The position numbers and the translations under genes were made by a program. The notes under the pieces are model-generated. The model was given only the letters and a program-made list of their open reading frames with translations. It made no database searches and was not told where the DNA came from. A stretch of DNA of 64,000 nucleotides from positions 1,567,598 through 1,631,597 of the forward strand of contig NZ_CP114779.1 of assembly GCF_027359375.1 (NCBI RefSeq), written 5' to 3'. Origin of the DNA: Prochlorococcus marinus str. MIT 0919. GTDB taxonomy: Bacteria; Cyanobacteriota; Cyanobacteriia; PCC-6307; Cyanobiaceae. Below are positions 1 through 64,000 of the stretch, in pieces. Position 1 is the first letter of the stretch. Every line of letters starts with the position of its first letter.

Positions 1-115
1 TAATTGAGCAACTATAATAAACTTATACCATGAGTCTTATGAATGCTCTAAGTATTTATAAGTATGTTTCATGCCTTGAGAGGCATATGTAGCAATTTCA
101 TCTTTTAATAATTAA

Positions 116-1117
116 ATGTTCTCAGATTCAATCATATTAGTTACAGGGGCCACAGGGTCGTTTGGGAATACATTCATACCTATGACTTTGAAAAAATATA
201 ACCCTAGGAAACTAATCGTTTTTTCGCGAGATGAGATGAAGCAATGGGAAATGGCTAAAAAGTTTGAAGGGGATAAGCGTATAAGGTTTTTTATAGGAGA
301 TGTTAGAGATAAAGACAGGGTTCATAGAGCTTTGGACGGAGTTGACTATGTAGTTCATGCAGCCGCGACTAAAATAGTCCCAACTGCAGAATATAATCCT
401 TTTGAATGTATCAAAACAAATATTAATGGTGCCATGAATATAATAGACGCATCAATTGACCAAGGAGTTAAGCAAGTTGTTGCGTTATCTACAGATAAAG
501 CAAGTAGTCCTATTAATTTATACGGAGCAACAAAATTGGCCTCCGATAAACTATTTGTAGCAAGTAATTCATCTTACGCTAGTGGACATCAAACAAGGTT
601 TGCTGTTGTTAGGTATGGAAATGTTATGGGCTCCAGAGGATCCATTATTCCTTTTTTTATGTCGATAAGAAGTAAGGGTTTTATTCCAATTACTGATACT
701 AGAATGACTAGATTCATGATTTCTCTCGAACAAGGAGTTGAGTTGGTATGGAAAGCATTTGAAGATATGGTTGGCGGGGAAATATATGTAAGGAAAATAC
801 CTTCTATGAAAATTATTGATATAGCAAAGGCCATAGCTCCAGATGCTAAACAAAAAATTACTGGGATACGACCAGGCGAAAAGTTGCATGAGCAAATGAT
901 AGGAATTGAAGATAATCCATATACTTATGAATATTCTGATTACTTTAAAATATTGCCCCAAATAAATGATTGGGGTAATGATTCTGATAGGATTCAATCA
1001 GGTAAAAAAGTTGAAGATGGCTTTGTTTATTCAAGTGATACTAATAAAGAATGGATGGATCAAGACAAACTTTTATCCTGGATTGAAAAAAATAAGGGAA
1101 ACATCATTAAATTTTGA
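116..1117 (+). CDS. pseB: UDP-GlcNAc 4,6-dehydratase (inverting), PseB type
   Basis: Short-chain dehydrogenase/reductase of the polysaccharide-biosynthesis (FlaA1/PseB) family, which converts UDP-GlcNAc to the 4-keto-6-deoxy sugar that starts pseudaminic-acid-type surface glycans. The NAD(P) loop GATGSFG is at residues 11-17. The catalytic region STDKASSPINLYGATK (125-140) carries the Asp127/Lys128 pair and the YxxxK motif (Tyr136, Lys140) typical of PseB. At 333 residues it is full length. The ATG at 116 is followed directly by pseC with a stop/start overlap, so the two are probably co-transcribed. Its AT-rich codons contrast with the housekeeping genes after 4.4 kb, as expected at the edge of a surface-polysaccharide region. 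Family assignment is firm; the final sugar is inferred. Confidence 0.93.
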   Translation: MFSDSIILVTGATGSFGNTFIPMTLKKYNPRKLIVFSRDEMKQWEMAKKFEGDKRIRFFIGDVRDKDRVHRALDGVDYVVHAAATKIVPTAEYNPFECIKTNINGAMNIIDASIDQGVKQVVALSTDKASSPINLYGATKLASDKLFVASNSSYASGHQTRFAVVRYGNVMGSRGSIIPFFMSIRSKGFIPITDTRMTRFMISLEQGVELVWKAFEDMVGGEIYVRKIPSMKIIDIAKAIAPDAKQKITGIRPGEKLHEQMIGIEDNPYTYEYSDYFKILPQINDWGNDSDRIQSGKKVEDGFVYSSDTNKEWMDQDKLLSWIEKNKGNIIKF

Positions 1118-2289
1118 TGATACCTTACGGAAGACAAAATATATCTGATGATGATATTAATGAAGTTATTAATGTATTAAAATCTGATTATTTAACACAA
1201 GGCCCTAGTGTCAATAAATTTGAAAATGATGTTAGACAATATGTTGGTTCTAAATATGCAATCGCGGCCAATAGTGCAACCAGTTGCCTTCACCTAGGTT
1301 GCAAGGCATTAGGTTTAGGGAAAGGAGATTGGCTTTGGACCAGTCCAAATAGCTTTGTTGCGAGTGCAAATGCTGCATTATATTGTGGTGCCAAGGTAGA
1401 CTTTGTAGATATTGATGAGGATACATATAATATTTCGATTGCCAAGTTAGAAAAGAAGCTTGTTGACGCCAAAAGAAAAAATAATCTTCCAAAAGTTATT
1501 ATGCCAGTCCATTTTGCAGGCCAAAGTTGTGATATGTATAAGATATATAAGTTATCTAAAGAGTTTAAATTTCATATTATAGAAGATGCATCCCATGCTA
1601 TAGGCGGTAAATATAATGGGAAAAAAATTGGCTGCTGTAGGTATAGTGATGTTACAGTATTTAGTTTTCACCCAGTTAAAATAATCACCACTGGAGAAGG
1701 TGGTGTCGCATTAACTAATGACAAGTTAATTGCCAACAAGATTCGGATGGAAAGGAGTCATGGTATCCAAAGGATTGATAGTTCTTTCGATCTTTCTAGG
1801 ATGAAAAGAAATGATGAAATATGGAATTACGAACAAGTCTCTTTGGGATATAATTATAGGATAACAGATATACAAGCATCCCTTGGCTCTAGTCAGTTAA
1901 AGAGGATTGATGATTTTATTCATATACGACATAGAATAGCTGAACTATATAACAAAGATTTGTCTGGCTTAAGTATAAAACTTCCTTATCAATCTACATC
2001 AAATTTTTCAAGTTATCATCTCTACCCTATAAGAGTTTCTAAAGATTATTGCAATGTAAATCAAAAGGATTTGTTTTATGGCCTTAAGGCAAAAGGAATA
2101 AATGTAAACTTGCACTATATACCTATATATCGTCACCCTTATTACAAGAATTTAGGATTTAATGAGGGATATTGCAAAGAATCAGAAGCCCATTTTAAAG
2201 AAGTAATTAGTCTGCCAATATTTCCATCTCTTAAGCTCGAAGATCAGAAATATATAATTAAAAGTATAAAAGATATAGTGCTTAAATAG
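1117..2289 (+). CDS. pseC: DegT/DnrJ/EryC1/StrS aminotransferase, PseC-like
   Basis: PLP-dependent sugar aminotransferase expected to aminate the PseB product to UDP-4-amino-4,6-dideoxy-N-acetyl-altrosamine. The PLP lysine lies in SFHPVKIITTGEGG (about residue 188) and the sugar-binding N-terminus reads IPYGRQNISDDDI. The ATG at 1117 overlaps the pseB TGA (TGATG); a TTG at 1114 would add one residue. Length (390 aa) is normal. The stop codon lies inside the left arm of a 13-bp inverted repeat. Genes for the remaining pseudaminic steps (PseG, PseH, PseI, PseF) are not in the window, so the pathway must be completed upstream or the intermediate is used differently. Confidence 0.92.
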   Translation: MIPYGRQNISDDDINEVINVLKSDYLTQGPSVNKFENDVRQYVGSKYAIAANSATSCLHLGCKALGLGKGDWLWTSPNSFVASANAALYCGAKVDFVDIDEDTYNISIAKLEKKLVDAKRKNNLPKVIMPVHFAGQSCDMYKIYKLSKEFKFHIIEDASHAIGGKYNGKKIGCCRYSDVTVFSFHPVKIITTGEGGVALTNDKLIANKIRMERSHGIQRIDSSFDLSRMKRNDEIWNYEQVSLGYNYRITDIQASLGSSQLKRIDDFIHIRHRIAELYNKDLSGLSIKLPYQSTSNFSSYHLYPIRVSKDYCNVNQKDLFYGLKAKGINVNLHYIPIYRHPYYKNLGFNEGYCKESEAHFKEVISLPIFPSLKLEDQKYIIKSIKDIVLK

Positions 2290-2388
2290 AAATGATTCTG
2301 TTAATATATAACTTGCATATAAGAGACGAAAGGGCATGGCTTTAAGCAGATATTGTATGAAACATATTCTTGAAAAGAATCATTTCTA
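2287..2388. repeat. 13-bp perfect inverted repeat between convergent genes
   Basis: TAGAAATGATTCT at 2287-2299 is matched by its exact reverse complement at 2376-2388, with 76 bases between. The left arm contains the pseC stop codon and the right arm lies 8 bases from the stop of the convergent gene. No transposase or target duplication is visible. It could be a long-range hairpin that protects or ends both convergent mRNAs, or a small mobile-element relic. Confidence 0.6.
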
Positions 2389-2395
2389 GTGAAAA

Positions 2396-4255
2396 CTATC
2401 TTAAATTTTTAACCCTATCAAGCCTATAAGGCTTTAAAAACTTCTCTAGTGACTTTGCAATATTATTATCTTTACTTAAATCTATATTTCCAGAAACTTT
2501 GCCTTTTAAGAGATTATATTTTTTATTTATATCATCTTTATTTATTAAGCAATCTTTTGCAAGAGTATTCAGTTCATCCATATCATTGGCAATACAAAAA
2601 TGAAAGTCTGCAGGATAAGTATCTTTACACATGTCAGAAATTGGATATAGGTTGTTGATAAATATAACTTTTTTCCCATAAGCTAATGCTTCTTCAGCTA
2701 ATGATGTTTGAACTGAAATTATTAAATCTGACTCTTTGCATAAGCGATAACTGGCAGAGGTGTTTTCGTAGTCATTACAAAGAAAAAAGTTCTTAATAAA
2801 TTTGCATCTTTCTAATATATAACCTGCATCTTCCTCACTTAAAGTCTTCATTCTTAAAATTATAGCTGCATTGCTAAAATTTTCAGATACTTCTCTTATA
2901 AGTCCTATCATATCTTCAAGGGCCCTAGAATTTGTGTACGGTAAATTATTATCACTGATCAGGAAGAAGCCTAAAATGGTAATTTTATAATCAAAGTCTG
3001 AAGGCAATTGATTGGTTTCTTTTAGGAATGATATCTTGTTAAAGGAGACTAGAGAATTATCGAAGAAAAGGGATACTCTCCACATCCCAAAATTATATGA
3101 ATCTCTAGATTGGATAGCATTATTTTCTTCCCCATGTTGTGCGTATATACTACCTCCATATAGATAAGTATCTACTATTACACCATAGTAATAACTAAAA
3201 GATGATGCCCCTCTTTCCTGTAATGCAATCGTCTTTATGCCTAGAGTCTCTAAAGCAATAGACAGTGACTTGGGAAATAATATGTCATAATCATATATTA
3301 AATTTGACAGATCAGAGTCTTTAAAACAATTTATCCAGGATTTATATTTAAACAACATAATGCTTATATAAATTACTCCATACAGCTCTTCAATGGACCT
3401 TATTCTTGTTAGAGTAAATATCAGACAACTTATTAAAGATAATATATCTTTTAAGCTTATCTTTTTCTCTAGAGTGATTACTTCCCTTCTTAACCCATTA
3501 TGTTGGACTGCTTCAATATGGCGAAGAGAATATAATTCAACATTCGCAAAATGTAAGGGGCTACTTGGTTCATTTGAGAAATAGTGAGATTTTTTATATA
3601 AGCTGGTGAATGATAGCGACTGGTGAACTACTAGTGCTGTTTTTGATTTTGGCCTAGCTTTATGTGCATTGGAAAGTTTATTAGTTGCTATTTTAATTTT
3701 TCTTTTCCTAATTATCTTTCCTCTGATTGTCTCAACCAACTTCCAGGCAGACTTGCTAATGTTCGCCATATCATCTAACGGCAAATAAATATTTATGACT
3801 TTCCTATTTGTATATGACCCATTGCTCTTGCACATATACTGGTATAGATTTGTATGTACTATATATAACTTTTCATTTTTCTTGCCTTTTAGAATTAGCT
3901 CTGCAAATATATACATTGAGCCAATGTTGTTTAAGGCCAGAGAAGAGATAAACCCAAGTGTCAATTTTTCATTAATATTACTTACCTGTTTGAATTCCTT
4001 TTTGAAATATTTAATTACTCTTTCGTTTATATACTTCTTTGCATATTTTTCAAGAACCTTATGGTCCCCATAGTCATAACTCCTCAATGAATTAATGCAG
4101 CTAAGCTCTTTTTGGTTAAATACTATAGGCTTGAGATGCCCTGCATTCTCATTTAATTTAAGCTTCGACTTGTGATAGTAAATACATATGCCAGACTTTG
4201 AAAGTGGTAATAATAAATAGAAAGATAACTTGCTTAAATTATCTATAATAATCAT
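2396..4255 (-). CDS. Unrecognised 619-aa protein, possible GT-B-like surface glycan transferase
   Basis: I do not recognise a named family. The C-terminal third carries a segment, SDLIISVQTSLAEEALAYGK (about 509-528) followed by KVIFINN, which resembles the nucleotide-sugar-binding half of GT-B-fold transferases and 'surface carbohydrate biosynthesis' proteins (small residue-rich turn, EAL, then GKxVI). The N-terminal part is Lys/Asn/Ile-rich with no clear signal peptide or membrane segment. It faces the PseB/PseC pair, which fits a role in using or polymerising a surface sugar, but that is inference from context. Codon use is as AT-rich as pseB/pseC, suggesting the three belong to one variable surface-polysaccharide block that ends at the hairpin before rpsD. 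Confidence 0.7.
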   Translation of the reverse strand: MIIIDNLSKLSFYLLLPLSKSGICIYYHKSKLKLNENAGHLKPIVFNQKELSCINSLRSYDYGDHKVLEKYAKKYINERVIKYFKKEFKQVSNINEKLTLGFISSLALNNIGSMYIFAELILKGKKNEKLYIVHTNLYQYMCKSNGSYTNRKVINIYLPLDDMANISKSAWKLVETIRGKIIRKRKIKIATNKLSNAHKARPKSKTALVVHQSLSFTSLYKKSHYFSNEPSSPLHFANVELYSLRHIEAVQHNGLRREVITLEKKISLKDILSLISCLIFTLTRIRSIEELYGVIYISIMLFKYKSWINCFKDSDLSNLIYDYDILFPKSLSIALETLGIKTIALQERGASSFSYYYGVIVDTYLYGGSIYAQHGEENNAIQSRDSYNFGMWRVSLFFDNSLVSFNKISFLKETNQLPSDFDYKITILGFFLISDNNLPYTNSRALEDMIGLIREVSENFSNAAIILRMKTLSEEDAGYILERCKFIKNFFLCNDYENTSASYRLCKESDLIISVQTSLAEEALAYGKKVIFINNLYPISDMCKDTYPADFHFCIANDMDELNTLAKDCLINKDDINKKYNLLKGKVSGNIDLSKDNNIAKSLEKFLKPYRLDRVKNLR

Positions 4256-4310
4256 AGATATTAAGTAATCTCATAACCTATTTCAATCTTACCATGTTTA
4301 CTTAGTCCCT

Positions 4311-4342
4311 GTTAAAGCCTGCTAAATAGAGCAAGCTTTAAC
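4311..4342. repeat. 12-bp hairpin between the polysaccharide block and rpsD
   Basis: GTTAAAGC-C-TGCT (4311-4323) pairs with AGCA-A-GCTTTAAC (4330-4342) around a 6-base loop, with a single C/A mismatch. It is downstream of rpsD on the minus strand and could stabilise or end that transcript, but no T-run follows on either strand, so a classical intrinsic terminator is not supported. Confidence 0.5.
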
Positions 4343-4387
4343 TCTTAGACCTTGTTCTGAGATGATGCTCCCCCAGAAAGAATTGAC

Positions 4388-4996
4388 TTATACCTTACGT
4401 GAATAGTACTCAACAACTAACAGCTCATTTATTTCTATTGCCACCCATTCTCTTTCAATTTTCCCAACCACTTTAGCGCTCATTTTTGACTTTTCTAGTT
4501 CTAGATGGGGTGGCACATTAGCTAAGCCTGGGAATTCAAGATTGGCTTCAGCGAGCTTTTTGCTGCCTTTTTTCTCTCTTATTGAAATCACATCGCCTTG
4601 TTTGCACTGATAACTTGCGATATCTAGTACTCGCCCATTAACAGTCACATGCCCATGATTAACTAGTTGGCGAGCACCTGGGATAGTGGGACCAAAACCT
4701 AATCTGAAGCAAACATTATCCAATCTGTTTTCTAAAAGCTTTAGCAAGTTGGTACCTGTCGAGCCTTCTAGCGCTCTGGCTTTTTTCACGTACCTGACAA
4801 GTTGTCTTTCAGAGATTCCATAATTGAATCTTAGTTTTTGTTTCTCCTCTAAGCGGATCGCGTATTCTGAGCGCTTGCGACGGGCTTGGCCGTGCTGACC
4901 TGGTGGATTTGACCGCTTTGCGGCCTTCCTAGTGAGACCTGGTAGATCTCCCAAGCGACGCGTGATCCTCAATCGAGGTCCACGATATCGAGACAT
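4388..4996 (-). CDS. rpsD: 30S ribosomal protein S4
   Basis: Primary 16S rRNA-binding protein that nucleates small-subunit assembly. The start is placed at the ATG giving [20 protein letters not shown], the standard cyanobacterial/chloroplast S4 N-terminus; an upstream in-frame ATG at 5038 would add 14 unrelated residues. The [20 protein letters not shown] region and the S4 RNA-binding domain ([17 protein letters not shown]) are intact, and 202 aa is the normal length. It is divergent from yidD with about 56 bases between. Confidence 0.97.
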
Positions 4997-5064
4997 AATT
5001 AATAAAATAAGGGATAATCGTGATAGTTCATCCATCAAGCTGATTAAATAACTTGAGGGCTTAT

Positions 5065-5331
5065 ATGCACGAACTTTCTACTCTATCTCGTCGCCAGCCA
5101 AATAAGTTGAATAATGCTTTAGGCGTTCTTCTATTGGCCTTAATTCGATTCTATCGACAGTGGTTTTCGCCAATATTGGGACCTAATTGTCGGTTCATTC
5201 CTACATGTAGTGAGTATGGACTAGAAGCAATATCCCGTCATGGTCCCTGGAAAGGAGGATGGCTTACGGTGAAAAGGCTGTCACGGTGCCATCCTTTCAC
5301 CCCTTGTGGCTGTGACCCTGTGCCTGATTAA
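5065..5331 (+). CDS. yidD: Membrane protein insertion efficiency factor YidD
   Basis: Small YidD/Hef protein that assists YidC-dependent insertion of inner- or thylakoid-membrane proteins. The amphipathic helix [20 protein letters not shown] is followed by the cysteine-rich signature [10 protein letters not shown] and [16 protein letters not shown] choose the ATG at 5065 (88 aa); a TTG at 5053 would add MRAY. It is followed by the thioredoxin-like gene after 5 bases and then murE, so the three probably form an operon. Confidence 0.93.
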
Positions 5332-5336
5332 CACGT

Positions 5337-5645
5337 ATGTTGAAATTAGTCTTATATAGTCGAATTGGGTGCTGCTTGTGCCAAGGGCTTGAGACAAAGC
5401 TCAGAACTATTTTTTTGCAAAATCTGCTTCCTGATATTCAATTAATCGTTAAAGACATTGATGGTAAGGATATAACTGATATCGAAAGAACTCGTTACTC
5501 AATGGAAGTTCCCGTTTTGCTTTTGAAATCAAAAAAATTAGAACAATCATTTGAACTTCCAAGAGTATCCCCACGTCTCAATCAGCACGCTCTTTTAGAC
5601 TGGCTTAATAAGAATATTAAGGGGAAAATAAAAAGGATCAATTAG
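5337..5645 (+). CDS. Glutaredoxin/thioredoxin-like protein (DUF836 family)
   Basis: A 102-residue thioredoxin-fold protein with the redox motif CCLC in YSRIGCCLCQGLETKL near the N-terminus, a charged beta strand (VKDIDGKDITDIERTRYSMEVP) with the cis-proline-type EVPVLL segment, and no signal peptide. This matches the glutaredoxin-like DUF836 family common in cyanobacteria. The substrate is unknown. It is tightly linked to yidD (5 bases) and 23 bases ahead of murE. Confidence 0.85.
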   Translation: MLKLVLYSRIGCCLCQGLETKLRTIFLQNLLPDIQLIVKDIDGKDITDIERTRYSMEVPVLLLKSKKLEQSFELPRVSPRLNQHALLDWLNKNIKGKIKRIN

Positions 5646-5668
5646 TCCTACCTTCTGCTTATTTTGAA

Positions 5669-7216
5669 ATGATTAAGAGCTTTCACTCACTGTTGCAAGC
5701 GGTAAAGATAGAGATACCTCCAAACCTTGAAGACCCTTTTATTAGCGGAATATCTTCTGATTCTCGGAATATCAATAAAGGTGATTTGTTTGTTGGAATA
5801 CCTGGGGAGAATGTAGATGGCGGATGTTATTGCTCTCAAGCTTTCTCGGGCGGTGCCGTAGCGGCTATTGTTGGGCCTTCAACTACTAATCAGATACCTC
5901 AGGATAAGAAAAACTTTGTTTTAGTGGTTCCTGATCCAGTTACGAAATACCTAGGAGAATTGTCAGCAGAATTTTGGGGTAATCCTTCTTTGAAAATGCG
6001 GCTAATTGGTGTGACTGGAACAAATGGCAAAACGACTACAACTCATTTAATTGAATTTCTCAGTAAAGCAGTTGGAGAAGAGACAGCCTTGTTCGGCACT
6101 TTGGTGAACCGTTGGCCGATGCATAGTGAAACTTCTACACATACCACTCTGTTTGGTGATTCTTTGCACTCAAAACTTGCTAGTGCATCTTCTAAAGGGG
6201 CCTCTTTGGGAGCGATGGAAGTAAGTTCACATGCGCTCTCTCAATATCGTGTCGCTGGAATAAAGTTTTCGGGAGCTGTATTTACGAATTTGACTCAGGA
6301 TCATTTGGATTACCACGATACAATGGAGACATACTTTGAGGCAAAGTCTCGACTCTTTAAATCACCTTTAATGGTTTTGAGTGAAACTAGGGTTGTAGTT
6401 AACATTGATGATGAATGGGGTGCTCGTCTTGCGAAAAGCTTAGGTGACTGCTGTTGGAGATCCTCTATTGACTCAAAGGTTATCGAATCAGAGAAGCCTG
6501 AACTCTTTATGAGGGATCTGAAAATGACTTCTGATGGGGTTGAAGGAGTTTTATTTACACCCTTAGGGAGCGGTTCTTTTAGATCTGCTTTGATAGGAGG
6601 GTTTAATTTAATGAATCTACTTCAAGCAATTGGAGTCCTTGTGCAACAAGGCTTGAATATTGATGAACTATTGGTGGCAAGTGAAAAGTTTCCAGGTGTT
6701 CCTGGAAGGATGGAAAAAGTTGAAATTTTAAATCCTTCTAATAATTTAGATTTTCCAACTGTTTTAATAGATTATGCGCATACACCTGACGGCTTGAGAA
6801 ATGCTTTGCTTGCACTTAAACCATTTACCTTGGGTAGGCTTATATGTTTATTTGGCTGTGGTGGTGATAGAGATAAAAGTAAGAGGCCCAAGATGGGTAG
6901 CATAGCGGCACAAGTAGCGGATGTACTGATAGTGACATCAGACAACCCTCGCACGGAGCACCCTCAAAGAATTATTGACAATATTCTTGAGGGAATACCT
7001 AGGGAAAGAGAAGTTTTTGTTGAATTAGATAGAGCTATAGCTATTGACAGAGCTATTTCCATAGCGCAAAAGGATGATGTAGTATTGATTGCTGGCAAAG
7101 GTCATGAGGACTATCAGATTCTTGGTGATCAAAAGATTTACTTTAATGATCGAGAAATTTCAGAGAATATATTTAGAAAAAACCTTGAAAGTCGGCGTTT
7201 AGATTCTATTAATTAA
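5669..7216 (+). CDS. murE: UDP-MurNAc-L-Ala-D-Glu:meso-diaminopimelate ligase
   Basis: Mur ligase adding meso-diaminopimelate to the peptidoglycan precursor in the cytoplasm. The N-terminal UMP-binding region has SGISSDSRNI, the ATP loop is GVTGTNGKTTTTHL, the central domain has the HAL/LTQDHLDYH and KSRLF motifs (the carbamylated lysine region), and SDNPRTEHP contains the DNPR signature for diaminopimelate specificity. At 515 aa it is complete. Its last 18 bases overlap the end of the convergent aminotransferase gene. Confidence 0.97.
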   Translation: MIKSFHSLLQAVKIEIPPNLEDPFISGISSDSRNINKGDLFVGIPGENVDGGCYCSQAFSGGAVAAIVGPSTTNQIPQDKKNFVLVVPDPVTKYLGELSAEFWGNPSLKMRLIGVTGTNGKTTTTHLIEFLSKAVGEETALFGTLVNRWPMHSETSTHTTLFGDSLHSKLASASSKGASLGAMEVSSHALSQYRVAGIKFSGAVFTNLTQDHLDYHDTMETYFEAKSRLFKSPLMVLSETRVVVNIDDEWGARLAKSLGDCCWRSSIDSKVIESEKPELFMRDLKMTSDGVEGVLFTPLGSGSFRSALIGGFNLMNLLQAIGVLVQQGLNIDELLVASEKFPGVPGRMEKVEILNPSNNLDFPTVLIDYAHTPDGLRNALLALKPFTLGRLICLFGCGGDRDKSKRPKMGSIAAQVADVLIVTSDNPRTEHPQRIIDNILEGIPREREVFVELDRAIAIDRAISIAQKDDVVLIAGKGHEDYQILGDQKIYFNDREISENIFRKNLESRRLDSIN

Positions 7217-8395
7217 AGTTTTCAGGGACTCTGCTAAATTGTCAATTTCTTCAGCTGTAGTCGTGATATGAATGCAAGCACGTAGCCATTCTGGATCTTC
7301 AAGAACTCTTATCCAAAGGCCTTTATCCCCTAGTTTTTTAACTAATTCATATGACGAATACTTTGTTGCTGTAGAAAAACTAACTAAGCCTGTAGATGGC
7401 CTTCCCGCTAGTACTAGATCTATTCCATCTATAGCCCTTAGTTTTTCCCAAAGCCTTGCGCTCATCTGATTGATTCTTTTTAACCTTTCCATTACATCCC
7501 CTTCTTTCTCAAGCAGTTCTAAAGAGCACCTTAATCCTGCTAACAATGGTACACAGGAGGTGGCAATTTCAAAGCGCCGTGCATCTGCATGAAAAGGGTT
7601 TGCCTCATGATCATAAATACTTCCTTCGTTTTTTAAACTTTTCCATCCAACTAAAGTTGGGTGTGCGTTTTCTATAACCCTCTGAGAAATTGCAACTCCA
7701 CCTAGCCCTTCGGGACCACATGCCCATTTATGACTAGTAAATGCATATATATCTGCTTTAGAAGCAGCATCTTGGATCGGTATTTGCCCAAAACTTTGGG
7801 CTGCGTCAACTAACAAGAATGGCCTGCATGCATGTGAAGATAGTTTCTCTGCAACTTCCACTATTGGCATTATTACTCCTGTATTCCATAGCAGATGGGA
7901 CAGGACAACAAGCCTCGTCTCCTCTTTTAAAGCTACGTCTAGAGCCCTGAGTAATTCAGTTGTATTCTTGTCTTGATTATCAATCCCATGCCTTAAAGTC
8001 TGAACTGGAAGTATATCTATCTCTAGATTCTTTCGACGGGCAAGTTCTTTGCAAGCTGATACTACTCCGGGGTGCTCGCAATCACTTATTAAAATTCTTT
8101 CTCCTGCAGATAATGGCAAGCCCCAAATAGGCAATATACACCCACTAGTGACGTTTTCTGTTAAAGCGATTTGATGTTTATTTACTCCGCATAGGTTGGC
8201 TAATTTATTTCGTGTCAATTCAACTTCTTTAGTTACATAGGGCCAAACTTGATTTGTAAATGGACCCAGCTCTTGAATTTTTTCCCAACTACTTATGATC
8301 GCATTTAGGGATGGTTCAGGGAGGGGACCTTGGCCTCCATAGTTGAAGTAACTTTTATTTGCCAAGGCAGGCATTGAAAATCTTAAATTGTCCAC
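7199..8395 (-). CDS. Class V aminotransferase, L-cysteine/cystine lyase-like
   Basis: A fold-type I PLP enzyme of the NifS/isopenicillin-epimerase group. The PLP lysine is Lys223 in AFTSHKWACGPEG, with Asp197 in LLVDAAQSFGQ contacting the cofactor, and LSHLLWNTGVIMP is a family block. Length (398 aa) and features match the cyanobacterial cystine C-S lyase (C-DES) that releases persulfide sulfur for Fe-S cluster assembly; the mobile catalytic Cys loop of true NifS enzymes is not evident. The exact substrate is inferred. It overlaps murE tail to tail by 18 bases. Confidence 0.82.
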   Translation of the reverse strand: MDNLRFSMPALANKSYFNYGGQGPLPEPSLNAIISSWEKIQELGPFTNQVWPYVTKEVELTRNKLANLCGVNKHQIALTENVTSGCILPIWGLPLSAGERILISDCEHPGVVSACKELARRKNLEIDILPVQTLRHGIDNQDKNTTELLRALDVALKEETRLVVLSHLLWNTGVIMPIVEVAEKLSSHACRPFLLVDAAQSFGQIPIQDAASKADIYAFTSHKWACGPEGLGGVAISQRVIENAHPTLVGWKSLKNEGSIYDHEANPFHADARRFEIATSCVPLLAGLRCSLELLEKEGDVMERLKRINQMSARLWEKLRAIDGIDLVLAGRPSTGLVSFSTATKYSSYELVKKLGDKGLWIRVLEDPEWLRACIHITTTAEEIDNLAESLKTLINRI

Positions 8396-8522
8396 TGCGT
8401 ATGAAAGAAGGTTTTGACTGTTATTAAAAAATCTATTTTAGATGGCTATGAAGGTTTGTTTTTCAATTTATAATAGATTAAATTAGTAAAGATAAGCAGA
8501 GAAATAATGTGAGCTCAGATGC

Positions 8523-8744
8523 TTATAAATGTTGAGGACACTTGACCATTACCATGGCTACTGCTGAGAAGTTTAAATTATCAGAATTTTCAATTACTTT
8601 TTTCACTTCTTTCACTCCATATTCTGCATTTGCGTCACTATAGGAAAGTAACAAAGACTTGTAAGTATCATTACCTGCAGACCTGTAATCACAAAAATCA
8701 CTTCCTACTGAATTAAGTAATGCTAGTAATGTGAGTTCCACCAT
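8523..8744 (-). CDS. Small hypothetical protein, possibly exported
   Basis: A 73-residue protein with a hydrophobic N-terminus (MVELTLLALLNSVGS) and two cysteines, one in FCDYRSAGNDTY and one in the C-terminal VMVKCPQHL. The ATG at 8744 is preceded by GGGAG at good spacing, which supports translation. The pattern of an N-terminal FCDxxRxG and a C-terminal CPxxL resembles small secreted proteins I associate with marine picocyanobacteria, but no function is known. It stands alone in a loosely packed stretch. Confidence 0.55.
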   Translation of the reverse strand: MVELTLLALLNSVGSDFCDYRSAGNDTYKSLLLSYSDANAEYGVKEVKKVIENSDNLNFSAVAMVMVKCPQHL

Positions 8745-9270
8745 AGGAACTAACTCCCACAGGACAAATGGACTTCATACCTTTTTAACGTAAAAATTCA
8801 CTTTGAAAAGCTATCTGGATTTGTTGATGCTTGTATTGTTGCAAAAACTAAATGAATTTATTACATCCATCAGGCTTAGGGTTAAGAACCTTTTAATTAA
8901 TCCTGTGTAGACGTTAAAGGAATAAACTTATTAAGTTGATTTTTCCCTGCGTGAGGATGATCGTATGATTGCTAAGGCTTTTATGGTTTCTGTAGACGAA
9001 TATGATTTTCTACTTGTTTTAAGAGTATGCAACTAAATACAACTATTAGTACTCGTCGTTAAATGTTTTTAGAATTAATATTCTTGCTATTATTCTAGAA
9101 GCTTGATTTGTGATTATTTATAAATTGGGAATTCTTCTTTTCTTTGCTTCAGCAAAGCTCTTCGATTTGTAGAGATGTTCCCCCTACCTCTACAGATTAA
9201 AAATATTAGAGGTAGGCAGCAGAGCTGCTATATATAAGCGTGAAAATGATTTTGCTTTGTGCCTAGTAAA
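8745..9270. other. Intergenic region with hairpins and no convincing gene
   Basis: No ORF of normal length is present. A 23-codon ORF at 8965-9036 (+) follows GTGAGGATG but has no recognisable product. Near the right end are a 10-bp perfect hairpin (CCTACCTCTA at 9183-9192 with TAGAGGTAGG at 9207-9216), a short GCAGC-AGA-GCTGC hairpin at 9216-9228, and the palindromic CTTTGCTTCAGCAAAG near 9142. No transcription start or T-run could be tied to them. Confidence 0.5.
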
Positions 9271-9301
9271 TAAAAAAGCAAGCCCATAATAAAGACTTGC
9301 T
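9271..9301 (-). terminator. Rho-independent terminator of the LTYRG-repeat gene
   Basis: Read on the minus strand, AGCAAGTC and GGCTTGCT form an 8-bp stem (one G-U pair) with a 9-base loop, followed at once by TTTTTTATTT. It lies 24 bases after the stop of the gene at 9326-9493, a standard intrinsic terminator that closes the riboswitch-controlled transcription unit. Confidence 0.85.
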
Positions 9302-9325
9302 CTTTTAAGGATTTTAAAAATTAAT

Positions 9326-9493
9326 CTAGTTTTGATAGTTTACACCCCGATAAGTAAGAAGAGAATGCTCTTGGGCAGCCTCTTGCTTTCGGGTTGTGTA
9401 GACGTTGCGCCTATATGTCAACTCAAGTAATTCCTTCCGAGAAGGCCCCTTACTTTGAACATAGGCTTTGCCGCGATAAGTGAGAGTTGTCAT
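9326..9493 (-). CDS. LTYRG-repeat micro-protein (DUF4278-like)
   Basis: A 55-residue protein with three copies of an octapeptide: LTYRGKAY (4-11), LTYRRNVY (25-32) and LTYRGVNY (46-53), spaced exactly 21 residues apart. LTYRGxxY is the signature of cyanobacterial DUF4278, usually present once. I place the start at the ATG (9493), where M-TT-LTYRG matches family N-termini; an in-frame TTG at 9511 would give six more residues and has GGGGA 8 bases upstream, inside the riboswitch pseudoknot. No membrane segment or cysteine is present. It is preceded by a glutamine riboswitch and followed by a terminator, so it is a stand-alone regulated unit. Function unknown; a link to nitrogen status is inferred. 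Confidence 0.8.
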   Translation of the reverse strand: MTTLTYRGKAYVQSKGPSRKELLELTYRRNVYTTRKQEAAQEHSLLTYRGVNYQN

Positions 9494-9513
9494 GTACAGA
9501 GTCCGATTCAATG

Positions 9514-9573
9514 ACCAGGTCCCCGTTCCATGGCCTGGTTCGAACTTGCGCCCTGAAAATATCAGGGTGAACG
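9514..9573 (-). promoter_or_regulatory. Glutamine-II ('Downstream-peptide') riboswitch
   Basis: On the minus strand the element begins CGTTCACCCTGA and ends GGGGACCTGGT. P1 is CGTTC (9573-9569) with GAACG (9528-9524); P2 is CCCTGA (9567-9562) with TCAGGG (9556-9551); the conserved GCGCAAGT follows P2; and ACCAGG (9539-9534) pairs with CCTGGT (9519-9514) as the pseudoknot. This layout matches the glutamine-binding glnA/Downstream-peptide class, which in marine cyanobacteria precedes short ORFs. The pseudoknot 3' strand includes the only purine-rich SD-like sequence (GGGGA), so ligand binding could control translation. Whether glutamine turns expression on or off cannot be read from the sequence. 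Confidence 0.83.
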
Positions 9574-9577
9574 TTTT

Positions 9578-9591
9578 GTAGCATCCGCTAC
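9578..9591 (-). promoter_or_regulatory. NtcA-type palindrome GTA-N8-TAC
   Basis: GTAGCATCCGCTAC is an exact match to the GTA-N8-TAC consensus of the cyanobacterial nitrogen regulator NtcA. It lies 5 bases upstream of the riboswitch and overlaps a possible -10 element TATTGT (9595-9590, minus strand). A site over the -10/start region suits repression, as known for the gif genes, rather than activation. Binding is not proven and chance matches occur in a 64-kb window. Confidence 0.5.
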
Positions 9592-9750
9592 AATATTTAT
9601 TTTTGCCGAATTTCTTAGCCTTTTGTAGTTCGAGAGGATACAAAACACTGTATTTTCAGTTTTGGTTAAGATTTCCTCGTGAGGGTCTAAAGTAAAACTT
9701 GCAAGATAAAGCACGTTCTTCAAGATTCGAGCTTGACTTCGCATTGGTTC

Positions 9751-10041
9751 ATGCCCTTTAAACAGATTGATTGGAAGATGAAGCCACTCTTCTATTTTCT
9801 CGGAACTGCTATCCGAATAATGGCGCTAAAGCCGCAAAGATTTTTGGTTTTTCATCTGTACATTCTTTTCATTTATTTAACTGTATATAATGCCCAGTCG
9901 AATTCATTCGCAAATAACGGGTTGCTATTTATGTTGTTAATTCTAGGCCCTTTATTCTTTGCAATTAATAGAGGCCTACCTGTTGACTGCCTTAATTATG
10001 AGAATGCAATACGAAAGGAAATTGATGCAGGGAAAGGCTAG
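9751..10041 (+). CDS. Small hypothetical membrane protein
   Basis: No recognised family. From the ATG at 9751 it is 96 residues: a basic N-terminus, a first hydrophobic stretch around FHLYILFIYLTVYN, a second around GLLFMLLILGPLFFAINR, and a polar tail ending in a charged EIDAGKG. Two membrane-spanning helices with a short loop are likely. A TTG at 9733 would add six residues and an ATG at 9778 would remove nine. It is divergent from the riboswitch-controlled gene and convergent with nfu. Confidence 0.55.
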   Translation: MPFKQIDWKMKPLFYFLGTAIRIMALKPQRFLVFHLYILFIYLTVYNAQSNSFANNGLLFMLLILGPLFFAINRGLPVDCLNYENAIRKEIDAGKG

Positions 10042-10064
10042 GCTAAAATACCTATAATTCTTAT

Positions 10065-10310
10065 TCAAAGTACTTGAATTACTTCGCTGACTTCTGGGAT
10101 CATTTCCCGAAGTTTTCGCTCTATGCCCATCTTTAAAGTCATTGTGCTACTAGGGCAGCTTCCGCATGCGCCTTGAAGGCGAACTTTAACTATTGGGCCA
10201 TCTATCTCAGCAATTTCTACATTGCCCCCGTCTGCCATTAAAAATGGTCTTAATTCATCAAGAACTTTTTCGACATTTTCTTGGGTAAGTGCAAGTGCCT
10301 CTTCAGCCAT
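10065..10310 (-). CDS. nfu: NifU-like Fe-S scaffold (Nfu domain)
   Basis: An 81-residue protein consisting only of the Nfu C-terminal domain: [20 protein letters not shown], then [20 protein letters not shown] with the CxxC pair that holds a transferable 4Fe-4S cluster. In cyanobacteria this short NfuA/NifU protein is the main scaffold for photosystem I clusters. It is divergent from mqo with 78 bases between. Confidence 0.94.
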
Positions 10311-10388
10311 AATCTTGATAGATTGATTTATTTTCTTTGAGCTTAGTTAATAAACTCATATTCTGGATAATAAAGACAAAATTCAAAG

Positions 10389-11879
10389 GTGTTTATTTCA
10401 GAGGCTCTTGGAGATGAAGATCGTTTTGATGCGGTGCTAATTGGTGCTGGGATTATGAGTTCAACCCTGGCTGTCTTGCTAAGTGAGCTAGAGCCGGGCA
10501 TTCGCATTTTATTAGTAGAAAGATTAGATGCCCCAGCGTTAGAAAGTAGCTCTGCTTTCAACAACTCAGGCACCGGTCATGCTGCTAATTGCGAATTTAA
10601 CTACACTCCTGTTTTACCTGGTGGCAATATCCAGATAGCAAAAGCTTTAAACATTAACGCTGCTTTTGAGAGAAGCTTAGAGTTTTGGGCTTCTTTATCT
10701 GAGAGAGGACAAATCTCGAAAAATAACTTTCTTAATGTTTTACCTCATATTAGTTTCGTTTGGAAGAAAGATGATGTTCATTTTCTGAAAAATAGGTATT
10801 TAAAGCTCAGTGCTACCAAAGCTTTTCAGGGGATGGAATGGAGCAATGATAAGGAAGAACTGAGAGATTGGATGCCAATAGTTATGGGAAGTAGACAACC
10901 TAATGAATCAGTTGCTGCAACTCGTGTTCATAGAGGTACAGATATTGATTTTGGTGCATTAACTCGAGCATATTTTGACTTACTTCAGGGCATAGGAACT
11001 GTTGAAACTCGTTTCTCTACAGAGGTTCAAGATATTAAGAGAGTTGGTCAAGAGCCATGGCAAATATTTTTAAAGAGTGATGCAGGTGATTGTCGCGTTG
11101 AAACAAATTTTGTTTTTTTAGGTGCAGGAGGAGGTGCTTTAACTCTTCTCCAGAAATCTCAGATTCCAGAAAGTACTTTCTATGGTGGGTTCCCAGTTAG
11201 TGGGCAATGGTTAATTTGCAATCAAAGCATATTAGCCGAAAAGCATAATGCCAAGGTCTATGGCAAAGCAGAAATTGGTGCACCTCCTATGTCAGTCCCT
11301 CATTTAGATACACGTTGGATAGGAGGTAGGCGGTCTCTGCTTTTTGGACCATTTGCAGGATTCAACACAAAGTTTTTAAAAAATGGATCAAACTTAGATT
11401 TATTTCGTTCTATTCAACTTGGGAACGTTGGACCAATGCTTCAGGCAGGTTGGAAGAATCTTGATTTAATTCAATACTTAATAGGTCAACTTCAGCAAAC
11501 CCATACTAGCCGCATTGAATTAATGAGAAACTTCTTTCCTGAAGCGAATCAGAACGATTGGGACTTATCTATTGCAGGTCAACGAGTACAAATCATTAAA
11601 AAAACTTCTGATGGCGGGATCTTGAAAATGGGAACTGAGGTTGTCACTTCATCAGATGGCTCTTTGGCAGCTTTATTAGGCGCCTCTCCAGGAGCAAGTA
11701 CAGCAGTATCAATTATGCTGGAGGTTTTAAATACTTGTTGGGGCGAACAAATGGCTACTGATCTATGGAAGGAAAGGTTGTGCAGGCTTCTTCCAAATCT
11801 TGGCGAAGGCCTTAGTTCTGAAGAAAACCTTCTTAACAGTCGAGAGCGCAACAATCATTTGCTTGGTCTGGGTAAGTGA
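10389..11879 (+). CDS. mqo: Malate:quinone oxidoreductase
   Basis: FAD-dependent, membrane-associated enzyme oxidising malate to oxaloacetate and passing electrons to the quinone pool. The FAD loop is [16 protein letters not shown] (about 16-31), followed by the MQO block [17 protein letters not shown], and [12 protein letters not shown] near residue 400 is typical. At 496 aa it has full family length. The start is a GTG at 10389. It precedes lepA by 89 bases. Confidence 0.95.
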
Positions 11880-11968
11880 TTAAATAAAATTACCTTCAGA
11901 GATAAGGTGTATTTGTTTAGACCTGCATAGTTGACTTATCTCCCTTCAATTGTTGAAACCTTAATCAC

Positions 11969-13777
11969 ATGACTGACGTCCCTGTTTCTCAATTGAGAAA
12001 CTTTTGCATTATTGCTCATATAGACCATGGGAAATCAACCCTTGCAGACAGGCTTTTGCAAGATACTAATACTGTCGCTTCAAGAGATATGCAAGAACAA
12101 TTTTTAGACAATATGGATCTTGAAAGGGAAAGAGGCATAACAATTAAATTACAAGCTGCAAGAATGAATTACACGGCTAAAGATAGTAGAAAGTATGTAC
12201 TTAACTTAATTGACACACCTGGACATGTTGATTTTTCTTATGAGGTTAGTCGCTCACTACAAGCTTGTGAGGGTGCATTATTAGTAGTGGACGCTAGTCA
12301 AGGAGTAGAAGCTCAGACTTTGGCCAATGTTTACCTCGCTTTGGAGAATGATTTAGAGATTATTCCTGTACTTAATAAAATTGATTTACCTGGCTCGGAC
12401 CCCGTCAAGATTAAAGAAGAAATTGAATCGATTATTGGATTAGATGTCTCTAATGCAATTGAATGCTCTGCGAAAACGGGCTTAGGTGTTCAAGAAATTC
12501 TGCAAGCTGTAGTGGAGCGTATTCCCCCTCCTGCAGATCAACTTAATCAACCAACTAAAGCGTTAATCTTTGATTCTTATTACGACCCATATAGAGGGGT
12601 GATTGTTTATTTTCGAGTAATTACTGGACGGATTTCTACGCGAGATAAAATTCTTTTAATGGCTAGTCAAAAAAGTTACGAGCTTGATGAAATAGGAATA
12701 ATGGCTCCAGACCAAAGAAAAGTAGAGGAATTACATGCTGGTGAAGTTGGTTATTTAGCCGCATCAATTAAAGCTGTTTCAGATGCTCGGGTTGGAGACA
12801 CAATTACTCTGCTTAGCTCGCCCGCTATAGATCCTTTACCAGGCTATACAGAAGCAAAACCGATGGTTTTCTGTGGCCTATTCCCAACTGATGCAGATCA
12901 GTATCCAGACTTACGAGAAGCCCTGGAAAAATTGCAACTTTCAGACGCTGCTTTGAAGTATGAGCCAGAAACTAGTAGTGCTATGGGCTTTGGCTTTAGA
13001 TGTGGTTTCCTTGGCTTACTGCATATGGAAATAGTTCAGGAGCGATTGGAGCGAGAATATGATTTAGACCTAATAGTCACGGCTCCATCAGTTATTTATC
13101 AAGTAAATATGTTGAATGGAGATATTCTAATGGTTGATAATCCAGCAACTCTCCCAGATCCACAGCTCAGAGATTCTATAGAAGAACCATATGTTCGGAT
13201 GGAGATTTATGCACCTAATGAATTTAACGGTACTTTGATGGGTTTATGCCAAGATCGCCGTGGCGATTTCGTAGATATGAAATATATAACTACTGACAGA
13301 GTAACGCTTATTTATGAGATGCCTCTTGCTGAAGTCGTTACAGACTTCTTTGACCAAATGAAAAGTCGAACAAAAGGGTACGCTTCGATGGAATACCATT
13401 TAATTGGTTATCGACAGAATGATTTAGTTCGACTAGATGTATTGATCAATTCGGATAGAGCGGATCCTTTAACAACTATTGTCCATAAGGACAAAGCTTA
13501 TTCAGTAGGTAGAGGACTTGTTGAAAAATTGAAGGAACTTATTCCCAGACAACAATTTAAAATTCCTTTGCAAGCTTCTATTGGGAGTAGAATCATTGCA
13601 AGCCAAAACATCAGTGCTTTGCGAAAGGATGTTTTAGCAAAATGTTATGGAGGGGATATCTCACGCAAGAAAAAACTGCTTAAGAAGCAGGCAAAAGGGA
13701 AAAAGCGAATGAAATCTATGGGGAAAGTAGATGTTCCTCAAGAAGCATTTATGGCAGTATTAAAATTGAATCAATAA
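11969..13777 (+). CDS. lepA: Elongation factor 4 (LepA)
   Basis: Ribosome-associated GTPase that acts on stalled or mis-translocated ribosomes. G motifs are [17 protein letters not shown] and NKIDLPGSD, the switch region contains RERGITI, and the LepA-specific C-terminal domain ends in the Lys-rich segment [16 protein letters not shown]. Length 602 aa is complete. Confidence 0.98.
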
Positions 13778-13788
13778 AACAAAAATGT

Positions 13789-13959
13789 TTATAAAATTTC
13801 CTTTTTATAAGAAATAATCTCAGTGGTTTCGATGATTAAATTACTCTGGTCAGTGCTTTGCTTCTTACCTGTTGATGACCATATTAGCAATATTAGAAGT
13901 AGTATGCCAACTGTAATGGATAGTTCTCCAACAGTTAGGCCATCATTCTTGGGCTTCAT
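13789..13959 (-). CDS. Small single-span membrane protein (56 aa)
   Basis: An ATG at 13959 opens a 56-residue frame beginning MKPKNDGLTVGELSITVGI, continuing with the hydrophobic stretch LLLILLIW and a polar, charged tail. The N-terminal NDGLTVGEL motif followed by one membrane helix resembles small conserved proteins of marine picocyanobacteria, though I know of no function. No clear ribosome-binding site is visible. It is convergent with lepA, its stop lying 11 bases beyond the lepA stop. Confidence 0.6.
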   Translation of the reverse strand: MKPKNDGLTVGELSITVGILLLILLIWSSTGKKQSTDQSNLIIETTEIISYKKEIL

Positions 13960-14044
13960 TTTTAATAATTTTAGTATTTATATTTAAGCGCTTATTGCTC
14001 TAAATTTCTAGTCTTATTATTATTTTCCTAGTTGACCTTCTCCC

Positions 14045-14914
14045 TTGAGATTTTCTTATTACTTGGGTTTCCTTAGGAATAATACACTGCCAAGAAAAAT
14101 GGCTGTATGGGGAATTGTAATTCTACTTATTTACTTTATAGCTGCTTTAATTACACCTTACTTGACGGCTTATGGCTTTTTACCTGATCCGGATGCAGGA
14201 CTTGGCAATCCAATATACTCCTCACCGTCTTTGGAACACTGGTGTGGGACAGATCGATTAGGTAGAGATGTATGCGTGCGAACATTGATAGGAAGCAGAG
14301 TCGCCCTTTCTGTTGTTTGTTTGGCGGTTACTTTTGCTGTATTGATCGGAGTGCCTTTAGGCATCCTAAGTGGTTACTTAGGCGGTTGGTTTGATAGAGT
14401 GATTGTCTTGGTGATGGAGACTCTTTATACAGTACCTGTATTGCTACTATCTGTAGTCATTGCATTTCTATTAGGCCGTGGACTTTTTAATGCTGCAATT
14501 GCTCTATGCGTAGTATATATACCTCAATATTTCCGTGTTGTTAGGAACCAAACAGCACAAGTTAAAGCAGAACTTTATATAGAAGCAGCCCGAGCAATGG
14601 GAGCTGGACCTATTTGGATTATGAGAAAATATTTGTTGAAGAATGTTATTACTTCTGTTCCAGTGCTTTTAACATTAAATGCTGCCGATGCGGTTTTAGT
14701 GTTAGGGAGTCTTGGCTTCCTTGGCCTAGGATTGCCAGAAACAATACCAGAATGGGGGAGCGACTTAAATATGGCGTTAGATGCTGTGCCAGTTGGTATT
14801 TGGTGGACAGCTTTATATCCAGGTGTAGCAATGTTTGGATTGGTGTTAGGACTATCTTTTGTGGGGGAAGCTTTAGAGGAATTTATGAATATAAAAAGTA
14901 TTAGAGATATTTAA
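14045..14914 (+). CDS. ABC transporter permease, DppC/OppC family
   Basis: Inner-membrane subunit of a peptide/nickel-type ABC importer. It has the N-terminal helix plus periplasmic segment with CGTDRLGRDVCVRTL, the family hallmark, about six membrane helices, and the ATPase-contact EAA loop EAARAMGAGPIWIMRKY. The start is a TTG at 14045. At 289 aa it is normal. No partner permease, ATPase or binding protein is adjacent, so its subunits must be encoded elsewhere. Substrate unknown. Confidence 0.9.
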   Translation: MRFSYYLGFLRNNTLPRKMAVWGIVILLIYFIAALITPYLTAYGFLPDPDAGLGNPIYSSPSLEHWCGTDRLGRDVCVRTLIGSRVALSVVCLAVTFAVLIGVPLGILSGYLGGWFDRVIVLVMETLYTVPVLLLSVVIAFLLGRGLFNAAIALCVVYIPQYFRVVRNQTAQVKAELYIEAARAMGAGPIWIMRKYLLKNVITSVPVLLTLNAADAVLVLGSLGFLGLGLPETIPEWGSDLNMALDAVPVGIWWTALYPGVAMFGLVLGLSFVGEALEEFMNIKSIRDI

Positions 14915-14954
14915 ATTTGGAGTCAAGCCTAATGATGATTGCTCCTGATTGTTA

Positions 14955-15644
14955 TCAGCATCTCAGTTTAATTTTCCTTGGGAGATCTTCAATTATTTCA
15001 CCTGTTGAGTTAAGTAGAGGGTATTCCCTACCTTCTTTCTTGCACCAACTTGCAACTTCTGGATAGGACCATTCGAATAAGACTTGATCATATTTATCTT
15101 TAGGAATGCCTTCACCATTCTTAGGGACATTCCCGGATGATTCTCGTTGTCGTAGTGCTTCATAAAGCAATGCTCCTGCAGCAACTGACACATTTAAAGA
15201 TTGAACCATCCCTTGCATTGGTATGAAAATAGCTTCATCCATTAATTCTGTCGCGGGTTTACTTAGTCCCCATTTCTCGGCTCCTAATACAAAAGCGGTG
15301 GGACCCGTATAGTCACAATGCCTGTAATCAATTGCATTAACACTTAGATTTGTGCCGCAAAGTTTGTAACCGTTCTTTTTTAAAGTGGCTACAGCTCTCT
15401 CAATATTTTCATGCTCCTTTAGAGAAATCCATTTTTGGCTACCTTGAGCGGTGCTATTAAAAGTTTGTATTCTATTTTTCTTTGAAACTATATGTGCTTC
15501 TAGTACTCCAACTGCATCACAAGAACGCACAATTGCTGAGAGGTTATGAGGCTTTTCAACTTCTTCAAGTAGTATCGTTAGATCACTCATACGACAATTG
15601 AGAACAGATTTTAGTTTTTGGAATCGACGAGGCAAGATAGGCAT
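14955..15644 (-). CDS. trmH: tRNA (Gm18) 2'-O-methyltransferase TrmH
   Basis: SPOUT methyltransferase that 2'-O-methylates G18 in the tRNA D-loop. The N-terminus MPILPRRFQKLKSVL and the block LTILLEEVEKPHNLSAIVRS align with TrmH. SPOUT motifs 2 and 3 are FVLGAEKWGLS and IPMQGMVQSLNVSVAAG, which form the knotted SAM site. I choose the ATG at 15644 (229 aa); an upstream ATG at 15707 adds 21 hydrophobic residues unlike the family. Confidence 0.9.
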   Translation of the reverse strand: MPILPRRFQKLKSVLNCRMSDLTILLEEVEKPHNLSAIVRSCDAVGVLEAHIVSKKNRIQTFNSTAQGSQKWISLKEHENIERAVATLKKNGYKLCGTNLSVNAIDYRHCDYTGPTAFVLGAEKWGLSKPATELMDEAIFIPMQGMVQSLNVSVAAGALLYEALRQRESSGNVPKNGEGIPKDKYDQVLFEWSYPEVASWCKKEGREYPLLNSTGEIIEDLPRKIKLRC

Positions 15645-15864
15645 AGGGTTATTATTAAAGATCAGTATTGAGAAGATAAAAAATCTCAAGCGGATTGCAA
15701 TATACAAAAGATATGCGAATTATTGTATAACTTCAAAAATTGCTAATAATTTTGTTTAAAAGAATTGTTATTACAATTTGAGTTAATTACTTCTATATGA
15801 TTTTGTAGAAACCAGGAAGAATTTTTTCTACATTTAAAAAAATAGGTATAGCAAAGGAGGTTGA

Positions 15865-17196
15865 TTGATCCAAACTGAAACTTCTAAAAATGGTTTGTTA
15901 TCAAGATTTGTTGCTTGGAAAGTCTTAGAGGCAGTTGCCGCTGGAGCTTATGCAGATTTTGCTCTTGACAAAACTTTAAAGAACCATGCCATGAAAGCAG
16001 CTGATAAAGCACTCTCAACAGAGATTGCGTATGGAGCTATTCGTCAACGGAAATACCTAGATAGTTGGATTGATCATTTAGCAAAGGTCTCAGCGGAACG
16101 TCAGCCACCCAGGCTTCGATGGCTACTTCATATTGGACTGTATCAAATTTTTAAAATGGAACGTGTCCCTGCGTCAGCCATAGTTAACACCACTGTTGAG
16201 CTTGCAAAGAAAAGTGATATAGCAAGTCTTTCTTCAGTAGTAAATGGAATACTTCGAAATGCGATCAGAAGTCGAGATTCAGGCCAACTGCTACCACCTA
16301 AAAAGAATTTTGAAGAGCATTTGGCACAAGAGTTCTCTGTTCCAAGTTGGCTCGCAAAGGAATTAATTGTTTGGCGAGGATCCGAAGGTGCAAAGTGCAT
16401 TGCAAAAGCTTTTAATCAAGTACCTTCCTTGGACTTGAGGGTTAATCGCTGTAAAGCAACTATCAAGACTATTCAAGAAAAGTTTGAGAAGAGAGGGATT
16501 CAAAGCTCGCAAATTAATGATTGCCCTGATGGCTTACACATCACGTCTAGTTTTGGTGATGTTAGTTGTTGGCCGGGATATGTAGAGGGGTACTGGTCTG
16601 TTCAAGACAGATCTTCACAGTGGATTGCTCCATTGCTAGAGGCTCAGCCAGGAGAAAGGATTCTTGATGCCTGCTCCGCTCCAGGAGGTAAAGCAACTCA
16701 TCTTGCGGAATTGATTAATGATGACGGAGAGATATGGGCTGTGGATCGATCGGCTAAACGTCTACAGAAAGTAGCTGCTAATGCAGCCAGATTAGGCTTG
16801 ACTTCTTTGAACTGTTTTTTGTATGATGCTTCTTCGCTTCTTGATGTGAAGCCCCATTGGAAAAATTATTTCCATAGGATTTTAATTGACGCACCTTGCT
16901 CTGGCTTGGGGACATTAGCGAGAAATCCTGATGCACGATGGAGAATAACCCCACCAAAAATTCATGAATTAACCCTATTGCAAGCTAGCCTGTTGCGATC
17001 GTTGTCTAAGTTATTAATGCCTGGTGGCAAAATTGTTTACTCTACATGCACTATTCATCCGGATGAGAATTTCAATCAGATTCAAAGATTTGTTCAATCG
17101 AATTTAGGAATGAGGCTTACGTATCAAAAACAAATTTGGCCAGACCCTACGAAACTTGGGGATGGTTTTTTTGCTGCAGTAATAGAATACAAGTAA
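15865..17196 (+). CDS. rsmB: 16S rRNA m5C967 methyltransferase RsmB
   Basis: Two-domain enzyme: an N-terminal NusB-like RNA-binding domain (TEIAYGAIRQRKYLD, RLRWLLHIGLYQI) and a Rossmann methyltransferase. SAM motif I is DACSAPGGKATHL, and the two catalytic cysteines are in DAPCSGLG and YSTCTIHPDEN. The start is a TTG at 15865 preceded by a strong AAAGGAGG at 15853-15860. At 443 aa it is complete. It is convergent with the PBP gene. Confidence 0.96.
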   Translation: MIQTETSKNGLLSRFVAWKVLEAVAAGAYADFALDKTLKNHAMKAADKALSTEIAYGAIRQRKYLDSWIDHLAKVSAERQPPRLRWLLHIGLYQIFKMERVPASAIVNTTVELAKKSDIASLSSVVNGILRNAIRSRDSGQLLPPKKNFEEHLAQEFSVPSWLAKELIVWRGSEGAKCIAKAFNQVPSLDLRVNRCKATIKTIQEKFEKRGIQSSQINDCPDGLHITSSFGDVSCWPGYVEGYWSVQDRSSQWIAPLLEAQPGERILDACSAPGGKATHLAELINDDGEIWAVDRSAKRLQKVAANAARLGLTSLNCFLYDASSLLDVKPHWKNYFHRILIDAPCSGLGTLARNPDARWRITPPKIHELTLLQASLLRSLSKLLMPGGKIVYSTCTIHPDENFNQIQRFVQSNLGMRLTYQKQIWPDPTKLGDGFFAAVIEYK

Positions 17197-17210
17197 CTTT
17201 CTTTATACCC

Positions 17211-19007
17211 TCAGCCAGGTTTGTCTGTAGAAGACTCTAGGATTTCGCGCATAAATATTTTCCAAATCAATGCTGATTCACCACTGCTACTATTAGTAGG
17301 CTTATTGTTATCATACCCCAACCAGATACCAGTTGTTAATTGTGGTATGGACCCAATAAACCAGAGATCTCTTCCTCCTTCGGATGTACCTGTTTTCCCT
17401 TTTACATCTATATTTTTTAAGGATGCGGCTTTTCCAGTACCTTCACTCACAACTTTTCTTAGCAGTGTGTTCATGATTTTTGCGACTTGAGGAGAAAGAA
17501 CTCTTTGTCCTTGTGACTTTTGTAGATGTTTCCCAAAAATCACTTCGTTAGCAGGACCTCGCACTTCTACTAAAGGAGAGGGGCTATGATATAGCCCGTT
17601 ATTGGCTATCCCAGAATAAGCACTTGTCATGTTGAGCAGATTCTCTTCGTATGCACCAATAGCTAAAGGGTAAAATTCTCCTAGTTTTACCTCATTGCCA
17701 ACACCAAGTTGATTGGCTAAGGAAATGACTTTTTTAAACCCGACTTTTGCGAGAAGGTCTACTGCAACTGTATTCAGGGATTTAATAAAAGCCTCCTTGA
17801 TGGAGACTTCTCCATAGTATCTACCCCCGAAATTTTTCGGGCAATACCCATACCAGCATCTTGGTGTATCAAATAGCAAGTCTTCAGGCATGAATCCTTC
17901 TTGGATTGCAGCCGCGTATGGAAAAACTTTAAAAGTAGAACCTGGGGATCGATATGCTTGGGTCGCTCTGTTGAATTGACTTTTATCAAAGTCTTTACCC
18001 CCAATCAATACTCTAATAAGACCAGTGTTGTTCTCAATGGATACTATTGCTCCTTGCCGAGTGCCTGGGCTGTGATTACGTAAAACCTGTCTTGCTTTTA
18101 ATTGCCATTCCAGATTAAGACTAGTTTTAATTGTTAGCCCTCCAATTTCCATTTCTTCTTTTGATAGAAGGTTAGGAAGTCTTTGCTTAATCCAACTTGT
18201 AAAAAAAGGAGCTCTACTTTTAGAGTATTTTGGGAAAGAAGGACTTAGGCTAAGAGGAGATCGCAAGGCTTTAGACAACTCATCATCAGAGATGAATCCT
18301 TGATAGTGCATTCTTTTTAAAATAGTAGCTCTTCGATTTATTGCTAAATCACTATTTATTAACGGTGAATATAAAGAAGGGGCTGCAGGTAGTCCTGCAA
18401 TTAAAGCTACTTCTTCAATTGTTAATAAATCAGGTGTTTTTGAAAAGTATACCCATGATGCATCGGCGATTCCATAAGCATTTGATCCAAGGTATACATT
18501 ATTAAGATATTTTTCTAGGATTTCTTCTTTAGTAAAATGACGTTCTAATTTATATGCAAGTGCAATTTCTTTTAATTTTCTTGTATAGGTCCGCTCCTGA
18601 CTCAGGAAAACTATTCTTGCAAGTTGTTGCGTGATTGTGCTTGCCCCCTCAACCACTTTCCTTTGTTCAATATTAGTAAGCAAAGCTCTTCCAATACCCC
18701 ATAAATCAACACCTTGATGTGAGTAATATCTCCGATCTTCGGCTGCTATAAAAGCTTCTTTGACAAGTTTTGGCATCTTGCCTGACTTTATTTTTTGACG
18801 AGTAACTGGACCAAGTTTTTGAATTATTTGACCATTAGCTGAAAGCAAAGTAATCGTTCCTGGTCTGCTAAAGAAATTTATTTTCTTAGGCTCAGGGAGA
18901 GCTGAATCTATTGAATTTGATATAAATTGTTCTGCAAAACCTATTACTGATCCAAAGGTAAAAGAGCCTATAGCTATTGCAAAAAATGCAGATATGCCCC
19001 TTCTCAC
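17211..19007 (-). CDS. Class A penicillin-binding protein (PBP1-type)
   Basis: Bifunctional peptidoglycan synthase anchored by one N-terminal helix (FFAIAIGSFTFGSVIGF). The GT51 glycosyltransferase domain has FIAAEDRRYYSHQGVD and GASTITQQLAR; the transpeptidase domain has SPGSTFK (SxxK serine), SLN and KTGTSEGGRD (KTG). At 598 aa it is a compact class A PBP. Its GTG start shares a base with the chlG stop (TAGTG), so the two are translationally coupled. Confidence 0.95.
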   Translation of the reverse strand: MRRGISAFFAIAIGSFTFGSVIGFAEQFISNSIDSALPEPKKINFFSRPGTITLLSANGQIIQKLGPVTRQKIKSGKMPKLVKEAFIAAEDRRYYSHQGVDLWGIGRALLTNIEQRKVVEGASTITQQLARIVFLSQERTYTRKLKEIALAYKLERHFTKEEILEKYLNNVYLGSNAYGIADASWVYFSKTPDLLTIEEVALIAGLPAAPSLYSPLINSDLAINRRATILKRMHYQGFISDDELSKALRSPLSLSPSFPKYSKSRAPFFTSWIKQRLPNLLSKEEMEIGGLTIKTSLNLEWQLKARQVLRNHSPGTRQGAIVSIENNTGLIRVLIGGKDFDKSQFNRATQAYRSPGSTFKVFPYAAAIQEGFMPEDLLFDTPRCWYGYCPKNFGGRYYGEVSIKEAFIKSLNTVAVDLLAKVGFKKVISLANQLGVGNEVKLGEFYPLAIGAYEENLLNMTSAYSGIANNGLYHSPSPLVEVRGPANEVIFGKHLQKSQGQRVLSPQVAKIMNTLLRKVVSEGTGKAASLKNIDVKGKTGTSEGGRDLWFIGSIPQLTTGIWLGYDNNKPTNSSSGESALIWKIFMREILESSTDKPG

Positions 19008-19957
19008 TAAAAACTACTAAGAGGACTGTGCCCTATCGCTAAAGCTGTGACTAGCATCCCCAGGATTAAGAATGGCTGAGCACTTGCTTGATATTTGACA
19101 TCATATTTCAAGGGGTTATTCAATAGCCAAATATCCTGAAAAGTAATTTGAGGAATAATCAGTAGAATTAAAATGACTGAGGCTAAGTGTTGACCAATAA
19201 TAATTAGTACTACAACCATGGCCAATTGAAAAATGTCAATCATCCCTGCGCTAATAAAACTTGCATTTCTTATACCAAAAACTACAGGTAATGATTGCAA
19301 TCCAAGAGCTTTGTCTCCTTCTACACTTTTGAAGTCGTTAATTATAGCTATACCCAAACCAGCCAAGCTATAAGCAAGAGTTAAGATTGCAGTTGTCCAG
19401 GTAAGCTGCCCAAAAAGCGCTTGCCCTGCCCACCATGGAAGCGCTATGTAACTAGCACCTAATGCATAATTGCCAATCCATCCATTTTGCTTGAGCTTAA
19501 GCGGTGGTGCTGAATAAATATAACTAACAAGAGACCCACCTAATGCAAGCAATAGAACTGATGGAGTTGAGTGTTTGGCCCATAGATCTAGTCCGTAAGC
19601 AACAATTAAACCTAATAGTAAAAGGATCCAAATCTGTAACTTTACTTGTGTAAGTGATATTGCCCCAGAAGGGATAGGTCGATTGGGCTCATTAATTGCA
19701 TCTATTTCACGATCATAGTAATCATTAATAGTTTGAGTGTATCCAGCGAGGAGAGGGCCACTCATAATCATGCAGGCTAATGAAGCAACAATATTGCTTA
19801 GTGTCCAATGGTAGTTTCCACTTGCGGCTGCTCCACAAATTACTCCCCATAGCAATGGGATCCAAGTAATAGGTTTCATGAGTTGCAAACGCAACTTCCA
19901 AGAGTTTTTTGTTTCACTTGCTCCTTTGATTCCAAGAAGCTGGCGGGCGTCACTCAC
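19007..19957 (-). CDS. chlG: Chlorophyll synthase
   Basis: UbiA-superfamily membrane prenyltransferase attaching phytyl or geranylgeranyl diphosphate to chlorophyllide, the last step of chlorophyll synthesis. The Asp-rich motifs NDYYDREIDAINEPNRP and DFKSVEGDKALGLQSLPV match ChlG, and about eight to nine membrane helices are visible over 316 aa. The start is a GTG at 19957, 11 bases after the DUF2862 gene. Confidence 0.96.
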   Translation of the reverse strand: MSDARQLLGIKGASETKNSWKLRLQLMKPITWIPLLWGVICGAAASGNYHWTLSNIVASLACMIMSGPLLAGYTQTINDYYDREIDAINEPNRPIPSGAISLTQVKLQIWILLLLGLIVAYGLDLWAKHSTPSVLLLALGGSLVSYIYSAPPLKLKQNGWIGNYALGASYIALPWWAGQALFGQLTWTTAILTLAYSLAGLGIAIINDFKSVEGDKALGLQSLPVVFGIRNASFISAGMIDIFQLAMVVVLIIIGQHLASVILILLIIPQITFQDIWLLNNPLKYDVKYQASAQPFLILGMLVTALAIGHSPLSSF

Positions 19958-19968
19958 TTTTCAAAACC

Positions 19969-20193
19969 TCAACCACGTCCACATTCGTTATCAAAGAACC
20001 AGCTCTTTGATCCATCATTGAATTTCACTACTACTCCTACACCCCCTCCATCAGTCATTTTGTAATCTAAAACAGTACCTCTGGGGTCTTTATTGAGCTT
20101 CTCAATTAATTTCCCAGGGATTCGATCACGGACTTTTTCCAAATCAATCTTGATTCGGGAGCCGATTCTTGTAAGGTTTACTGATTGAGGCAT
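19969..20193 (-). CDS. DUF2862 small protein
   Basis: A 74-residue cyanobacterial protein beginning [20 protein letters not shown] and containing the [20 protein letters not shown] segment typical of DUF2862. It is soluble with an SH3-like beta-rich pattern. The ATG at 20193 is preferred over the TTG at 20202. Its position just before chlG and a PBP gene suggests a three-gene operon, but its function is unknown. Confidence 0.85.
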
Positions 20194-20249
20194 GGCCTTC
20201 AAGGCTTAGGTGTAGTGGCAACACTAACAGTCACTGTAATTTACTAACT

Positions 20250-21026
20250 ATGGTCGCACTTCGATTAATTCCTTGTCTTGATGTTGCGAAGGGGCGAGTT
20301 GTAAAAGGTGTGAACTTTGTAGGTCTTAGGGATGCAGGGGATCCTGTAGAGCTGGCTTGTAGGTATAGCCAGTCAGGGGCTGATGAATTGGTTTTTTTAG
20401 ATATAGCGGCTAGTTATGAAGGAAGATCTACTTTACTTGATATTGTTAAAAGAACAGCTGAGTCTGTAACGATACCGTTCACTGTTGGAGGGGGTATTGC
20501 TTCTATTGAGGGTATAACAGATCTTTTACGGGCTGGTGCGGATAAGATAAGTTTAAATTCTTCTGCTGTAAAGAACCCAGAATTAATAGCAAAAGGTGCT
20601 AGCCAATTTGGCTCTCAATGCATCGTTGTGGCTATTGATGCAAAACGTAGGAATAAAAACGAAGGAGGATGGGATGTTTTTGTTAATGGGGGTAGAAAAA
20701 ACACATCCTTAGATGCAGTGCAATGGGCAAAGAGGGTCTCTGAGCTAGGTGCGGGGGAGATATTGCTTACTTCCATGGATGGAGATGGGACGCAAAATGG
20801 ATATGATCTTGAACTAACAAGAGCTATTTCTGAAAGTGTGCAAATACCAGTTATTGCTTCTGGGGGAGCAGGTTCTTTAGAGGATATTTATGAGGCTTTT
20901 GAGATGGGAAAAGCTTCGGCAGCCCTTTTGGCATCACTTCTTCATGACGGTGAATTAACTATTAAAGAAATTAAGTATTATTTGCTTGCTAAGAAATTAT
21001 TAATTAGACCGATAGAAGACTTTTAA
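20250..21026 (+). CDS. hisF: Imidazole glycerol phosphate synthase cyclase subunit
   Basis: TIM-barrel cyclase/lyase subunit that uses ammonia from HisH to make IGP and [19 protein letters not shown] with the catalytic Asp is at residues 7-20; the second catalytic Asp lies in VVAIDAKRR, and phosphate loops are TVGGGI and IASGGAGS. At 258 aa it is complete. Confidence 0.97.
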
Positions 21027-21078
21027 TGATTTTCATGTATTACCTATATAGACCTATTTCTAATTTGGATTGTTAAAG

Positions 21079-21786
21079 ATGAGATATAGAGATCCTTTGT
21101 TGGTTAAGCAGTTATTTAATAGCGTAGCCCCAAGCTATGACATATTAAATGATATTTTTAGCTTTGGTTTACATAGGTTATGGAAAAAACAGCTTTTGAA
21201 TTTGCTGCAACCATCTATAGGTGAAAAATGGTTAGATCTTTGTTGCGGGACTGGAGATTTGAGTATTTATTTGTCTAGCAGATTGGGAAATACAGGAAGT
21301 ATAATAGGTGTAGATTTTTCTCCAGAGCAAATAAATTTTGCAAAAAAACGAGCTTTTAAAAAATCTCTGCAATCAATAACATGGCTTAAAGCTGATGTTT
21401 TAAATAGTGGACTTCAGCAAAATGAGTTCGATGGTATTGTTATGGCATATGGTTTGCGGAATCTATCGGCTCCTGAACATGGCTTAAGAGAGATAAAAAG
21501 ACTTTTAAAACCAGGATCTAGAGCTGGTTTGCTTGATTTTAATCGTACAATTGAAGGCTCTACAAGCTTTCATTTTCAAAGATTTTACCTGCGCAAATTT
21601 GTTGTTCCTATAGCTTCTATACTTGGACTTCATGAGCAATACTCTTATCTCGAAGAGAGCCTAAAGAACTTTCCAAATGGATCTGAGCAGGAAAAAATAG
21701 CACTTAATCTAGGCTTTCAAAAAGCATCATATAGGGTTATAGCTGGTGGACAAATGGGTATTTTGCTGCTTGTTAATGATAAGTGA
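21079..21786 (+). CDS. menG: 2-phytyl-1,4-naphthoquinone methyltransferase (MenG/UbiE)
   Basis: SAM-dependent C-methyltransferase that completes phylloquinone, the A1 cofactor of photosystem I. The UbiE signature is visible: FNSVAPSYDILNDIFSFGLHRLWKK at the N-terminus, SAM loop WLDLCCGTGDLS, and IVMAYGLRNLSAPEHGL. I use the ATG at 21079 (235 aa); a TTG at 21070 adds three residues. It follows hisF by about 50 bases. Confidence 0.93.
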   Translation: MRYRDPLLVKQLFNSVAPSYDILNDIFSFGLHRLWKKQLLNLLQPSIGEKWLDLCCGTGDLSIYLSSRLGNTGSIIGVDFSPEQINFAKKRAFKKSLQSITWLKADVLNSGLQQNEFDGIVMAYGLRNLSAPEHGLREIKRLLKPGSRAGLLDFNRTIEGSTSFHFQRFYLRKFVVPIASILGLHEQYSYLEESLKNFPNGSEQEKIALNLGFQKASYRVIAGGQMGILLLVNDK

Positions 21787-21798
21787 GAATTCTTTTAT

Positions 21799-22314
21799 TT
21801 ATAATTCTTTCCTTCTACACAGACTACATTTACCCCATAAAGAAATTTCACCAGCTGGTGATGGGCGGTTGCAATAAACGCAAGTTTTTATTCCATGAAT
21901 ATCAATTCTGCTTGGATGATTTTTCCATATAGTTTGTTCAGTCTGTTTTTCGTCAGCTTTAATTACATAGTGGCTTTGAATTTTAAGAGATTTAACTTCA
22001 TGCCCTTTAGCTTTCAGAGCTGCCAATAATTGAGTTTTATTAAAAATTAGAGCTTGTATCCATTGAGGATGACTTGCTCCAATTGTCAGAACACCCCTAT
22101 TAATACTTAAGGGTTTGCAATGTAATGAAAGGTCCTTGCCGGCTATTTTTGGCCAGTCTTGCCATAAAGATGCAATTCGCTTGTTTCTTTTGAAATCGTT
22201 TTGCAGATTATCAAGGCAGCTTGAAAGAGATGAAGGGCAATTTATTAAATCTCCCTTTGTCAGGCGCTCTTCTTCTTTGAGATTGGTTAACTGTTGATAA
22301 TGTGAGAAATTCAT
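21799..22314 (-). CDS. DUF721/DciA-like protein with C-terminal zinc ribbon
   Basis: The central part (RIASLWQDWPKIAGKDLSLH ... GVLTIGASHPQWIQAL) is the DUF721 domain of DciA, a bacterial replicative-helicase loader or operator. After it comes a short linker and a zinc-ribbon-like pair, CVYCNRPSP and KCSLCRRKEL. At 171 aa it is the usual cyanobacterial form. A DnaB-helper role is inferred from family knowledge; the zinc ribbon suggests nucleic acid or protein contacts. Confidence 0.82.
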   Translation of the reverse strand: MNFSHYQQLTNLKEEERLTKGDLINCPSSLSSCLDNLQNDFKRNKRIASLWQDWPKIAGKDLSLHCKPLSINRGVLTIGASHPQWIQALIFNKTQLLAALKAKGHEVKSLKIQSHYVIKADEKQTEQTIWKNHPSRIDIHGIKTCVYCNRPSPAGEISLWGKCSLCRRKEL

Positions 22315-22379
22315 TCACTAATTTTAAGGGAAGAATGTGCAAGGATAGTTAGCCTTGTGAAGGGCTTCATTAATGTCCT

Positions 22380-22721
22380 ATGGGATTTTTTGAAAGGCTT
22401 AGCCGATTTTTGCGAGGCAACGTGAATCAGGTTGTTAATACTGCAGAGGGGCCTGGGAAGATTCTTGATCAGGCAGTTATTGATGTGCAAGCTGATCTTG
22501 AAAAGCTTCGCCAAGCTGTTGCAATGGCAATTACAAGTCAGAAACGATTATCTAAGCAAGCAGATCATTCTCAACAACAAGTTCAGGTCTGGTATCAGAG
22601 ATTAGAACAAGCTATTCAGAAAGGTGATGAAGGTCTTGCTAGGGAAGTTCTTATTAGACGTAAAAGATTCCAAGAAACTTTTGTAAACTTACCTATTCAG
22701 ATTAAAAGTCAAGAACTATAG
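22380..22721 (+). CDS. Short PspA/IM30 (Vipp1)-like protein
   Basis: The N-terminus MGFFERLSRFLRGNVNQVVN is the membrane-binding amphipathic helix of PspA/Vipp1, followed by a long coiled coil through QADLEKLRQAVAMAITSQKR and ending at residue 113. Canonical PspA/Vipp1 proteins are about 220-260 aa and contain further helices needed for ring or rod assembly, so this is roughly the first half. The frame stops at a TAG 6 bases before birA. It may be a true short paralogue or a truncated gene. Confidence 0.85.
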   Translation: MGFFERLSRFLRGNVNQVVNTAEGPGKILDQAVIDVQADLEKLRQAVAMAITSQKRLSKQADHSQQQVQVWYQRLEQAIQKGDEGLAREVLIRRKRFQETFVNLPIQIKSQEL

Positions 22722-22727
22722 GCCAAA

Positions 22728-23486
22728 ATGTTGAAACTTATTCAACAGAAAGGTGCAGGAGCTGTAGCCTATTTCTTAAAAATAAAATCCTCAAAACTAC
22801 AATGGCATATAAGATCTAAACCAGTTTGTGGTAGCACGGAAATTGAGCTTTCCAAATGGCTTAATCAAAAGCCTTTGAATAAAAATTACCCTCGTGCCTT
22901 TTTGGCAGAACGCCAATCTTATGGAAGGGGTCAATATGGCCGCACATGGAATTCTCTTAAGGGAGGTGTGTGGGTTAGTGTCGCAATTCCTCTTAGAGAG
23001 AATCCTCAATCAACTGAGCTATTTGGTTTAGCTATTTCAGTTGCGCTCGCTAAAAAACTTCACCAGAATTGTGTGCCAGCTAAAATTAAATGGCCCAATG
23101 ACTTACTTGTTCAAAATAGAAAACTAGCAGGCTTTTTGCCTAGATTAATTATTCGCGGTAGTAACTTGAAATTTGTAAGGATAGGTATTGGGTTGAATGT
23201 ATTAAATCAGGTTCCTAAAAGTGGTATCTCTTTAAGGCAGATCCTTGGGAGAAAAAATCTATCAAAGGAACTATGGACTGCAGAAGTATTAATAGTTTTA
23301 GAAGAAGTATTATCACTTTTAAAAGATCAAGAAAAACTTTGTAAGCAAGCTTCAGAGTTGCTTTGGTCTAATCAATATAAAGAAAAGAGCACAGGTTGCA
23401 TATGGAAAATTGAAGGGTTTAATGAAAATGGTTCATTAAGATTAAGACGTGGCTCTCAATCTAAATCATTAAGTAGATGGGAATAA
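22728..23486 (+). CDS. birA: Biotin--[acetyl-CoA-carboxylase] ligase
   Basis: Attaches biotin to the carboxyl carrier protein of acetyl-CoA carboxylase. The catalytic core has AERQSYGRGQYGRTWNS, the biotinyl-AMP loop, and IKWPNDLLVQNRKLAG. No N-terminal helix-turn-helix is present, so it is the monofunctional type. Length 252 aa. It begins 6 bases after the short PspA-like gene. Confidence 0.92.
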   Translation: MLKLIQQKGAGAVAYFLKIKSSKLQWHIRSKPVCGSTEIELSKWLNQKPLNKNYPRAFLAERQSYGRGQYGRTWNSLKGGVWVSVAIPLRENPQSTELFGLAISVALAKKLHQNCVPAKIKWPNDLLVQNRKLAGFLPRLIIRGSNLKFVRIGIGLNVLNQVPKSGISLRQILGRKNLSKELWTAEVLIVLEEVLSLLKDQEKLCKQASELLWSNQYKEKSTGCIWKIEGFNENGSLRLRRGSQSKSLSRWE

Positions 23487-23510
23487 AAATCCATTACTTG
23501 AAGGCCATTT

Positions 23511-24209
23511 CTAAGAAATACTTATTATTTTCCCATCTTTAAACTTCACTATTTTATGAGCTCTATTTGCAACTTCATCTTCATGAGTAACCAGAACGAC
23601 TGTTATACCTTGTGAGTGTAAATCATCAAATAGTTTGAGAACATCTTCAGTTGTATTTGAATCCAGTGCTCCAGTTGGTTCGTCTGCTAGAAGTAACGAG
23701 GGTTGATTGATAATTGCTCTTGCTATCGCAACTCGCTGTTGTTGTCCCCCAGAAAGTTGATTCGGATAATTTTGTATTCTCCCAGTTAGCCCAACTCTAT
23801 CTAATGCCTCCTTGGCCAATTCCGAACGGGTTGACTCCTCTACGCAGGCATAGATCATTGGCAGCATTACATTTTCCAATGCTGTAGCGTCAGGTAAGAG
23901 ATGAAATTGCTGAAAAACAAACCCTAGTTCTTGATTGCGCAAATCTGCGAGGGCATCATCATCTAATTTTTCAACACTAAGCCCATTAAGCAAATAATTA
24001 CCATGGGTTGGTCTATCCAAGCATCCCAAAATATTCATTGCAGTACTTTTGCCAGAGCCACTGGCGCCCATTACAGCTACATAATCACCCTTATTTACTT
24101 CTAGATTGATTTCATCAAGTGCTTTTACAAGTAAATCACCTTGTCCATAAAACTTGCAGACATTTCTAAGCTTGGCTACAGGAGTATGAATGATTGTTTG
24201 ATTATCCAA
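23511..24209 (-). CDS. ABC transporter ATPase, MacB/LolD/DevA type
   Basis: ATP-binding subunit with Walker [10 protein letters not shown], signature [14 protein letters not shown] and Walker [13 protein letters not shown]. The [10 protein letters not shown] segment places it in the LolD/MacB/DevA group that powers lipoprotein, peptide or glycolipid extrusion. At 232 aa it is complete. Its start overlaps the ndhB end by 8 bases, yet no permease is adjacent, so its partner is elsewhere. Confidence 0.92.
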
Positions 24210-25773
24210 TGGTGCTTTTATCAGCTAGAGCCAAGGCTTGTTGAAGGATAGGTGTCCCTGCGACAGCACTGTTAGCCCATTGAAAGAGTGGGTTAGACAG
24301 AACTCCTCCAATTGCCGTAGCTAAAACACATGTCAACAGAGCAAATCTAAGAGGGGGCAGACCTAAGGTTTTCCATTGTATTAACGGATATGACTTGACT
24401 AATTCTGAAGCCTCTTGAGGTTCTTTTACTACCATCATTTTTATTACTGAAATATAGTAATAAATTGAGATTACAGAAGTGATTAGACCGACAATTACTA
24501 ACAAATATTGCCCATCTGCCCAACCTGCAAAGAAAAGATATATTTTCCCAAAAAAGCCCAACATCGGAGGTATACCACCAAGGGAAAGGAGGCAAAGACT
24601 TAACCCTAGAGTGATTAGAGGATCCTTTTGATAAAGGCCAGCATAATCAGCAATTCGATCACTTCCTGTTCTAAGTGAAAATAAGATTATGCATGCAAAA
24701 GCACCGAGGTTCATAAACAAATATGCAGCCATATATAGAACCATGGCGGCATATCCATCTTCTGTTCCACATACAAGGCCAATCATCACAAAGCCTGCTT
24801 GACCAATAGAGCTATATGCCAACATCCTTTTCATTGAGGTTTGAGCCAGAGCAACAATGTTGCCTAAGCTCATGCTTAATACCGCTAAAACAGTAAATAG
24901 TAGTTTCCATTCAGCATCAAAAGCATTAAAGCAGCCAACTAATAATCTTATTGCTAGTGCAAACCCAGCTGCTTTAGATCCGACGGATAGAAATGCTACA
25001 ACTGGTGTAGGAGAACCTTCGTATACGTCTGGAGTCCATTGGTGGAAAGGTACAGCAGCAATTTTGAAAGCAACCGTTGCAAGTATGAAAACGAGTGCTA
25101 ATGCAGCTAATGGAGTAGGGCTATTAACAAGCGCAATACCAATTATTTCAAGATTCGTTGACCCGCTCAGCCCGTACAAAAGGGATGCACCATACAAAAA
25201 CACAGCGGCAGCTGCAGATCCAACTAAAAGGTATTTAAGGGCTGCTTCTGAGCTCCTGGGATCCCTTTTCATGTATCCAGATAAGAGATAGCTCGCCACT
25301 GAAAGAGTTTCTAGAGAAACAAAAATACTAATTAGATCCGTTGACCCGCAAAGCAGCATGCCTCCAAGGGTTGCGGCTAGAAGTATTGCTGCATATTCGC
25401 CTATAGGACTTCCACTTTTCTCTGCATATCTCCAGCTAATTAGTAAAGAAATAAGAGTTGAAAGTGCAACAACTGCTCTGAATGCAATGGCCAAATTATC
25501 TGCAAGAAATGCACCTAGGAATGAGCTTTCTGCTGTGGAATTCCATTGAATTGAAAGTAGTATTAATGCAGCAATTAATCCCGAATAACATATCGGTGGT
25601 GCCCATTTTGCTGCGGTCTCTTCTCCGGCTAGATCAACTATTAATGTCCCAATCAAAGCTAAAAGGACAAAGCCTTCTGGAGCAACAGCAGATGCATTAA
25701 GAGAAAGGCTTAAAAGCTCTGTAGGCTCAGCAATGGATTGAGATGTGATCAGGATTGCACCCATATCGGGCAT
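24202..25773 (-). CDS. ndhB: NAD(P)H-quinone oxidoreductase subunit 2
   Basis: Antiporter-like proton-pumping subunit of the NDH-1 complex used in respiration and cyclic electron flow in thylakoids. About 14 membrane helices are visible, with [20 protein letters not shown] and [14 protein letters not shown] containing the conserved lysines. Length 523 aa is normal for cyanobacterial NdhB. The start is the ATG at 25773. Confidence 0.96.
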
Positions 25774-25901
25774 GGTTTACAAAGAAAAATACCAGGTCTT
25801 CAAACTCTAGCGATGTTATGAATTATGCCTTAGATATCAACATGATCTATGCACTTGGCCTGATGATGCGATAAAGAAGAAGAATAGTTTATTATCTGCT
25901 T

Positions 25902-28595
25902 GTGGCGCAAGCTCTGGTCATCGTAGAAAGTCCAACAAAGGCAAGAACTATTAAAAGCTTCTTGCCAAAAGACTTTAAAGTGGTTGCCTCTATGGGGCAT
26001 GTCAGAGATCTCCCAAATAATGCAAGTGAAATTCCTGCTGCTCAGAAAGGGGAAAAATGGGCAAATTTAGGAGTGAATACAACTGCTGATTTTGAACCGC
26101 TATATGTAGTTCCAAAAGATAAAAAGAAAATTGTTAGGGAACTCAAATCTGCTTTAAAGGAAGCTGATCAGCTTTTGCTTGCAACTGATGAAGATCGCGA
26201 AGGCGAAAGTATTAGCTGGCATTTAATGCAATTACTGAACCCAAAAGTTCCAGTAAAGAGGATGGTTTTTCATGAAATAACCAAAGATGCTATTTCAAAG
26301 GCTCTTACGCAAACTAGAGATCTTGATATGGAGCTGGTTCATGCTCAAGAGACTCGGAGGATTCTTGATCGTTTAGTTGGCTATACTCTTTCTCCTTTAC
26401 TCTGGAAAAAAGTTGCTTGGGGGCTCTCTGCGGGTAGGGTTCAGTCTGTTGCTGTAAGGCTTTTAGTTTTAAGAGAGAGAGCACGAAGAGCTTTTCGGAC
26501 TGCAAATTATTGGGATTTAAAGACTTCTTTGCAAAACCATGGGAGTCCTTTTGACGCCAAGTTAATCACCTTGGGAGGCCAAAAAATAGCAAGTGGAATT
26601 GATTTTGATGATTCCACTGGATTCATCAAACAAGGTAGCCATGTACGCTTGATTGGAGAAAAAGAAGCAAAAGATCTTGAAGGGACTCTTAGTTCAAGCA
26701 GATGGGAAGTAACTTCTGTTGAAGAAAAACCTTCAATTAGGAGGCCAGTCCCACCATTTACTACAAGTACCCTGCAGCAAGAGTCAAATAGAAAACTTAG
26801 GCTTTCTACTAGGGAAACAATGCGTTGCGCACAAGGTTTATATGAGAGAGGTTTTATTACTTATATGCGAACAGATTCAGTTCATTTATCTGAACAAGCA
26901 ATTAGTGCAGCAAGGACATGCGTGGAATCTAGATATGGAAAAGATTACTTAAGCAAGCAAGTTCGACAATTCAGTAATAAATCCAGAAATGCTCAAGAGG
27001 CACATGAAGCTATTCGACCAGCAGGTGCAATTTTTAAGATGCCAGACGAGACAGGCTTGGATGGCCGCGACTTGGCTCTTTATGAGTTGATTTGGAAACG
27101 AACTGTTGCGAGTCAGATGGCAGAAGCACGTTTGACTATGATTGCTGTTGAAATCACCGCTGGGGAAGCAGTTTTCCGCTCATCTGGTAAGAGGATTGAT
27201 TTTCCCGGTTTCTTCAGAGCATATGTTGAAGGCAATGACGACCCTGAAGCAGCACTCGAAGGTCAAGAAGTCCTTTTGCCTAAAATAGTTGTTGGTGATA
27301 TTCCAATTGTCAACAAGATTGAGTCTATCTCGCATCAAACGTTACCACCACCTCGCTTTAGCGAGGCGTCATTAGTAAAAATGCTGGAGAGTGAAGGTAT
27401 AGGAAGGCCCTCTACTTATGCAAGTATTATTGGAACTATTGTTGATCGAGGATATTCTTCTCTCCAAAATAATTCTTTGATACCAAGCTTTACGGCATTC
27501 GCCGTAACAGCTCTGCTAGAGGAACACTTCCCTGATTTAGTTGATACCAAATTTACCGCTAGGATGGAATCCACTTTGGATGAAATTTCGACAGGTAAAG
27601 TTGAATGGCTACCATACTTAGATGGTTTTTATAAAGGGGCCAAAGGACTGGAAACACAAGTTGAGAAGAAAGAAGGTGATATCGACCCAGGCCTATCAAG
27701 GACAATTGAATTAGAAGGCTTAAAATGCGTTGTTCGCATTGGCCGATTTGGTGCTTATTTGGAATCCAGAAGATTAGATGATGACGGCAAAGAAGAATTA
27801 ATTAAGGCCACATTGCCTCAGGAGACTAATCCAGCTGACTTGGATGAAGAGAAGGCCGAATTGATACTTAAGCAGAAGTCAGACCACCCAGACCCTCTAG
27901 GTAAGGACCCAGAAACTGGAGAAGAGATATATTTGCTGTTTGGTCAATATGGCCCTTATGTGCAAAGAGGACGAGTTACTGAGGAAGTACCTAAACCTAA
28001 GAGATCTTCCTTGCCTAAAGGCTCTAAACCAGAAGAGTTAACTCTTGATGAAGCACTTGGCTTATTAAAACTACCTCGTCCACTTGGTGAACATCCAGAT
28101 GGTGGAAAAATCTCTGCAGGACTAGGACGTTTTGGACCTTATATAGTTTGGAATAAAGGTAAAGGAGAGAAGGATTACAGATCAATTAAAGGAGAAGATG
28201 ATGTGTTGGAAGTAGATCTCAAAAGAGCTCTTGAGCTATTAGAAATGCCTAAGCGTGGCAGAGGTGGAAGAACGGCTCTTAAAGACCTTGGTATTCCTAA
28301 AGGAGGAAAAGAAAAGATACAAGTTTATGATGGCCCTTATGGCTTGTATGTAAAACAAGGGAAAACGAATGCCTCCTTGCCAGAAGGTAAAACGGCTGAA
28401 GAAATCACTCTTGAAGAAGCTCTAGTATTATTAGAAGCTAAACTTTCAACAAAGAAGACTAAAACGAGAAAGAAAGCTACAGCGAAAAAAAGTGTAAAAA
28501 GTACATCAAAGGCTAGTCCAAAAAAACCTTCGACGACAAAATCTGGTCGTCTAAGGGCTAGTGCTGTAAGAGTTATTAAAAAAGATAATAATTAA
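25902..28595 (+). CDS. topA: DNA topoisomerase I
   Basis: Type IA topoisomerase relaxing negative supercoils. The Toprim domain begins ALVIVESPTKARTIKSFLP and has the acidic motif TDEDREGE; the active-site tyrosine is in GFITYMRTDS. The C-terminus has several Topo_C-type repeats (FGPYI, YGPYV, GPYGLYV) and a Lys/Ser/Thr-rich tail instead of CxxC zinc fingers, as in other cyanobacteria. The start is a GTG at 25902; its TAA overlaps the next ATG by one base. Confidence 0.96.
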   Translation: MAQALVIVESPTKARTIKSFLPKDFKVVASMGHVRDLPNNASEIPAAQKGEKWANLGVNTTADFEPLYVVPKDKKKIVRELKSALKEADQLLLATDEDREGESISWHLMQLLNPKVPVKRMVFHEITKDAISKALTQTRDLDMELVHAQETRRILDRLVGYTLSPLLWKKVAWGLSAGRVQSVAVRLLVLRERARRAFRTANYWDLKTSLQNHGSPFDAKLITLGGQKIASGIDFDDSTGFIKQGSHVRLIGEKEAKDLEGTLSSSRWEVTSVEEKPSIRRPVPPFTTSTLQQESNRKLRLSTRETMRCAQGLYERGFITYMRTDSVHLSEQAISAARTCVESRYGKDYLSKQVRQFSNKSRNAQEAHEAIRPAGAIFKMPDETGLDGRDLALYELIWKRTVASQMAEARLTMIAVEITAGEAVFRSSGKRIDFPGFFRAYVEGNDDPEAALEGQEVLLPKIVVGDIPIVNKIESISHQTLPPPRFSEASLVKMLESEGIGRPSTYASIIGTIVDRGYSSLQNNSLIPSFTAFAVTALLEEHFPDLVDTKFTARMESTLDEISTGKVEWLPYLDGFYKGAKGLETQVEKKEGDIDPGLSRTIELEGLKCVVRIGRFGAYLESRRLDDDGKEELIKATLPQETNPADLDEEKAELILKQKSDHPDPLGKDPETGEEIYLLFGQYGPYVQRGRVTEEVPKPKRSSLPKGSKPEELTLDEALGLLKLPRPLGEHPDGGKISAGLGRFGPYIVWNKGKGEKDYRSIKGEDDVLEVDLKRALELLEMPKRGRGGRTALKDLGIPKGGKEKIQVYDGPYGLYVKQGKTNASLPEGKTAEEITLEEALVLLEAKLSTKKTKTRKKATAKKSVKSTSKASPKKPSTTKSGRLRASAVRVIKKDNN

Positions 28596-29092
28596 TGATT
28601 GATTTAAAAAAGAACTTTCTTCCAGTTATTTGCATGTTGTCATCATTTCTTCTGACACAAGCGTGTGCAGATTCTGAATGGGGTAAAAAGCTTTCTAATA
28701 GCTTTGACACACCTATTGAGGTAACTTCAAATTCTAAGCCTACTGTAGATAGACAAAATCAAAATCTAACTTCCAATAATAAGGTGCTTAAGAAAGCCAA
28801 TGGCAAGCAAGGTTTTTCTAGAAATATTTTAACTGCTGAAAAAATTACTTCTGAAAAAGACAAACCTGTCAAAGCAAAGGTACAGAAAGCAACCAAGATC
28901 AAGAATAAAAGATTTAATTACAAACCTCAACCATATAGAATTATTATTCGTCTTTCGGGCTCTGATCCATCTGCACCTGCAGAAGCGCTAACAAGAGCAT
29001 TAAGGGATGCTGGTGTCATGTTTGAGGTTGAAAGAATCGAACGTTTTGACAATAGTTCCTCACCTCTTAACTTAAAATCAATCAAAAGGTGA
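28595..29092 (+). CDS. Exported hypothetical protein
   Basis: Unrecognised 165-aa protein. A signal peptide (FLPVICMLSSFLLTQACA) is followed by a low-complexity Lys/Asn/Ser region and a small folded C-terminus, YRIIIRLSGSDPSAPAEALT. The cut is more likely by signal peptidase I after ACA than by lipoprotein processing, since the lipobox position -3 is Thr. It sits in a chain with topA (1-base overlap) and the DUF2232 gene (4-base overlap). Confidence 0.75.
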   Translation: MIDLKKNFLPVICMLSSFLLTQACADSEWGKKLSNSFDTPIEVTSNSKPTVDRQNQNLTSNNKVLKKANGKQGFSRNILTAEKITSEKDKPVKAKVQKATKIKNKRFNYKPQPYRIIIRLSGSDPSAPAEALTRALRDAGVMFEVERIERFDNSSSPLNLKSIKR

Positions 29093-29784
29093 AAGTTTTG
29101 AAAAGATTTGGAAGGTATAGGAATACTCAGGATCGCAATCCCTCTAAATTAGTTTCAAGAGGACAATCTATTAAATTAATAGAGACGTCCTATTTAACCT
29201 CGGCTACTGCATTAATTTGGATAGCACTTTACTATCTACCTGTTGGGGGCGCATTTTTTAGACTTGTTCTTCCTCTGCCTTTAGCGCTCTTGCAAGTAAG
29301 GAGAGGGGCTTCAACTGGTTGGGAAGGACTGTCTCTATTGATAATGCTTTTAGTTGTCTTAATGGGACCAGTGAGAGGTCCTTTGGTTTTATTCCCGTAT
29401 GGTTTTTTGTCAGTTTGGTTGGGGTGGAGTTGGAGTAAAAATTATAGTTGGTGGTTGAGTTGGTGTGTTGGTGTTTTTATCGGAACTATTGGATTTCTTA
29501 TAAGAGTATTTTTACTATCAATTTTAGTTGGAGAAAATCTCTGGATTGTAATAACACGTGCGGGATATATCTTGCTCGAACGATTAATTGATTGGTTTAA
29601 CATTGCTTTAATCCCAGATTTAAATCTTATTCAGTTCGTAGCTTTAGGATTGGTTGTTATGCAAGAATTTATTTTTGTACTGACCTTACATGTTGTGGCC
29701 TTCTGGGTTTTTCCGCGGCTTAGTGCTTCTATCCCAAATCCACCACGATTGCTAAACGGGATTGTTGGTTGGGAGTCTACGTAA
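29089..29784 (+). CDS. DUF2232-type membrane protein
   Basis: A 231-aa integral membrane protein with about five to six hydrophobic helices (TALIWIALYYLPVGG, LSLLIMLLVVLMGPV, WWLSWCVGVFIGTIGF and others). The early aromatic/Gly pattern and length match DUF2232, found widely in cyanobacteria with no proven role. The GTG start at 29089 lies in GTGA shared with the preceding stop, indicating coupling. Confidence 0.78.
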   Translation: MKVLKRFGRYRNTQDRNPSKLVSRGQSIKLIETSYLTSATALIWIALYYLPVGGAFFRLVLPLPLALLQVRRGASTGWEGLSLLIMLLVVLMGPVRGPLVLFPYGFLSVWLGWSWSKNYSWWLSWCVGVFIGTIGFLIRVFLLSILVGENLWIVITRAGYILLERLIDWFNIALIPDLNLIQFVALGLVVMQEFIFVLTLHVVAFWVFPRLSASIPNPPRLLNGIVGWEST

Positions 29785-29799
29785 TTAAACTTTTTTAAT

Positions 29800-30972
29800 T
29801 TGGAAGATTCTTATTATTCAGGTTTGCCGTCGGGTTGCAAAGCATTTGGGTTTGGTATCACTCCTTTGGCTGTTGATCGATGGATTGCAAAGTGGAGATC
29901 CTCTATTGATGATATTGAATTTCTTTTAGTGTTATCAGCTTCGTTAACGGCAGAAGTAAAAGGTATTTCTGCCGCTGGGGCTACACCTGATTCTCGGAAG
30001 TTTACTGCTGTCGCAGATGCAGAGCTTTTATTATATGGACCAACTCCTTCAAGGAAAACTTCTTTACCTCCTTTGCCTGCAGGGGTTTCACCAGCATTGA
30101 TAAGCTATGTCTCTTCAAAATTGCTGGGTCTTGAACCAACTGTTGTAGCCATTGGCCTAACAGATATGCCTTGCTTCCCACATCTCAGTATTGAGCCTTT
30201 GCCTTTAGGTCCTGCTCAATGTTTAAGTACAGGTAAAGCAATGGATATCAATCGTGTAAAGAATTTGTGGGACCAAGGCTTTGAAATTGGTCGGACATTA
30301 CAAAAGCCTTTACTAATAACAGAATGTGTCCCTGGAGGAACTACTACTGCTTTGGCTGTATTGACAGGATTGGGAATGGCGGTTGGTGATTTGATAAGTG
30401 GTAGTCATCGCAATCCTCCCATGAAGTTGAAAAATAACTTAGTTGCCAAAGGCTTGGCACGGGCAAATTTAGGAGCGTCTTCTTCTCCCAAGGATGTATT
30501 GGCAGCTGTAGGGGATCCATTCCAAGCTTTTTCTGTAGGCTTACTAATTGCCGCAAGGCAATCTGGGGTTCCTGTGCTGTTAGGAGGAGGTAGTCAAATG
30601 GCGGCAGTGTTGGGGCTAGCTATAGCAACGGTTGATCCAGAATTAAGAGCGAGCTTTGTTGAAGATATTTCTATTGCTACAACTTCTTGGCTTGCAGATG
30701 AAGTTGTTGTTTGCTCAGAGAAGCAAAGTTCCTTCCCTCGCTTAGTACATCTTTTAGGAGCTCATTACAATGTCAATATTCTTGGATTATCTACTGGATT
30801 ACGCTTTGATAAAAGCACTAAGAGAGTTTTACTTGACTATGAAATTGGCTATGTAAAAGAAGGTGTGGGGGCTGGAGCATTGTCATTGCTAGCTCAAATT
30901 AATGGCAGCAGTTGTCAACAATTACTTGAAGAATGTGAGTCTGCAGTTGATAAATTGAACGATTGTGCTTAG
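29800..30972 (+). CDS. cobT: CobT-like nicotinate-nucleotide phosphoribosyltransferase family (TIGR00303)
   Basis: Resembles the archaeal/cyanobacterial CobT branch: [20 protein letters not shown] near the N-terminus, [20 protein letters not shown] in the phosphate-binding centre, and [14 protein letters not shown] towards the C-terminus. It would activate the lower ligand for cobalamin. Marine picocyanobacteria are known to make pseudocobalamin with adenine as lower ligand, so the true base is uncertain. The start appears to be a TTG at 29800. Length 390 aa. Confidence 0.82.
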
Positions 30973-31003
30973 CTATGTACTCTTTACTTTTAGGGTCTAA
31001 ATC

Positions 31004-32008
31004 ATGAAAGATTGGATTCTAACAAGAAGGGACTTGCTAAGGGGGACTATTTTGTCTGCAGCCCTTAGCTTCTCGGCTTCTGGGAATACGGCTAATAGAG
31101 CTGTATTGACATCTCCGTTGGGTGTTTTGCCTGGAAATATTTTAAAATCCCTTCCATCAAGATGGCGTTTTAAATTATTAGAAGTTTACTCTGCAAAAGA
31201 TATAAATGAATTAATAGTAGATAAAGATATTGACTTGCTGGCTTTGGGTGATGGGTGGGTGAAGGAATTAGCCTTTAAGGATTTTCAACGAATAGAGGTT
31301 AATCATCTTAGACGTCGATTAAATCAAGAGGCAATAATTTTTTCACAAAGCTTTGGTTCAGAACTTTCAGCCAAAATCTTCCCTATAGGCTTTACACCTT
31401 GGGCAATGCTTTTCCGAAATGGTGATTACTTGCTAGATAAGGCACAAGAGACATGGGATGTTTTACTAGAATCAGATTTAAAAGGGTCTTTGGTGTTGCC
31501 TAATAGCCCTCGTCTTGTAATGACCATTGCTGATCGAATTAGTTATAACGAGGGCTTGAAACGTTTAAGACAACAAGTTAAAACATATGATGATAAAAAT
31601 GCTTTGAATTGGGTTTTATCTGGTAGGGCAAAGGCTGTTGTCTTGCCCTTGCAATATTGCATGACGGCGCTTTTGAGTGATCCACGACTGAGTGTGGCAA
31701 TTCCTCGTGAGGGGGCACCTTTAAATTGGACGTTTTTAACTATGCCGAAAGCTAGTAATGAAGATTTCCCTGATTCATGGGTACGCAAAATGTGGTCATT
31801 ACCATTATTGGGCAAACTAATTTCTAGAGGTTGGATCCCTCCTCTTTCTTATTCTGAAATATCTAAGGGAACCAGTTCTTTCCCAAAACTTCCTGCACTG
31901 TCTTTTTTATCAACAGAAGAACATTTTCAAAGGCTTTGGTCTATACCACCTGTATCTAAAAAAAATATTCAAGCTCTCCAAGAGCGGTGGTATGAATCAG
32001 CCCCATAG
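31004..32008 (+). CDS. Tat-exported extracellular solute-binding protein (type 2, polyamine-like)
   Basis: The N-terminus MKDWILTRRDLLRGTILSAA has a twin-arginine (TRRDLL) signal, implying export folded, possibly with a cofactor or ligand. The mature part resembles type 2 periplasmic binding proteins of the spermidine/putrescine group (IDLLALGDGWVKELA, GSLVLPNSPRLVM, LSGRAKAVVLPLQY). No permease or ATPase is adjacent. It overlaps the aldo/keto reductase tail to tail by 12 bases. Ligand unknown. Confidence 0.75.
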   Translation: MKDWILTRRDLLRGTILSAALSFSASGNTANRAVLTSPLGVLPGNILKSLPSRWRFKLLEVYSAKDINELIVDKDIDLLALGDGWVKELAFKDFQRIEVNHLRRRLNQEAIIFSQSFGSELSAKIFPIGFTPWAMLFRNGDYLLDKAQETWDVLLESDLKGSLVLPNSPRLVMTIADRISYNEGLKRLRQQVKTYDDKNALNWVLSGRAKAVVLPLQYCMTALLSDPRLSVAIPREGAPLNWTFLTMPKASNEDFPDSWVRKMWSLPLLGKLISRGWIPPLSYSEISKGTSSFPKLPALSFLSTEEHFQRLWSIPPVSKKNIQALQERWYESAP

Positions 32009-33130
32009 TCTTCTTAGAGGTTTATCTAATAATTTTTTATGAGTCTCTTCTAAAAGATCAGGTATTTTTAAATTGTTTGGGCATCGAGGTAAGCACTCAC
32101 CACATCTTTCACAAGCTGAGGCATTGTATCTTTCCCACCAATGTCCAGCTTTGCCTATCAAGTTGTACCTCTCTTTAGCAAATGATTGAAGGTCATGGCC
32201 AATTGACAAATTTCTTAAACGTAAAATTTCTGTTATTGGGACCTCTTTAGGACAGGGTAAACATTCACGACATTGTCCACAAAATGTTTTGCCTAGGCGA
32301 CGTCTACCTTCCGTCTGAAGATTCTTAATAGCGCTTTCTTCTTCCTGGGTCAATTTGCCATCGGAAGAACTTAATTCTTTGGCTAGTGTTAAATCTTCAG
32401 GGCCACTCGCTCCAAGAGTTAATGTGCTAATCCCATTCGATAAAAGATACCTATATGCCAATTTCAATGGATGTATTGGAGCACAATCCTTGATTAATGT
32501 TTTGCTAGGTGAATGTAAATGGCCACCTTTATCAGCAGGTGAAATAGCCATGACTCCCATCCCTGAGTTTAATGCAAGTTGTGCAAGTGGAATTCTTTCT
32601 TGATCTAGTAGGTGAAGGTGGAGACTGCAGAAATTAAACTGACCAGTTTTGATTGCTTCTTGAATAAGTTCTTGAGAGCCATGAGAAGTAAATCCCCATT
32701 GCTTGACAAGGTTCTTTCTTAGGGCCCATTGAATTAACTTGAACCCATCTCCATATATAGCCCAATGAAGATGCTCCCAAAGATTGAGGCCGTGTACGGC
32801 TAGGTTGTCAATGCTTTCTAAGCGGAGGTCCTTTAAAGTGTCCCTAAGTTGTTTTTGGCCTTTAATAAAACTAATACCTGGAAGTACTTTGCTTGTAATG
32901 ACCCATTTCTGTTGATATCTTGCTGGCTGACTATTTAGCTTTTGCAAGGCCTCTCCTAGGAATTTTTGCGTCAAACCATAAGCAGGAGAGGTTTCTATAT
33001 GGTTTATTCCGGCTAGGCGAGCTTCTTTGAGTATGGAAAGCATTACTTCCGAAGAAGCAACTCGCATTGTTCCTAATGTGAATAAACTTACGTTTACTCC
33101 TTTCCCAAAACGTCTCTTAAAAACTTTCAT
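31997..33130 (-). CDS. Aldo/keto reductase with C-terminal ferredoxin domain
   Basis: An AKR-fold oxidoreductase (SPAYGLTQKFLGEAL, TLTLGASGPEDL) fused to a bacterial-type ferredoxin module: CGQCRECLPCPKEVP and CERCGECLPRCPNNL give eight cysteines, enough for two 4Fe-4S clusters. This fusion is known in the predicted oxidoreductase COG1453 group. Length 377 aa. It probably moves electrons between the clusters and a small carbonyl substrate, but the substrate is not known. Confidence 0.88.
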   Translation of the reverse strand: MKVFKRRFGKGVNVSLFTLGTMRVASSEVMLSILKEARLAGINHIETSPAYGLTQKFLGEALQKLNSQPARYQQKWVITSKVLPGISFIKGQKQLRDTLKDLRLESIDNLAVHGLNLWEHLHWAIYGDGFKLIQWALRKNLVKQWGFTSHGSQELIQEAIKTGQFNFCSLHLHLLDQERIPLAQLALNSGMGVMAISPADKGGHLHSPSKTLIKDCAPIHPLKLAYRYLLSNGISTLTLGASGPEDLTLAKELSSSDGKLTQEEESAIKNLQTEGRRRLGKTFCGQCRECLPCPKEVPITEILRLRNLSIGHDLQSFAKERYNLIGKAGHWWERYNASACERCGECLPRCPNNLKIPDLLEETHKKLLDKPLRRLWG

Positions 33131-33151
33131 AATCTTTTGGGAGATTGAAAC

Positions 33152-33427
33152 TCAGCCGAGTAAGGGGGCATCACTTCCATTTATATGGAATGAAGGGAAT
33201 TCTTCTGCTCTAATGAAAGAGTTGCTAATGAGGAAACTTTTGAATTTAGAAAACTTGAGCAAATAATTTTTTTCAAAGCAAACCATTTTATTATTTTCTG
33301 TTGAACTCTCATCCAATAGGCTGTAAATTTTCTTTTTGCAATAGTTGCTGTTTTTAAAAGGGTCGCTTGTATCCGCGTTAGTAATGAAAGGCATTCTTTT
33401 TATTGAATCAAAAAGTAGTTTCGCCAT
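33152..33427 (-). CDS. Doubtful small hypothetical protein
   Basis: A 91-residue frame from MAKLLFDSIKRMPFITNADT to a C-terminus ending GSDAPLLG; an upstream ATG at 33457 would add ten residues. It is basic and Ser/Lys-rich with two cysteines (NYCKKK, MVCFEK). No ribosome-binding site or known family is seen, but no other gene claims the interval. Confidence 0.35.
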   Translation of the reverse strand: MAKLLFDSIKRMPFITNADTSDPFKNSNYCKKKIYSLLDESSTENNKMVCFEKNYLLKFSKFKSFLISNSFIRAEEFPSFHINGSDAPLLG

Positions 33428-33496
33428 TCTTAAATGAATTACTTGTATTATTGGCATTATTCAGTCATCTTTCAGAGCCCTTTCTTGGGGTAATGT

Positions 33497-33598
33497 TCTC
33501 AAGCCCGTGAGAGGTTAGGAGCTTGGCCTTTATCTATATAGATAATATTTGTCTTTGCTTTTAATCATCTCCAACCAGAATCTCTTAGACAAGAGATT
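33497..33598. other. Structured leader region upstream of ribE
   Basis: Three compact elements lie in about 100 bases: a short hairpin TCTCA-N6-TGAGA (33497-33512), a perfect 14-bp palindrome TATCTATATAGATA (33531-33544), and AATCTCTT-AGAC-AAGAGATT, an 8-bp stem with a 4-base loop (33579-33598). The conserved FMN-riboswitch core was looked for and not seen. A small RNA or a promoter/operator array is possible. Confidence 0.45.
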
Positions 33599-33699
33599 GC
33601 AATATTTGAGACTAATTCAGTCATTTGCATTTCAAACATTTTTAAAAAACTTATTTTTTTATCAATGGATGAATCATTTTTCACAGTTTTTTTAATCTT

Positions 33700-34365
33700 A
33701 TGTTTACAGGCATTGTTCAAGCTGTAGGTAAAATTCGTTCCCAAGGCGAAAGCCTTCTTGTTGAAAGTGAAGATTTGCCTTTCTCAATTAACATTGGTGA
33801 TAGCGTTGCGGTAGATGGGGTTTGCTTAACAGTTGCTTCTTGTAGGGGTAATGGATTTTTAGCTGATATAAGTGAAGAGACTTTAAAAAGAACTACCCTT
33901 GGCTTTAAAGCCGAGAAGAATGCGCTAGTAAATCTCGAGCCTGCGCTTAGACTTTCTGATCGATTGGGTGGACATTTGGTAAGCGGCCATGTTGACGGTT
34001 TAGGTATGGTTGAATCTCTAGAATCGTTGCCAAATTCTTGGAATTTACAAATTAATTTGCAGCAAAATATGTATGCAAAATATATTTGTGAAAAAGCAAG
34101 TATTGCCGTCAATGGGATTAGTCTAACTGTATCGCAAAGCTTGCAAGATGCGAATTCATTTGCAATAGCGGTAATACCACACACTTGGTTCAATACTTCC
34201 TTAAATCATTTGCTTGTAGGAGATTTAGTAAACCTTGAAGTTGATTTGATGGCTAAATATGCTGAAAGGCTTTTATCTAAATCGGAACTTGCTACTCGGG
34301 ACAATATAAACAACAATTACCCAAATATTTCGAAAGAATGGCTAAGCGAACAGGGTTGGCAATAA
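33700..34365 (+). CDS. ribE: Riboflavin synthase alpha subunit
   Basis: Dismutates two molecules of 6,7-dimethyl-8-ribityllumazine to riboflavin. The N-terminus MFTGIVQAVGKIRS is diagnostic, and the two homologous lumazine-binding domains carry DSVAVDGVCLTVAS and ASIAVNGISLTVSQ, with GGHLVSGHVDG linking them. Length 221 aa is normal. The stop codon lies in the loop of a 10-bp hairpin. Confidence 0.96.
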   Translation: MFTGIVQAVGKIRSQGESLLVESEDLPFSINIGDSVAVDGVCLTVASCRGNGFLADISEETLKRTTLGFKAEKNALVNLEPALRLSDRLGGHLVSGHVDGLGMVESLESLPNSWNLQINLQQNMYAKYICEKASIAVNGISLTVSQSLQDANSFAIAVIPHTWFNTSLNHLLVGDLVNLEVDLMAKYAERLLSKSELATRDNINNNYPNISKEWLSEQGWQ

Positions 34366-34379
34366 AACCTTGCCAACCC
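34353..34379 (+). terminator. Hairpin at the end of ribE
   Basis: GGGTTGGCAA (34353-34362) pairs perfectly with TTGCCAACCC (34370-34379) around TAAAACC, which contains the ribE stop. The T-run is poor, so it may end transcription weakly from either side or protect the mRNA 3' end between ribE and the convergent cyAbrB gene. Confidence 0.5.
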
Positions 34380-34410
34380 ATCAAATATTTCCCTTAATGA
34401 TCAATTTGAT

Positions 34411-34773
34411 TTAATTCTTCTTTTCCAAAGGGAGCAGGCTAATAGCTCCCGAATCTTTTTTTACATCAATTCTAAACTCTTGCCCTGGAACAAGACCAAG
34501 TTTTTTTGTATAGGCATGACCTATTAGAAGGTTCCCATTCCCATGAACACGAGTTTTAAACTCTGCTTGCCGTCCTCTTGGTGATCGATTCCCTGGTCTG
34601 CCAGGGCCATTAGAGCGTAATTTATATCCTTTCGCTTGCACTAAGGCTCTATAGAAGCTTTTGCGGAGGACCCTCCCACTAGGGCCTACGTAACCACAAC
34701 CTCTTGCGATCTCATCTTCAGGATGAGAGCTTAAAGATCTGGCTTTGTCGAGCAGTTCCTTGCCTACTAGCAT
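34411..34773 (-). CDS. cyAbrB-family transcriptional regulator
   Basis: A 120-residue regulator with the cyanobacterial AbrB layout: an N-terminal helical region (ELLDKARSLSSHPEDEIARG, GYVGPSGRVLRKSFYRAL) and a C-terminal AbrB-like DNA-binding domain (VHGNGNLLIGHAYTKKLGL). cyAbrB proteins modulate carbon/nitrogen balance genes in other cyanobacteria. It lies downstream of ctaE on the same strand, separated by about 75 bases. Confidence 0.92.
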   Translation of the reverse strand: MLVGKELLDKARSLSSHPEDEIARGCGYVGPSGRVLRKSFYRALVQAKGYKLRSNGPGRPGNRSPRGRQAEFKTRVHGNGNLLIGHAYTKKLGLVPGQEFRIDVKKDSGAISLLPLEKKN

Positions 34774-34847
34774 TTGGCAGTTTTAATTTCTATTAATTCT
34801 GACGACAAATTGTGATTGTGGCAAGAAAACTCTTTCAATTTTCTTCA

Positions 34848-35462
34848 TCAAAGTAAGTAAAGGATGATAAAGAGAATCACCCAGATCCCATCTACGAAGT
34901 GCCAATAGAGTTCAGCTGCTTCAAGTGGGAATTTATTGGTACTGGTAACTCTGCCCCCCGGATAGCGTGCTTGCCACCAGATTATAAAAATCATCAAGGT
35001 GCCTAAAGTGACATGCAGCCCATGAAATCCTGTTAGGGCGTAGAAAGTACTGGCGTACAAATTGTCAGTGAGGCCGAAGGGAAGGCTGAAATATTCAATC
35101 ATTTGACTCACAAGGAAGGCTAAACCTAGCCCTGCAGTAACCAGCAACCATTGTTGGCAGACTTTCGCATCTTTTTTCTGCAATGCTTTACTAGCGCGAT
35201 GAAATGTAGCGCTACTTATTAGTAATAAAATTGTATTAATAGTTGGAAGTCCTAACTCAAGTTCGTATACCGCTCCAGGTAGTAATGGGTTGACTGCTTT
35301 AAAAGTAAGATACGCAGCAAAAAAACCTGCAAAAGTCATTCCATCAGCTACTAAAAAAGCTATGAGTCCAAATAATCTATGGTCGGAATGTTCACCTTCT
35401 AAGTTTTTGGGATCGGTAGTTGAACCAGGAGAGTTATCTTCTAAAGGAGCAATTGTTGTCAT
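34848..35462 (-). CDS. ctaE: Cytochrome c oxidase subunit III
   Basis: Seven-helix-type subunit III of the aa3 terminal oxidase; shows HRLFGLIAFLVADGMTFAGF, ALTGFHGLHVTLGT and AAELYWHFVDGIWVILF, all family blocks with the conserved His/Glu. Length 204 aa. Its ATG overlaps the ctaD stop (ATGA), so the three subunits are coupled. Confidence 0.96.
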   Translation of the reverse strand: MTTIAPLEDNSPGSTTDPKNLEGEHSDHRLFGLIAFLVADGMTFAGFFAAYLTFKAVNPLLPGAVYELELGLPTINTILLLISSATFHRASKALQKKDAKVCQQWLLVTAGLGLAFLVSQMIEYFSLPFGLTDNLYASTFYALTGFHGLHVTLGTLMIFIIWWQARYPGGRVTSTNKFPLEAAELYWHFVDGIWVILFIILYLL

Positions 35463-37120
35463 TCAGAACCCTCGATAGATTTGTTCGCGATAGAATTAGC
35501 ATTGATTTCAACTTGGCCATACCCATATGGTTTGGTAACTAGAGGTGCTTCTCCTTTCCAGTTCTCAACAGGAGGAGGAGAGCTTGTTAGCCACTCTGGA
35601 GTTAGTGCTTCCCAAGGGTTATCGCCTGCGATAGGCCCCTTGAATGCGCTATAAATAACATTCCATAGGAAAGGCAGTGTACTTATCGCCATCAATAGAG
35701 CACCTGCACTACTGAGTTGATTCACAAAAGCGAATTGAGGATCATATTCTGCTACGCGCCGAGGCATCCCATTCAGCCCTAGCCAATGTTGAGGTGCAAA
35801 GCACAAATTAAAACCAATAAAGGTAATAATAAAGTGCAGACGCCCAATATTTTCGCTTAACATCCGTCCAGTAAACTTTGGATACCAGTGATAAATTGAT
35901 GAAAATATTACAAAAACCGATCCGCCATAGACTATGTAATGAAAATGAGCAACTACAAAGTAGGTATCATGCACATGGATGTCGAAAGGAACCTGAGCCA
36001 ATGCAACTCCAGTAATCCCACCGAGTACAAAATTTACAATGAAACCACATGAAAAAAGTATAGCTGTGTTAAGAGAGATTCTCCCACCCCAAAGAGTTGC
36101 CACCCAATTGAAAAACTTTATCCCAGTTGGTACGGCTATAAATGCCGTGGCAATGGTAAAGAAAAGCCTCATCCAAGGAGGAGTGCCACTTGTAAACATA
36201 TGATGTGCCCATACCACTAATCCTAAAACAACAATTCCCATAATGGAATAAACCATAGTTGTATAGCCAAATAAAGGTTTTCGGCAATGCACTGGAAGTA
36301 TTTCACTGACCAATCCAAATGCTGGTAGGACCATTATGTACACAGCTGGATGTGAATAAAACCAGAACAAATGTTGATAGACAATTACGTTGCCTCCAAG
36401 AGTTGGGTTAAAGAAACCTGTATGAGCAACAATATCGAAGCTCAATAAGATTAATGTTCCTGCCAAAACAGGAGTTGAAAGAACCACTAGTATGCTTGTC
36501 CCTAGCATTGCCCAGCAATACATTGGCAATTGCATAAGCTTTAGACCAGGTCTGCGAAGCTTTAGAATAGTTGCTATGAAATTGATGCCACCAAATATTG
36601 AACTACCACCTAAAAGCAATACACTTACTATCCAGATTATTTGCCCAGCAGCTGGTGTAGTAATGCTGAGAGGTGGATAGGCCGTCCAACCTGATTGTGC
36701 GGCACCATTAATAAAATAACTACTTATCAACATCAAACCTGCTGGAGGAATTAACCAAAATGCAACGGCATTTAATCGCGGGAAAGCCATATCTCTAGCA
36801 CCTACAAAAAAAGGTATTAAATAATTACCAAAGGCACCATTTACTACCGGCACTATCCAAAGAAATATCATGATTGTTCCATGCAGAGTTAGCACTTGGT
36901 TATATACGTCTCTTGCCATGAAGTCTGAAACGGGGCTTGTCAACTCAATTCTTATGGCACTAGCTAGTGCTCCACCAATTAAATAGAAAATAAAGCCGCA
37001 AACCAAATATTGGATACCAATTACCTTGTGATCTAAGCTGAAACTTAGGTATCGGAGCCACCCAGTTGGTTGAAGCCCACCTGAACTATTTGTTTTTGTA
37101 GGAGGTATTGAGAGTGTCAT
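35459..37120 (-). CDS. ctaD: Cytochrome c oxidase subunit I
   Basis: Heme-copper catalytic subunit carrying heme a, heme a3 and CuB. The CuB/heme a3 ligands lie in WFYSHPAVYIMVLPAFG (His-Tyr cross-link region), VWAHHMFTSG and HDTYFVVAHFHYI. Twelve membrane helices over 553 aa. Its ATG overlaps the ctaC stop by four bases. Confidence 0.98.
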   Translation of the reverse strand: MTLSIPPTKTNSSGGLQPTGWLRYLSFSLDHKVIGIQYLVCGFIFYLIGGALASAIRIELTSPVSDFMARDVYNQVLTLHGTIMIFLWIVPVVNGAFGNYLIPFFVGARDMAFPRLNAVAFWLIPPAGLMLISSYFINGAAQSGWTAYPPLSITTPAAGQIIWIVSVLLLGGSSIFGGINFIATILKLRRPGLKLMQLPMYCWAMLGTSILVVLSTPVLAGTLILLSFDIVAHTGFFNPTLGGNVIVYQHLFWFYSHPAVYIMVLPAFGLVSEILPVHCRKPLFGYTTMVYSIMGIVVLGLVVWAHHMFTSGTPPWMRLFFTIATAFIAVPTGIKFFNWVATLWGGRISLNTAILFSCGFIVNFVLGGITGVALAQVPFDIHVHDTYFVVAHFHYIVYGGSVFVIFSSIYHWYPKFTGRMLSENIGRLHFIITFIGFNLCFAPQHWLGLNGMPRRVAEYDPQFAFVNQLSSAGALLMAISTLPFLWNVIYSAFKGPIAGDNPWEALTPEWLTSSPPPVENWKGEAPLVTKPYGYGQVEINANSIANKSIEGSE

Positions 37121-37941
37121 GCTTCCAAACTAGGCTTTTTTGAATTCTTCATGTACCAATTCTTGTAGTCTTCAGGATCTTCCACTACAACTGTTGATCT
37201 CATACCTCCATGGTATGGCCCACAGAGTTCAGCGCAAATAATCGGATATTTACCTATCCTTGTAGGAGTAAAGTTCAATATGGTTGGTTGTCCTGGAATG
37301 ACATCTTGCTTAAGTCGAAATTCAGGTACCCAGAAAGCATGTATGACATCTTTGGACTCCATTTTCATACTGACTGGCTGACCAACAGGTACATGAAGTT
37401 CTCCTGAAATAATATCCCCTGCTGGGTAGTGAAAAAGAAAAGCAAATTGCATTGCAGTTACTTCAACAGGAATGGTCCCCAAGCTTCCTTCTTGCATTAA
37501 TCCTTGTGATGATGATGAGCCTATCCCGCCCCAAACTTTCTCTTCAGGGGCCATGGCATGTTGATCATGATTTACGTGGGTTAATGTTTGCATTCCTCCC
37601 ATTCGGTCATATATGTCATAGCTATAGAGGCCAACAAATAATATTATTATTGCTGGCACAGCTGTCCAAAAAATTTCAAGTGGAAGGTTGTCTTCAATAG
37701 CTAGCCCATCTCCAATTTGACCAGGTTTCCTCCGAAATTTTATAAGGCTATAAACAACAAGTCCGAACATCCCCACAAAAAGAATTGTTCCAATAATGAA
37801 GAGAACTTTAAAGAGTTCGTCATAAATAGGGGCGTTGGAGCTTGCGACGACAGGGAGCAGATTTACGTTGTTACCAACCCAAATGCCTCCAATTGTCAAT
37901 ATGAGACTCGCTAGGATCGTATATATAGCTGTAGGGGACAA
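37117..37941 (-). CDS. ctaC: Cytochrome c oxidase subunit II
   Basis: CuA-binding subunit receiving electrons from a soluble carrier. Two N-terminal helices are followed by a cupredoxin domain with HAFWVPEFRLKQDVIPGQP and the CuA ligands in CAELCGPYHGGMRS. Length 274 aa. The start is a TTG at 37941. First gene of ctaC-ctaD-ctaE, divergent from ctaA across a 265-base spacer that likely carries both promoters. Confidence 0.96.
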   Translation of the reverse strand: MSPTAIYTILASLILTIGGIWVGNNVNLLPVVASSNAPIYDELFKVLFIIGTILFVGMFGLVVYSLIKFRRKPGQIGDGLAIEDNLPLEIFWTAVPAIIILFVGLYSYDIYDRMGGMQTLTHVNHDQHAMAPEEKVWGGIGSSSSQGLMQEGSLGTIPVEVTAMQFAFLFHYPAGDIISGELHVPVGQPVSMKMESKDVIHAFWVPEFRLKQDVIPGQPTILNFTPTRIGKYPIICAELCGPYHGGMRSTVVVEDPEDYKNWYMKNSKKPSLEA

Positions 37942-38206
37942 CGATACAAAGCTCAGTGTATATCTTCAGGTTATTAAGAATTTTTGATTTGCGCATGCAA
38001 TGTTGTCCAGAGGATTCTTTTTGATAGATTTTCTTTCTTTTGTATGAGATTTTGTCCTTGAATTAGTTGGATTTTGATTGTTCTGTCAGGAATGGGAGAT
38101 TTAACGATGTATTTCAATGTTGTACTCCTGTAAATATCGTGCCGTAATGCTCCAAATAGCTACCTTAATGATATAGCACTATTTAGATTTTACTCTGTCT
38201 TATAGC

Positions 38207-39124
38207 TTGCCACCCTATATTTTAAGAAAGCGCCTTGGGAAGCTGGCTTCTCATATTGTTGTAGCACTTGTCATGCTTGTTGTCATAGGCGGTGCTACTC
38301 GTGTAATGGAAGCTGGGCTTGCTTGTCCAGACTGGCCTCTTTGCTATGGATCATTTTTCCCACAGGGGCAGATGAACGTGCGGGTTTTCTTGGAGTGGTT
38401 GCATCGTCTTGATGCATTTTTTGTTGGGATAACAATTCTAATTCAACTGGTTTTTTCTCTTTCTTTTAAATCTTCTTTGCCTAAATGGATCCCTATGTTC
38501 AATGGGATCGTTCTTGTTTTAGTTTTCTCTCAGGGCATGCTAGGTGCTTTGACGGTGTTTGAATTATTACCATCAATGGTTGTCATGGCACATCTGGCTC
38601 TGGCTTTGACTCTCCTAGGCTTAATGAGCGGAGTATCTCAGATGCTTCTTAACCCTGATGGAATCGAAACGCCTCTTTGGTGGAGAGGCTTAAGCATGGG
38701 TTCGCTGATAGCAGTAGTCACACAGTGTTTAGTTGGCGGAGGAATGGCTACAACATGGTCTTCACAAAGATGTATTGCTCAAGGTATTGATTGTCAATTG
38801 CTTGACTTGCATCGCTTTACTGCCCTGCCAGTAGCTTTTTTTATTATTTCTTTTGTAATTACTTCTATATATAAAGGGGGTTGGTTTAGAGACCAATGGC
38901 CTTTTTTATTAACTGTATTTTCCTTGCTGGTTATCCAAATTATGCTGGGAGTGTTTTCTGTTCAACTTGGTTTAAAACAGCCTCTGTTGACTATCTCTCA
39001 TCAGTTGATTGCAGCTTTATTGGTTGCGTTCCTGTCTGCATTGAGTTTTCGTAGGCCTAAAGCTGAAAATCTAGGCATTAATCACGATTTTCAAGATTCA
39101 TTGTTTGAGGTTTGTCATGGTTAG
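38207..39124 (+). CDS. ctaA: Heme A synthase (COX15/CtaA)
   Basis: Membrane enzyme oxidising the C8 methyl of heme O to give heme A for cytochrome oxidase. [21 protein letters not shown]-type block near residue 35 is diagnostic, and heme-ligand histidines lie in [27 protein letters not shown] and [10 protein letters not shown]. Length 305 aa with eight helices. The start is a TTG at 38207. It overlaps ctaB by 8 bases. Confidence 0.94.
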
Positions 39125-40118
39125 TTCCACTTCGCACCTTCCTGAATCGGTTTCCAACCGTGAAAAATTTGTTCCTTCTAGAAAGGTTGTAAGACTTCCG
39201 GCCTGGTTAGAAGTAGCCAAGCCACGTTTAATTCCTTTGCTTTTAGCCACAACCTTGGGTGGGATGGCATTGAGTGAGGGTTGGCCATTGCCTTCCCCTC
39301 GATTGGCATGCACGCTTGGCGGTGGAGCGCTTGCAGCGGCTGCAGCGGGAGCTTTGAATTGCCTTTGGGAGCAGGAGCTTGATGGACGAATGAAAAGGAC
39401 AAGCTCTAGGGCACTACCTTCAGGACGACTTTCTTCGACTGCTGTATTTACGGGTGCTATCTCCTGTACTTTGGCTGCAGCAGCGCTTTTAGTTAGTGGA
39501 GTTAATTGTTTGGCTGCAGGGTTATCTTTACTTGGCTTATGTAGTTATGTCCTTTTGTACACAGCTTTTCTTAAGCCTCGAACTTCTCAAAATATTGTTA
39601 TCGGTGGAGTTGCCGGTGCTATTCCACCATTAGTTGGTGCTGCTGCAGCTACAGGCCATATAGGAATTAGTAGTTGGTGGTTATTTGCCTTGGTAATGGT
39701 ATGGACCCCGGCTCATTTTTGGGCATTGGCAATTCTCCTTAAGGATGACTATGAATCTGTAGGTATACCTATGCTGCCTGTTGTTAAAGGCTCAGTATTC
39801 ACAGCAAAAGCTATTTCTCAATATGGTTGGGCAACTGTTTTTTTGAGTGTCTTAGGCGTTTTTGCGTTGCCGGATGGAGGACTGTTATATGGATTGTTGT
39901 TGATTCCTTTTAATGGTCGCTTGATTCAAATGGTAAATAGATTGGCAGCTGATCCAGATGATTTAAAGAATGCTAAAGGGTTATTCCGTTGGTCGATTCT
40001 TTATATGTTTGGGATTTGTCTTTTGCTAGTAATTAGTCGTTTCCCATTAGCGGGGGAATTTCATAGCCAAGGTATGCAAATAATTTTAAATATTGCAAGC
40101 GCTTTCCCAATCTCCTAA
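39117..40118 (+). CDS. ctaB: Protoheme IX farnesyltransferase
   Basis: UbiA-family enzyme farnesylating heme B to heme O. The first Asp-rich motif is in [18 protein letters not shown] and the second in [20 protein letters not shown]. Nine helices, 333 aa from the ATG at 39117, which lies within the end of ctaA. The ctaA-ctaB pair supplies heme A to the divergently encoded oxidase. Confidence 0.96.
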
Positions 40119-40190
40119 ATTAACAAATAATGCATCAATTCGACTTTTCTTAAGTTTTCCTAGCATTCATTTAAGAAGTACTTTCTTTCA

Positions 40191-41204
40191 ATGGCATTGG
40201 TTGAAATTCAAGATTTATATAAGTCTTACGGTCCTGTAAGGGCTTTGCAAAATTTAAACCTTGAAATATCAGAAGGCTCCTTGTTTGGTCTGTTAGGCCC
40301 TAATGGATCTGGGAAAACTACGACACTTAAGATTCTTTCTACATTATTAGCTCCTGATTCAGGGAGAGTCCTCATTGATGGAATAGATGTTTTAGCAAAT
40401 TCAAAAGATGTTCGACAAAAAATTGGCTATGTAGCTCAAGAAGTTGCGATTGATAAAATTCTTTCTGGGCGTGAACTCCTTCAATTGCATGGCGACCTTT
40501 ACCATTTGCCTAGGAGCAATAGGGATTCACGAATAGAAGATTTAATACAACAACTTGAAATGAATGAGTGGATCGATCGTCGTTCAGGCTCCTATTCAGG
40601 AGGGATGAAAAGAAGGCTTGACCTTGCTGCTGGTTTAATGCATCAACCTAAATTATTAATTTTGGATGAACCAACAGTGGGGTTGGATATAGAAAGTCGT
40701 TCAACTATATGGTCTCTTTTAAGAGAACTGAGCACCAATGGAACTACTGTTCTTTTAAGCAGCCATTACCTAGAGGAAGTAGATGCCCTTGCCGATCAAA
40801 TGGCAATTATTGATAGTGGAGAATTAATAGCAAAAGGGTCTCCTAAAGAACTCAAAGAAAAGTTAGGTGGACAACGCGTTACTCTTAAAGTGAGAGAGTT
40901 TAGTGACCTTGCAGAAGCTGAGAAAATCAGGTCTTTAGTTGTTCAGATAGCAGGAGTGAGTCAAGTTGTTATTAATAGGGCACAGGGTTTTTCGTTGAAT
41001 TTTGTAGTTGATGATCAACAGGTATTGCAAGCATTACGAAGTAAGTTAATTGAGGCGGGGGCAGAATTGTTTGCACTTTCTGAGAGTCGACCTAGTTTGG
41101 ATGATGTGTATTTGCAAGCCACTGGTCGAACTATTATGGACACTGAATTAGAAATTGCTGGGAAGAGAGATCTTAAAAATGAGGCCAAGCAATCTATGAG
41201 GTGA
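40191..41204 (+). CDS. ABC-2 type exporter ATPase
   Basis: ATPase of the DrrA/CcmA-like group: Walker A GPNGSGKTTTLKIL, signature YSGGMKRRLDLAAG, Walker B LLILDEPTVGLD, and a long C-terminal domain (about 220-337) typical of drug or polysaccharide exporters. It is followed by its permease 54 bases downstream. Substrate unknown. Confidence 0.93.
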   Translation: MALVEIQDLYKSYGPVRALQNLNLEISEGSLFGLLGPNGSGKTTTLKILSTLLAPDSGRVLIDGIDVLANSKDVRQKIGYVAQEVAIDKILSGRELLQLHGDLYHLPRSNRDSRIEDLIQQLEMNEWIDRRSGSYSGGMKRRLDLAAGLMHQPKLLILDEPTVGLDIESRSTIWSLLRELSTNGTTVLLSSHYLEEVDALADQMAIIDSGELIAKGSPKELKEKLGGQRVTLKVREFSDLAEAEKIRSLVVQIAGVSQVVINRAQGFSLNFVVDDQQVLQALRSKLIEAGAELFALSESRPSLDDVYLQATGRTIMDTELEIAGKRDLKNEAKQSMR

Positions 41205-41258
41205 AAAAAATCATTTCTTTGTTACCGAACTATTTGAGGCGCTTTCTTTTTTATCCAC

Positions 41259-42113
41259 ATGAGCAGTTCTATTTCTCAACTATCGCCAACTATTAATAAA
41301 AAGTTCCAATTCTCAGATTTTTTCCAGGAAACAAAAGCCTTGACTAAAAGGCTTTTCCTTCAATTAATACGTCGCCCATCAACTTTGATTGCAGGCATTC
41401 TTCAGCCCTTAATTTGGTTAGTTCTATTTGGAGCCTTATTCGCTAATGCTCCCGCAAACCTTATCCCCGGAGGTATGGAATACGGCAAGTTCTTGGGTGC
41501 TGGAATTATTGTCTTTACTGCTTTTAGTGGAGCCCTTAATGCGGGATTGCCCATAATGTTTGACCGTGAATTTGGTTTTCTAAATCGATTACTTGTTGCC
41601 CCTCTTCAAGCAAGAAGCTCTATTGTTGTTTCGTCTGTTATTTATATTTCAACAATAAGTATTTTGCAAAGCTTGGCAATTATGGGCACAGCTTTTGTAC
41701 TTGGTTATGGTTGGCCCTCTGGAGCAGGATTTGTTTTAGTTTTGCTTACTTTATTAATATTAGTTTTTGGAGTCACAGCATTAAGTTTGGGATTGGCTTT
41801 TATCTTGCCAGGACATATTGAGTTGATTGCAGTTATCTTTGTAGCAAACCTTCCTTTGCTATTCGCAAGTACAGCTTTAGTTCCAATATCTTTCATGCCA
41901 GCTTGGTTGGGCTGGCTAGCAGCGATTAATCCGCTTACCTTTGCTATAGAACCTATTCGAATTGCTTATAGCAGTTCTATTGATTTGACGTCTGTTCTAA
42001 TTAAAGCTCCTTATGGAGATATAACTGGATACGGATGTTTATTTCTTTTGACGGTTCTTACTATTGGGTTGTTTTTAATCATTCGCCCTCTTTTAAACCG
42101 GAAACTCACTTGA
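41259..42113 (+). CDS. ABC-2 type transporter permease
   Basis: Six-helix ABC-2 permease of 284 aa with QETKALTKRLFLQLIRRP preceding the first helix, FDREFGFLNRLLVAPL (the coupling loop) and NPLTFAIEPIRIAY near the C-terminus. It pairs with the ATPase immediately upstream and precedes a hypothetical gene by 4 bases. Confidence 0.92.
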   Translation: MSSSISQLSPTINKKFQFSDFFQETKALTKRLFLQLIRRPSTLIAGILQPLIWLVLFGALFANAPANLIPGGMEYGKFLGAGIIVFTAFSGALNAGLPIMFDREFGFLNRLLVAPLQARSSIVVSSVIYISTISILQSLAIMGTAFVLGYGWPSGAGFVLVLLTLLILVFGVTALSLGLAFILPGHIELIAVIFVANLPLLFASTALVPISFMPAWLGWLAAINPLTFAIEPIRIAYSSSIDLTSVLIKAPYGDITGYGCLFLLTVLTIGLFLIIRPLLNRKLT

Positions 42114-42117
42114 TCTT

Positions 42118-42663
42118 GTGAATTCAACTAAAACAACAGAGCTTCTTTCTTCGAGGAAAGACTGGCTTCAGAATCAAATCTCGCAAGCGACAATAGAAAA
42201 TAATAAGCAACTTCTTTCGGTCTTGGAAGCTCAATGGGTTCACCGTTATGGGCTGGAAACTTTGCATGAAACAGATTTAAAGGATGCCACGCTTCATCTT
42301 CCAAAAAACTTTCCCTCTGATATTAATCAGCTCGATAAGTCTACTTCGGGAAGAGGAAGTTCAGAGAAGTCACTAATTAAAGATTCCGCAAAAGTCGGAT
42401 TTCAATTATCTTCTCAAATTCAAGAAGAAACTTTAACCCAGAATGTAATTGAATTGGAAGATAAAATAGATAGAGATTTTATTGACGAAGCCTCAAAAGA
42501 CTTGTCTGAGGTAGATGGTTTAATCACTAATAGAGAAGAGCAAATTGAACAGTCTATAATTGAAGCTGTCAATATTTCTGCGCCCCCACCACCACCACCA
42601 TCTATTAGTCATTTGCGTAGATGGTTACCTTCGATTCTTGATAGAAACATGGAGGCCTCATAA
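42118..42663 (+). CDS. Hypothetical protein downstream of the ABC exporter
   Basis: Unrecognised 181-aa acidic, soluble protein. The N-terminus (ELLSSRKDWLQNQISQAT ... LLSVLEAQWVHRYG) looks helical, the middle is Ser/Glu/Asp-rich and probably disordered, and a six-proline run precedes a short C-terminal segment (SHLRRWLPSILD). It starts with GTG 4 bases after the permease stop, so it is co-expressed with the exporter; an accessory role is inferred only from that. Confidence 0.7.
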   Translation: MNSTKTTELLSSRKDWLQNQISQATIENNKQLLSVLEAQWVHRYGLETLHETDLKDATLHLPKNFPSDINQLDKSTSGRGSSEKSLIKDSAKVGFQLSSQIQEETLTQNVIELEDKIDRDFIDEASKDLSEVDGLITNREEQIEQSIIEAVNISAPPPPPPSISHLRRWLPSILDRNMEAS

Positions 42664-42698
42664 CTCACTTAAATATTCAGTTGAGGATATTTGCTTGG

Positions 42699-42726
42699 CT
42701 GGAAAAATTTCAAGAAATTTTTCCAG
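42699..42726. terminator. 12-bp perfect hairpin between the ABC operon and groEL
   Basis: CTGGAAAAATTT (42699-42710) pairs exactly with AAATTTTTCCAG (42715-42726) around CAAG. It lies 35 bases after the hypothetical gene (+) and 8 bases after the groEL stop (-), so it can serve both convergent transcripts. The A/T-rich inner stem replaces a clear outer T-run. Confidence 0.6.
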
Positions 42727-42734
42727 AGAGATGA

Positions 42735-44441
<1,707 letters not shown>

Positions 44442-44544
44442 CTATAACACTCTTACGCAAAGACAGTTGTTAATAAGTGGGGAAAGCCGAATCCTTAGGA
44501 CACTTTTAATTCCATTAGTGCTCAAAGGCAGTTATGGTCCAAAT

Positions 44545-44721
44545 ATGAATGATCCAGGCGCTTTGTTTTTTATCCTTATGGCCGGACTGGCTGGGACAAT
44601 GACATTGATATATGTACCTGTGAGATTATTTCTTACTGCCACAGCGAGGAGTCGAAGACTTAAACTCTTACAAAGGATTCGCAGGCTTAGAGATGAATTG
44701 GGCCAGCCGATTGAGAATTGA
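44545..44721 (+). CDS. Small conserved membrane protein (58 aa)
   Basis: From the ATG at 44545: MNDPGALFFILMAGLAGTMT with one membrane helix (FFILMAGLAGTMTLIYVPV), then a basic, helical tail LLQRIRRLRDELGQPIEN. The strong amphipathic basic tail and fixed length look like a conserved marine picocyanobacterial protein; I know of no function. The upstream open frame that overlaps groEL is not used. Confidence 0.7.
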   Translation: MNDPGALFFILMAGLAGTMTLIYVPVRLFLTATARSRRLKLLQRIRRLRDELGQPIEN

Positions 44722-45040
44722 TCTTCCATAAAAGTTTAAAAGCCTTTTACTTGCAAGAGTCTAACTTGCTAATTTACTTAAGCCAAAGTTATATTTAATT
44801 AAATATTTTATGCAATTTATATTTCCTATTTAGCCGATAATCCTTTAAGCTTAAGTGCTAAGGCTTCTTGAACTTTTTTGAGGTTTTTGTTTTAATAATT
44901 GTAGTAGTTATCTATTGCCTTATCCTGGAATCCTTGTGCTTTAAATAATCTTATTCGAGAGCAAATAAGTTCACTTTATATTTTTATTATCCTTGTGATT
45001 ATTATAATGATTAGGGTCGTAAAAGCTTGCAGATGAAATG
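44722..45040. other. Intergenic region with possible degenerate ORF
   Basis: No intact gene. On the minus strand, 44826-44975 reads as two in-frame pieces split by one TAA: ...LFKAQGFQDKAIDNYYNY, stop, NKNLKKVQEALALKLKGLSA. No start codon or ribosome site is present, and the strand order places it downstream of fabG. The rest is AT-rich with no strong hairpin. Confidence 0.4.
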
Positions 45041-45793
45041 CTAGCTCATTACCATCCCCCCATCAACTTGTAAAACTTGACCAGTTATATAGGACGCAGC
45101 ATGGTCAGCAGCTAGGAAACGCACAGTGCCAGCAACATGCTCAGGATTCCCAAAAAATCCTAATGGTATTGCAGTTAAAATTGGATCTGCATTTAGCTCT
45201 TTAGTCATGTCAGTTGTAATAAAACCAGGAGCAACAGCATTAACAGTTATTCCTCTACTCGCAAATTCTTTCGCAGAACTCTTTGTAAGTCCAATAACAC
45301 CTGCTTTTGCTGCTGCATAATTTGCTTGCCCAGCATTGCCCATAAGTCCCACTACAGAGGTGATATTTATAATCCTTCCTTTCCTTTGTTTAAGCATAGG
45401 CCTTGCAACAGCTCTTGAGCATAGAAATACTCCAGTCAGATTCAGTGCTACAACTGATTGCCAATCTTCAGTTTTCATTCTCATTAATAGACCATCTTTT
45501 GTAATCCCGGCATTATTTACCAATACATCTATTTTTCCGCTTTTTTCCAAGATGGCTTTTATCAGGTTATCCACAGAGTTCTCATCAGCTACATTGGCTT
45601 GAATTGAGTATGCACGTCCTCCCGATTCTTTAATTGTAGAAACCACTTCTTCCGCTTTTTCTGGGGAGCTTGAATAGTTCACAGCCACTTCAGCCCCTGC
45701 TTCGGCAAGGCTGAAAGCAATCGCCTTCCCTATACCTCTGCTAGCCCCTGTTACTAAGGCAGTTTGTCCTTCCATTAGAGCTGAATTAACCAT
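45041..45793 (-). CDS. fabG: 3-oxoacyl-[acyl-carrier-protein] reductase
   Basis: NADPH-dependent SDR of type II fatty-acid synthesis. [20 protein letters not shown] is the cofactor loop, [14 protein letters not shown] follows, and the catalytic Ser-Tyr-Lys set is in [11 protein letters not shown] and [14 protein letters not shown]. The C-terminus [14 protein letters not shown] is typical of FabG. Length 250 aa; a second Met seven residues in ([10 protein letters not shown]) is an alternative start. Confidence 0.95.
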
Positions 45794-45903
45794 TAGTTTT
45801 TTGATTATTTATATCGTACGTAAGAAACTAGTTGCGACTCAACCTAAAAGTAAAGAAACTGGGTAATGATGATTTCAATATTTTAATTTCTTTTATATAG
45901 GAG

Positions 45904-46590
45904 ATGGCTGTGCATTTGTTAATTGCTTCTGCAGGGATTGGGAGTCGAATGGGGGCAGGTTTCAACAAGTTGTTATTACCAATAGCCGGAAAACCTATTT
46001 TGAAATGGACATTGGATGCAGTTGACTCTGCTGATTCAATTAAATGGATTGGAGTCATAGGACAGCCTGGTGATCAGCAGGTTATTGTAAAAATGTTTGA
46101 TGACTTTTCTAAACCCATGGAATGGATTCAAGGTGGGAAGACTCGTCAGGAATCTGTGGAAAGGGGATTAGCCGCATTGCCAACAGAAGCTGAATATGTA
46201 CTTATACACGATGGAGCAAGATGCTTAATTGAACCAGACTTACTGAATCAGTGTTCTGAAATGGTTGAGAAAGGATTCGCGGTAATAGCAGCTACTCCTG
46301 TTACGGATACAATTAAAAAAGTGGATGAAAATGGTTTCATATTAGACACCCCTGATAGGGACGTTTTATGGGCTGCCCAGACCCCTCAAGGTTTTCAAGT
46401 TGAAAAGTTAAAGAAAGCTCATGAACAAGCAATTAAGAGAAAATTGAATGTAACTGATGACGCATCTCTCTTTGAGAAGCTTGGTTGGCCAGTGAAAATT
46501 CTTCAATCCGGCCCTTCAAATATTAAAGTCACAACTCCTTTTGACCTTTCTGTGGCCGAAGCAATAATTGCTAAGAAGAAAAAACTCTAA
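45904..46590 (+). CDS. ispD: 2-C-methyl-D-erythritol 4-phosphate cytidylyltransferase
   Basis: MEP-pathway enzyme making CDP-ME for isoprenoids (carotenoids, phytol, quinone tails). The CTP-binding N-terminus [20 protein letters not shown], the [11 protein letters not shown] motif and the C-terminal [15 protein letters not shown] are all present. Length 228 aa. Its last 20 bases overlap the end of the LD-carboxypeptidase gene. Confidence 0.96.
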
Positions 46591-47473
46591 GCAATCCTTT
46601 ATTCCCATCAATTAATGCTTCCCTTCCTAAAGGAAGAGCGGCATTAGCGGAAGAGTGCCCTACTGGAAGGTCTGCTATCACAGGAATTTGTAAGTCTTTA
46701 GACCGTTCTTTGAGAATTTCATTTACCTCAAATCCATAAGTCTCTTCATTAGAGAACTGGTTCTCACATTTAACGAAATCCCCGAATGCTAGTCCTGCGA
46801 GACCTTGTAGTAATCCTGAAAGTCTCCATTGAGTTAGCATGCGGTCAATACGATAAGGTTCTTCCCCGATATCTTCTAAAACAAGGATGGCACCTTTCAG
46901 ACTTGGCATATGGCTACTACCAAGTAGATGAGAGGCAACAGTTAAGTTGCAAGCTACTAATGGTCCTCGAGCGATTCCATTGTGCCAGGAGACCCCATGT
47001 AGATCTGGAATTGACTCGCCGAAGAGGATCGACCTTAGTCTTTCCTTGCTCCATTCAGGTTCTTTTGGCAAGGAAGTGATTAAAGGACCATGAATATTTC
47101 CATCGAACCCTGATGCCAACCTTGAGAGTAAGATTGAGCTGACATCTGAGAAACCAAGAAGCCAACCTTTTTGCCATGGTTGGCGGCGTTCTAGCAGTCT
47201 TGCGGCGCCCCAACCTCCTCTTGCAAATACTTTAAGATTTGCAGAATGATCTGGATGCAATTCGTTGAACCTGATTGTATCGTCTCCTGCTAGATACCCC
47301 CAATTACGTCCAATTACATTGTTCTCTCTGCAAAGTAACCCCCACTTTGCAAATATTTCTAAACCATTTCTTAAAGAATTCTCGTCTGAAACTATAGAGC
47401 TGGCAGCAATTGTTATAACCTCTTCCCCTTCTTGAAGAGGTGTCGCATAAGTGGTTGGATTGATAGAAACCAT
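46571..47473 (-). CDS. LD-carboxypeptidase (peptidase S66, LdcA-like)
   Basis: Cuts D-Ala from murein tetrapeptides during peptidoglycan recycling. S66 features: the nucleophile-region [29 protein letters not shown], and the C-terminal His block in [16 protein letters not shown]. At 300 aa it is complete. It begins 2 bases after the upstream ubiA stop, implying co-transcription. Confidence 0.9.
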
Positions 47474-47475
47474 GC

Positions 47476-48360
47476 TTAGCTAAGTATTAATCCTAGCAAA
47501 ATGAAACTACCGAGTAGAACTTGCCGCGTAAAATGTCTACTATAATTAGACGTTCCACCAACGTGCTTTTTTAATAAAATAACTTCTTTTTGCATGCCTA
47601 TGCTTGATATAAACAATATAAGCCAAAAAATCAGACTTTTACCTGCATTAAAAGCTCCATATGCAAGAAAAAGGGAAGTTATTCCATAGCATATAGATAC
47701 AATTGGTAGCGCCTTCTCTCCAAGGCTTAGAGCACTACTTTTGATGCCTAGTTTTCTATCATCACTTTTATCAGACATTGCATAGACAGTGTCAAAGCCA
47801 AATGTCCATGTTAGGGTTGCTATCCAACAGGAAATCAGTGGCCATCCTCCATTTAAGGTGGATTCCATAGCTGCCCATGGAATTAGGACTGAAAACCCCC
47901 AACAAATCGCTAAAAGAGCTTGAGGGTATTTGAACCATCTTTTTGAAGAAGGGTAGATTAAAATAGGAACTATTGATATCAACGCAAGCTGTAAGCATAA
48001 AATTTGGCTCTCACTAGGTAGAAGGAAAATTGTCAATAGACTCAGAATTAAAGTTGAAAATAATAGTATCCATGCTGTAGAAAGTTTGATATTCCTAGAA
48101 GCCAAAGGTCGGTCTTTAGTTCTCTGAACTTTCTTGTCGATATTCATATCCCATAGATCATTCGCAATGCATCCTGCTCCACTTATAAAAATTCCTCCCA
48201 AAATTATTAAACCAACCAACCATCCGGATGGTGGTGCAGAAGGTGTTAGCCAAAGTGACCATCCAGCTGGAATTAATAAAATAATTCTTCCGCTTGGCTT
48301 GTTCCAGCGAAGAAGTTCGATCCAATGAATGAGATGTTCAGTAGAGTTTTGAATTTTCAC
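47476..48360 (-). CDS. ubiA: UbiA-family 4-hydroxybenzoate polyprenyltransferase
   Basis: Membrane prenyltransferase expected to attach solanesyl diphosphate to 4-hydroxybenzoate for plastoquinone. The Asp-rich motifs are NDLWDMNIDKKVQRTKDRPL and YAMSDKSDDRKLGIKSSAL. Eight to nine helices over 294 aa. It diverges from ppx. Confidence 0.93.
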   Translation of the reverse strand: MKIQNSTEHLIHWIELLRWNKPSGRIILLIPAGWSLWLTPSAPPSGWLVGLIILGGIFISGAGCIANDLWDMNIDKKVQRTKDRPLASRNIKLSTAWILLFSTLILSLLTIFLLPSESQILCLQLALISIVPILIYPSSKRWFKYPQALLAICWGFSVLIPWAAMESTLNGGWPLISCWIATLTWTFGFDTVYAMSDKSDDRKLGIKSSALSLGEKALPIVSICYGITSLFLAYGAFNAGKSLIFWLILFISSIGMQKEVILLKKHVGGTSNYSRHFTRQVLLGSFILLGLILS

Positions 48361-48447
48361 TGATAGATGCGTTTAAGAAAAAAGTTTGGATTTTGAAGCA
48401 AAAGACGTTTTCAATGCCAAAGTGTCTATGTAGCTGGCCCCACTTAT

Positions 48448-50079
48448 ATGACAGGTGTTAACTCTCTGTCTAATCCATTAGAAAACTTTGAAAGTGAAAA
48501 AGTTAAAAATCAAAAAACTTTTTATATAGGTGCAATTGATATAGGGACTAATTCAACGCATTTATTAGTAGCATCTGTCGATGCTTATTTGCATACTTTC
48601 TCTATAGCCCTTGCTGAAAAATCATCGACTAGACTTGGTGAAAGAGATTCTGAGACTGGCGACTTAACAGAAGCAGCAATGCATAAGGTGGTAAATACTT
48701 TAAAGCACTTTAAAGAACTAGCGTTTAGTTACAAAGTTGAACACCTAATTATTGCTGCTACAAGTGCTGTTAGAGAAGCTGGTAATGGTACACAGTTCTT
48801 AAACCGTATTAAACAAGAACTAGATTTAGATGTAGAGCTGGTAAGTGGATCTGAAGAAGCACGATTGATTTATTTAGGAGTTCTTTCGGGGATGCCGTTT
48901 GGTGGTCAACCACATGTTTTGGTCGACATTGGAGGAGGTTCAACAGAATTAATTTTGGCTGACGGAAGAGATGCGAAAGCTTTAACTAGTACTCGAGTAG
49001 GAGCTGTTCGACTTCAAGAAGATTTTGTTAAAGATGACCCAATGCCCCCCAAAAGAAGAAAGTTTTTAAGAACTTTTATTGAAGGGTCTTTAGAGCCTGC
49101 CGTAGAAAAAATTGTGAGTCGCATGGACCCTGAACAGGTACCAGTAATGGTCGCTACTAGTGGGACGGCGATGGCTATAGGGTCTTTGGTTGCTCAGCAA
49201 ATGAATCACCATATTGAAAAATTACATGGATTTAAATTTTCTAAAAGTTTTTTGGATGATCTGATCTTAGAACTTGTAGGTCTAACTCCAGATGAGAGAA
49301 AGAAATTACCTTCTATTAGTCAGAAGAGATCAGAAATATTAGTGCCAGGGTCTTTGATTTTGCAAACAATTATGGAAATGTTTGATGTTGAGGAAGTTGT
49401 TTTAAGTGAAAGAGCCTTAAGAGAAGGTTTAGTCGTTGATTGGATGTTTCGTAATGGTTTTTTAAGTGATAAATTTGTCTTACAAGGAAGTATTAGAAAA
49501 CGAACGGTCCTTCATCAAGCAAGACGGTTTGCAGTAAATAACGTTAGAGCCGAAAGAGTGTCTCAACATGCACTTGAATTGTATGACGGCTCTCAAGGAA
49601 TCTTGCATGACGATCAAGGTGTAGGAAGAGAGTTGTTATGGGCTGCTGGAATGCTTCATGCGTGTGGTCAGCACATAAATCTCAGTGCTTACCATAAGCA
49701 TTCTTGGTATTTAATACGGCATGGAGAACTTTTAGGTTATTCGCAAGCAGAGCATTTAATGGTGGCTGCTATTGCTCGCTATCAACGTAGAAGTTTGCCT
49801 AAAAAGCGTCATGAGGCTTGGCAAATTTTGGAAACAAAAGAAAACCGTAAAATTGTTTCCGAAATGTCTCTTCTTTTGCGCTTATCAGTAGCAGTTAATA
49901 GAAGACCTGAGCCTGTAATTGAATCCATTAATGTTTCTGCTAAAGCTTCTGAGTTGACTCTTAAACTTGTCCCTGAAAAGCCTTGCCAAGATCTAAGCCT
50001 TGAAGTATGGAGCCTAAAGAATCATTATTCTTTAGTCAAAGATTTGACGGGATTTAATTTAAAAATACTAGTTGGTTAA
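48448..50079 (+). CDS. ppx: Exopolyphosphatase (Ppx/GppA family)
   Basis: Removes terminal phosphate from polyphosphate. The ASKHA ATP-type folds have AIDIGTNSTHLLVAS and VLVDIGGGSTELILADG; LSERALREGLVVDWM closes the catalytic domain and an HD-like C-terminal domain (HACGQHINLSAYHKHSWYLI) follows. Length 543 aa. It overlaps the next convergent gene by 12 bases. Confidence 0.94.
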   Translation: MTGVNSLSNPLENFESEKVKNQKTFYIGAIDIGTNSTHLLVASVDAYLHTFSIALAEKSSTRLGERDSETGDLTEAAMHKVVNTLKHFKELAFSYKVEHLIIAATSAVREAGNGTQFLNRIKQELDLDVELVSGSEEARLIYLGVLSGMPFGGQPHVLVDIGGGSTELILADGRDAKALTSTRVGAVRLQEDFVKDDPMPPKRRKFLRTFIEGSLEPAVEKIVSRMDPEQVPVMVATSGTAMAIGSLVAQQMNHHIEKLHGFKFSKSFLDDLILELVGLTPDERKKLPSISQKRSEILVPGSLILQTIMEMFDVEEVVLSERALREGLVVDWMFRNGFLSDKFVLQGSIRKRTVLHQARRFAVNNVRAERVSQHALELYDGSQGILHDDQGVGRELLWAAGMLHACGQHINLSAYHKHSWYLIRHGELLGYSQAEHLMVAAIARYQRRSLPKKRHEAWQILETKENRKIVSEMSLLLRLSVAVNRRPEPVIESINVSAKASELTLKLVPEKPCQDLSLEVWSLKNHYSLVKDLTGFNLKILVG

Positions 50080-50601
50080 TTCAGGATTTAAAGAGCTATC
50101 TAACTTGAATGGACTTTGATTGTTAAGTTCAGTTGAAGGTGTAGTTGGGTTGGGATTAGTTTTCTCTTTTGAGTAAAAACTATTAATTATAATCGATGGC
50201 AAAGAAATGCCTAGTAGCAAAGTTAGTATTGACAAGCTAGTGATTGAAGCGACTGCGACAATTTTTTTGTCAATTATATTTGACTCTTTCTTTTTTACTT
50301 CTTCAGTCTTAGTTGAATCATTAGTAATTGGACTTTCATCACCTAACTTCACTTCAATCCCTAATTTCTCAGAGATTCTTCGAATCATTGCTTTCACAAA
50401 AACTTTTTCTGGTAGGAGTTCTGCTTGACCTTGTTCAACTGCAATGAGTTGTTCCTCGCCAATTTTTAGCATCTCAGCTAACTCTTTAGTGGATAGATTT
50501 TGAGATTCTCTAGAGTTTTTTATCGAAGATCCAACCTCCGAAAGAGATAAGGACTCATCCTTTAAAGGTTCACTAATTTGGCTATTTTCAATATCGCTCA
50601 C
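50068..50601 (-). CDS. RodZ-like membrane protein with N-terminal helix-turn-helix
   Basis: An HTH_25-type domain (EVGSSIKNSRESQNLSTKEL ... VEQGQAELLPEKVFVKAMIRR) at about residues 20-75 is followed by a charged linker, one membrane helix (AVASITSLSILTLLLGI) and a Pro/Asn/Ser-rich tail. This is the layout of RodZ, which couples MreB to wall growth, but the C-terminal beta domain is missing and the tail is low-complexity. Role inferred. Confidence 0.8.
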   Translation of the reverse strand: MSDIENSQISEPLKDESLSLSEVGSSIKNSRESQNLSTKELAEMLKIGEEQLIAVEQGQAELLPEKVFVKAMIRRISEKLGIEVKLGDESPITNDSTKTEEVKKKESNIIDKKIVAVASITSLSILTLLLGISLPSIIINSFYSKEKTNPNPTTPSTELNNQSPFKLDSSLNPELTN

Positions 50602-50639
50602 TATCTCAATACATTTTTTAATAATTCTAGTGCAAATAA

Positions 50640-51392
50640 TTAATTTTGGCGAAAAAGATGTTTGTGATCTGAACTATATAGCTTCGATCGTTTATGTTTT
50701 GCATTGAAGCCTGGACTAATTATATAAAGTGTTGTGCGAAAAAGATTCATTTCTTTTGACGCGAAAGCCATTTCCTTAAGGCTAACAATTTTTATCACCT
50801 CATCTTGCCAGCTAACTCTATATCCAATGATTACGGGAGTATCTTCTGGATAGTATTTCAACAAGGTTCTTTGAACGTCATTAACATGTCTAGCGCTTAA
50901 ATATAAACAAAGTGTTGCTTTTATGGAGGCGAGATTCTCTAGAGATTCATTATCTGGAGTTCCTGTGCGACCACCTGCTCTTCCTAGAATTATAGTTTGC
51001 ACAACTCCAGGAATAGTAAGCTCTTTTTTTAATGTTGAGGCAGTTGCTTGATAAGCACTGACTCCTGGAATAACCTCAACTTCAATTCCTGCTTCATGGA
51101 GCGCAGATATTTGTTCTGAAATTGCTCCAAAAAGACAAGGATCTCCGTCATGCAACCTCACGATGTTTTTCCCTTCCTTGCTCTCACGAATAATTAATTT
51201 AATTATTTCCTCAAGTGTTAAAGAACTTGTTTTTATTTTTTTGCAATTCTTTGGAGCAAGGTTTGCTATTTGCGGAGATACCAAAGAATCTGTCCAAATA
51301 AGAACCTCTGAATTCTTTATTCTTTCTAGTGCCCGTAGAGTAAGAAGGTCGGGGGCTCCAGGCCCTGCTCCAACAATTGAAACTCTGTTCAT
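50640..51392 (-). CDS. cobM: Precorrin-4 C11-methyltransferase
   Basis: SAM-dependent tetrapyrrole methylase of the anaerobic or aerobic cobalamin path. [18 protein letters not shown] (N-terminal) and [13 protein letters not shown] are signature blocks, and [20 protein letters not shown] matches CobM/CbiF. Length 250 aa. Its ATG lies within the lgt stop (ATGA overlap). Confidence 0.93.
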
Positions 51393-52300
51393 TGGATTTG
51401 CTTGATATTCTTTTTCGAATCAGGCATTTTTCTTTTTTTTATGTATATCCAGAACAATCCAAATACCCCTAACCCTATGAAAAGCGTGCTGATTAATTGT
51501 GCAATGCGAATACCTCCTGAACAATAGGGTGGAATGCCTACTAAGCAAAGAGGGTCAATGCGTAAGCCTTCGATCCATAACCTGCCAACGCTATAAACGC
51601 TTATGTATATACAGCTTAAAGAACCCGAAGGAAGCTTTAAGCGTCCCTTGATGCTTAATTTAAATAAATAAATCAATATAATAAATAGACTAATATTCCA
51701 GAGTGATTCATACAAGAAAGTTGGATGGAAATATTGAGCATCTAGGAAGACAGTAGGTCTATATGGATAGGGAATAAATAACTTCCAGGGAATATCAGCA
51801 GGCACACCAAAAGCTTCGTTGTTGAAAAAATTACCCCACCTTCCAATTGATTGCCCTAAGGCAACTGAAGGTACGATTACATCGAGAACATCCCAAAATG
51901 ATTGTTCTTTCCATTTGCAAAAAAGTAATATTGATATTGCTCCTGCAATTAAGGCTCCATGTATTGCTATGCCCCCTCTCCAGATTTCAAGAAAAGATGG
52001 TATTGGTATTATAAAGTTTAGAACTTTTAAAGAACTCCAGAAATTATCCCCACTGTAATTCCTCCATTCGAATAAAACATAATAGATCCTTGCACCTACC
52101 AGAGAACTTGCAACCAATATTGGAAAAAGATCATTAATTAAATTGTGATTTAACCCTTTTTCTGTTGCTAATTTACTTGATAAGTTAATCCCAATTAACA
52201 CAGATATTGCTATCAAAAAACCATACCACCGCAATATTAAAGGACCGATTTTTACTAAATCTGGCCCTGGAGATTGAAAGGTTAAAAATAAAAGACTCAT
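51389..52300 (-). CDS. lgt: Prolipoprotein diacylglyceryl transferase
   Basis: Membrane enzyme adding diacylglycerol to lipobox cysteines. The signature [13 protein letters not shown] with the catalytic Arg/Asn, [11 protein letters not shown], and the [11 protein letters not shown] segment are present, with seven helices in 303 aa. It follows petA on the same strand by 25 bases. Confidence 0.95.
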
Positions 52301-52325
52301 TTATTTCCAGCCTTGACTGCTGTGT

Positions 52326-53258
52326 TTATATTCCTTCTGCAGCTTGAACCTTCTCAACCTGTTTCTTTTTAAGAACAAGTAATATTTGAGTTAACGCAAC
52401 ACCAGCAAAAAAAGCAATCAAGCCCAAAACCCTTGCAGGACTTTGAAGCACTACTTCTGCATCTAATTGACCAAAACCTCCTACGTTTGGGTCATTAGTT
52501 AAAGGAGAGCCCTGTAGGATATTGTCACCTATATTGACTATAAGATCTGGTCCGGCAGGTATCTCCTGTGCTGAGGATTCCCCGTTTCCGGCTTCAACAA
52601 TAACGCTTTTAGAACCATCTTCATTGACATTTATTGAAGAAATTGTCCCTGAGGACGCTGAAGTGAAGCTTGTGTTATTACTTTTTTCTCCAGTTGGGTA
52701 AACTTGACCTCTACCTCTATTCCCACCTACATGAATTGAGTATTTGCCAAAGTGAATATTTTTATCCGTAGAAGGATCTGGTGAGAGTATTGGGAAAACA
52801 ATTTCTTTATTTTGGTCACCTAATAGAGGGCCAACAACAATAATATTTTCTTTGTCTTCACTATATTGAGTGAAATAAACACCACTGGTCTCTTCTTTTA
52901 TTTTGTCTGACCAACGATCTTGAGGTGCTAGTTTAAAACCATCAGGAAGCATTACTAAAGCACCAACTTGTAGAGGCACTTTGCTTCCATCAGCACCAAT
53001 CTCTTGGGTTCCTTTTTTGTAGGGAATTTTTACTGAAGCTGTAAAGACACTGTCTGCTGCAACCGATTGAGGCACTTCTACTTGTGTTGTCATTTTGGCT
53101 AGATGGCAATTGGCGCAAACTAATTTTCCAGTTGCTTCACGTGGGTTTTCATAATTTTCTTGCGCCCAGAAAGGATATGCCCAGCTTGAGGAGGGCATGA
53201 TTATTAATGAGAGAACTACAAGGGTAGAGCCTAGTAATAGTGCAAGAATTCTGCGCAT
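52326..53258 (-). CDS. petA: Cytochrome f (apocytochrome f)
   Basis: c-type cytochrome of the b6f complex, donating to plastocyanin or cytochrome c6. A signal peptide ends before [15 protein letters not shown] (Tyr as N-terminal heme ligand), the heme site is CANCHLA, and a C-terminal helix ([20 protein letters not shown]) anchors it. Length 310 aa. It follows petC after 48 bases. Confidence 0.98.
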
Positions 53259-53306
53259 TTGAAAATTGTTGATAGCTGATGAATAAATGTTTTAGTGTTT
53301 AGATTT

Positions 53307-53843
53307 TTATGTCCACCAAGGCTTGTCTCCAGTTCTAAAGTCCGTTTCAGTCCATTGACTAACAACTACGTTGTCATCTTCAACATCGACATGGGCGATT
53401 GCAAGAGAAAGCGGCGCTGGTCCTCTTACAACCTTCCCATTCGAATCATATTGGCTTCCATGACAAGGGCAAATATATTTGTTAGCCCCGCTATTCCATG
53501 GAACAACACATCCTAGATGTGTACATATAGCATTTATACCAAAATCACTTATTGCGTTGTCCCCTTCGACTATTAAATAGGTTGGATCTCCTTTTAAGCC
53601 TTGTACGAGACTTCTGTCTCCAGATGGGTGACTTGAAAGCCAACCGCTAGCAGTTATTGGGTTGCCAAGTTCATCTTTAGCAGAGGTTCCACCGGTACCT
53701 CCACCAGCCCTTAGAGGCATGAAATAATTTGCCACTGGATATAAGGCGCCTAATGCAACACCTGTAGCAGTACCAAATGTGAGAAGGTTCATGAACTGCC
53801 TCCGACCCATAGAGGGCACATCGCTAGGAGTCATTTGTGTCAT
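53307..53843 (-). CDS. petC: Rieske iron-sulfur protein of cytochrome b6f
   Basis: 2Fe-2S subunit accepting electrons from plastoquinol. The N-terminus [20 protein letters not shown] has a Tat-like RRQFM motif and the single anchor helix; cluster ligands are in [10 protein letters not shown] and [20 protein letters not shown]. Length 178 aa. First gene of petC-petA. Confidence 0.98.
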
Positions 53844-53940
53844 GCCTGATGTTCTAACAGTCCATAATCAATACCATTATGTACCTTCGAGGTGCGCGAT
53901 TGCTCTTAAATCAAGCTATCTCAATGATTTGATTTTAAAA

Positions 53941-54285
53941 ATGACTTTTGAAATTGCTGAAAAGCCAAGAAAGCAATTGACTGTTCAAGAAATGGTTTAT
54001 TTGGTAAGAAGGCGATGGGGCGTTTCTTATGACTTGCGGCTGGAGGTTAAAGGTAGCTCTATTTATTTTCAGATTATGTGGGCTTATCTAGAACAACAGT
54101 CTTTTTGTTGTACCGAAAAAGAATACTTGGAAAAAGTAAGTTATGTAGTTGATGTTTTGAATAGGCTTGGGCAGCAAGGACTTATTAGAGAATGGATTCC
54201 CAGCTGCTCAGGGAAGCCAAGAGTTGGCAGGGCTCTTAACCTGCATTTGAAGGGGGGTGAACTTTTGAGGGAATTTCTTCTTTAA
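53941..54285 (+). CDS. DUF3067 protein
   Basis: A 114-aa cyanobacteria/plastid-restricted protein: QLTVQEMVYLVRRRWGVSYD then LRLEVKGSSIYFQIMWAYLE, the DUF3067 core, ending IREWIPSCSGKPRVGRALNL. No membrane segment. The ATG at 53941 is used; upstream ATGs overlap petC. Its 3' 50 bases overlap the convergent tatC. Work on the plant/cyanobacterial relative suggests a link to b6f or chloroplast assembly is possible but unproven here. Confidence 0.85.
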   Translation: MTFEIAEKPRKQLTVQEMVYLVRRRWGVSYDLRLEVKGSSIYFQIMWAYLEQQSFCCTEKEYLEKVSYVVDVLNRLGQQGLIREWIPSCSGKPRVGRALNLHLKGGELLREFLL

Positions 54286-55027
54286 ATTTATTGCTTAGTG
54301 CTACAAGCAAAACACCTATGAAGAACAATATTAAGATTGACCCCGCAAGTAATAACATTGTTACTGGGTCAGTAGAAGGGGTTAAAACAGCACCAGCAAT
54401 AGCTGCTCCCATCAAAACCCAACGCCAAGAAGAGATCATTTGCTTCCAATTTAAGAGACCAAATATCCCTAATAAAAGTTGCAGGATTGGAAGTTGAAAG
54501 GATAAGCCAGTTGCAACCATAAGCAATAGGACAAAGTCTAAATATCGCTCTATTGACCAAAGCGGCTCGACTACATCAGCTCCATAGTTCAATAGGAATT
54601 TTAAAGCAGCTGGGATTAGTGCCCACCAAGCAAAAAACAGACCTCCCATGAATAAAACAGCTGAGCCTGCGACAGCAGGCGCGATCAGGTTCTTTTCACG
54701 TTTTGTTAAGCCTGGGAGGATGAATGCAAGTGCTTGAAAAAGCAAATATGGAATTGCAATAATTAAACCAGAGTATCCAGCTACTTTTATTGACACAAAA
54801 AAGAACTCGCCAGGAGCAAGTTGGAGAAAATGAATAGATCCTGCTGGAGCTTCTAAAAACCTTACTAATGGTTTTATAACAATAAGGCTTGCAGCGGCAG
54901 AAACAACTATTGCAATTAAACACTTTAGGACTCTTTGCCTTAATTCTTCTAGGTGATCTACAAAAGGCATTACTAAGCCATCATTAAAATTATCAGTGTT
55001 ATTTTTTTTCTTAATAGGATCTTTCAT
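54236..55027 (-). CDS. tatC: Sec-independent protein translocase subunit TatC
   Basis: Core receptor of twin-arginine export. N-terminus MPFVDHLEELRQRVLKCLIA has the invariant Glu, six membrane helices follow, and LSFQLPILQLLLGIFGLLNW matches TatC helix 5. Length 263 aa. It could export the Tat substrates PetC and the binding protein at 31.0 kb. Confidence 0.96.
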   Translation of the reverse strand: MKDPIKKKNNTDNFNDGLVMPFVDHLEELRQRVLKCLIAIVVSAAASLIVIKPLVRFLEAPAGSIHFLQLAPGEFFFVSIKVAGYSGLIIAIPYLLFQALAFILPGLTKREKNLIAPAVAGSAVLFMGGLFFAWWALIPAALKFLLNYGADVVEPLWSIERYLDFVLLLMVATGLSFQLPILQLLLGIFGLLNWKQMISSWRWVLMGAAIAGAVLTPSTDPVTMLLLAGSILILFFIGVLLVALSNKFKEEIPSKVHPPSNAG

Positions 55028-55201
55028 AAGTATCTTTTTGACTGCAACTGCTATGAAAAATTAGTTTTAGGAGGATAAGAGACTAATCAAATTAATTTTT
55101 AATATATATAAGCTAACTCTACTAAAAAAATAACTATAAATTAAGTATTTCTCTTCTGGTTAAGCCTGAGTTCTCTTTAAAATTCTTGGAACTTAAGTTG
55201 T

Positions 55202-55501
55202 CTATGCATACTTACTTCTTTTGGAGCCCCTTGATTGGGTGCTATTAATTCTTTCAGGATTAGTAGGGTCAGGGAGTAAAAACGGAGGGCAGTCATTCAG
55301 TGAGGACTCTCCATATACTTCATATTCTCGATAGCCACCCATTTTGCCATTTGTTTTCATTAGAGCACTTATGAAAGCTAATAGTAGAAAAACTGTTGGA
55401 GCACCAATGATTAGAGCTGCACCAAAAATATACCCAACTAAGAATTCTGCAAAACTATGGTTGCCTAAGAATTCATGAGTGCCAAGTAAAAATTCCAACA
55501 T
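55202..55501 (-). CDS. Small conserved membrane protein
   Basis: A 99-aa protein from the ATG at 55501: MLEFLLGTHEFLGNHSFAEF, a 25-residue hydrophobic helix (IFGAALIIGAPTVFLLLAFI), then GGYREYEVYGESSLNDCPPF and a Ser/Arg-rich tail ending SKRSKYA. An ATG at 55579 would add 26 residues overlapping the NFACT gene and is less likely. It resembles small thylakoid/photosystem-associated proteins only in general form. Confidence 0.7.
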   Translation of the reverse strand: MLEFLLGTHEFLGNHSFAEFLVGYIFGAALIIGAPTVFLLLAFISALMKTNGKMGGYREYEVYGESSLNDCPPFLLPDPTNPERINSTQSRGSKRSKYA

Positions 55502-55511
55502 GTCGATCTTC

Positions 55512-57236
55512 CTAACTGGTTGCTGATGATAAAGCATTTTGTGCTTTTGCTCTAGACCTTTCAAAATGATCTTTGCCATTTAATGGATCTCCCCATAACA
55601 CTTTCCCTCCTCGATGCGTAACAGTTCCAGGAATAGCCCCTTTGAGTTTTTGAAGTTGCTTGATTGGAACCATTGTTATAGAAACCTTTTTACTGTGCCT
55701 GGCTTTACTAAAGTATGCAGCTAGATCTGCACAAAATTGAATATCGCTTTCTTCAGCTCCTCCGCCTTGAGAGGCTTTGATTACAACATGCCCACCTGGA
55801 CATTCTTGGGCATGAAACCAAAAATCACCTTTGCGAGCATTTTTTATGCTTATTAATTCATTTTGGCGATGGTTCCTCCCAATTTGTATTGATAGTCCGT
55901 TAGGGCTAATGATTTCAAGAACAAGGTTAATTTTTTTTGTATAAGAAGGTTTTGAACTGTTCTTATCGATTGAAAAAAGATGTTTATCTAGTTCTTCTTT
56001 TAACTCGCTAATTGCATGAATTTTCTCTAAATTACTCTCACAAGTATTTAAAATAATATCATGGACAAAAAGTTCACTTTCAGCAATGAGAGCAAGTTTT
56101 TTTTGATGAAAGTTCACTCTTTCTATTAGCATAGATTCAGAACGCCTTATTTTTTTTGCTTTTTTATATAGTAATTGAGCTTCTTTTATAATTGCTTTAC
56201 TTGGCTTATGGGAACTAAGAATAGAATCAGCCTTTCTTTGAATTTCATCGCTTTCTTTAACTCTAGTAAGAAGTCCTTTTTGCTTAATTAGGCTTTTCTC
56301 TTCATTGATTCTTTCTTTGATAAGTCTTTGATTCATTTCATCAAATAGTTTATTAAACCTCTTTTGTTCTAAATGACTTCTATAATACTTTCCAAGAAAT
56401 AGACTTATATTTAGAGCTGAAGATGGTGCTAGTTTCTCATTGCCTTCTTTCCAAACTCTGTAAGCAGTAGGACCTTCAGAACATATGCAGAAGCTTTCTT
56501 TGTCGCAAACCTCTAACCAAGCATGCCATCTTTTGTAAATGGATTCCCAGGTTTCTTGAGCTAGATCTTTTACAGATAAATTTACAATTTGTTCAGCTGT
56601 TTCTTTTTTATCACTTGCTAATTGAATAGCGAGAGAGGGACTGATTCCTTGATAATTCATCAATAGAGCTTCTTTTAGACTTATAGGAATTAGAGAAAGC
56701 CTTTCTTTCCAATCTTCAAAACATTCGTCTTTGTTAGGTTCCTTCCCATTTAGAGGAGGAGGAGGTGTATAAATATCACCAGTGCTAATCGGCCTGAGTC
56801 TTGATTGGTATTCTCTAACTTGCTTGCCAAGGGTGATTGTTTTTCCTTCTTTATTCAGCATTAAAAAATTACTATGTCTACCCATTAATTCAAGTATCAG
56901 AGACCTATGAGATTTTTCTTTAGGTCTAAATCCAAAATGAAACTCTATAACTCTTTCAAAGCCTTTTTGTTTTAAATCGATTAAGGCCATTTGATTAAGA
57001 CCATGATTTACTTGTTTTGCAAGTGTGCTCTCCCCTGATGTCTTTGGTGGCGGGGCGATTTCTACTAGTCTGGCTGAATAGGCGTCCCAACTTAGCTCAA
57101 TCCATATAAGTTCTTTAATAGTTCTTAAGCCTATTTGAAGAGTATTTGCTTCAGGTTGTTGAGCTTTTTCAAATCGACTGGGAATTATTTTTTTACGTAA
57201 TTCCACAACTACAGCCTTAATACTGGTTATATCCAT
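55512..57236 (-). CDS. NFACT-family ribosome quality-control protein (RqcH/Rqc2-like)
   Basis: Bacterial RqcH recruits tRNA-Ala to stalled 50S subunits and elongates C-terminal Ala tails. The N-terminal domain has MDITSIKAVVVELRKK and ILELMGRHSNFLML; a coiled-coil middle is followed by the NFACT-R domain with NARKGDFWFHAQECPGGHVV. The usual Asp-Arg pair reads Glu-Arg (GFERVIEF, residues 94-95 from this start). I use the ATG at 57236; the one at 57260 adds eight residues. Confidence 0.9.
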   Translation of the reverse strand: MDITSIKAVVVELRKKIIPSRFEKAQQPEANTLQIGLRTIKELIWIELSWDAYSARLVEIAPPPKTSGESTLAKQVNHGLNQMALIDLKQKGFERVIEFHFGFRPKEKSHRSLILELMGRHSNFLMLNKEGKTITLGKQVREYQSRLRPISTGDIYTPPPPLNGKEPNKDECFEDWKERLSLIPISLKEALLMNYQGISPSLAIQLASDKKETAEQIVNLSVKDLAQETWESIYKRWHAWLEVCDKESFCICSEGPTAYRVWKEGNEKLAPSSALNISLFLGKYYRSHLEQKRFNKLFDEMNQRLIKERINEEKSLIKQKGLLTRVKESDEIQRKADSILSSHKPSKAIIKEAQLLYKKAKKIRRSESMLIERVNFHQKKLALIAESELFVHDIILNTCESNLEKIHAISELKEELDKHLFSIDKNSSKPSYTKKINLVLEIISPNGLSIQIGRNHRQNELISIKNARKGDFWFHAQECPGGHVVIKASQGGGAEESDIQFCADLAAYFSKARHSKKVSITMVPIKQLQKLKGAIPGTVTHRGGKVLWGDPLNGKDHFERSRAKAQNALSSATS

Positions 57237-57319
57237 TTTTTGGAGTGTCTTAGTTCCCATTGATCTAGTTTGGAAAATGTCAGTAGATCTTTTTTGCAGG
57301 CTATTACTTCAGCTATTTT

Positions 57320-57880
57320 ATGACTTCAACTAGTTCTCTTACCGTAATTACTGGCCCCAGTGGTGTGGGGAAAGGGTCTTTAGTTAAAAAATTGCTTGAA
57401 AGGAATAATCAAATTTGGCTTTCGATTTCTGCTACTACTCGATTGCCTAGAGAGGGTGAGACTGAAGGAGAGCATTATTTCTTTTTAACTATTGACAAGT
57501 TTAAAAAGGAAATCGAGAATCAGGGTTTTTTGGAATGGGCTGAATTTTCCGGTAACTTTTATGGCACGCCTAGAAATCAAATAAATAAAAAAATTTCCGA
57601 AGGAAGAAAAGTATTACTGGAAATTGAGCTTGAAGGAGCTAGGCAAGTAAGAAATAATTTTCCAGACTCATTTCAGATTTTTATCGCTCCTCCAAGTGTT
57701 GAAGAGCTTGAAAAAAGAATTAGAGGTAGAGGTACCGAAACTGAAAAATCAATTCAGAGTCGCTTGGCTAGAGCAAAAGAAGAGATTGCAGCACAAAAAG
57801 AATTTGATGCAATAGTAATTAATGATGACCTTCAAGAGGCTTTAATTGATATTGAAAAACTTATAGGCTTGCGATCTTAA
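57320..57880 (+). CDS. gmk: Guanylate kinase
   Basis: Phosphorylates GMP to GDP. The P-loop is [18 protein letters not shown], the GMP-binding [19 protein letters not shown] follows, and a lid region [20 protein letters not shown] is present. Length 186 aa. It is convergent with psaJ, 10 bases apart. Confidence 0.97.
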
Positions 57881-57890
57881 AAATTAAAAT

Positions 57891-58025
57891 TTATAAACCA
57901 GGATGGAAAAGAAGGTCTGGCACAAACCGGTTCCATTCAACAAGTATACCGGCAGTAATAACTATCCAAATGGTAGCCACTACAGGGGCTGATCGGAACC
58001 ATTTTGTACTAAATAGTTTGAACAT
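57891..58025 (-). CDS. psaJ: Photosystem I reaction centre subunit IX
   Basis: A 44-residue subunit with one helix: [20 protein letters not shown], then [20 protein letters not shown], which is the PsaJ signature. It binds chlorophyll and stabilises PsaF at the photosystem I periphery. It follows psaF on the same strand by 57 bases and is too short for ordinary gene-length cutoffs. Confidence 0.95.
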
Positions 58026-58082
58026 AAGATTGATTTAGAAAAGAAGCTTAAATTTAAGAATTTTTATTTGATCTAGATTTTT

Positions 58083-58634
58083 TTAACGAGGACCATTGAG
58101 AGTAATGTTTTCATCTTTCTCTCTAAGCTCACCGCTTCTGCCTTGCCTATTAGCTTCAAAGGGCCATGCTGCTCCTTTCCTTAAGCATTGTCTTGCTAAT
58201 GCAAAATCAATGATTATTTCATTCTCAGCAGGATTTTTTTTCAGTTTTGAAGCTCTTAGGTATTCTCTGCCAGACCAACCAATAATCCCTGCGATATAAA
58301 TAAATATATGGGCTGGGATTAAAACATCACCTTCGTGATGACGGTTTGCCAAAGCACCAAAAGGTTCAATGGTGGCAGCAATTATGAGGTGAGGTAGACC
58401 ATCATCACCACATGATGCTTTGCTATAGCGCTCAAATCTGGCTATGTCTTTAGGAGTTGATGCACTGCTTGCCCGTTCTTGGAAACGGGTATTCTCTGAA
58501 CACAGTGTCAGAGCAGAAGCTGTAAAACCAGTATCAGCTCTATCAGCATTTAAAGCTTCCCCAGCTGCATTAGCGATTGGAGCAAAACCTAATAAAAGGA
58601 ATGCGGATAGAAGGATTGAGAAGAGACGACGCAT
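58083..58634 (-). CDS. psaF: Photosystem I reaction centre subunit III
   Basis: Lumenal docking subunit for plastocyanin/cytochrome c6. A cleavable signal ends near ANAAGEALNAD; ALTLCSENTRFQERASSAST and SKASCGDDGLPHLII are diagnostic with two conserved Cys, and a C-terminal helix (FIYIAGIIGWSGREYL) anchors it. Length 183 aa. Confidence 0.97.
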   Translation of the reverse strand: MRRLFSILLSAFLLLGFAPIANAAGEALNADRADTGFTASALTLCSENTRFQERASSASTPKDIARFERYSKASCGDDGLPHLIIAATIEPFGALANRHHEGDVLIPAHIFIYIAGIIGWSGREYLRASKLKKNPAENEIIIDFALARQCLRKGAAWPFEANRQGRSGELREKDENITLNGPR

Positions 58635-58715
58635 TAGTTCGAAGCCTTTTTTAGCCTGCTCTTATAAGAAACAGGATTTTATTACTACCTAAGTTAAATG
58701 AGATACGCCCAAATG

Positions 58716-59786
58716 ATGCAAACTGTACTGGCCCTCGAAACAAGTTGTGACGAGACAGCCGTAGCAATCGTCAGATTCAGGGCTGGTAGATTTCATGTGC
58801 TAGCCAATTGTATTGCTTCTCAGGCTGATGAGCATTCCCAATGGGGTGGAGTTGTTCCAGAAATTGCTTCTAGACGCCATCTAGAAACAATTCCTTTCCT
58901 TATTGAGAAGGCGTTAAACGTTGCAAATATAAATTGCAATGAAATTGACTGTATCGGTGCGACAGTAACTCCTGGATTGACAGGTGCTTTATTAGTCGGC
59001 TCAGTTACTGGAAGAACACTTGCTAGTTTGCATAGAATTCCATTTATTGGTGTCCACCATTTGGAAGGGCATCTTTCATCTGCTTTATTATCAGAACAAG
59101 CCCCTGTTACGCCCTATTTAGTTTTATTAGTGAGTGGGGGGCATACAGAGTTGATAAGAGTCAATAAAGATTTTGATTTCCTGCGTTTAGGTAAAAGTCA
59201 TGATGATGCTGCAGGAGAAGCGTTTGACAAAGTTGCAAGGCTTTTGGGGCTCTCTTATCCAGGGGGGCCAGCTATTCAGCGACTTGCTAAGAATGGCAAT
59301 CCAAAAAGGTTTCCCTTCCCCAAGGGGAAAGTATCTAAGCCTGGCGGAGGGTTTTATCCTTATGATTTTTCTTTCAGTGGTTTGAAAACTGCAGTATTGC
59401 GTCAAGTTGAAACCTTTAAATCAATATCTCAAGAAATGCCCGTTGAAGATCTCGCGGCAAGCTTTGAACAAGTTGTGGCAGAAGTTCTTGTTGAAAGAAG
59501 TTTGAAATGTGCATTAGACGAAGGGATTAACTCCATGCTCATGGTTGGTGGAGTTGCTGCTAATAATCGTTTAAGACAACTAATGCTTTCCCGTTCCATA
59601 GCAAGTTCAGTCAATCTTCATTTGGCATCCAAAGAATTTTGTACTGATAATGCAGTAATGATTGGTCTTGCTGCATTAAGAAGATTTCTTTTAGGAAATA
59701 GTTCTAGTTCAAGAAATTTGGGTGTATCTGCGAGATTGCCTTTAGATCAAGCAGATCTCCTATATGGCAGAGAGCCACCTTTCTAA
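58716..59786 (+). CDS. tsaD: tRNA N6-adenosine threonylcarbamoyltransferase (t6A37)
   Basis: Kae1/TsaD subunit transferring threonylcarbamoyl to A37. [25 protein letters not shown] with the metal-binding His pair, VSGGHTELI and [10 protein letters not shown] are signatures. Start chosen at [10 protein letters not shown] (58716, 356 aa); ATGs at 58698 and 58713 are possible. Complete. Confidence 0.96.
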
Positions 59787-59825
59787 AATATTCTCAAGAT
59801 TTTTTTAGATCACTAGAATGAGGGT

Positions 59826-60002
59826 ATGAATTATGAAAATGAAAAAAATTTGGATAACTCTGCTGAACCTGTCAGTAAGCAAGAATTGAATTCTTGGAAG
59901 CGAGGTTTTACTCCTCAGGCCGAGATATGGAATGGAAGGATGGCAACTATTGGATTGATTCTTGGAGTAGGTGCTTTAATTATTGCAAACTTTTTCTTTT
60001 AG
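59826..60002 (+). CDS. hli: High-light-inducible (Hli/Scp) protein
   Basis: A 58-residue one-helix LHC-like protein. GFTPQAEIWNGRMATIGLIL contains the chlorophyll-binding ExxNxRxAxxG motif (Glu33, Asn36, Arg38), followed by the helix LGVGALIIANFFF. Such proteins bind chlorophyll and quench excess energy during light or nutrient stress. It lies 39 bases after tsaD, so a shared transcript is possible. Confidence 0.95.
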   Translation: MNYENEKNLDNSAEPVSKQELNSWKRGFTPQAEIWNGRMATIGLILGVGALIIANFFF

Positions 60003-60019
60003 CTTCTCTGGAACATATT

Positions 60020-60577
60020 TTGTCAACTCTGAATGTGAATTCTCAGAAAATTCGGAAATGTTTTAGTGATTGTGGAAGCTATAGATGGTGGCTAGAAAGA
60101 CAGATTGGTTCAGAGAAAGAAAAATTGCTTTTTATTGGATTGAATCCTTCTACAGCTAGTAACTTGTCAGATGATATGACTCTAAAAAGGCTTATGGGCT
60201 TTTGCAGAGCTTGGAAGTACGGGACTCTTGTGGTGATTAACTTGTTTGCAAAAGTTAGCAAGTCTCCTTCGAGTTTGAAGCTTTGTTCAGACCCAGTTGG
60301 GATTGAGAATGACTCAGAAATTAAATCTAGACTTTTGGTATGGGCAAATAACTCTGATTGGAATTTATGGCTTGGGTGGGGAGCTATGGGTGTCTATAAG
60401 AATAGAAATAGTAAAGTGCTTAATTTTTTAGAGTTTTTCTCAAAGATTAGAGTTAAGAAGTTGCAAAAGTCTTTAGGCCCAATGGTTATTGGCTGCACGA
60501 AGGGTGGCCACCCAATGCACCCCTTGTATGTCTCAAGGAGCAAAGTTTTGATGCCTTACAAGGATTTTCTTATATAG
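60020..60577 (+). CDS. DUF1643 protein
   Basis: The segment EKLLFIGLNPSTASNLSDDM and later NLFAKVSKSPSSLK, GCTKGGHPMHPLYVS match the DUF1643 family of unknown function. No ATG suits the start; a TTG at 60020 (185 aa) or GTG at 60035 (180 aa) follows the hli stop by 17 to 32 bases. The longer open frame from 59894 overlaps hli and is rejected. Confidence 0.83.
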   Translation: MSTLNVNSQKIRKCFSDCGSYRWWLERQIGSEKEKLLFIGLNPSTASNLSDDMTLKRLMGFCRAWKYGTLVVINLFAKVSKSPSSLKLCSDPVGIENDSEIKSRLLVWANNSDWNLWLGWGAMGVYKNRNSKVLNFLEFFSKIRVKKLQKSLGPMVIGCTKGGHPMHPLYVSRSKVLMPYKDFLI

Positions 60578-60703
60578 CGCATAGGCTTGGTTGGTTTAGA
60601 GTCGCAAGGAAGATTTTTTTGAAATCCTTTAAATCGGCTTTATTAAAAATTAAAGACAGTAATTAGTACTACCATTTATACATTAGAGGGTTTACATAAA
60701 GAG

Positions 60704-60796
60704 ATGTTTAAACCATTCTCTTTGAGAGAATATTCAAAAACAATTTTTTGCATATTATTTGGCGTAAAAGTCATTCAATTTGCTCAAGGACATTAA
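60704..60796 (+). CDS. Candidate 30-aa membrane peptide
   Basis: MFKPFSLREYSKTIFCILFG followed by VKVIQFAQGH*; one short hydrophobic segment, with AAGAG just upstream of the ATG. It sits in the 256-base spacer before the antiporter. Length and lack of a known family make it doubtful. Confidence 0.25.
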   Translation: MFKPFSLREYSKTIFCILFGVKVIQFAQGH

Positions 60797-60833
60797 TTTG
60801 AAATGAGCAAAATAAAACCAGCATTTTCTTTTT

Positions 60834-62042
60834 ATGACACCTGAACGGCTAGGTCTCCTTTGGGGCATCACCGTTTTTGCTGGTGCTGGTGCAAGGCTTC
60901 TTTCTTTGCTGACAGGTCTCCCTGTAGTTGTTTTATTGCTTTTATCGGGACTCCTTATTGGTAGGTCAGGCCTAGGACTGGTTGAACCACTTGATTTAGG
61001 CCAAGGTCTCGAAACAATTGTTGGATTATTAGTTAGTCTTGTTCTTTTTGATGGGGGCCTAAATCTTCGTATACCTGGAGAAACAATTAAATCCACTGTT
61101 TTTAGAATTTCCCTTATAAGGCTTTTTGTTTCTTTTGCTGCTGTATTAGTTACTGCACATTTTTTAGCAGGTTTGGGGTGGTCGCTTTCAGGGGTTTATA
61201 GCGCAATAGTTTTAGCTACAGGACCTACGGTTGTGACTCCTTTAGTTCAACAAATTCGTCTTGCACCCCCTTTGGGAGATGTTCTTGAAGCAGAAGGTTT
61301 AATACTTGAACCAATAGGTGCTGTTTTGGCTTTGCTGCTTTTAGAGCTAGTTTTAGGCAATTTACATGGTTTGAGAGAAGTCGCTTTTGGATTTTTAACA
61401 AGAGTTGGGGGTGGAGTAGTCGTAGGAGTAAGTGGAGGCTGGGTTCTTGCAGAAGGCTTAAAGAGGATTAAAACAGACTCTTCTTTAGGAATCAGACTGC
61501 AATTAACACTTGGGATCGTGTTTTTAATATATGGTTTTTGTGAATGGCTTTTGCCTGAGTCTGGCTTGCCAGCCTCCGTGGCTGCAGGATTTATAGTTGG
61601 TAGAAGACCTTCAGTTGAAATAGATCAGTTAGACGAATTAATTAGAGAGTTGGCTCAATTAGCAATAACAATGCTTTTCCCTCTTCTAGCGGCAGATGTG
61701 TCCTGGCGTGAGTTAAGTCCTTTGGGATGGGGAGGTATTAGCTGCGTAATGGTTTTGATGTTAATTGTTAGACCTGCAGCTGTAAGTGTTGCGACCATAG
61801 GACTCCCTTTGGATTTCAGGCAAAGGCTATTTCTTGGTTGGTTGGCGCCTAGAGGCATAGTTACAGCCGCAGTTGCTTCTTTGTTCTCTATTCGTTTAGA
61901 GCAGGCAGGTGTATTAGGGGCTGGTCGTTTACAAGGGTTGGTCTTTTTAACGATTTTGATGACTGTTGGGATCCAAGGACTTACAGCTAAACCTTTAGCA
62001 AAAGGCTTAGGACTTTTAGCAGAAGAAGATCAGTCTCTTTAG
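60834..62042 (+). CDS. Cation:proton antiporter (CPA1, Na+/H+)
   Basis: A 402-aa protein with about 12 helices. LVSLVLFDGGLNLR and VLATGPTVVTPLVQ (the ion-binding half-helices), EAEGLILEPIGAVLALLLLE and GWLAPRGIVTAAVASLFS are CPA1/NhaP-type blocks. It should exchange Na+ or K+ for protons across the cytoplasmic or thylakoid membrane; the ion is not determined. Convergent with gltX by 2 bases. Confidence 0.92.
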   Translation: MTPERLGLLWGITVFAGAGARLLSLLTGLPVVVLLLLSGLLIGRSGLGLVEPLDLGQGLETIVGLLVSLVLFDGGLNLRIPGETIKSTVFRISLIRLFVSFAAVLVTAHFLAGLGWSLSGVYSAIVLATGPTVVTPLVQQIRLAPPLGDVLEAEGLILEPIGAVLALLLLELVLGNLHGLREVAFGFLTRVGGGVVVGVSGGWVLAEGLKRIKTDSSLGIRLQLTLGIVFLIYGFCEWLLPESGLPASVAAGFIVGRRPSVEIDQLDELIRELAQLAITMLFPLLAADVSWRELSPLGWGGISCVMVLMLIVRPAAVSVATIGLPLDFRQRLFLGWLAPRGIVTAAVASLFSIRLEQAGVLGAGRLQGLVFLTILMTVGIQGLTAKPLAKGLGLLAEEDQSL

Positions 62043-62044
62043 GC

Positions 62045-63475
62045 CTATATAGCTTCTCTTATTCTTTTTAGGTCTTTATTCATTTTAGAAAGTAAAACCC
62101 AGGAAGATATTAGATCTGGACCTTTCAAAGATCCTAATAAAGCTGCTCTAAGACTTTTCATGATTAAACCTTTTTTAAACCCTCCATTTGTGGCAACTTC
62201 ATTTATTAATGCTTTGGCTTTTGCGTGACTTAATTCTTTGAATGTTTCAGATTCTATTTTTTGTAAGAGTAATTGCAAAGATTCTTTGGCACCTTCTATT
62301 GCTAATTGTTCAATAGCATCTTCTTGGAGGTAAGGCTTTTCAAAAAAGAATTGACATTGATCAATACTATCTTTGAGCAAAGTAATAGATGGCTTTATTA
62401 ATTCTACTAGCTCATTAGCCCAACTTTGATTAGGCAAAACCCATCCTTTTTCTTGCAGTAATGGTTCAATCTCTTTAAGTATTAATTTAGATGGCCAATT
62501 ATGAATTACTTGTGAATTAAGCCACTTTAGCTTTTCCCAATCAAATTTTGCTCCTGCTTTATTTACACGGTTAAAATTGAATACTTTTGATGCCTCTTCA
62601 AGAGTGAATTGCTCTGACATCCCTTCGGGCACAGACCACCCCAGCAATGTCATGTAGTTCGCCATTGCTTCTGAGGTGTAACCCATAGTCCTAAAGTCAT
62701 TTATTGAAGTAACACCATCTCTTTTGGAAAGTTTTCGTCCTTCTTCATTAAGTATTAGAGGAGTATGGGCAAAGTTGGGGATAGATAATTTTAGAGCTTT
62801 GTAAAGAAGAATCTGCTTGGCAGTATTGGCAATATGGTCCTCTCCCCTTATGACATGACTGATCTCCATATAGGAATCATCTATTACTACAACTAGGTTG
62901 TATAGGGGGTCTCCAATTTGATTTGCGGGGGCTCTTCTAGATATAACCATATCTCCACCAAGGTCTTTCCCTCTCCATCGCATAGGCCCTCTAACCAGAT
63001 CATTCCATTCAATGAGTTCATCATCATCAATTTTGAAACGAACAACAGAGGTTCGGCCTTCGGAGATGAACTGAGCTTTCTTTACTTCACTTAAGTTCCT
63101 ATGACGATTGTCATACCTTGGGGCTTGATTATGTGCCTTTTGAGATTCTCTCATTTGTTCAAGCTCTTTTTCGCTTGTGAAGCACCTATAAGCAAGACCT
63201 TTCTTAATTAATAAATTGATGGCTTCTTGATGGGAATCGATACGTTTGCTTTGAATTAAGGGTTCTTCGTCCCAACTGATCCCTAACCATGAGAGACCTG
63301 CAAGTATGTTTTGGGTATATTCATCTTTAGATCGTTCTTTATCGGTATCTTCTATACGAATTAAAAAACTACCGTTGTTGTTTTTTGCAAATAACCAATT
63401 AAATAAAGCAGTTCTTGCTGTCCCTATATGAAGAGTCCCTGTTGGGCTGGGCGCAAGTCTAACTCTTACAGTCAA
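62045..63475 (-). CDS. gltX: Glutamyl-tRNA synthetase
   Basis: Class I enzyme charging tRNA-Glu, which also feeds tetrapyrrole synthesis through glutamyl-tRNA reductase. HIGH-type motif [15 protein letters not shown] and KMSKS-type [14 protein letters not shown] are intact, with the helical anticodon domain towards the C-terminus. Length 476 aa. tRNA-Asp lies 20 bases upstream. Confidence 0.97.
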
Positions 63476-63495
63476 TGCTCTTTAAAATCTGGATA

Positions 63496-63569
63496 CGGGA
63501 CCGACGGGATTCGAACCCGCAACTTCCGCCGTGACAGGGCGGTGCTCTAACCAGTTGAACTACGGTCCC
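63496..63569 (-). tRNA. tRNA-Asp (anticodon GTC)
   Basis: A 74-base cloverleaf: acceptor GGGACCG/CGGTCCC with discriminator G, D-arm AGTTCAACTGGTTAGAGC, anticodon loop CTGTCAC (GTC), T-arm GCGGGTTCGAATCCCGT. CCA is not encoded. Confidence 0.96.
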
Positions 63570-63730
63570 AAGGGATAAGGCTTTTAAAAACTCTAAGAAG
63601 AGTTAGCCTAATTCTTCAGAGTAACCAAAGAAGTATCAATCTAGAACATGCCCCTCGTCAAATTTGCTAAGAGGAATTTTAAGTTTTTAACTTCTTTATA
63701 GAAGTTCAAGATTGACTGATTTTTTGAGGG

Positions 63731-63919
63731 TCAGGGTCGAAAACCTGCCGGCTCTATAAGTCTGACTTGGTTTCCCCGTGCAGTGAATTCGCGCCCTTGA
63801 TCACTTTGGACAACAACTCTGCCGCCAGACTTGACTCGAATAACACGTGCCCTAACCCAGCCAAGAGCTGCTGACTCAAGGACTTTAACAACATCTCCAG
63901 GTTGTAGATCTAACTCCAT
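63731..63919 (-). CDS. Small SH3/KOW-like hypothetical protein
   Basis: A 62-aa beta-rich protein: DLQPGDVVKVLESAALGWVR, then VIRVKSGGRVVVQSDQGREF and NQVRLIEPAG. The alternation of Val/Arg and conserved Gly suggests a small SH3- or KOW-type barrel. It lies between two tRNA genes on one strand. Function unknown. Confidence 0.75.
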   Translation of the reverse strand: MELDLQPGDVVKVLESAALGWVRARVIRVKSGGRVVVQSDQGREFTARGNQVRLIEPAGFRP

Positions 63920-63955
63920 TCTCAGAACAAAGAAACTGCTTTAGGGGTGATCGAA

Positions 63956-64000
63956 CGCGCCGTGGAGGACTTGAACCCCCGACATCAGGTTTTGGAGACC
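63956..64000 (-). tRNA. tRNA-Trp (anticodon CCA), partial
   Basis: The 3' part of a tRNA: anticodon loop CTCCAAA (CCA at 63995-63993), T-arm GGGGGTTCAAGTCCTCC, acceptor 3' strand ACGGCGC and discriminator G. The 5' half lies beyond the window end. Confidence 0.92.

Follow-up and report, generated by a model that had tools for sequence, protein, structure and literature searches.

The window analysed here, a stretch of 64,000 nucleotides from Prochlorococcus marinus str. MIT 0919, carries on its minus strand what is very probably a monocistronic nitrogen-status gene under two layers of control, an NtcA-type operator at the start of transcription and a glutamine riboswitch in the leader. Support for this two-layer model comes from the covariance match to RF01704 and the profile match to DUF4278, from the operator statistics among relatives, from the coincidence of the operator with the published transcription start of a homologue, and from a predicted ligand-free fold that buries the Shine-Dalgarno region. 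The riboswitch class and its association with DUF4278 genes were already known; the locus itself is ordinary, and what it adds is modest.

A Glutamine-II aptamer in front of a DUF4278 gene

The original prediction had read the leader as a Glutamine-II (Downstream-peptide, or type 2 glutamine) aptamer and had proposed a covariance search as a check. In this search (cmscan, Rfam 15), the RF01704 model was covered in full (positions 1-60) at 68.5 bits, well over the gathering score of 33, which bears out the identity; the sole other Rfam match in the window is one tRNA. The elements of the aptamer, with helix names following the crystal structure (PMC6698751), are as follows.

9514 to 9576, minus strand: Glutamine-II riboswitch aptamer (RF01704), cmscan E 1.9e-14
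9573-9569 with 9528-9524, minus strand: pseudoknot PK, CGTTC/GAACG
9567-9562 with 9556-9551, minus strand: helix P1, CCCTGA/TCAGGG
9539-9534 with 9519-9514, minus strand: helix P2, ACCAGG/CCTGGT

The prediction had given no strand, and while all halves of its three helix pairs are present, their names had been swapped: CGTTC forms the PK, CCCTGA P1 and ACCAGG P2. The GCGCAAGT core that it pointed out is likewise there, but with one additional A relative to the model, which appears as an insertion in the cmscan alignment and follows GCGCA in the linker. Otherwise the copy shows nothing notable and shares with its class the sequence, the PK/P1/P2 fold, the position before a short ORF and the marine picocyanobacterial host. 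The link to short ORFs of marine cyanobacteria was correctly drawn and had already been published (PMC2864571, PMC6316151); in marine picocyanobacteria, the type 2 aptamer sits mainly before DUF4278 genes (PMC6316151). On the level of sequence, the locus is thereby confirmed as a genuine Glutamine-II aptamer, a textbook member of a described class, and selective L-glutamine binding has been demonstrated for other members (PMC6698751, PMC6316151).

Downstream of the aptamer lie two further features.

9326 to 9493, minus strand, ATG at 9493: gene for a 55-aa micro-protein with DUF4278 (Pfam PF14105)
9272 to 9300, minus strand: terminator-like hairpin and T6 run, MFE -10.7 kcal/mol, z -4.09

The ORF of 55 codons, which ends at 9326, encodes MTTLTYRGKAYVQSKGPSRKELLELTYRRNVYTTRKQEAAQEHSLLTYRGVNYQN, and its product is indeed the repeat micro-protein that had been claimed, with three YRGxxY-like repeats (MTTLTYRGKAYVQ...LTYRGVNYQN). 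It is less unexplained than had been stated, given that the Pfam profile for DUF4278 matches it at 34.4 bits against a curated cut-off of 25.3, while NCBIfam returned no match for the peptide. Two DUF4278 genes were found in the source genome, and they are the genes immediately downstream of its two highest-scoring Glutamine-II matches. As to the proposed complete unit of ORF, aptamer and terminator, the ORF and a hairpin with T6 are found, but because the hairpin at 9300-9272 is missing from the output of the consensus terminator scan, the terminator call rests on its fold and on inspection, by which it is a good candidate.

Spread and covariation among relatives

The source genome, a single contig of 1.72 Mb, has three Glutamine-II matches (72.7, 68.5 and 37.8 bits). 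When 60 genomes (our own and relatives) were searched, the class was present in 27 of the 37 genomes of the family, our own included, and in none of the 23 outside it. These 27 genomes yielded 62 aptamer loci, all of which were fetched and make up our comparative set. The PK reads CGTTC/GAACG in 55 of them and CGTTG/CAACG or CGTCC/GGACG in the remainder, i.e., the changes are compensatory. For P2, 33 distinct helices were seen, and 320 of 330 cells are paired, a count that is slightly flattering in that the best register was taken for each locus. Among relatives, PK and P2 thus hold their pairing by way of compensatory changes. In these marine picocyanobacterial 5' leaders, the ORF starts about 20 nt 3' of the aptamer.

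The downstream ORFs fall into three classes. Class A (17 of the 62 loci) has peptides of about 33 aa and two YRGxxY repeats, and class B (26 loci, the window copy included) peptides of 55-63 aa and three; across loci, the repeats are conserved and the spacers between them variable. Class C, with peptides of the type 'MNxLxLIRxxxKKAxRLHxAQL', follows about a third of the aptamers (19/62), an example being the minus-strand locus L003 (G000:C1:837348-837411). Five class C peptides were scanned against Pfam up to E 10: four gave no match, and one gave sub-threshold matches only. A search of solved structures, with the window peptide and a class C peptide as queries, found nothing at E up to 10. 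However, inspection showed that some class C members (L028, L041, L047, L049) also carry YRGxxY, which makes the class look like a diverged DUF4278 relative. A YDRSN motif had first suggested that class C peptides might be homologues of the glutamine-synthetase inactivating factor IF7, a candidate that we rejected on comparing profiles (hhalign probability 0.6%).

Two class C loci deserve separate mention. In the genome that we take as SS120 (G012), the class C gene at C1:1418933-1418984 (L061) has apparently lost its ATG, reading AAGAACACTC where relatives have ATGAACACTC. Genome G033 has two near-identical class C units about 6 kb apart (L058 and L060).

Among the closest described systems is Yfr6 of MED4 and SS120, with which the window gene shares the aptamer leader, the operator at the transcription start and a short YRG-repeat ORF that begins near nucleotide 97-99. 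At 33 aa and two repeats, the Yfr6 product is shorter than that of the window gene (55 aa, three repeats); the source genome has its own Yfr6-type copy at C1:66299-66359 (L001).

An NtcA-type operator at the probable transcription start

Two elements lie upstream of the aptamer.

9578 to 9591, minus strand: GTAGCGGATGCTAC, GTA-N8-TAC NtcA-type operator, inferred +1 to +14
9628 to 9642, minus strand: TGTATCCTCTCGAAC, upstream element with consensus TGTATC-N4-TGAAC, about 50 bp before the box

The window box GTAGCGGATGCTAC ends four bases from the CGTTC of the aptamer. A perfect GTA-N8-TAC was found within 45 nt upstream of the aptamer in 55 of the 62 loci, at distances of 3-23 nt; shuffling gave an expectation of 1.0, and a control region had 2. 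One locus without the box is L058. When the loci were anchored on the box, a TATAAT-like set of columns ended 6 nt upstream of it, which predicts that transcription starts at the box. This agrees with the RACE mapping of SS120 yfr6 by Axmann et al., who placed the RNA at complement 923780..924018 with a guanosine as its first base (PMC1242208): in G012 the aptamer lies at 923944-924002, and position 924018 is the first G of the box (locus L006). With the published start on the first box G, the box spans +1 to +14, and we infer that transcription of the window gene starts at 9591. This near-universal operator at +1 is one of the points that our comparison adds.

As an activator, NtcA would be expected to sit some 40 bp upstream of the start (PMC6316151); a location at +1 to +14 fits repression by NtcA instead. 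NtcA is reported to repress gif genes, with its site at -7.5 in the case of gifB, and in MED4 PMM1846 an NtcA motif accompanies the riboswitch (PMC6316151). Furthermore, Yfr6 RNA drops under nitrogen depletion (PMC1242208). The window sequence has what an NtcA-repressed promoter would have, a GTA-N8-TAC over the start-site region, and NtcA would accordingly be expected to bind and repress at this box.

The box is also transcribed, and an additional role as a 5' hairpin is therefore possible. Its inner bases read GTAGC-N4-GCTAC in most loci, and the inner G-C pairs are conserved to 84-93%, beyond GTA/TAC. In contrast, the glnA genes of these genomes have NtcA boxes of the form GTACTTATTGATAC, unlike GTAGC....GCTAC, and the gifA boxes of other cyanobacteria are mostly without the inner GC...GC pattern, so that part of the conservation of the box may serve the RNA. 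In line with this, two loci of one genome have a GTAG...CTAC inverted repeat with changed spacing (N9 in L050, N7 in L051), and L023, with GCAGC...GCTGC, retains the stem with changed NtcA bases; that a stem is kept in these three loci without the NtcA bases or spacing hints that the RNA stem itself may matter.

One could go further and take the palindrome to act chiefly in the RNA, as a hairpin at the 5' end by which the mRNA is protected or the aptamer helped to fold, with little or no part for NtcA. The transcription of the palindrome from its first base in SS120, the unusual conservation of its inner pairs and the three stem-keeping loci would all speak for this, but the outer GTA/TAC is perfect in the 55 loci noted above, and L003, L010, L012, L030 and L057, among others, break the inner pairs yet keep GTA/TAC. 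The reported NtcA repression of gif genes and the NtcA motif of PMM1846 likewise argue against it, and symmetric operators covary just as hairpins do. We therefore consider such a chiefly RNA-level role unlikely. A somewhat better, though still tentative, case can be made for an operator at +1 that does two jobs across this picocyanobacterial small-protein regulon, acting as an NtcA site in the DNA and as a 5' hairpin that caps the leader in the RNA.

The second upstream element, TGTATC-N4-TGAAC, recurs in 27 of the 55 anchored loci (the window and 26 others) at a constant offset of 47-50 bp upstream of the box; with shuffled sequence, 2.6 loci would have it at any position within 110 bp. It looks like a half-degenerate NtcA site, lies close to where activators classically bind and is perhaps an imperfect site for NtcA or a site for another activator. 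As a genome-wide regulon motif it was discarded, because one-mismatch matches in a genome scan were no commoner than those of a reversed control.

A predicted switch between linker and Shine-Dalgarno region

Two strands within the leader could pair with one another in the ligand-free state.

9540 to 9546, minus strand: linker strand AGUUCGA, proposed anti-Shine-Dalgarno strand, paired with 9500-9506 in the predicted ligand-free fold
9500 to 9506, minus strand: UCGGACU, presumed ribosome-binding region before the AUG

In the predicted fold of the free leader (from 9591), P1 is intact and the linker pairs with UCGGACU in a duplex of -7.7 kcal/mol, leaving UCGGACU with an unpaired probability of 0.01-0.07. 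Once the aptamer is held out of pairing, the predicted probability is mostly about 0.3-0.95, though the folding energy models ignore both pseudoknot and ligand. Comparison among class B loci gave a linker/SD pairing of -5.1 kcal/mol versus -2.7 kcal/mol with shuffled SD regions. When linkers and SD regions were swapped within this class, 117 of 5000 swaps were as low (p ~0.02, a signal that shared ancestry inflates), whereas swaps within class A (p ~0.2) and class C (p ~0.66) gave no signal; the test was done without the P2 strand, whose inclusion biases the result. Covariation between linker and SD is hence suggestive, within class B only. Pairing of the two in the ligand-free state is a plausible ON mechanism as judged from these models. 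It resembles the proposal by Huang et al. in which the ligand induces the PK and thereby releases a ribosome-binding site that had been occluded (PMC6698751), and glutamine binding has been reported to raise expression for a Prochlorococcus DP aptamer (PMC6316151).

What the small protein might do

DUF4278 makes up the N-terminal part of the glutamine-synthetase inactivating factor IF17 (PMC6316151). How glutamine synthetase is controlled in these organisms, which are abundant in the ocean, has been described as unclear (PMC6316151). One possibility, also raised in a review (PMC6316151), is that the 55-aa protein is the true glutamine-synthetase inactivating factor of picocyanobacteria. The basic, Arg/Lys-rich character of the peptides is in keeping with it, as is the nitrogen logic, in that Synechocystis gifB, which encodes IF17, likewise combines a DUF4278 protein, a glutamine-ON leader and an NtcA repression site over the core promoter. 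However, gifB has a type 1 aptamer where the window gene has type 2, and IF17 has an extra IF7-like inhibitory domain that is absent from the window protein, while its DUF4278 part is dispensable for inhibition and adds stability (PMC6316151). An IF7 profile, built from loci found with an IF7 sequence that was itself validated by matches in 41 of 59 class genomes, found nothing in the source genome; 36 of the 37 family genomes were without the domain, with one marginal fragment in G036 (22 bits), versus hits in 18 of the 23 genomes outside the family. With the IF7 domain missing, the protein may still inhibit glutamine synthetase, but its domain content lends this no support, and we regard it as rather doubtful that the protein is the true inactivating factor.

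Another counterpart, compared by description only, is MED4 PMM1846, likewise a small DUF4278 protein (7 kDa) with a glutamine riboswitch and an NtcA motif (PMC6316151). As a separate observation, type 1 matches (RF01739) adjoin DUF4278 in the same family (G003:C37, G004:C62, G010:C44, G011:C1:27834, G013:C20, G022:C4), those in G004, G010:C44 and G013 being below the cut-off; in G003, G011, G013 and G022, type 1 matches coexist with the type 2 riboswitch.

An older suggestion, put forward for MED4 Yfr6 (PMC2518516) and likewise concerning Yfr14, was that such RNAs are bifunctional regulatory RNAs or toxin-antitoxin partners. For the window RNA this seems very improbable, since it is the repeats of the peptide, and not the variable spacers between them, that are conserved, the leader has since been recognised as a glutamine riboswitch (PMC6316151), and Yfr6 falls with nitrogen depletion as noted above.

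Implications for nitrogen control in picocyanobacteria

According to the two-layer model, minus-strand transcription would start around 9591, within the NtcA-type operator or at its edge, and for this reason active NtcA (under nitrogen starvation and high 2-oxoglutarate) should block it. With ample nitrogen, NtcA would leave and the leader would be made. At low glutamine, the linker AGUUCGA would pair with UCGGACU and hide the ribosome-binding site, whereas L-glutamine would stabilise the pseudoknot, recruit the linker strand and free that site, such that the 55-aa DUF4278 protein could be made. Most likely, this protein would then bind a partner in nitrogen assimilation, be it glutamine synthetase or another.

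With this locus, a riboswitch class that was already known gains a clean example; the added interest rests on the near-universal operator at +1, on the proposed linker/SD switch and on the class C peptides. If the operator does have a dual role, signals from 2-oxoglutarate and glutamine would be read by adjacent, co-evolving elements, in a regulon that in part encodes peptides of a family lacking a Pfam match. The comparative data make it possible to test whether, throughout Prochlorococcus and marine Synechococcus, a single promoter-leader unit is controlled by NtcA and glutamine in series, and which roles the DUF4278 micro-proteins and the second type of peptide may have in clades that lack IF7 and IF17.
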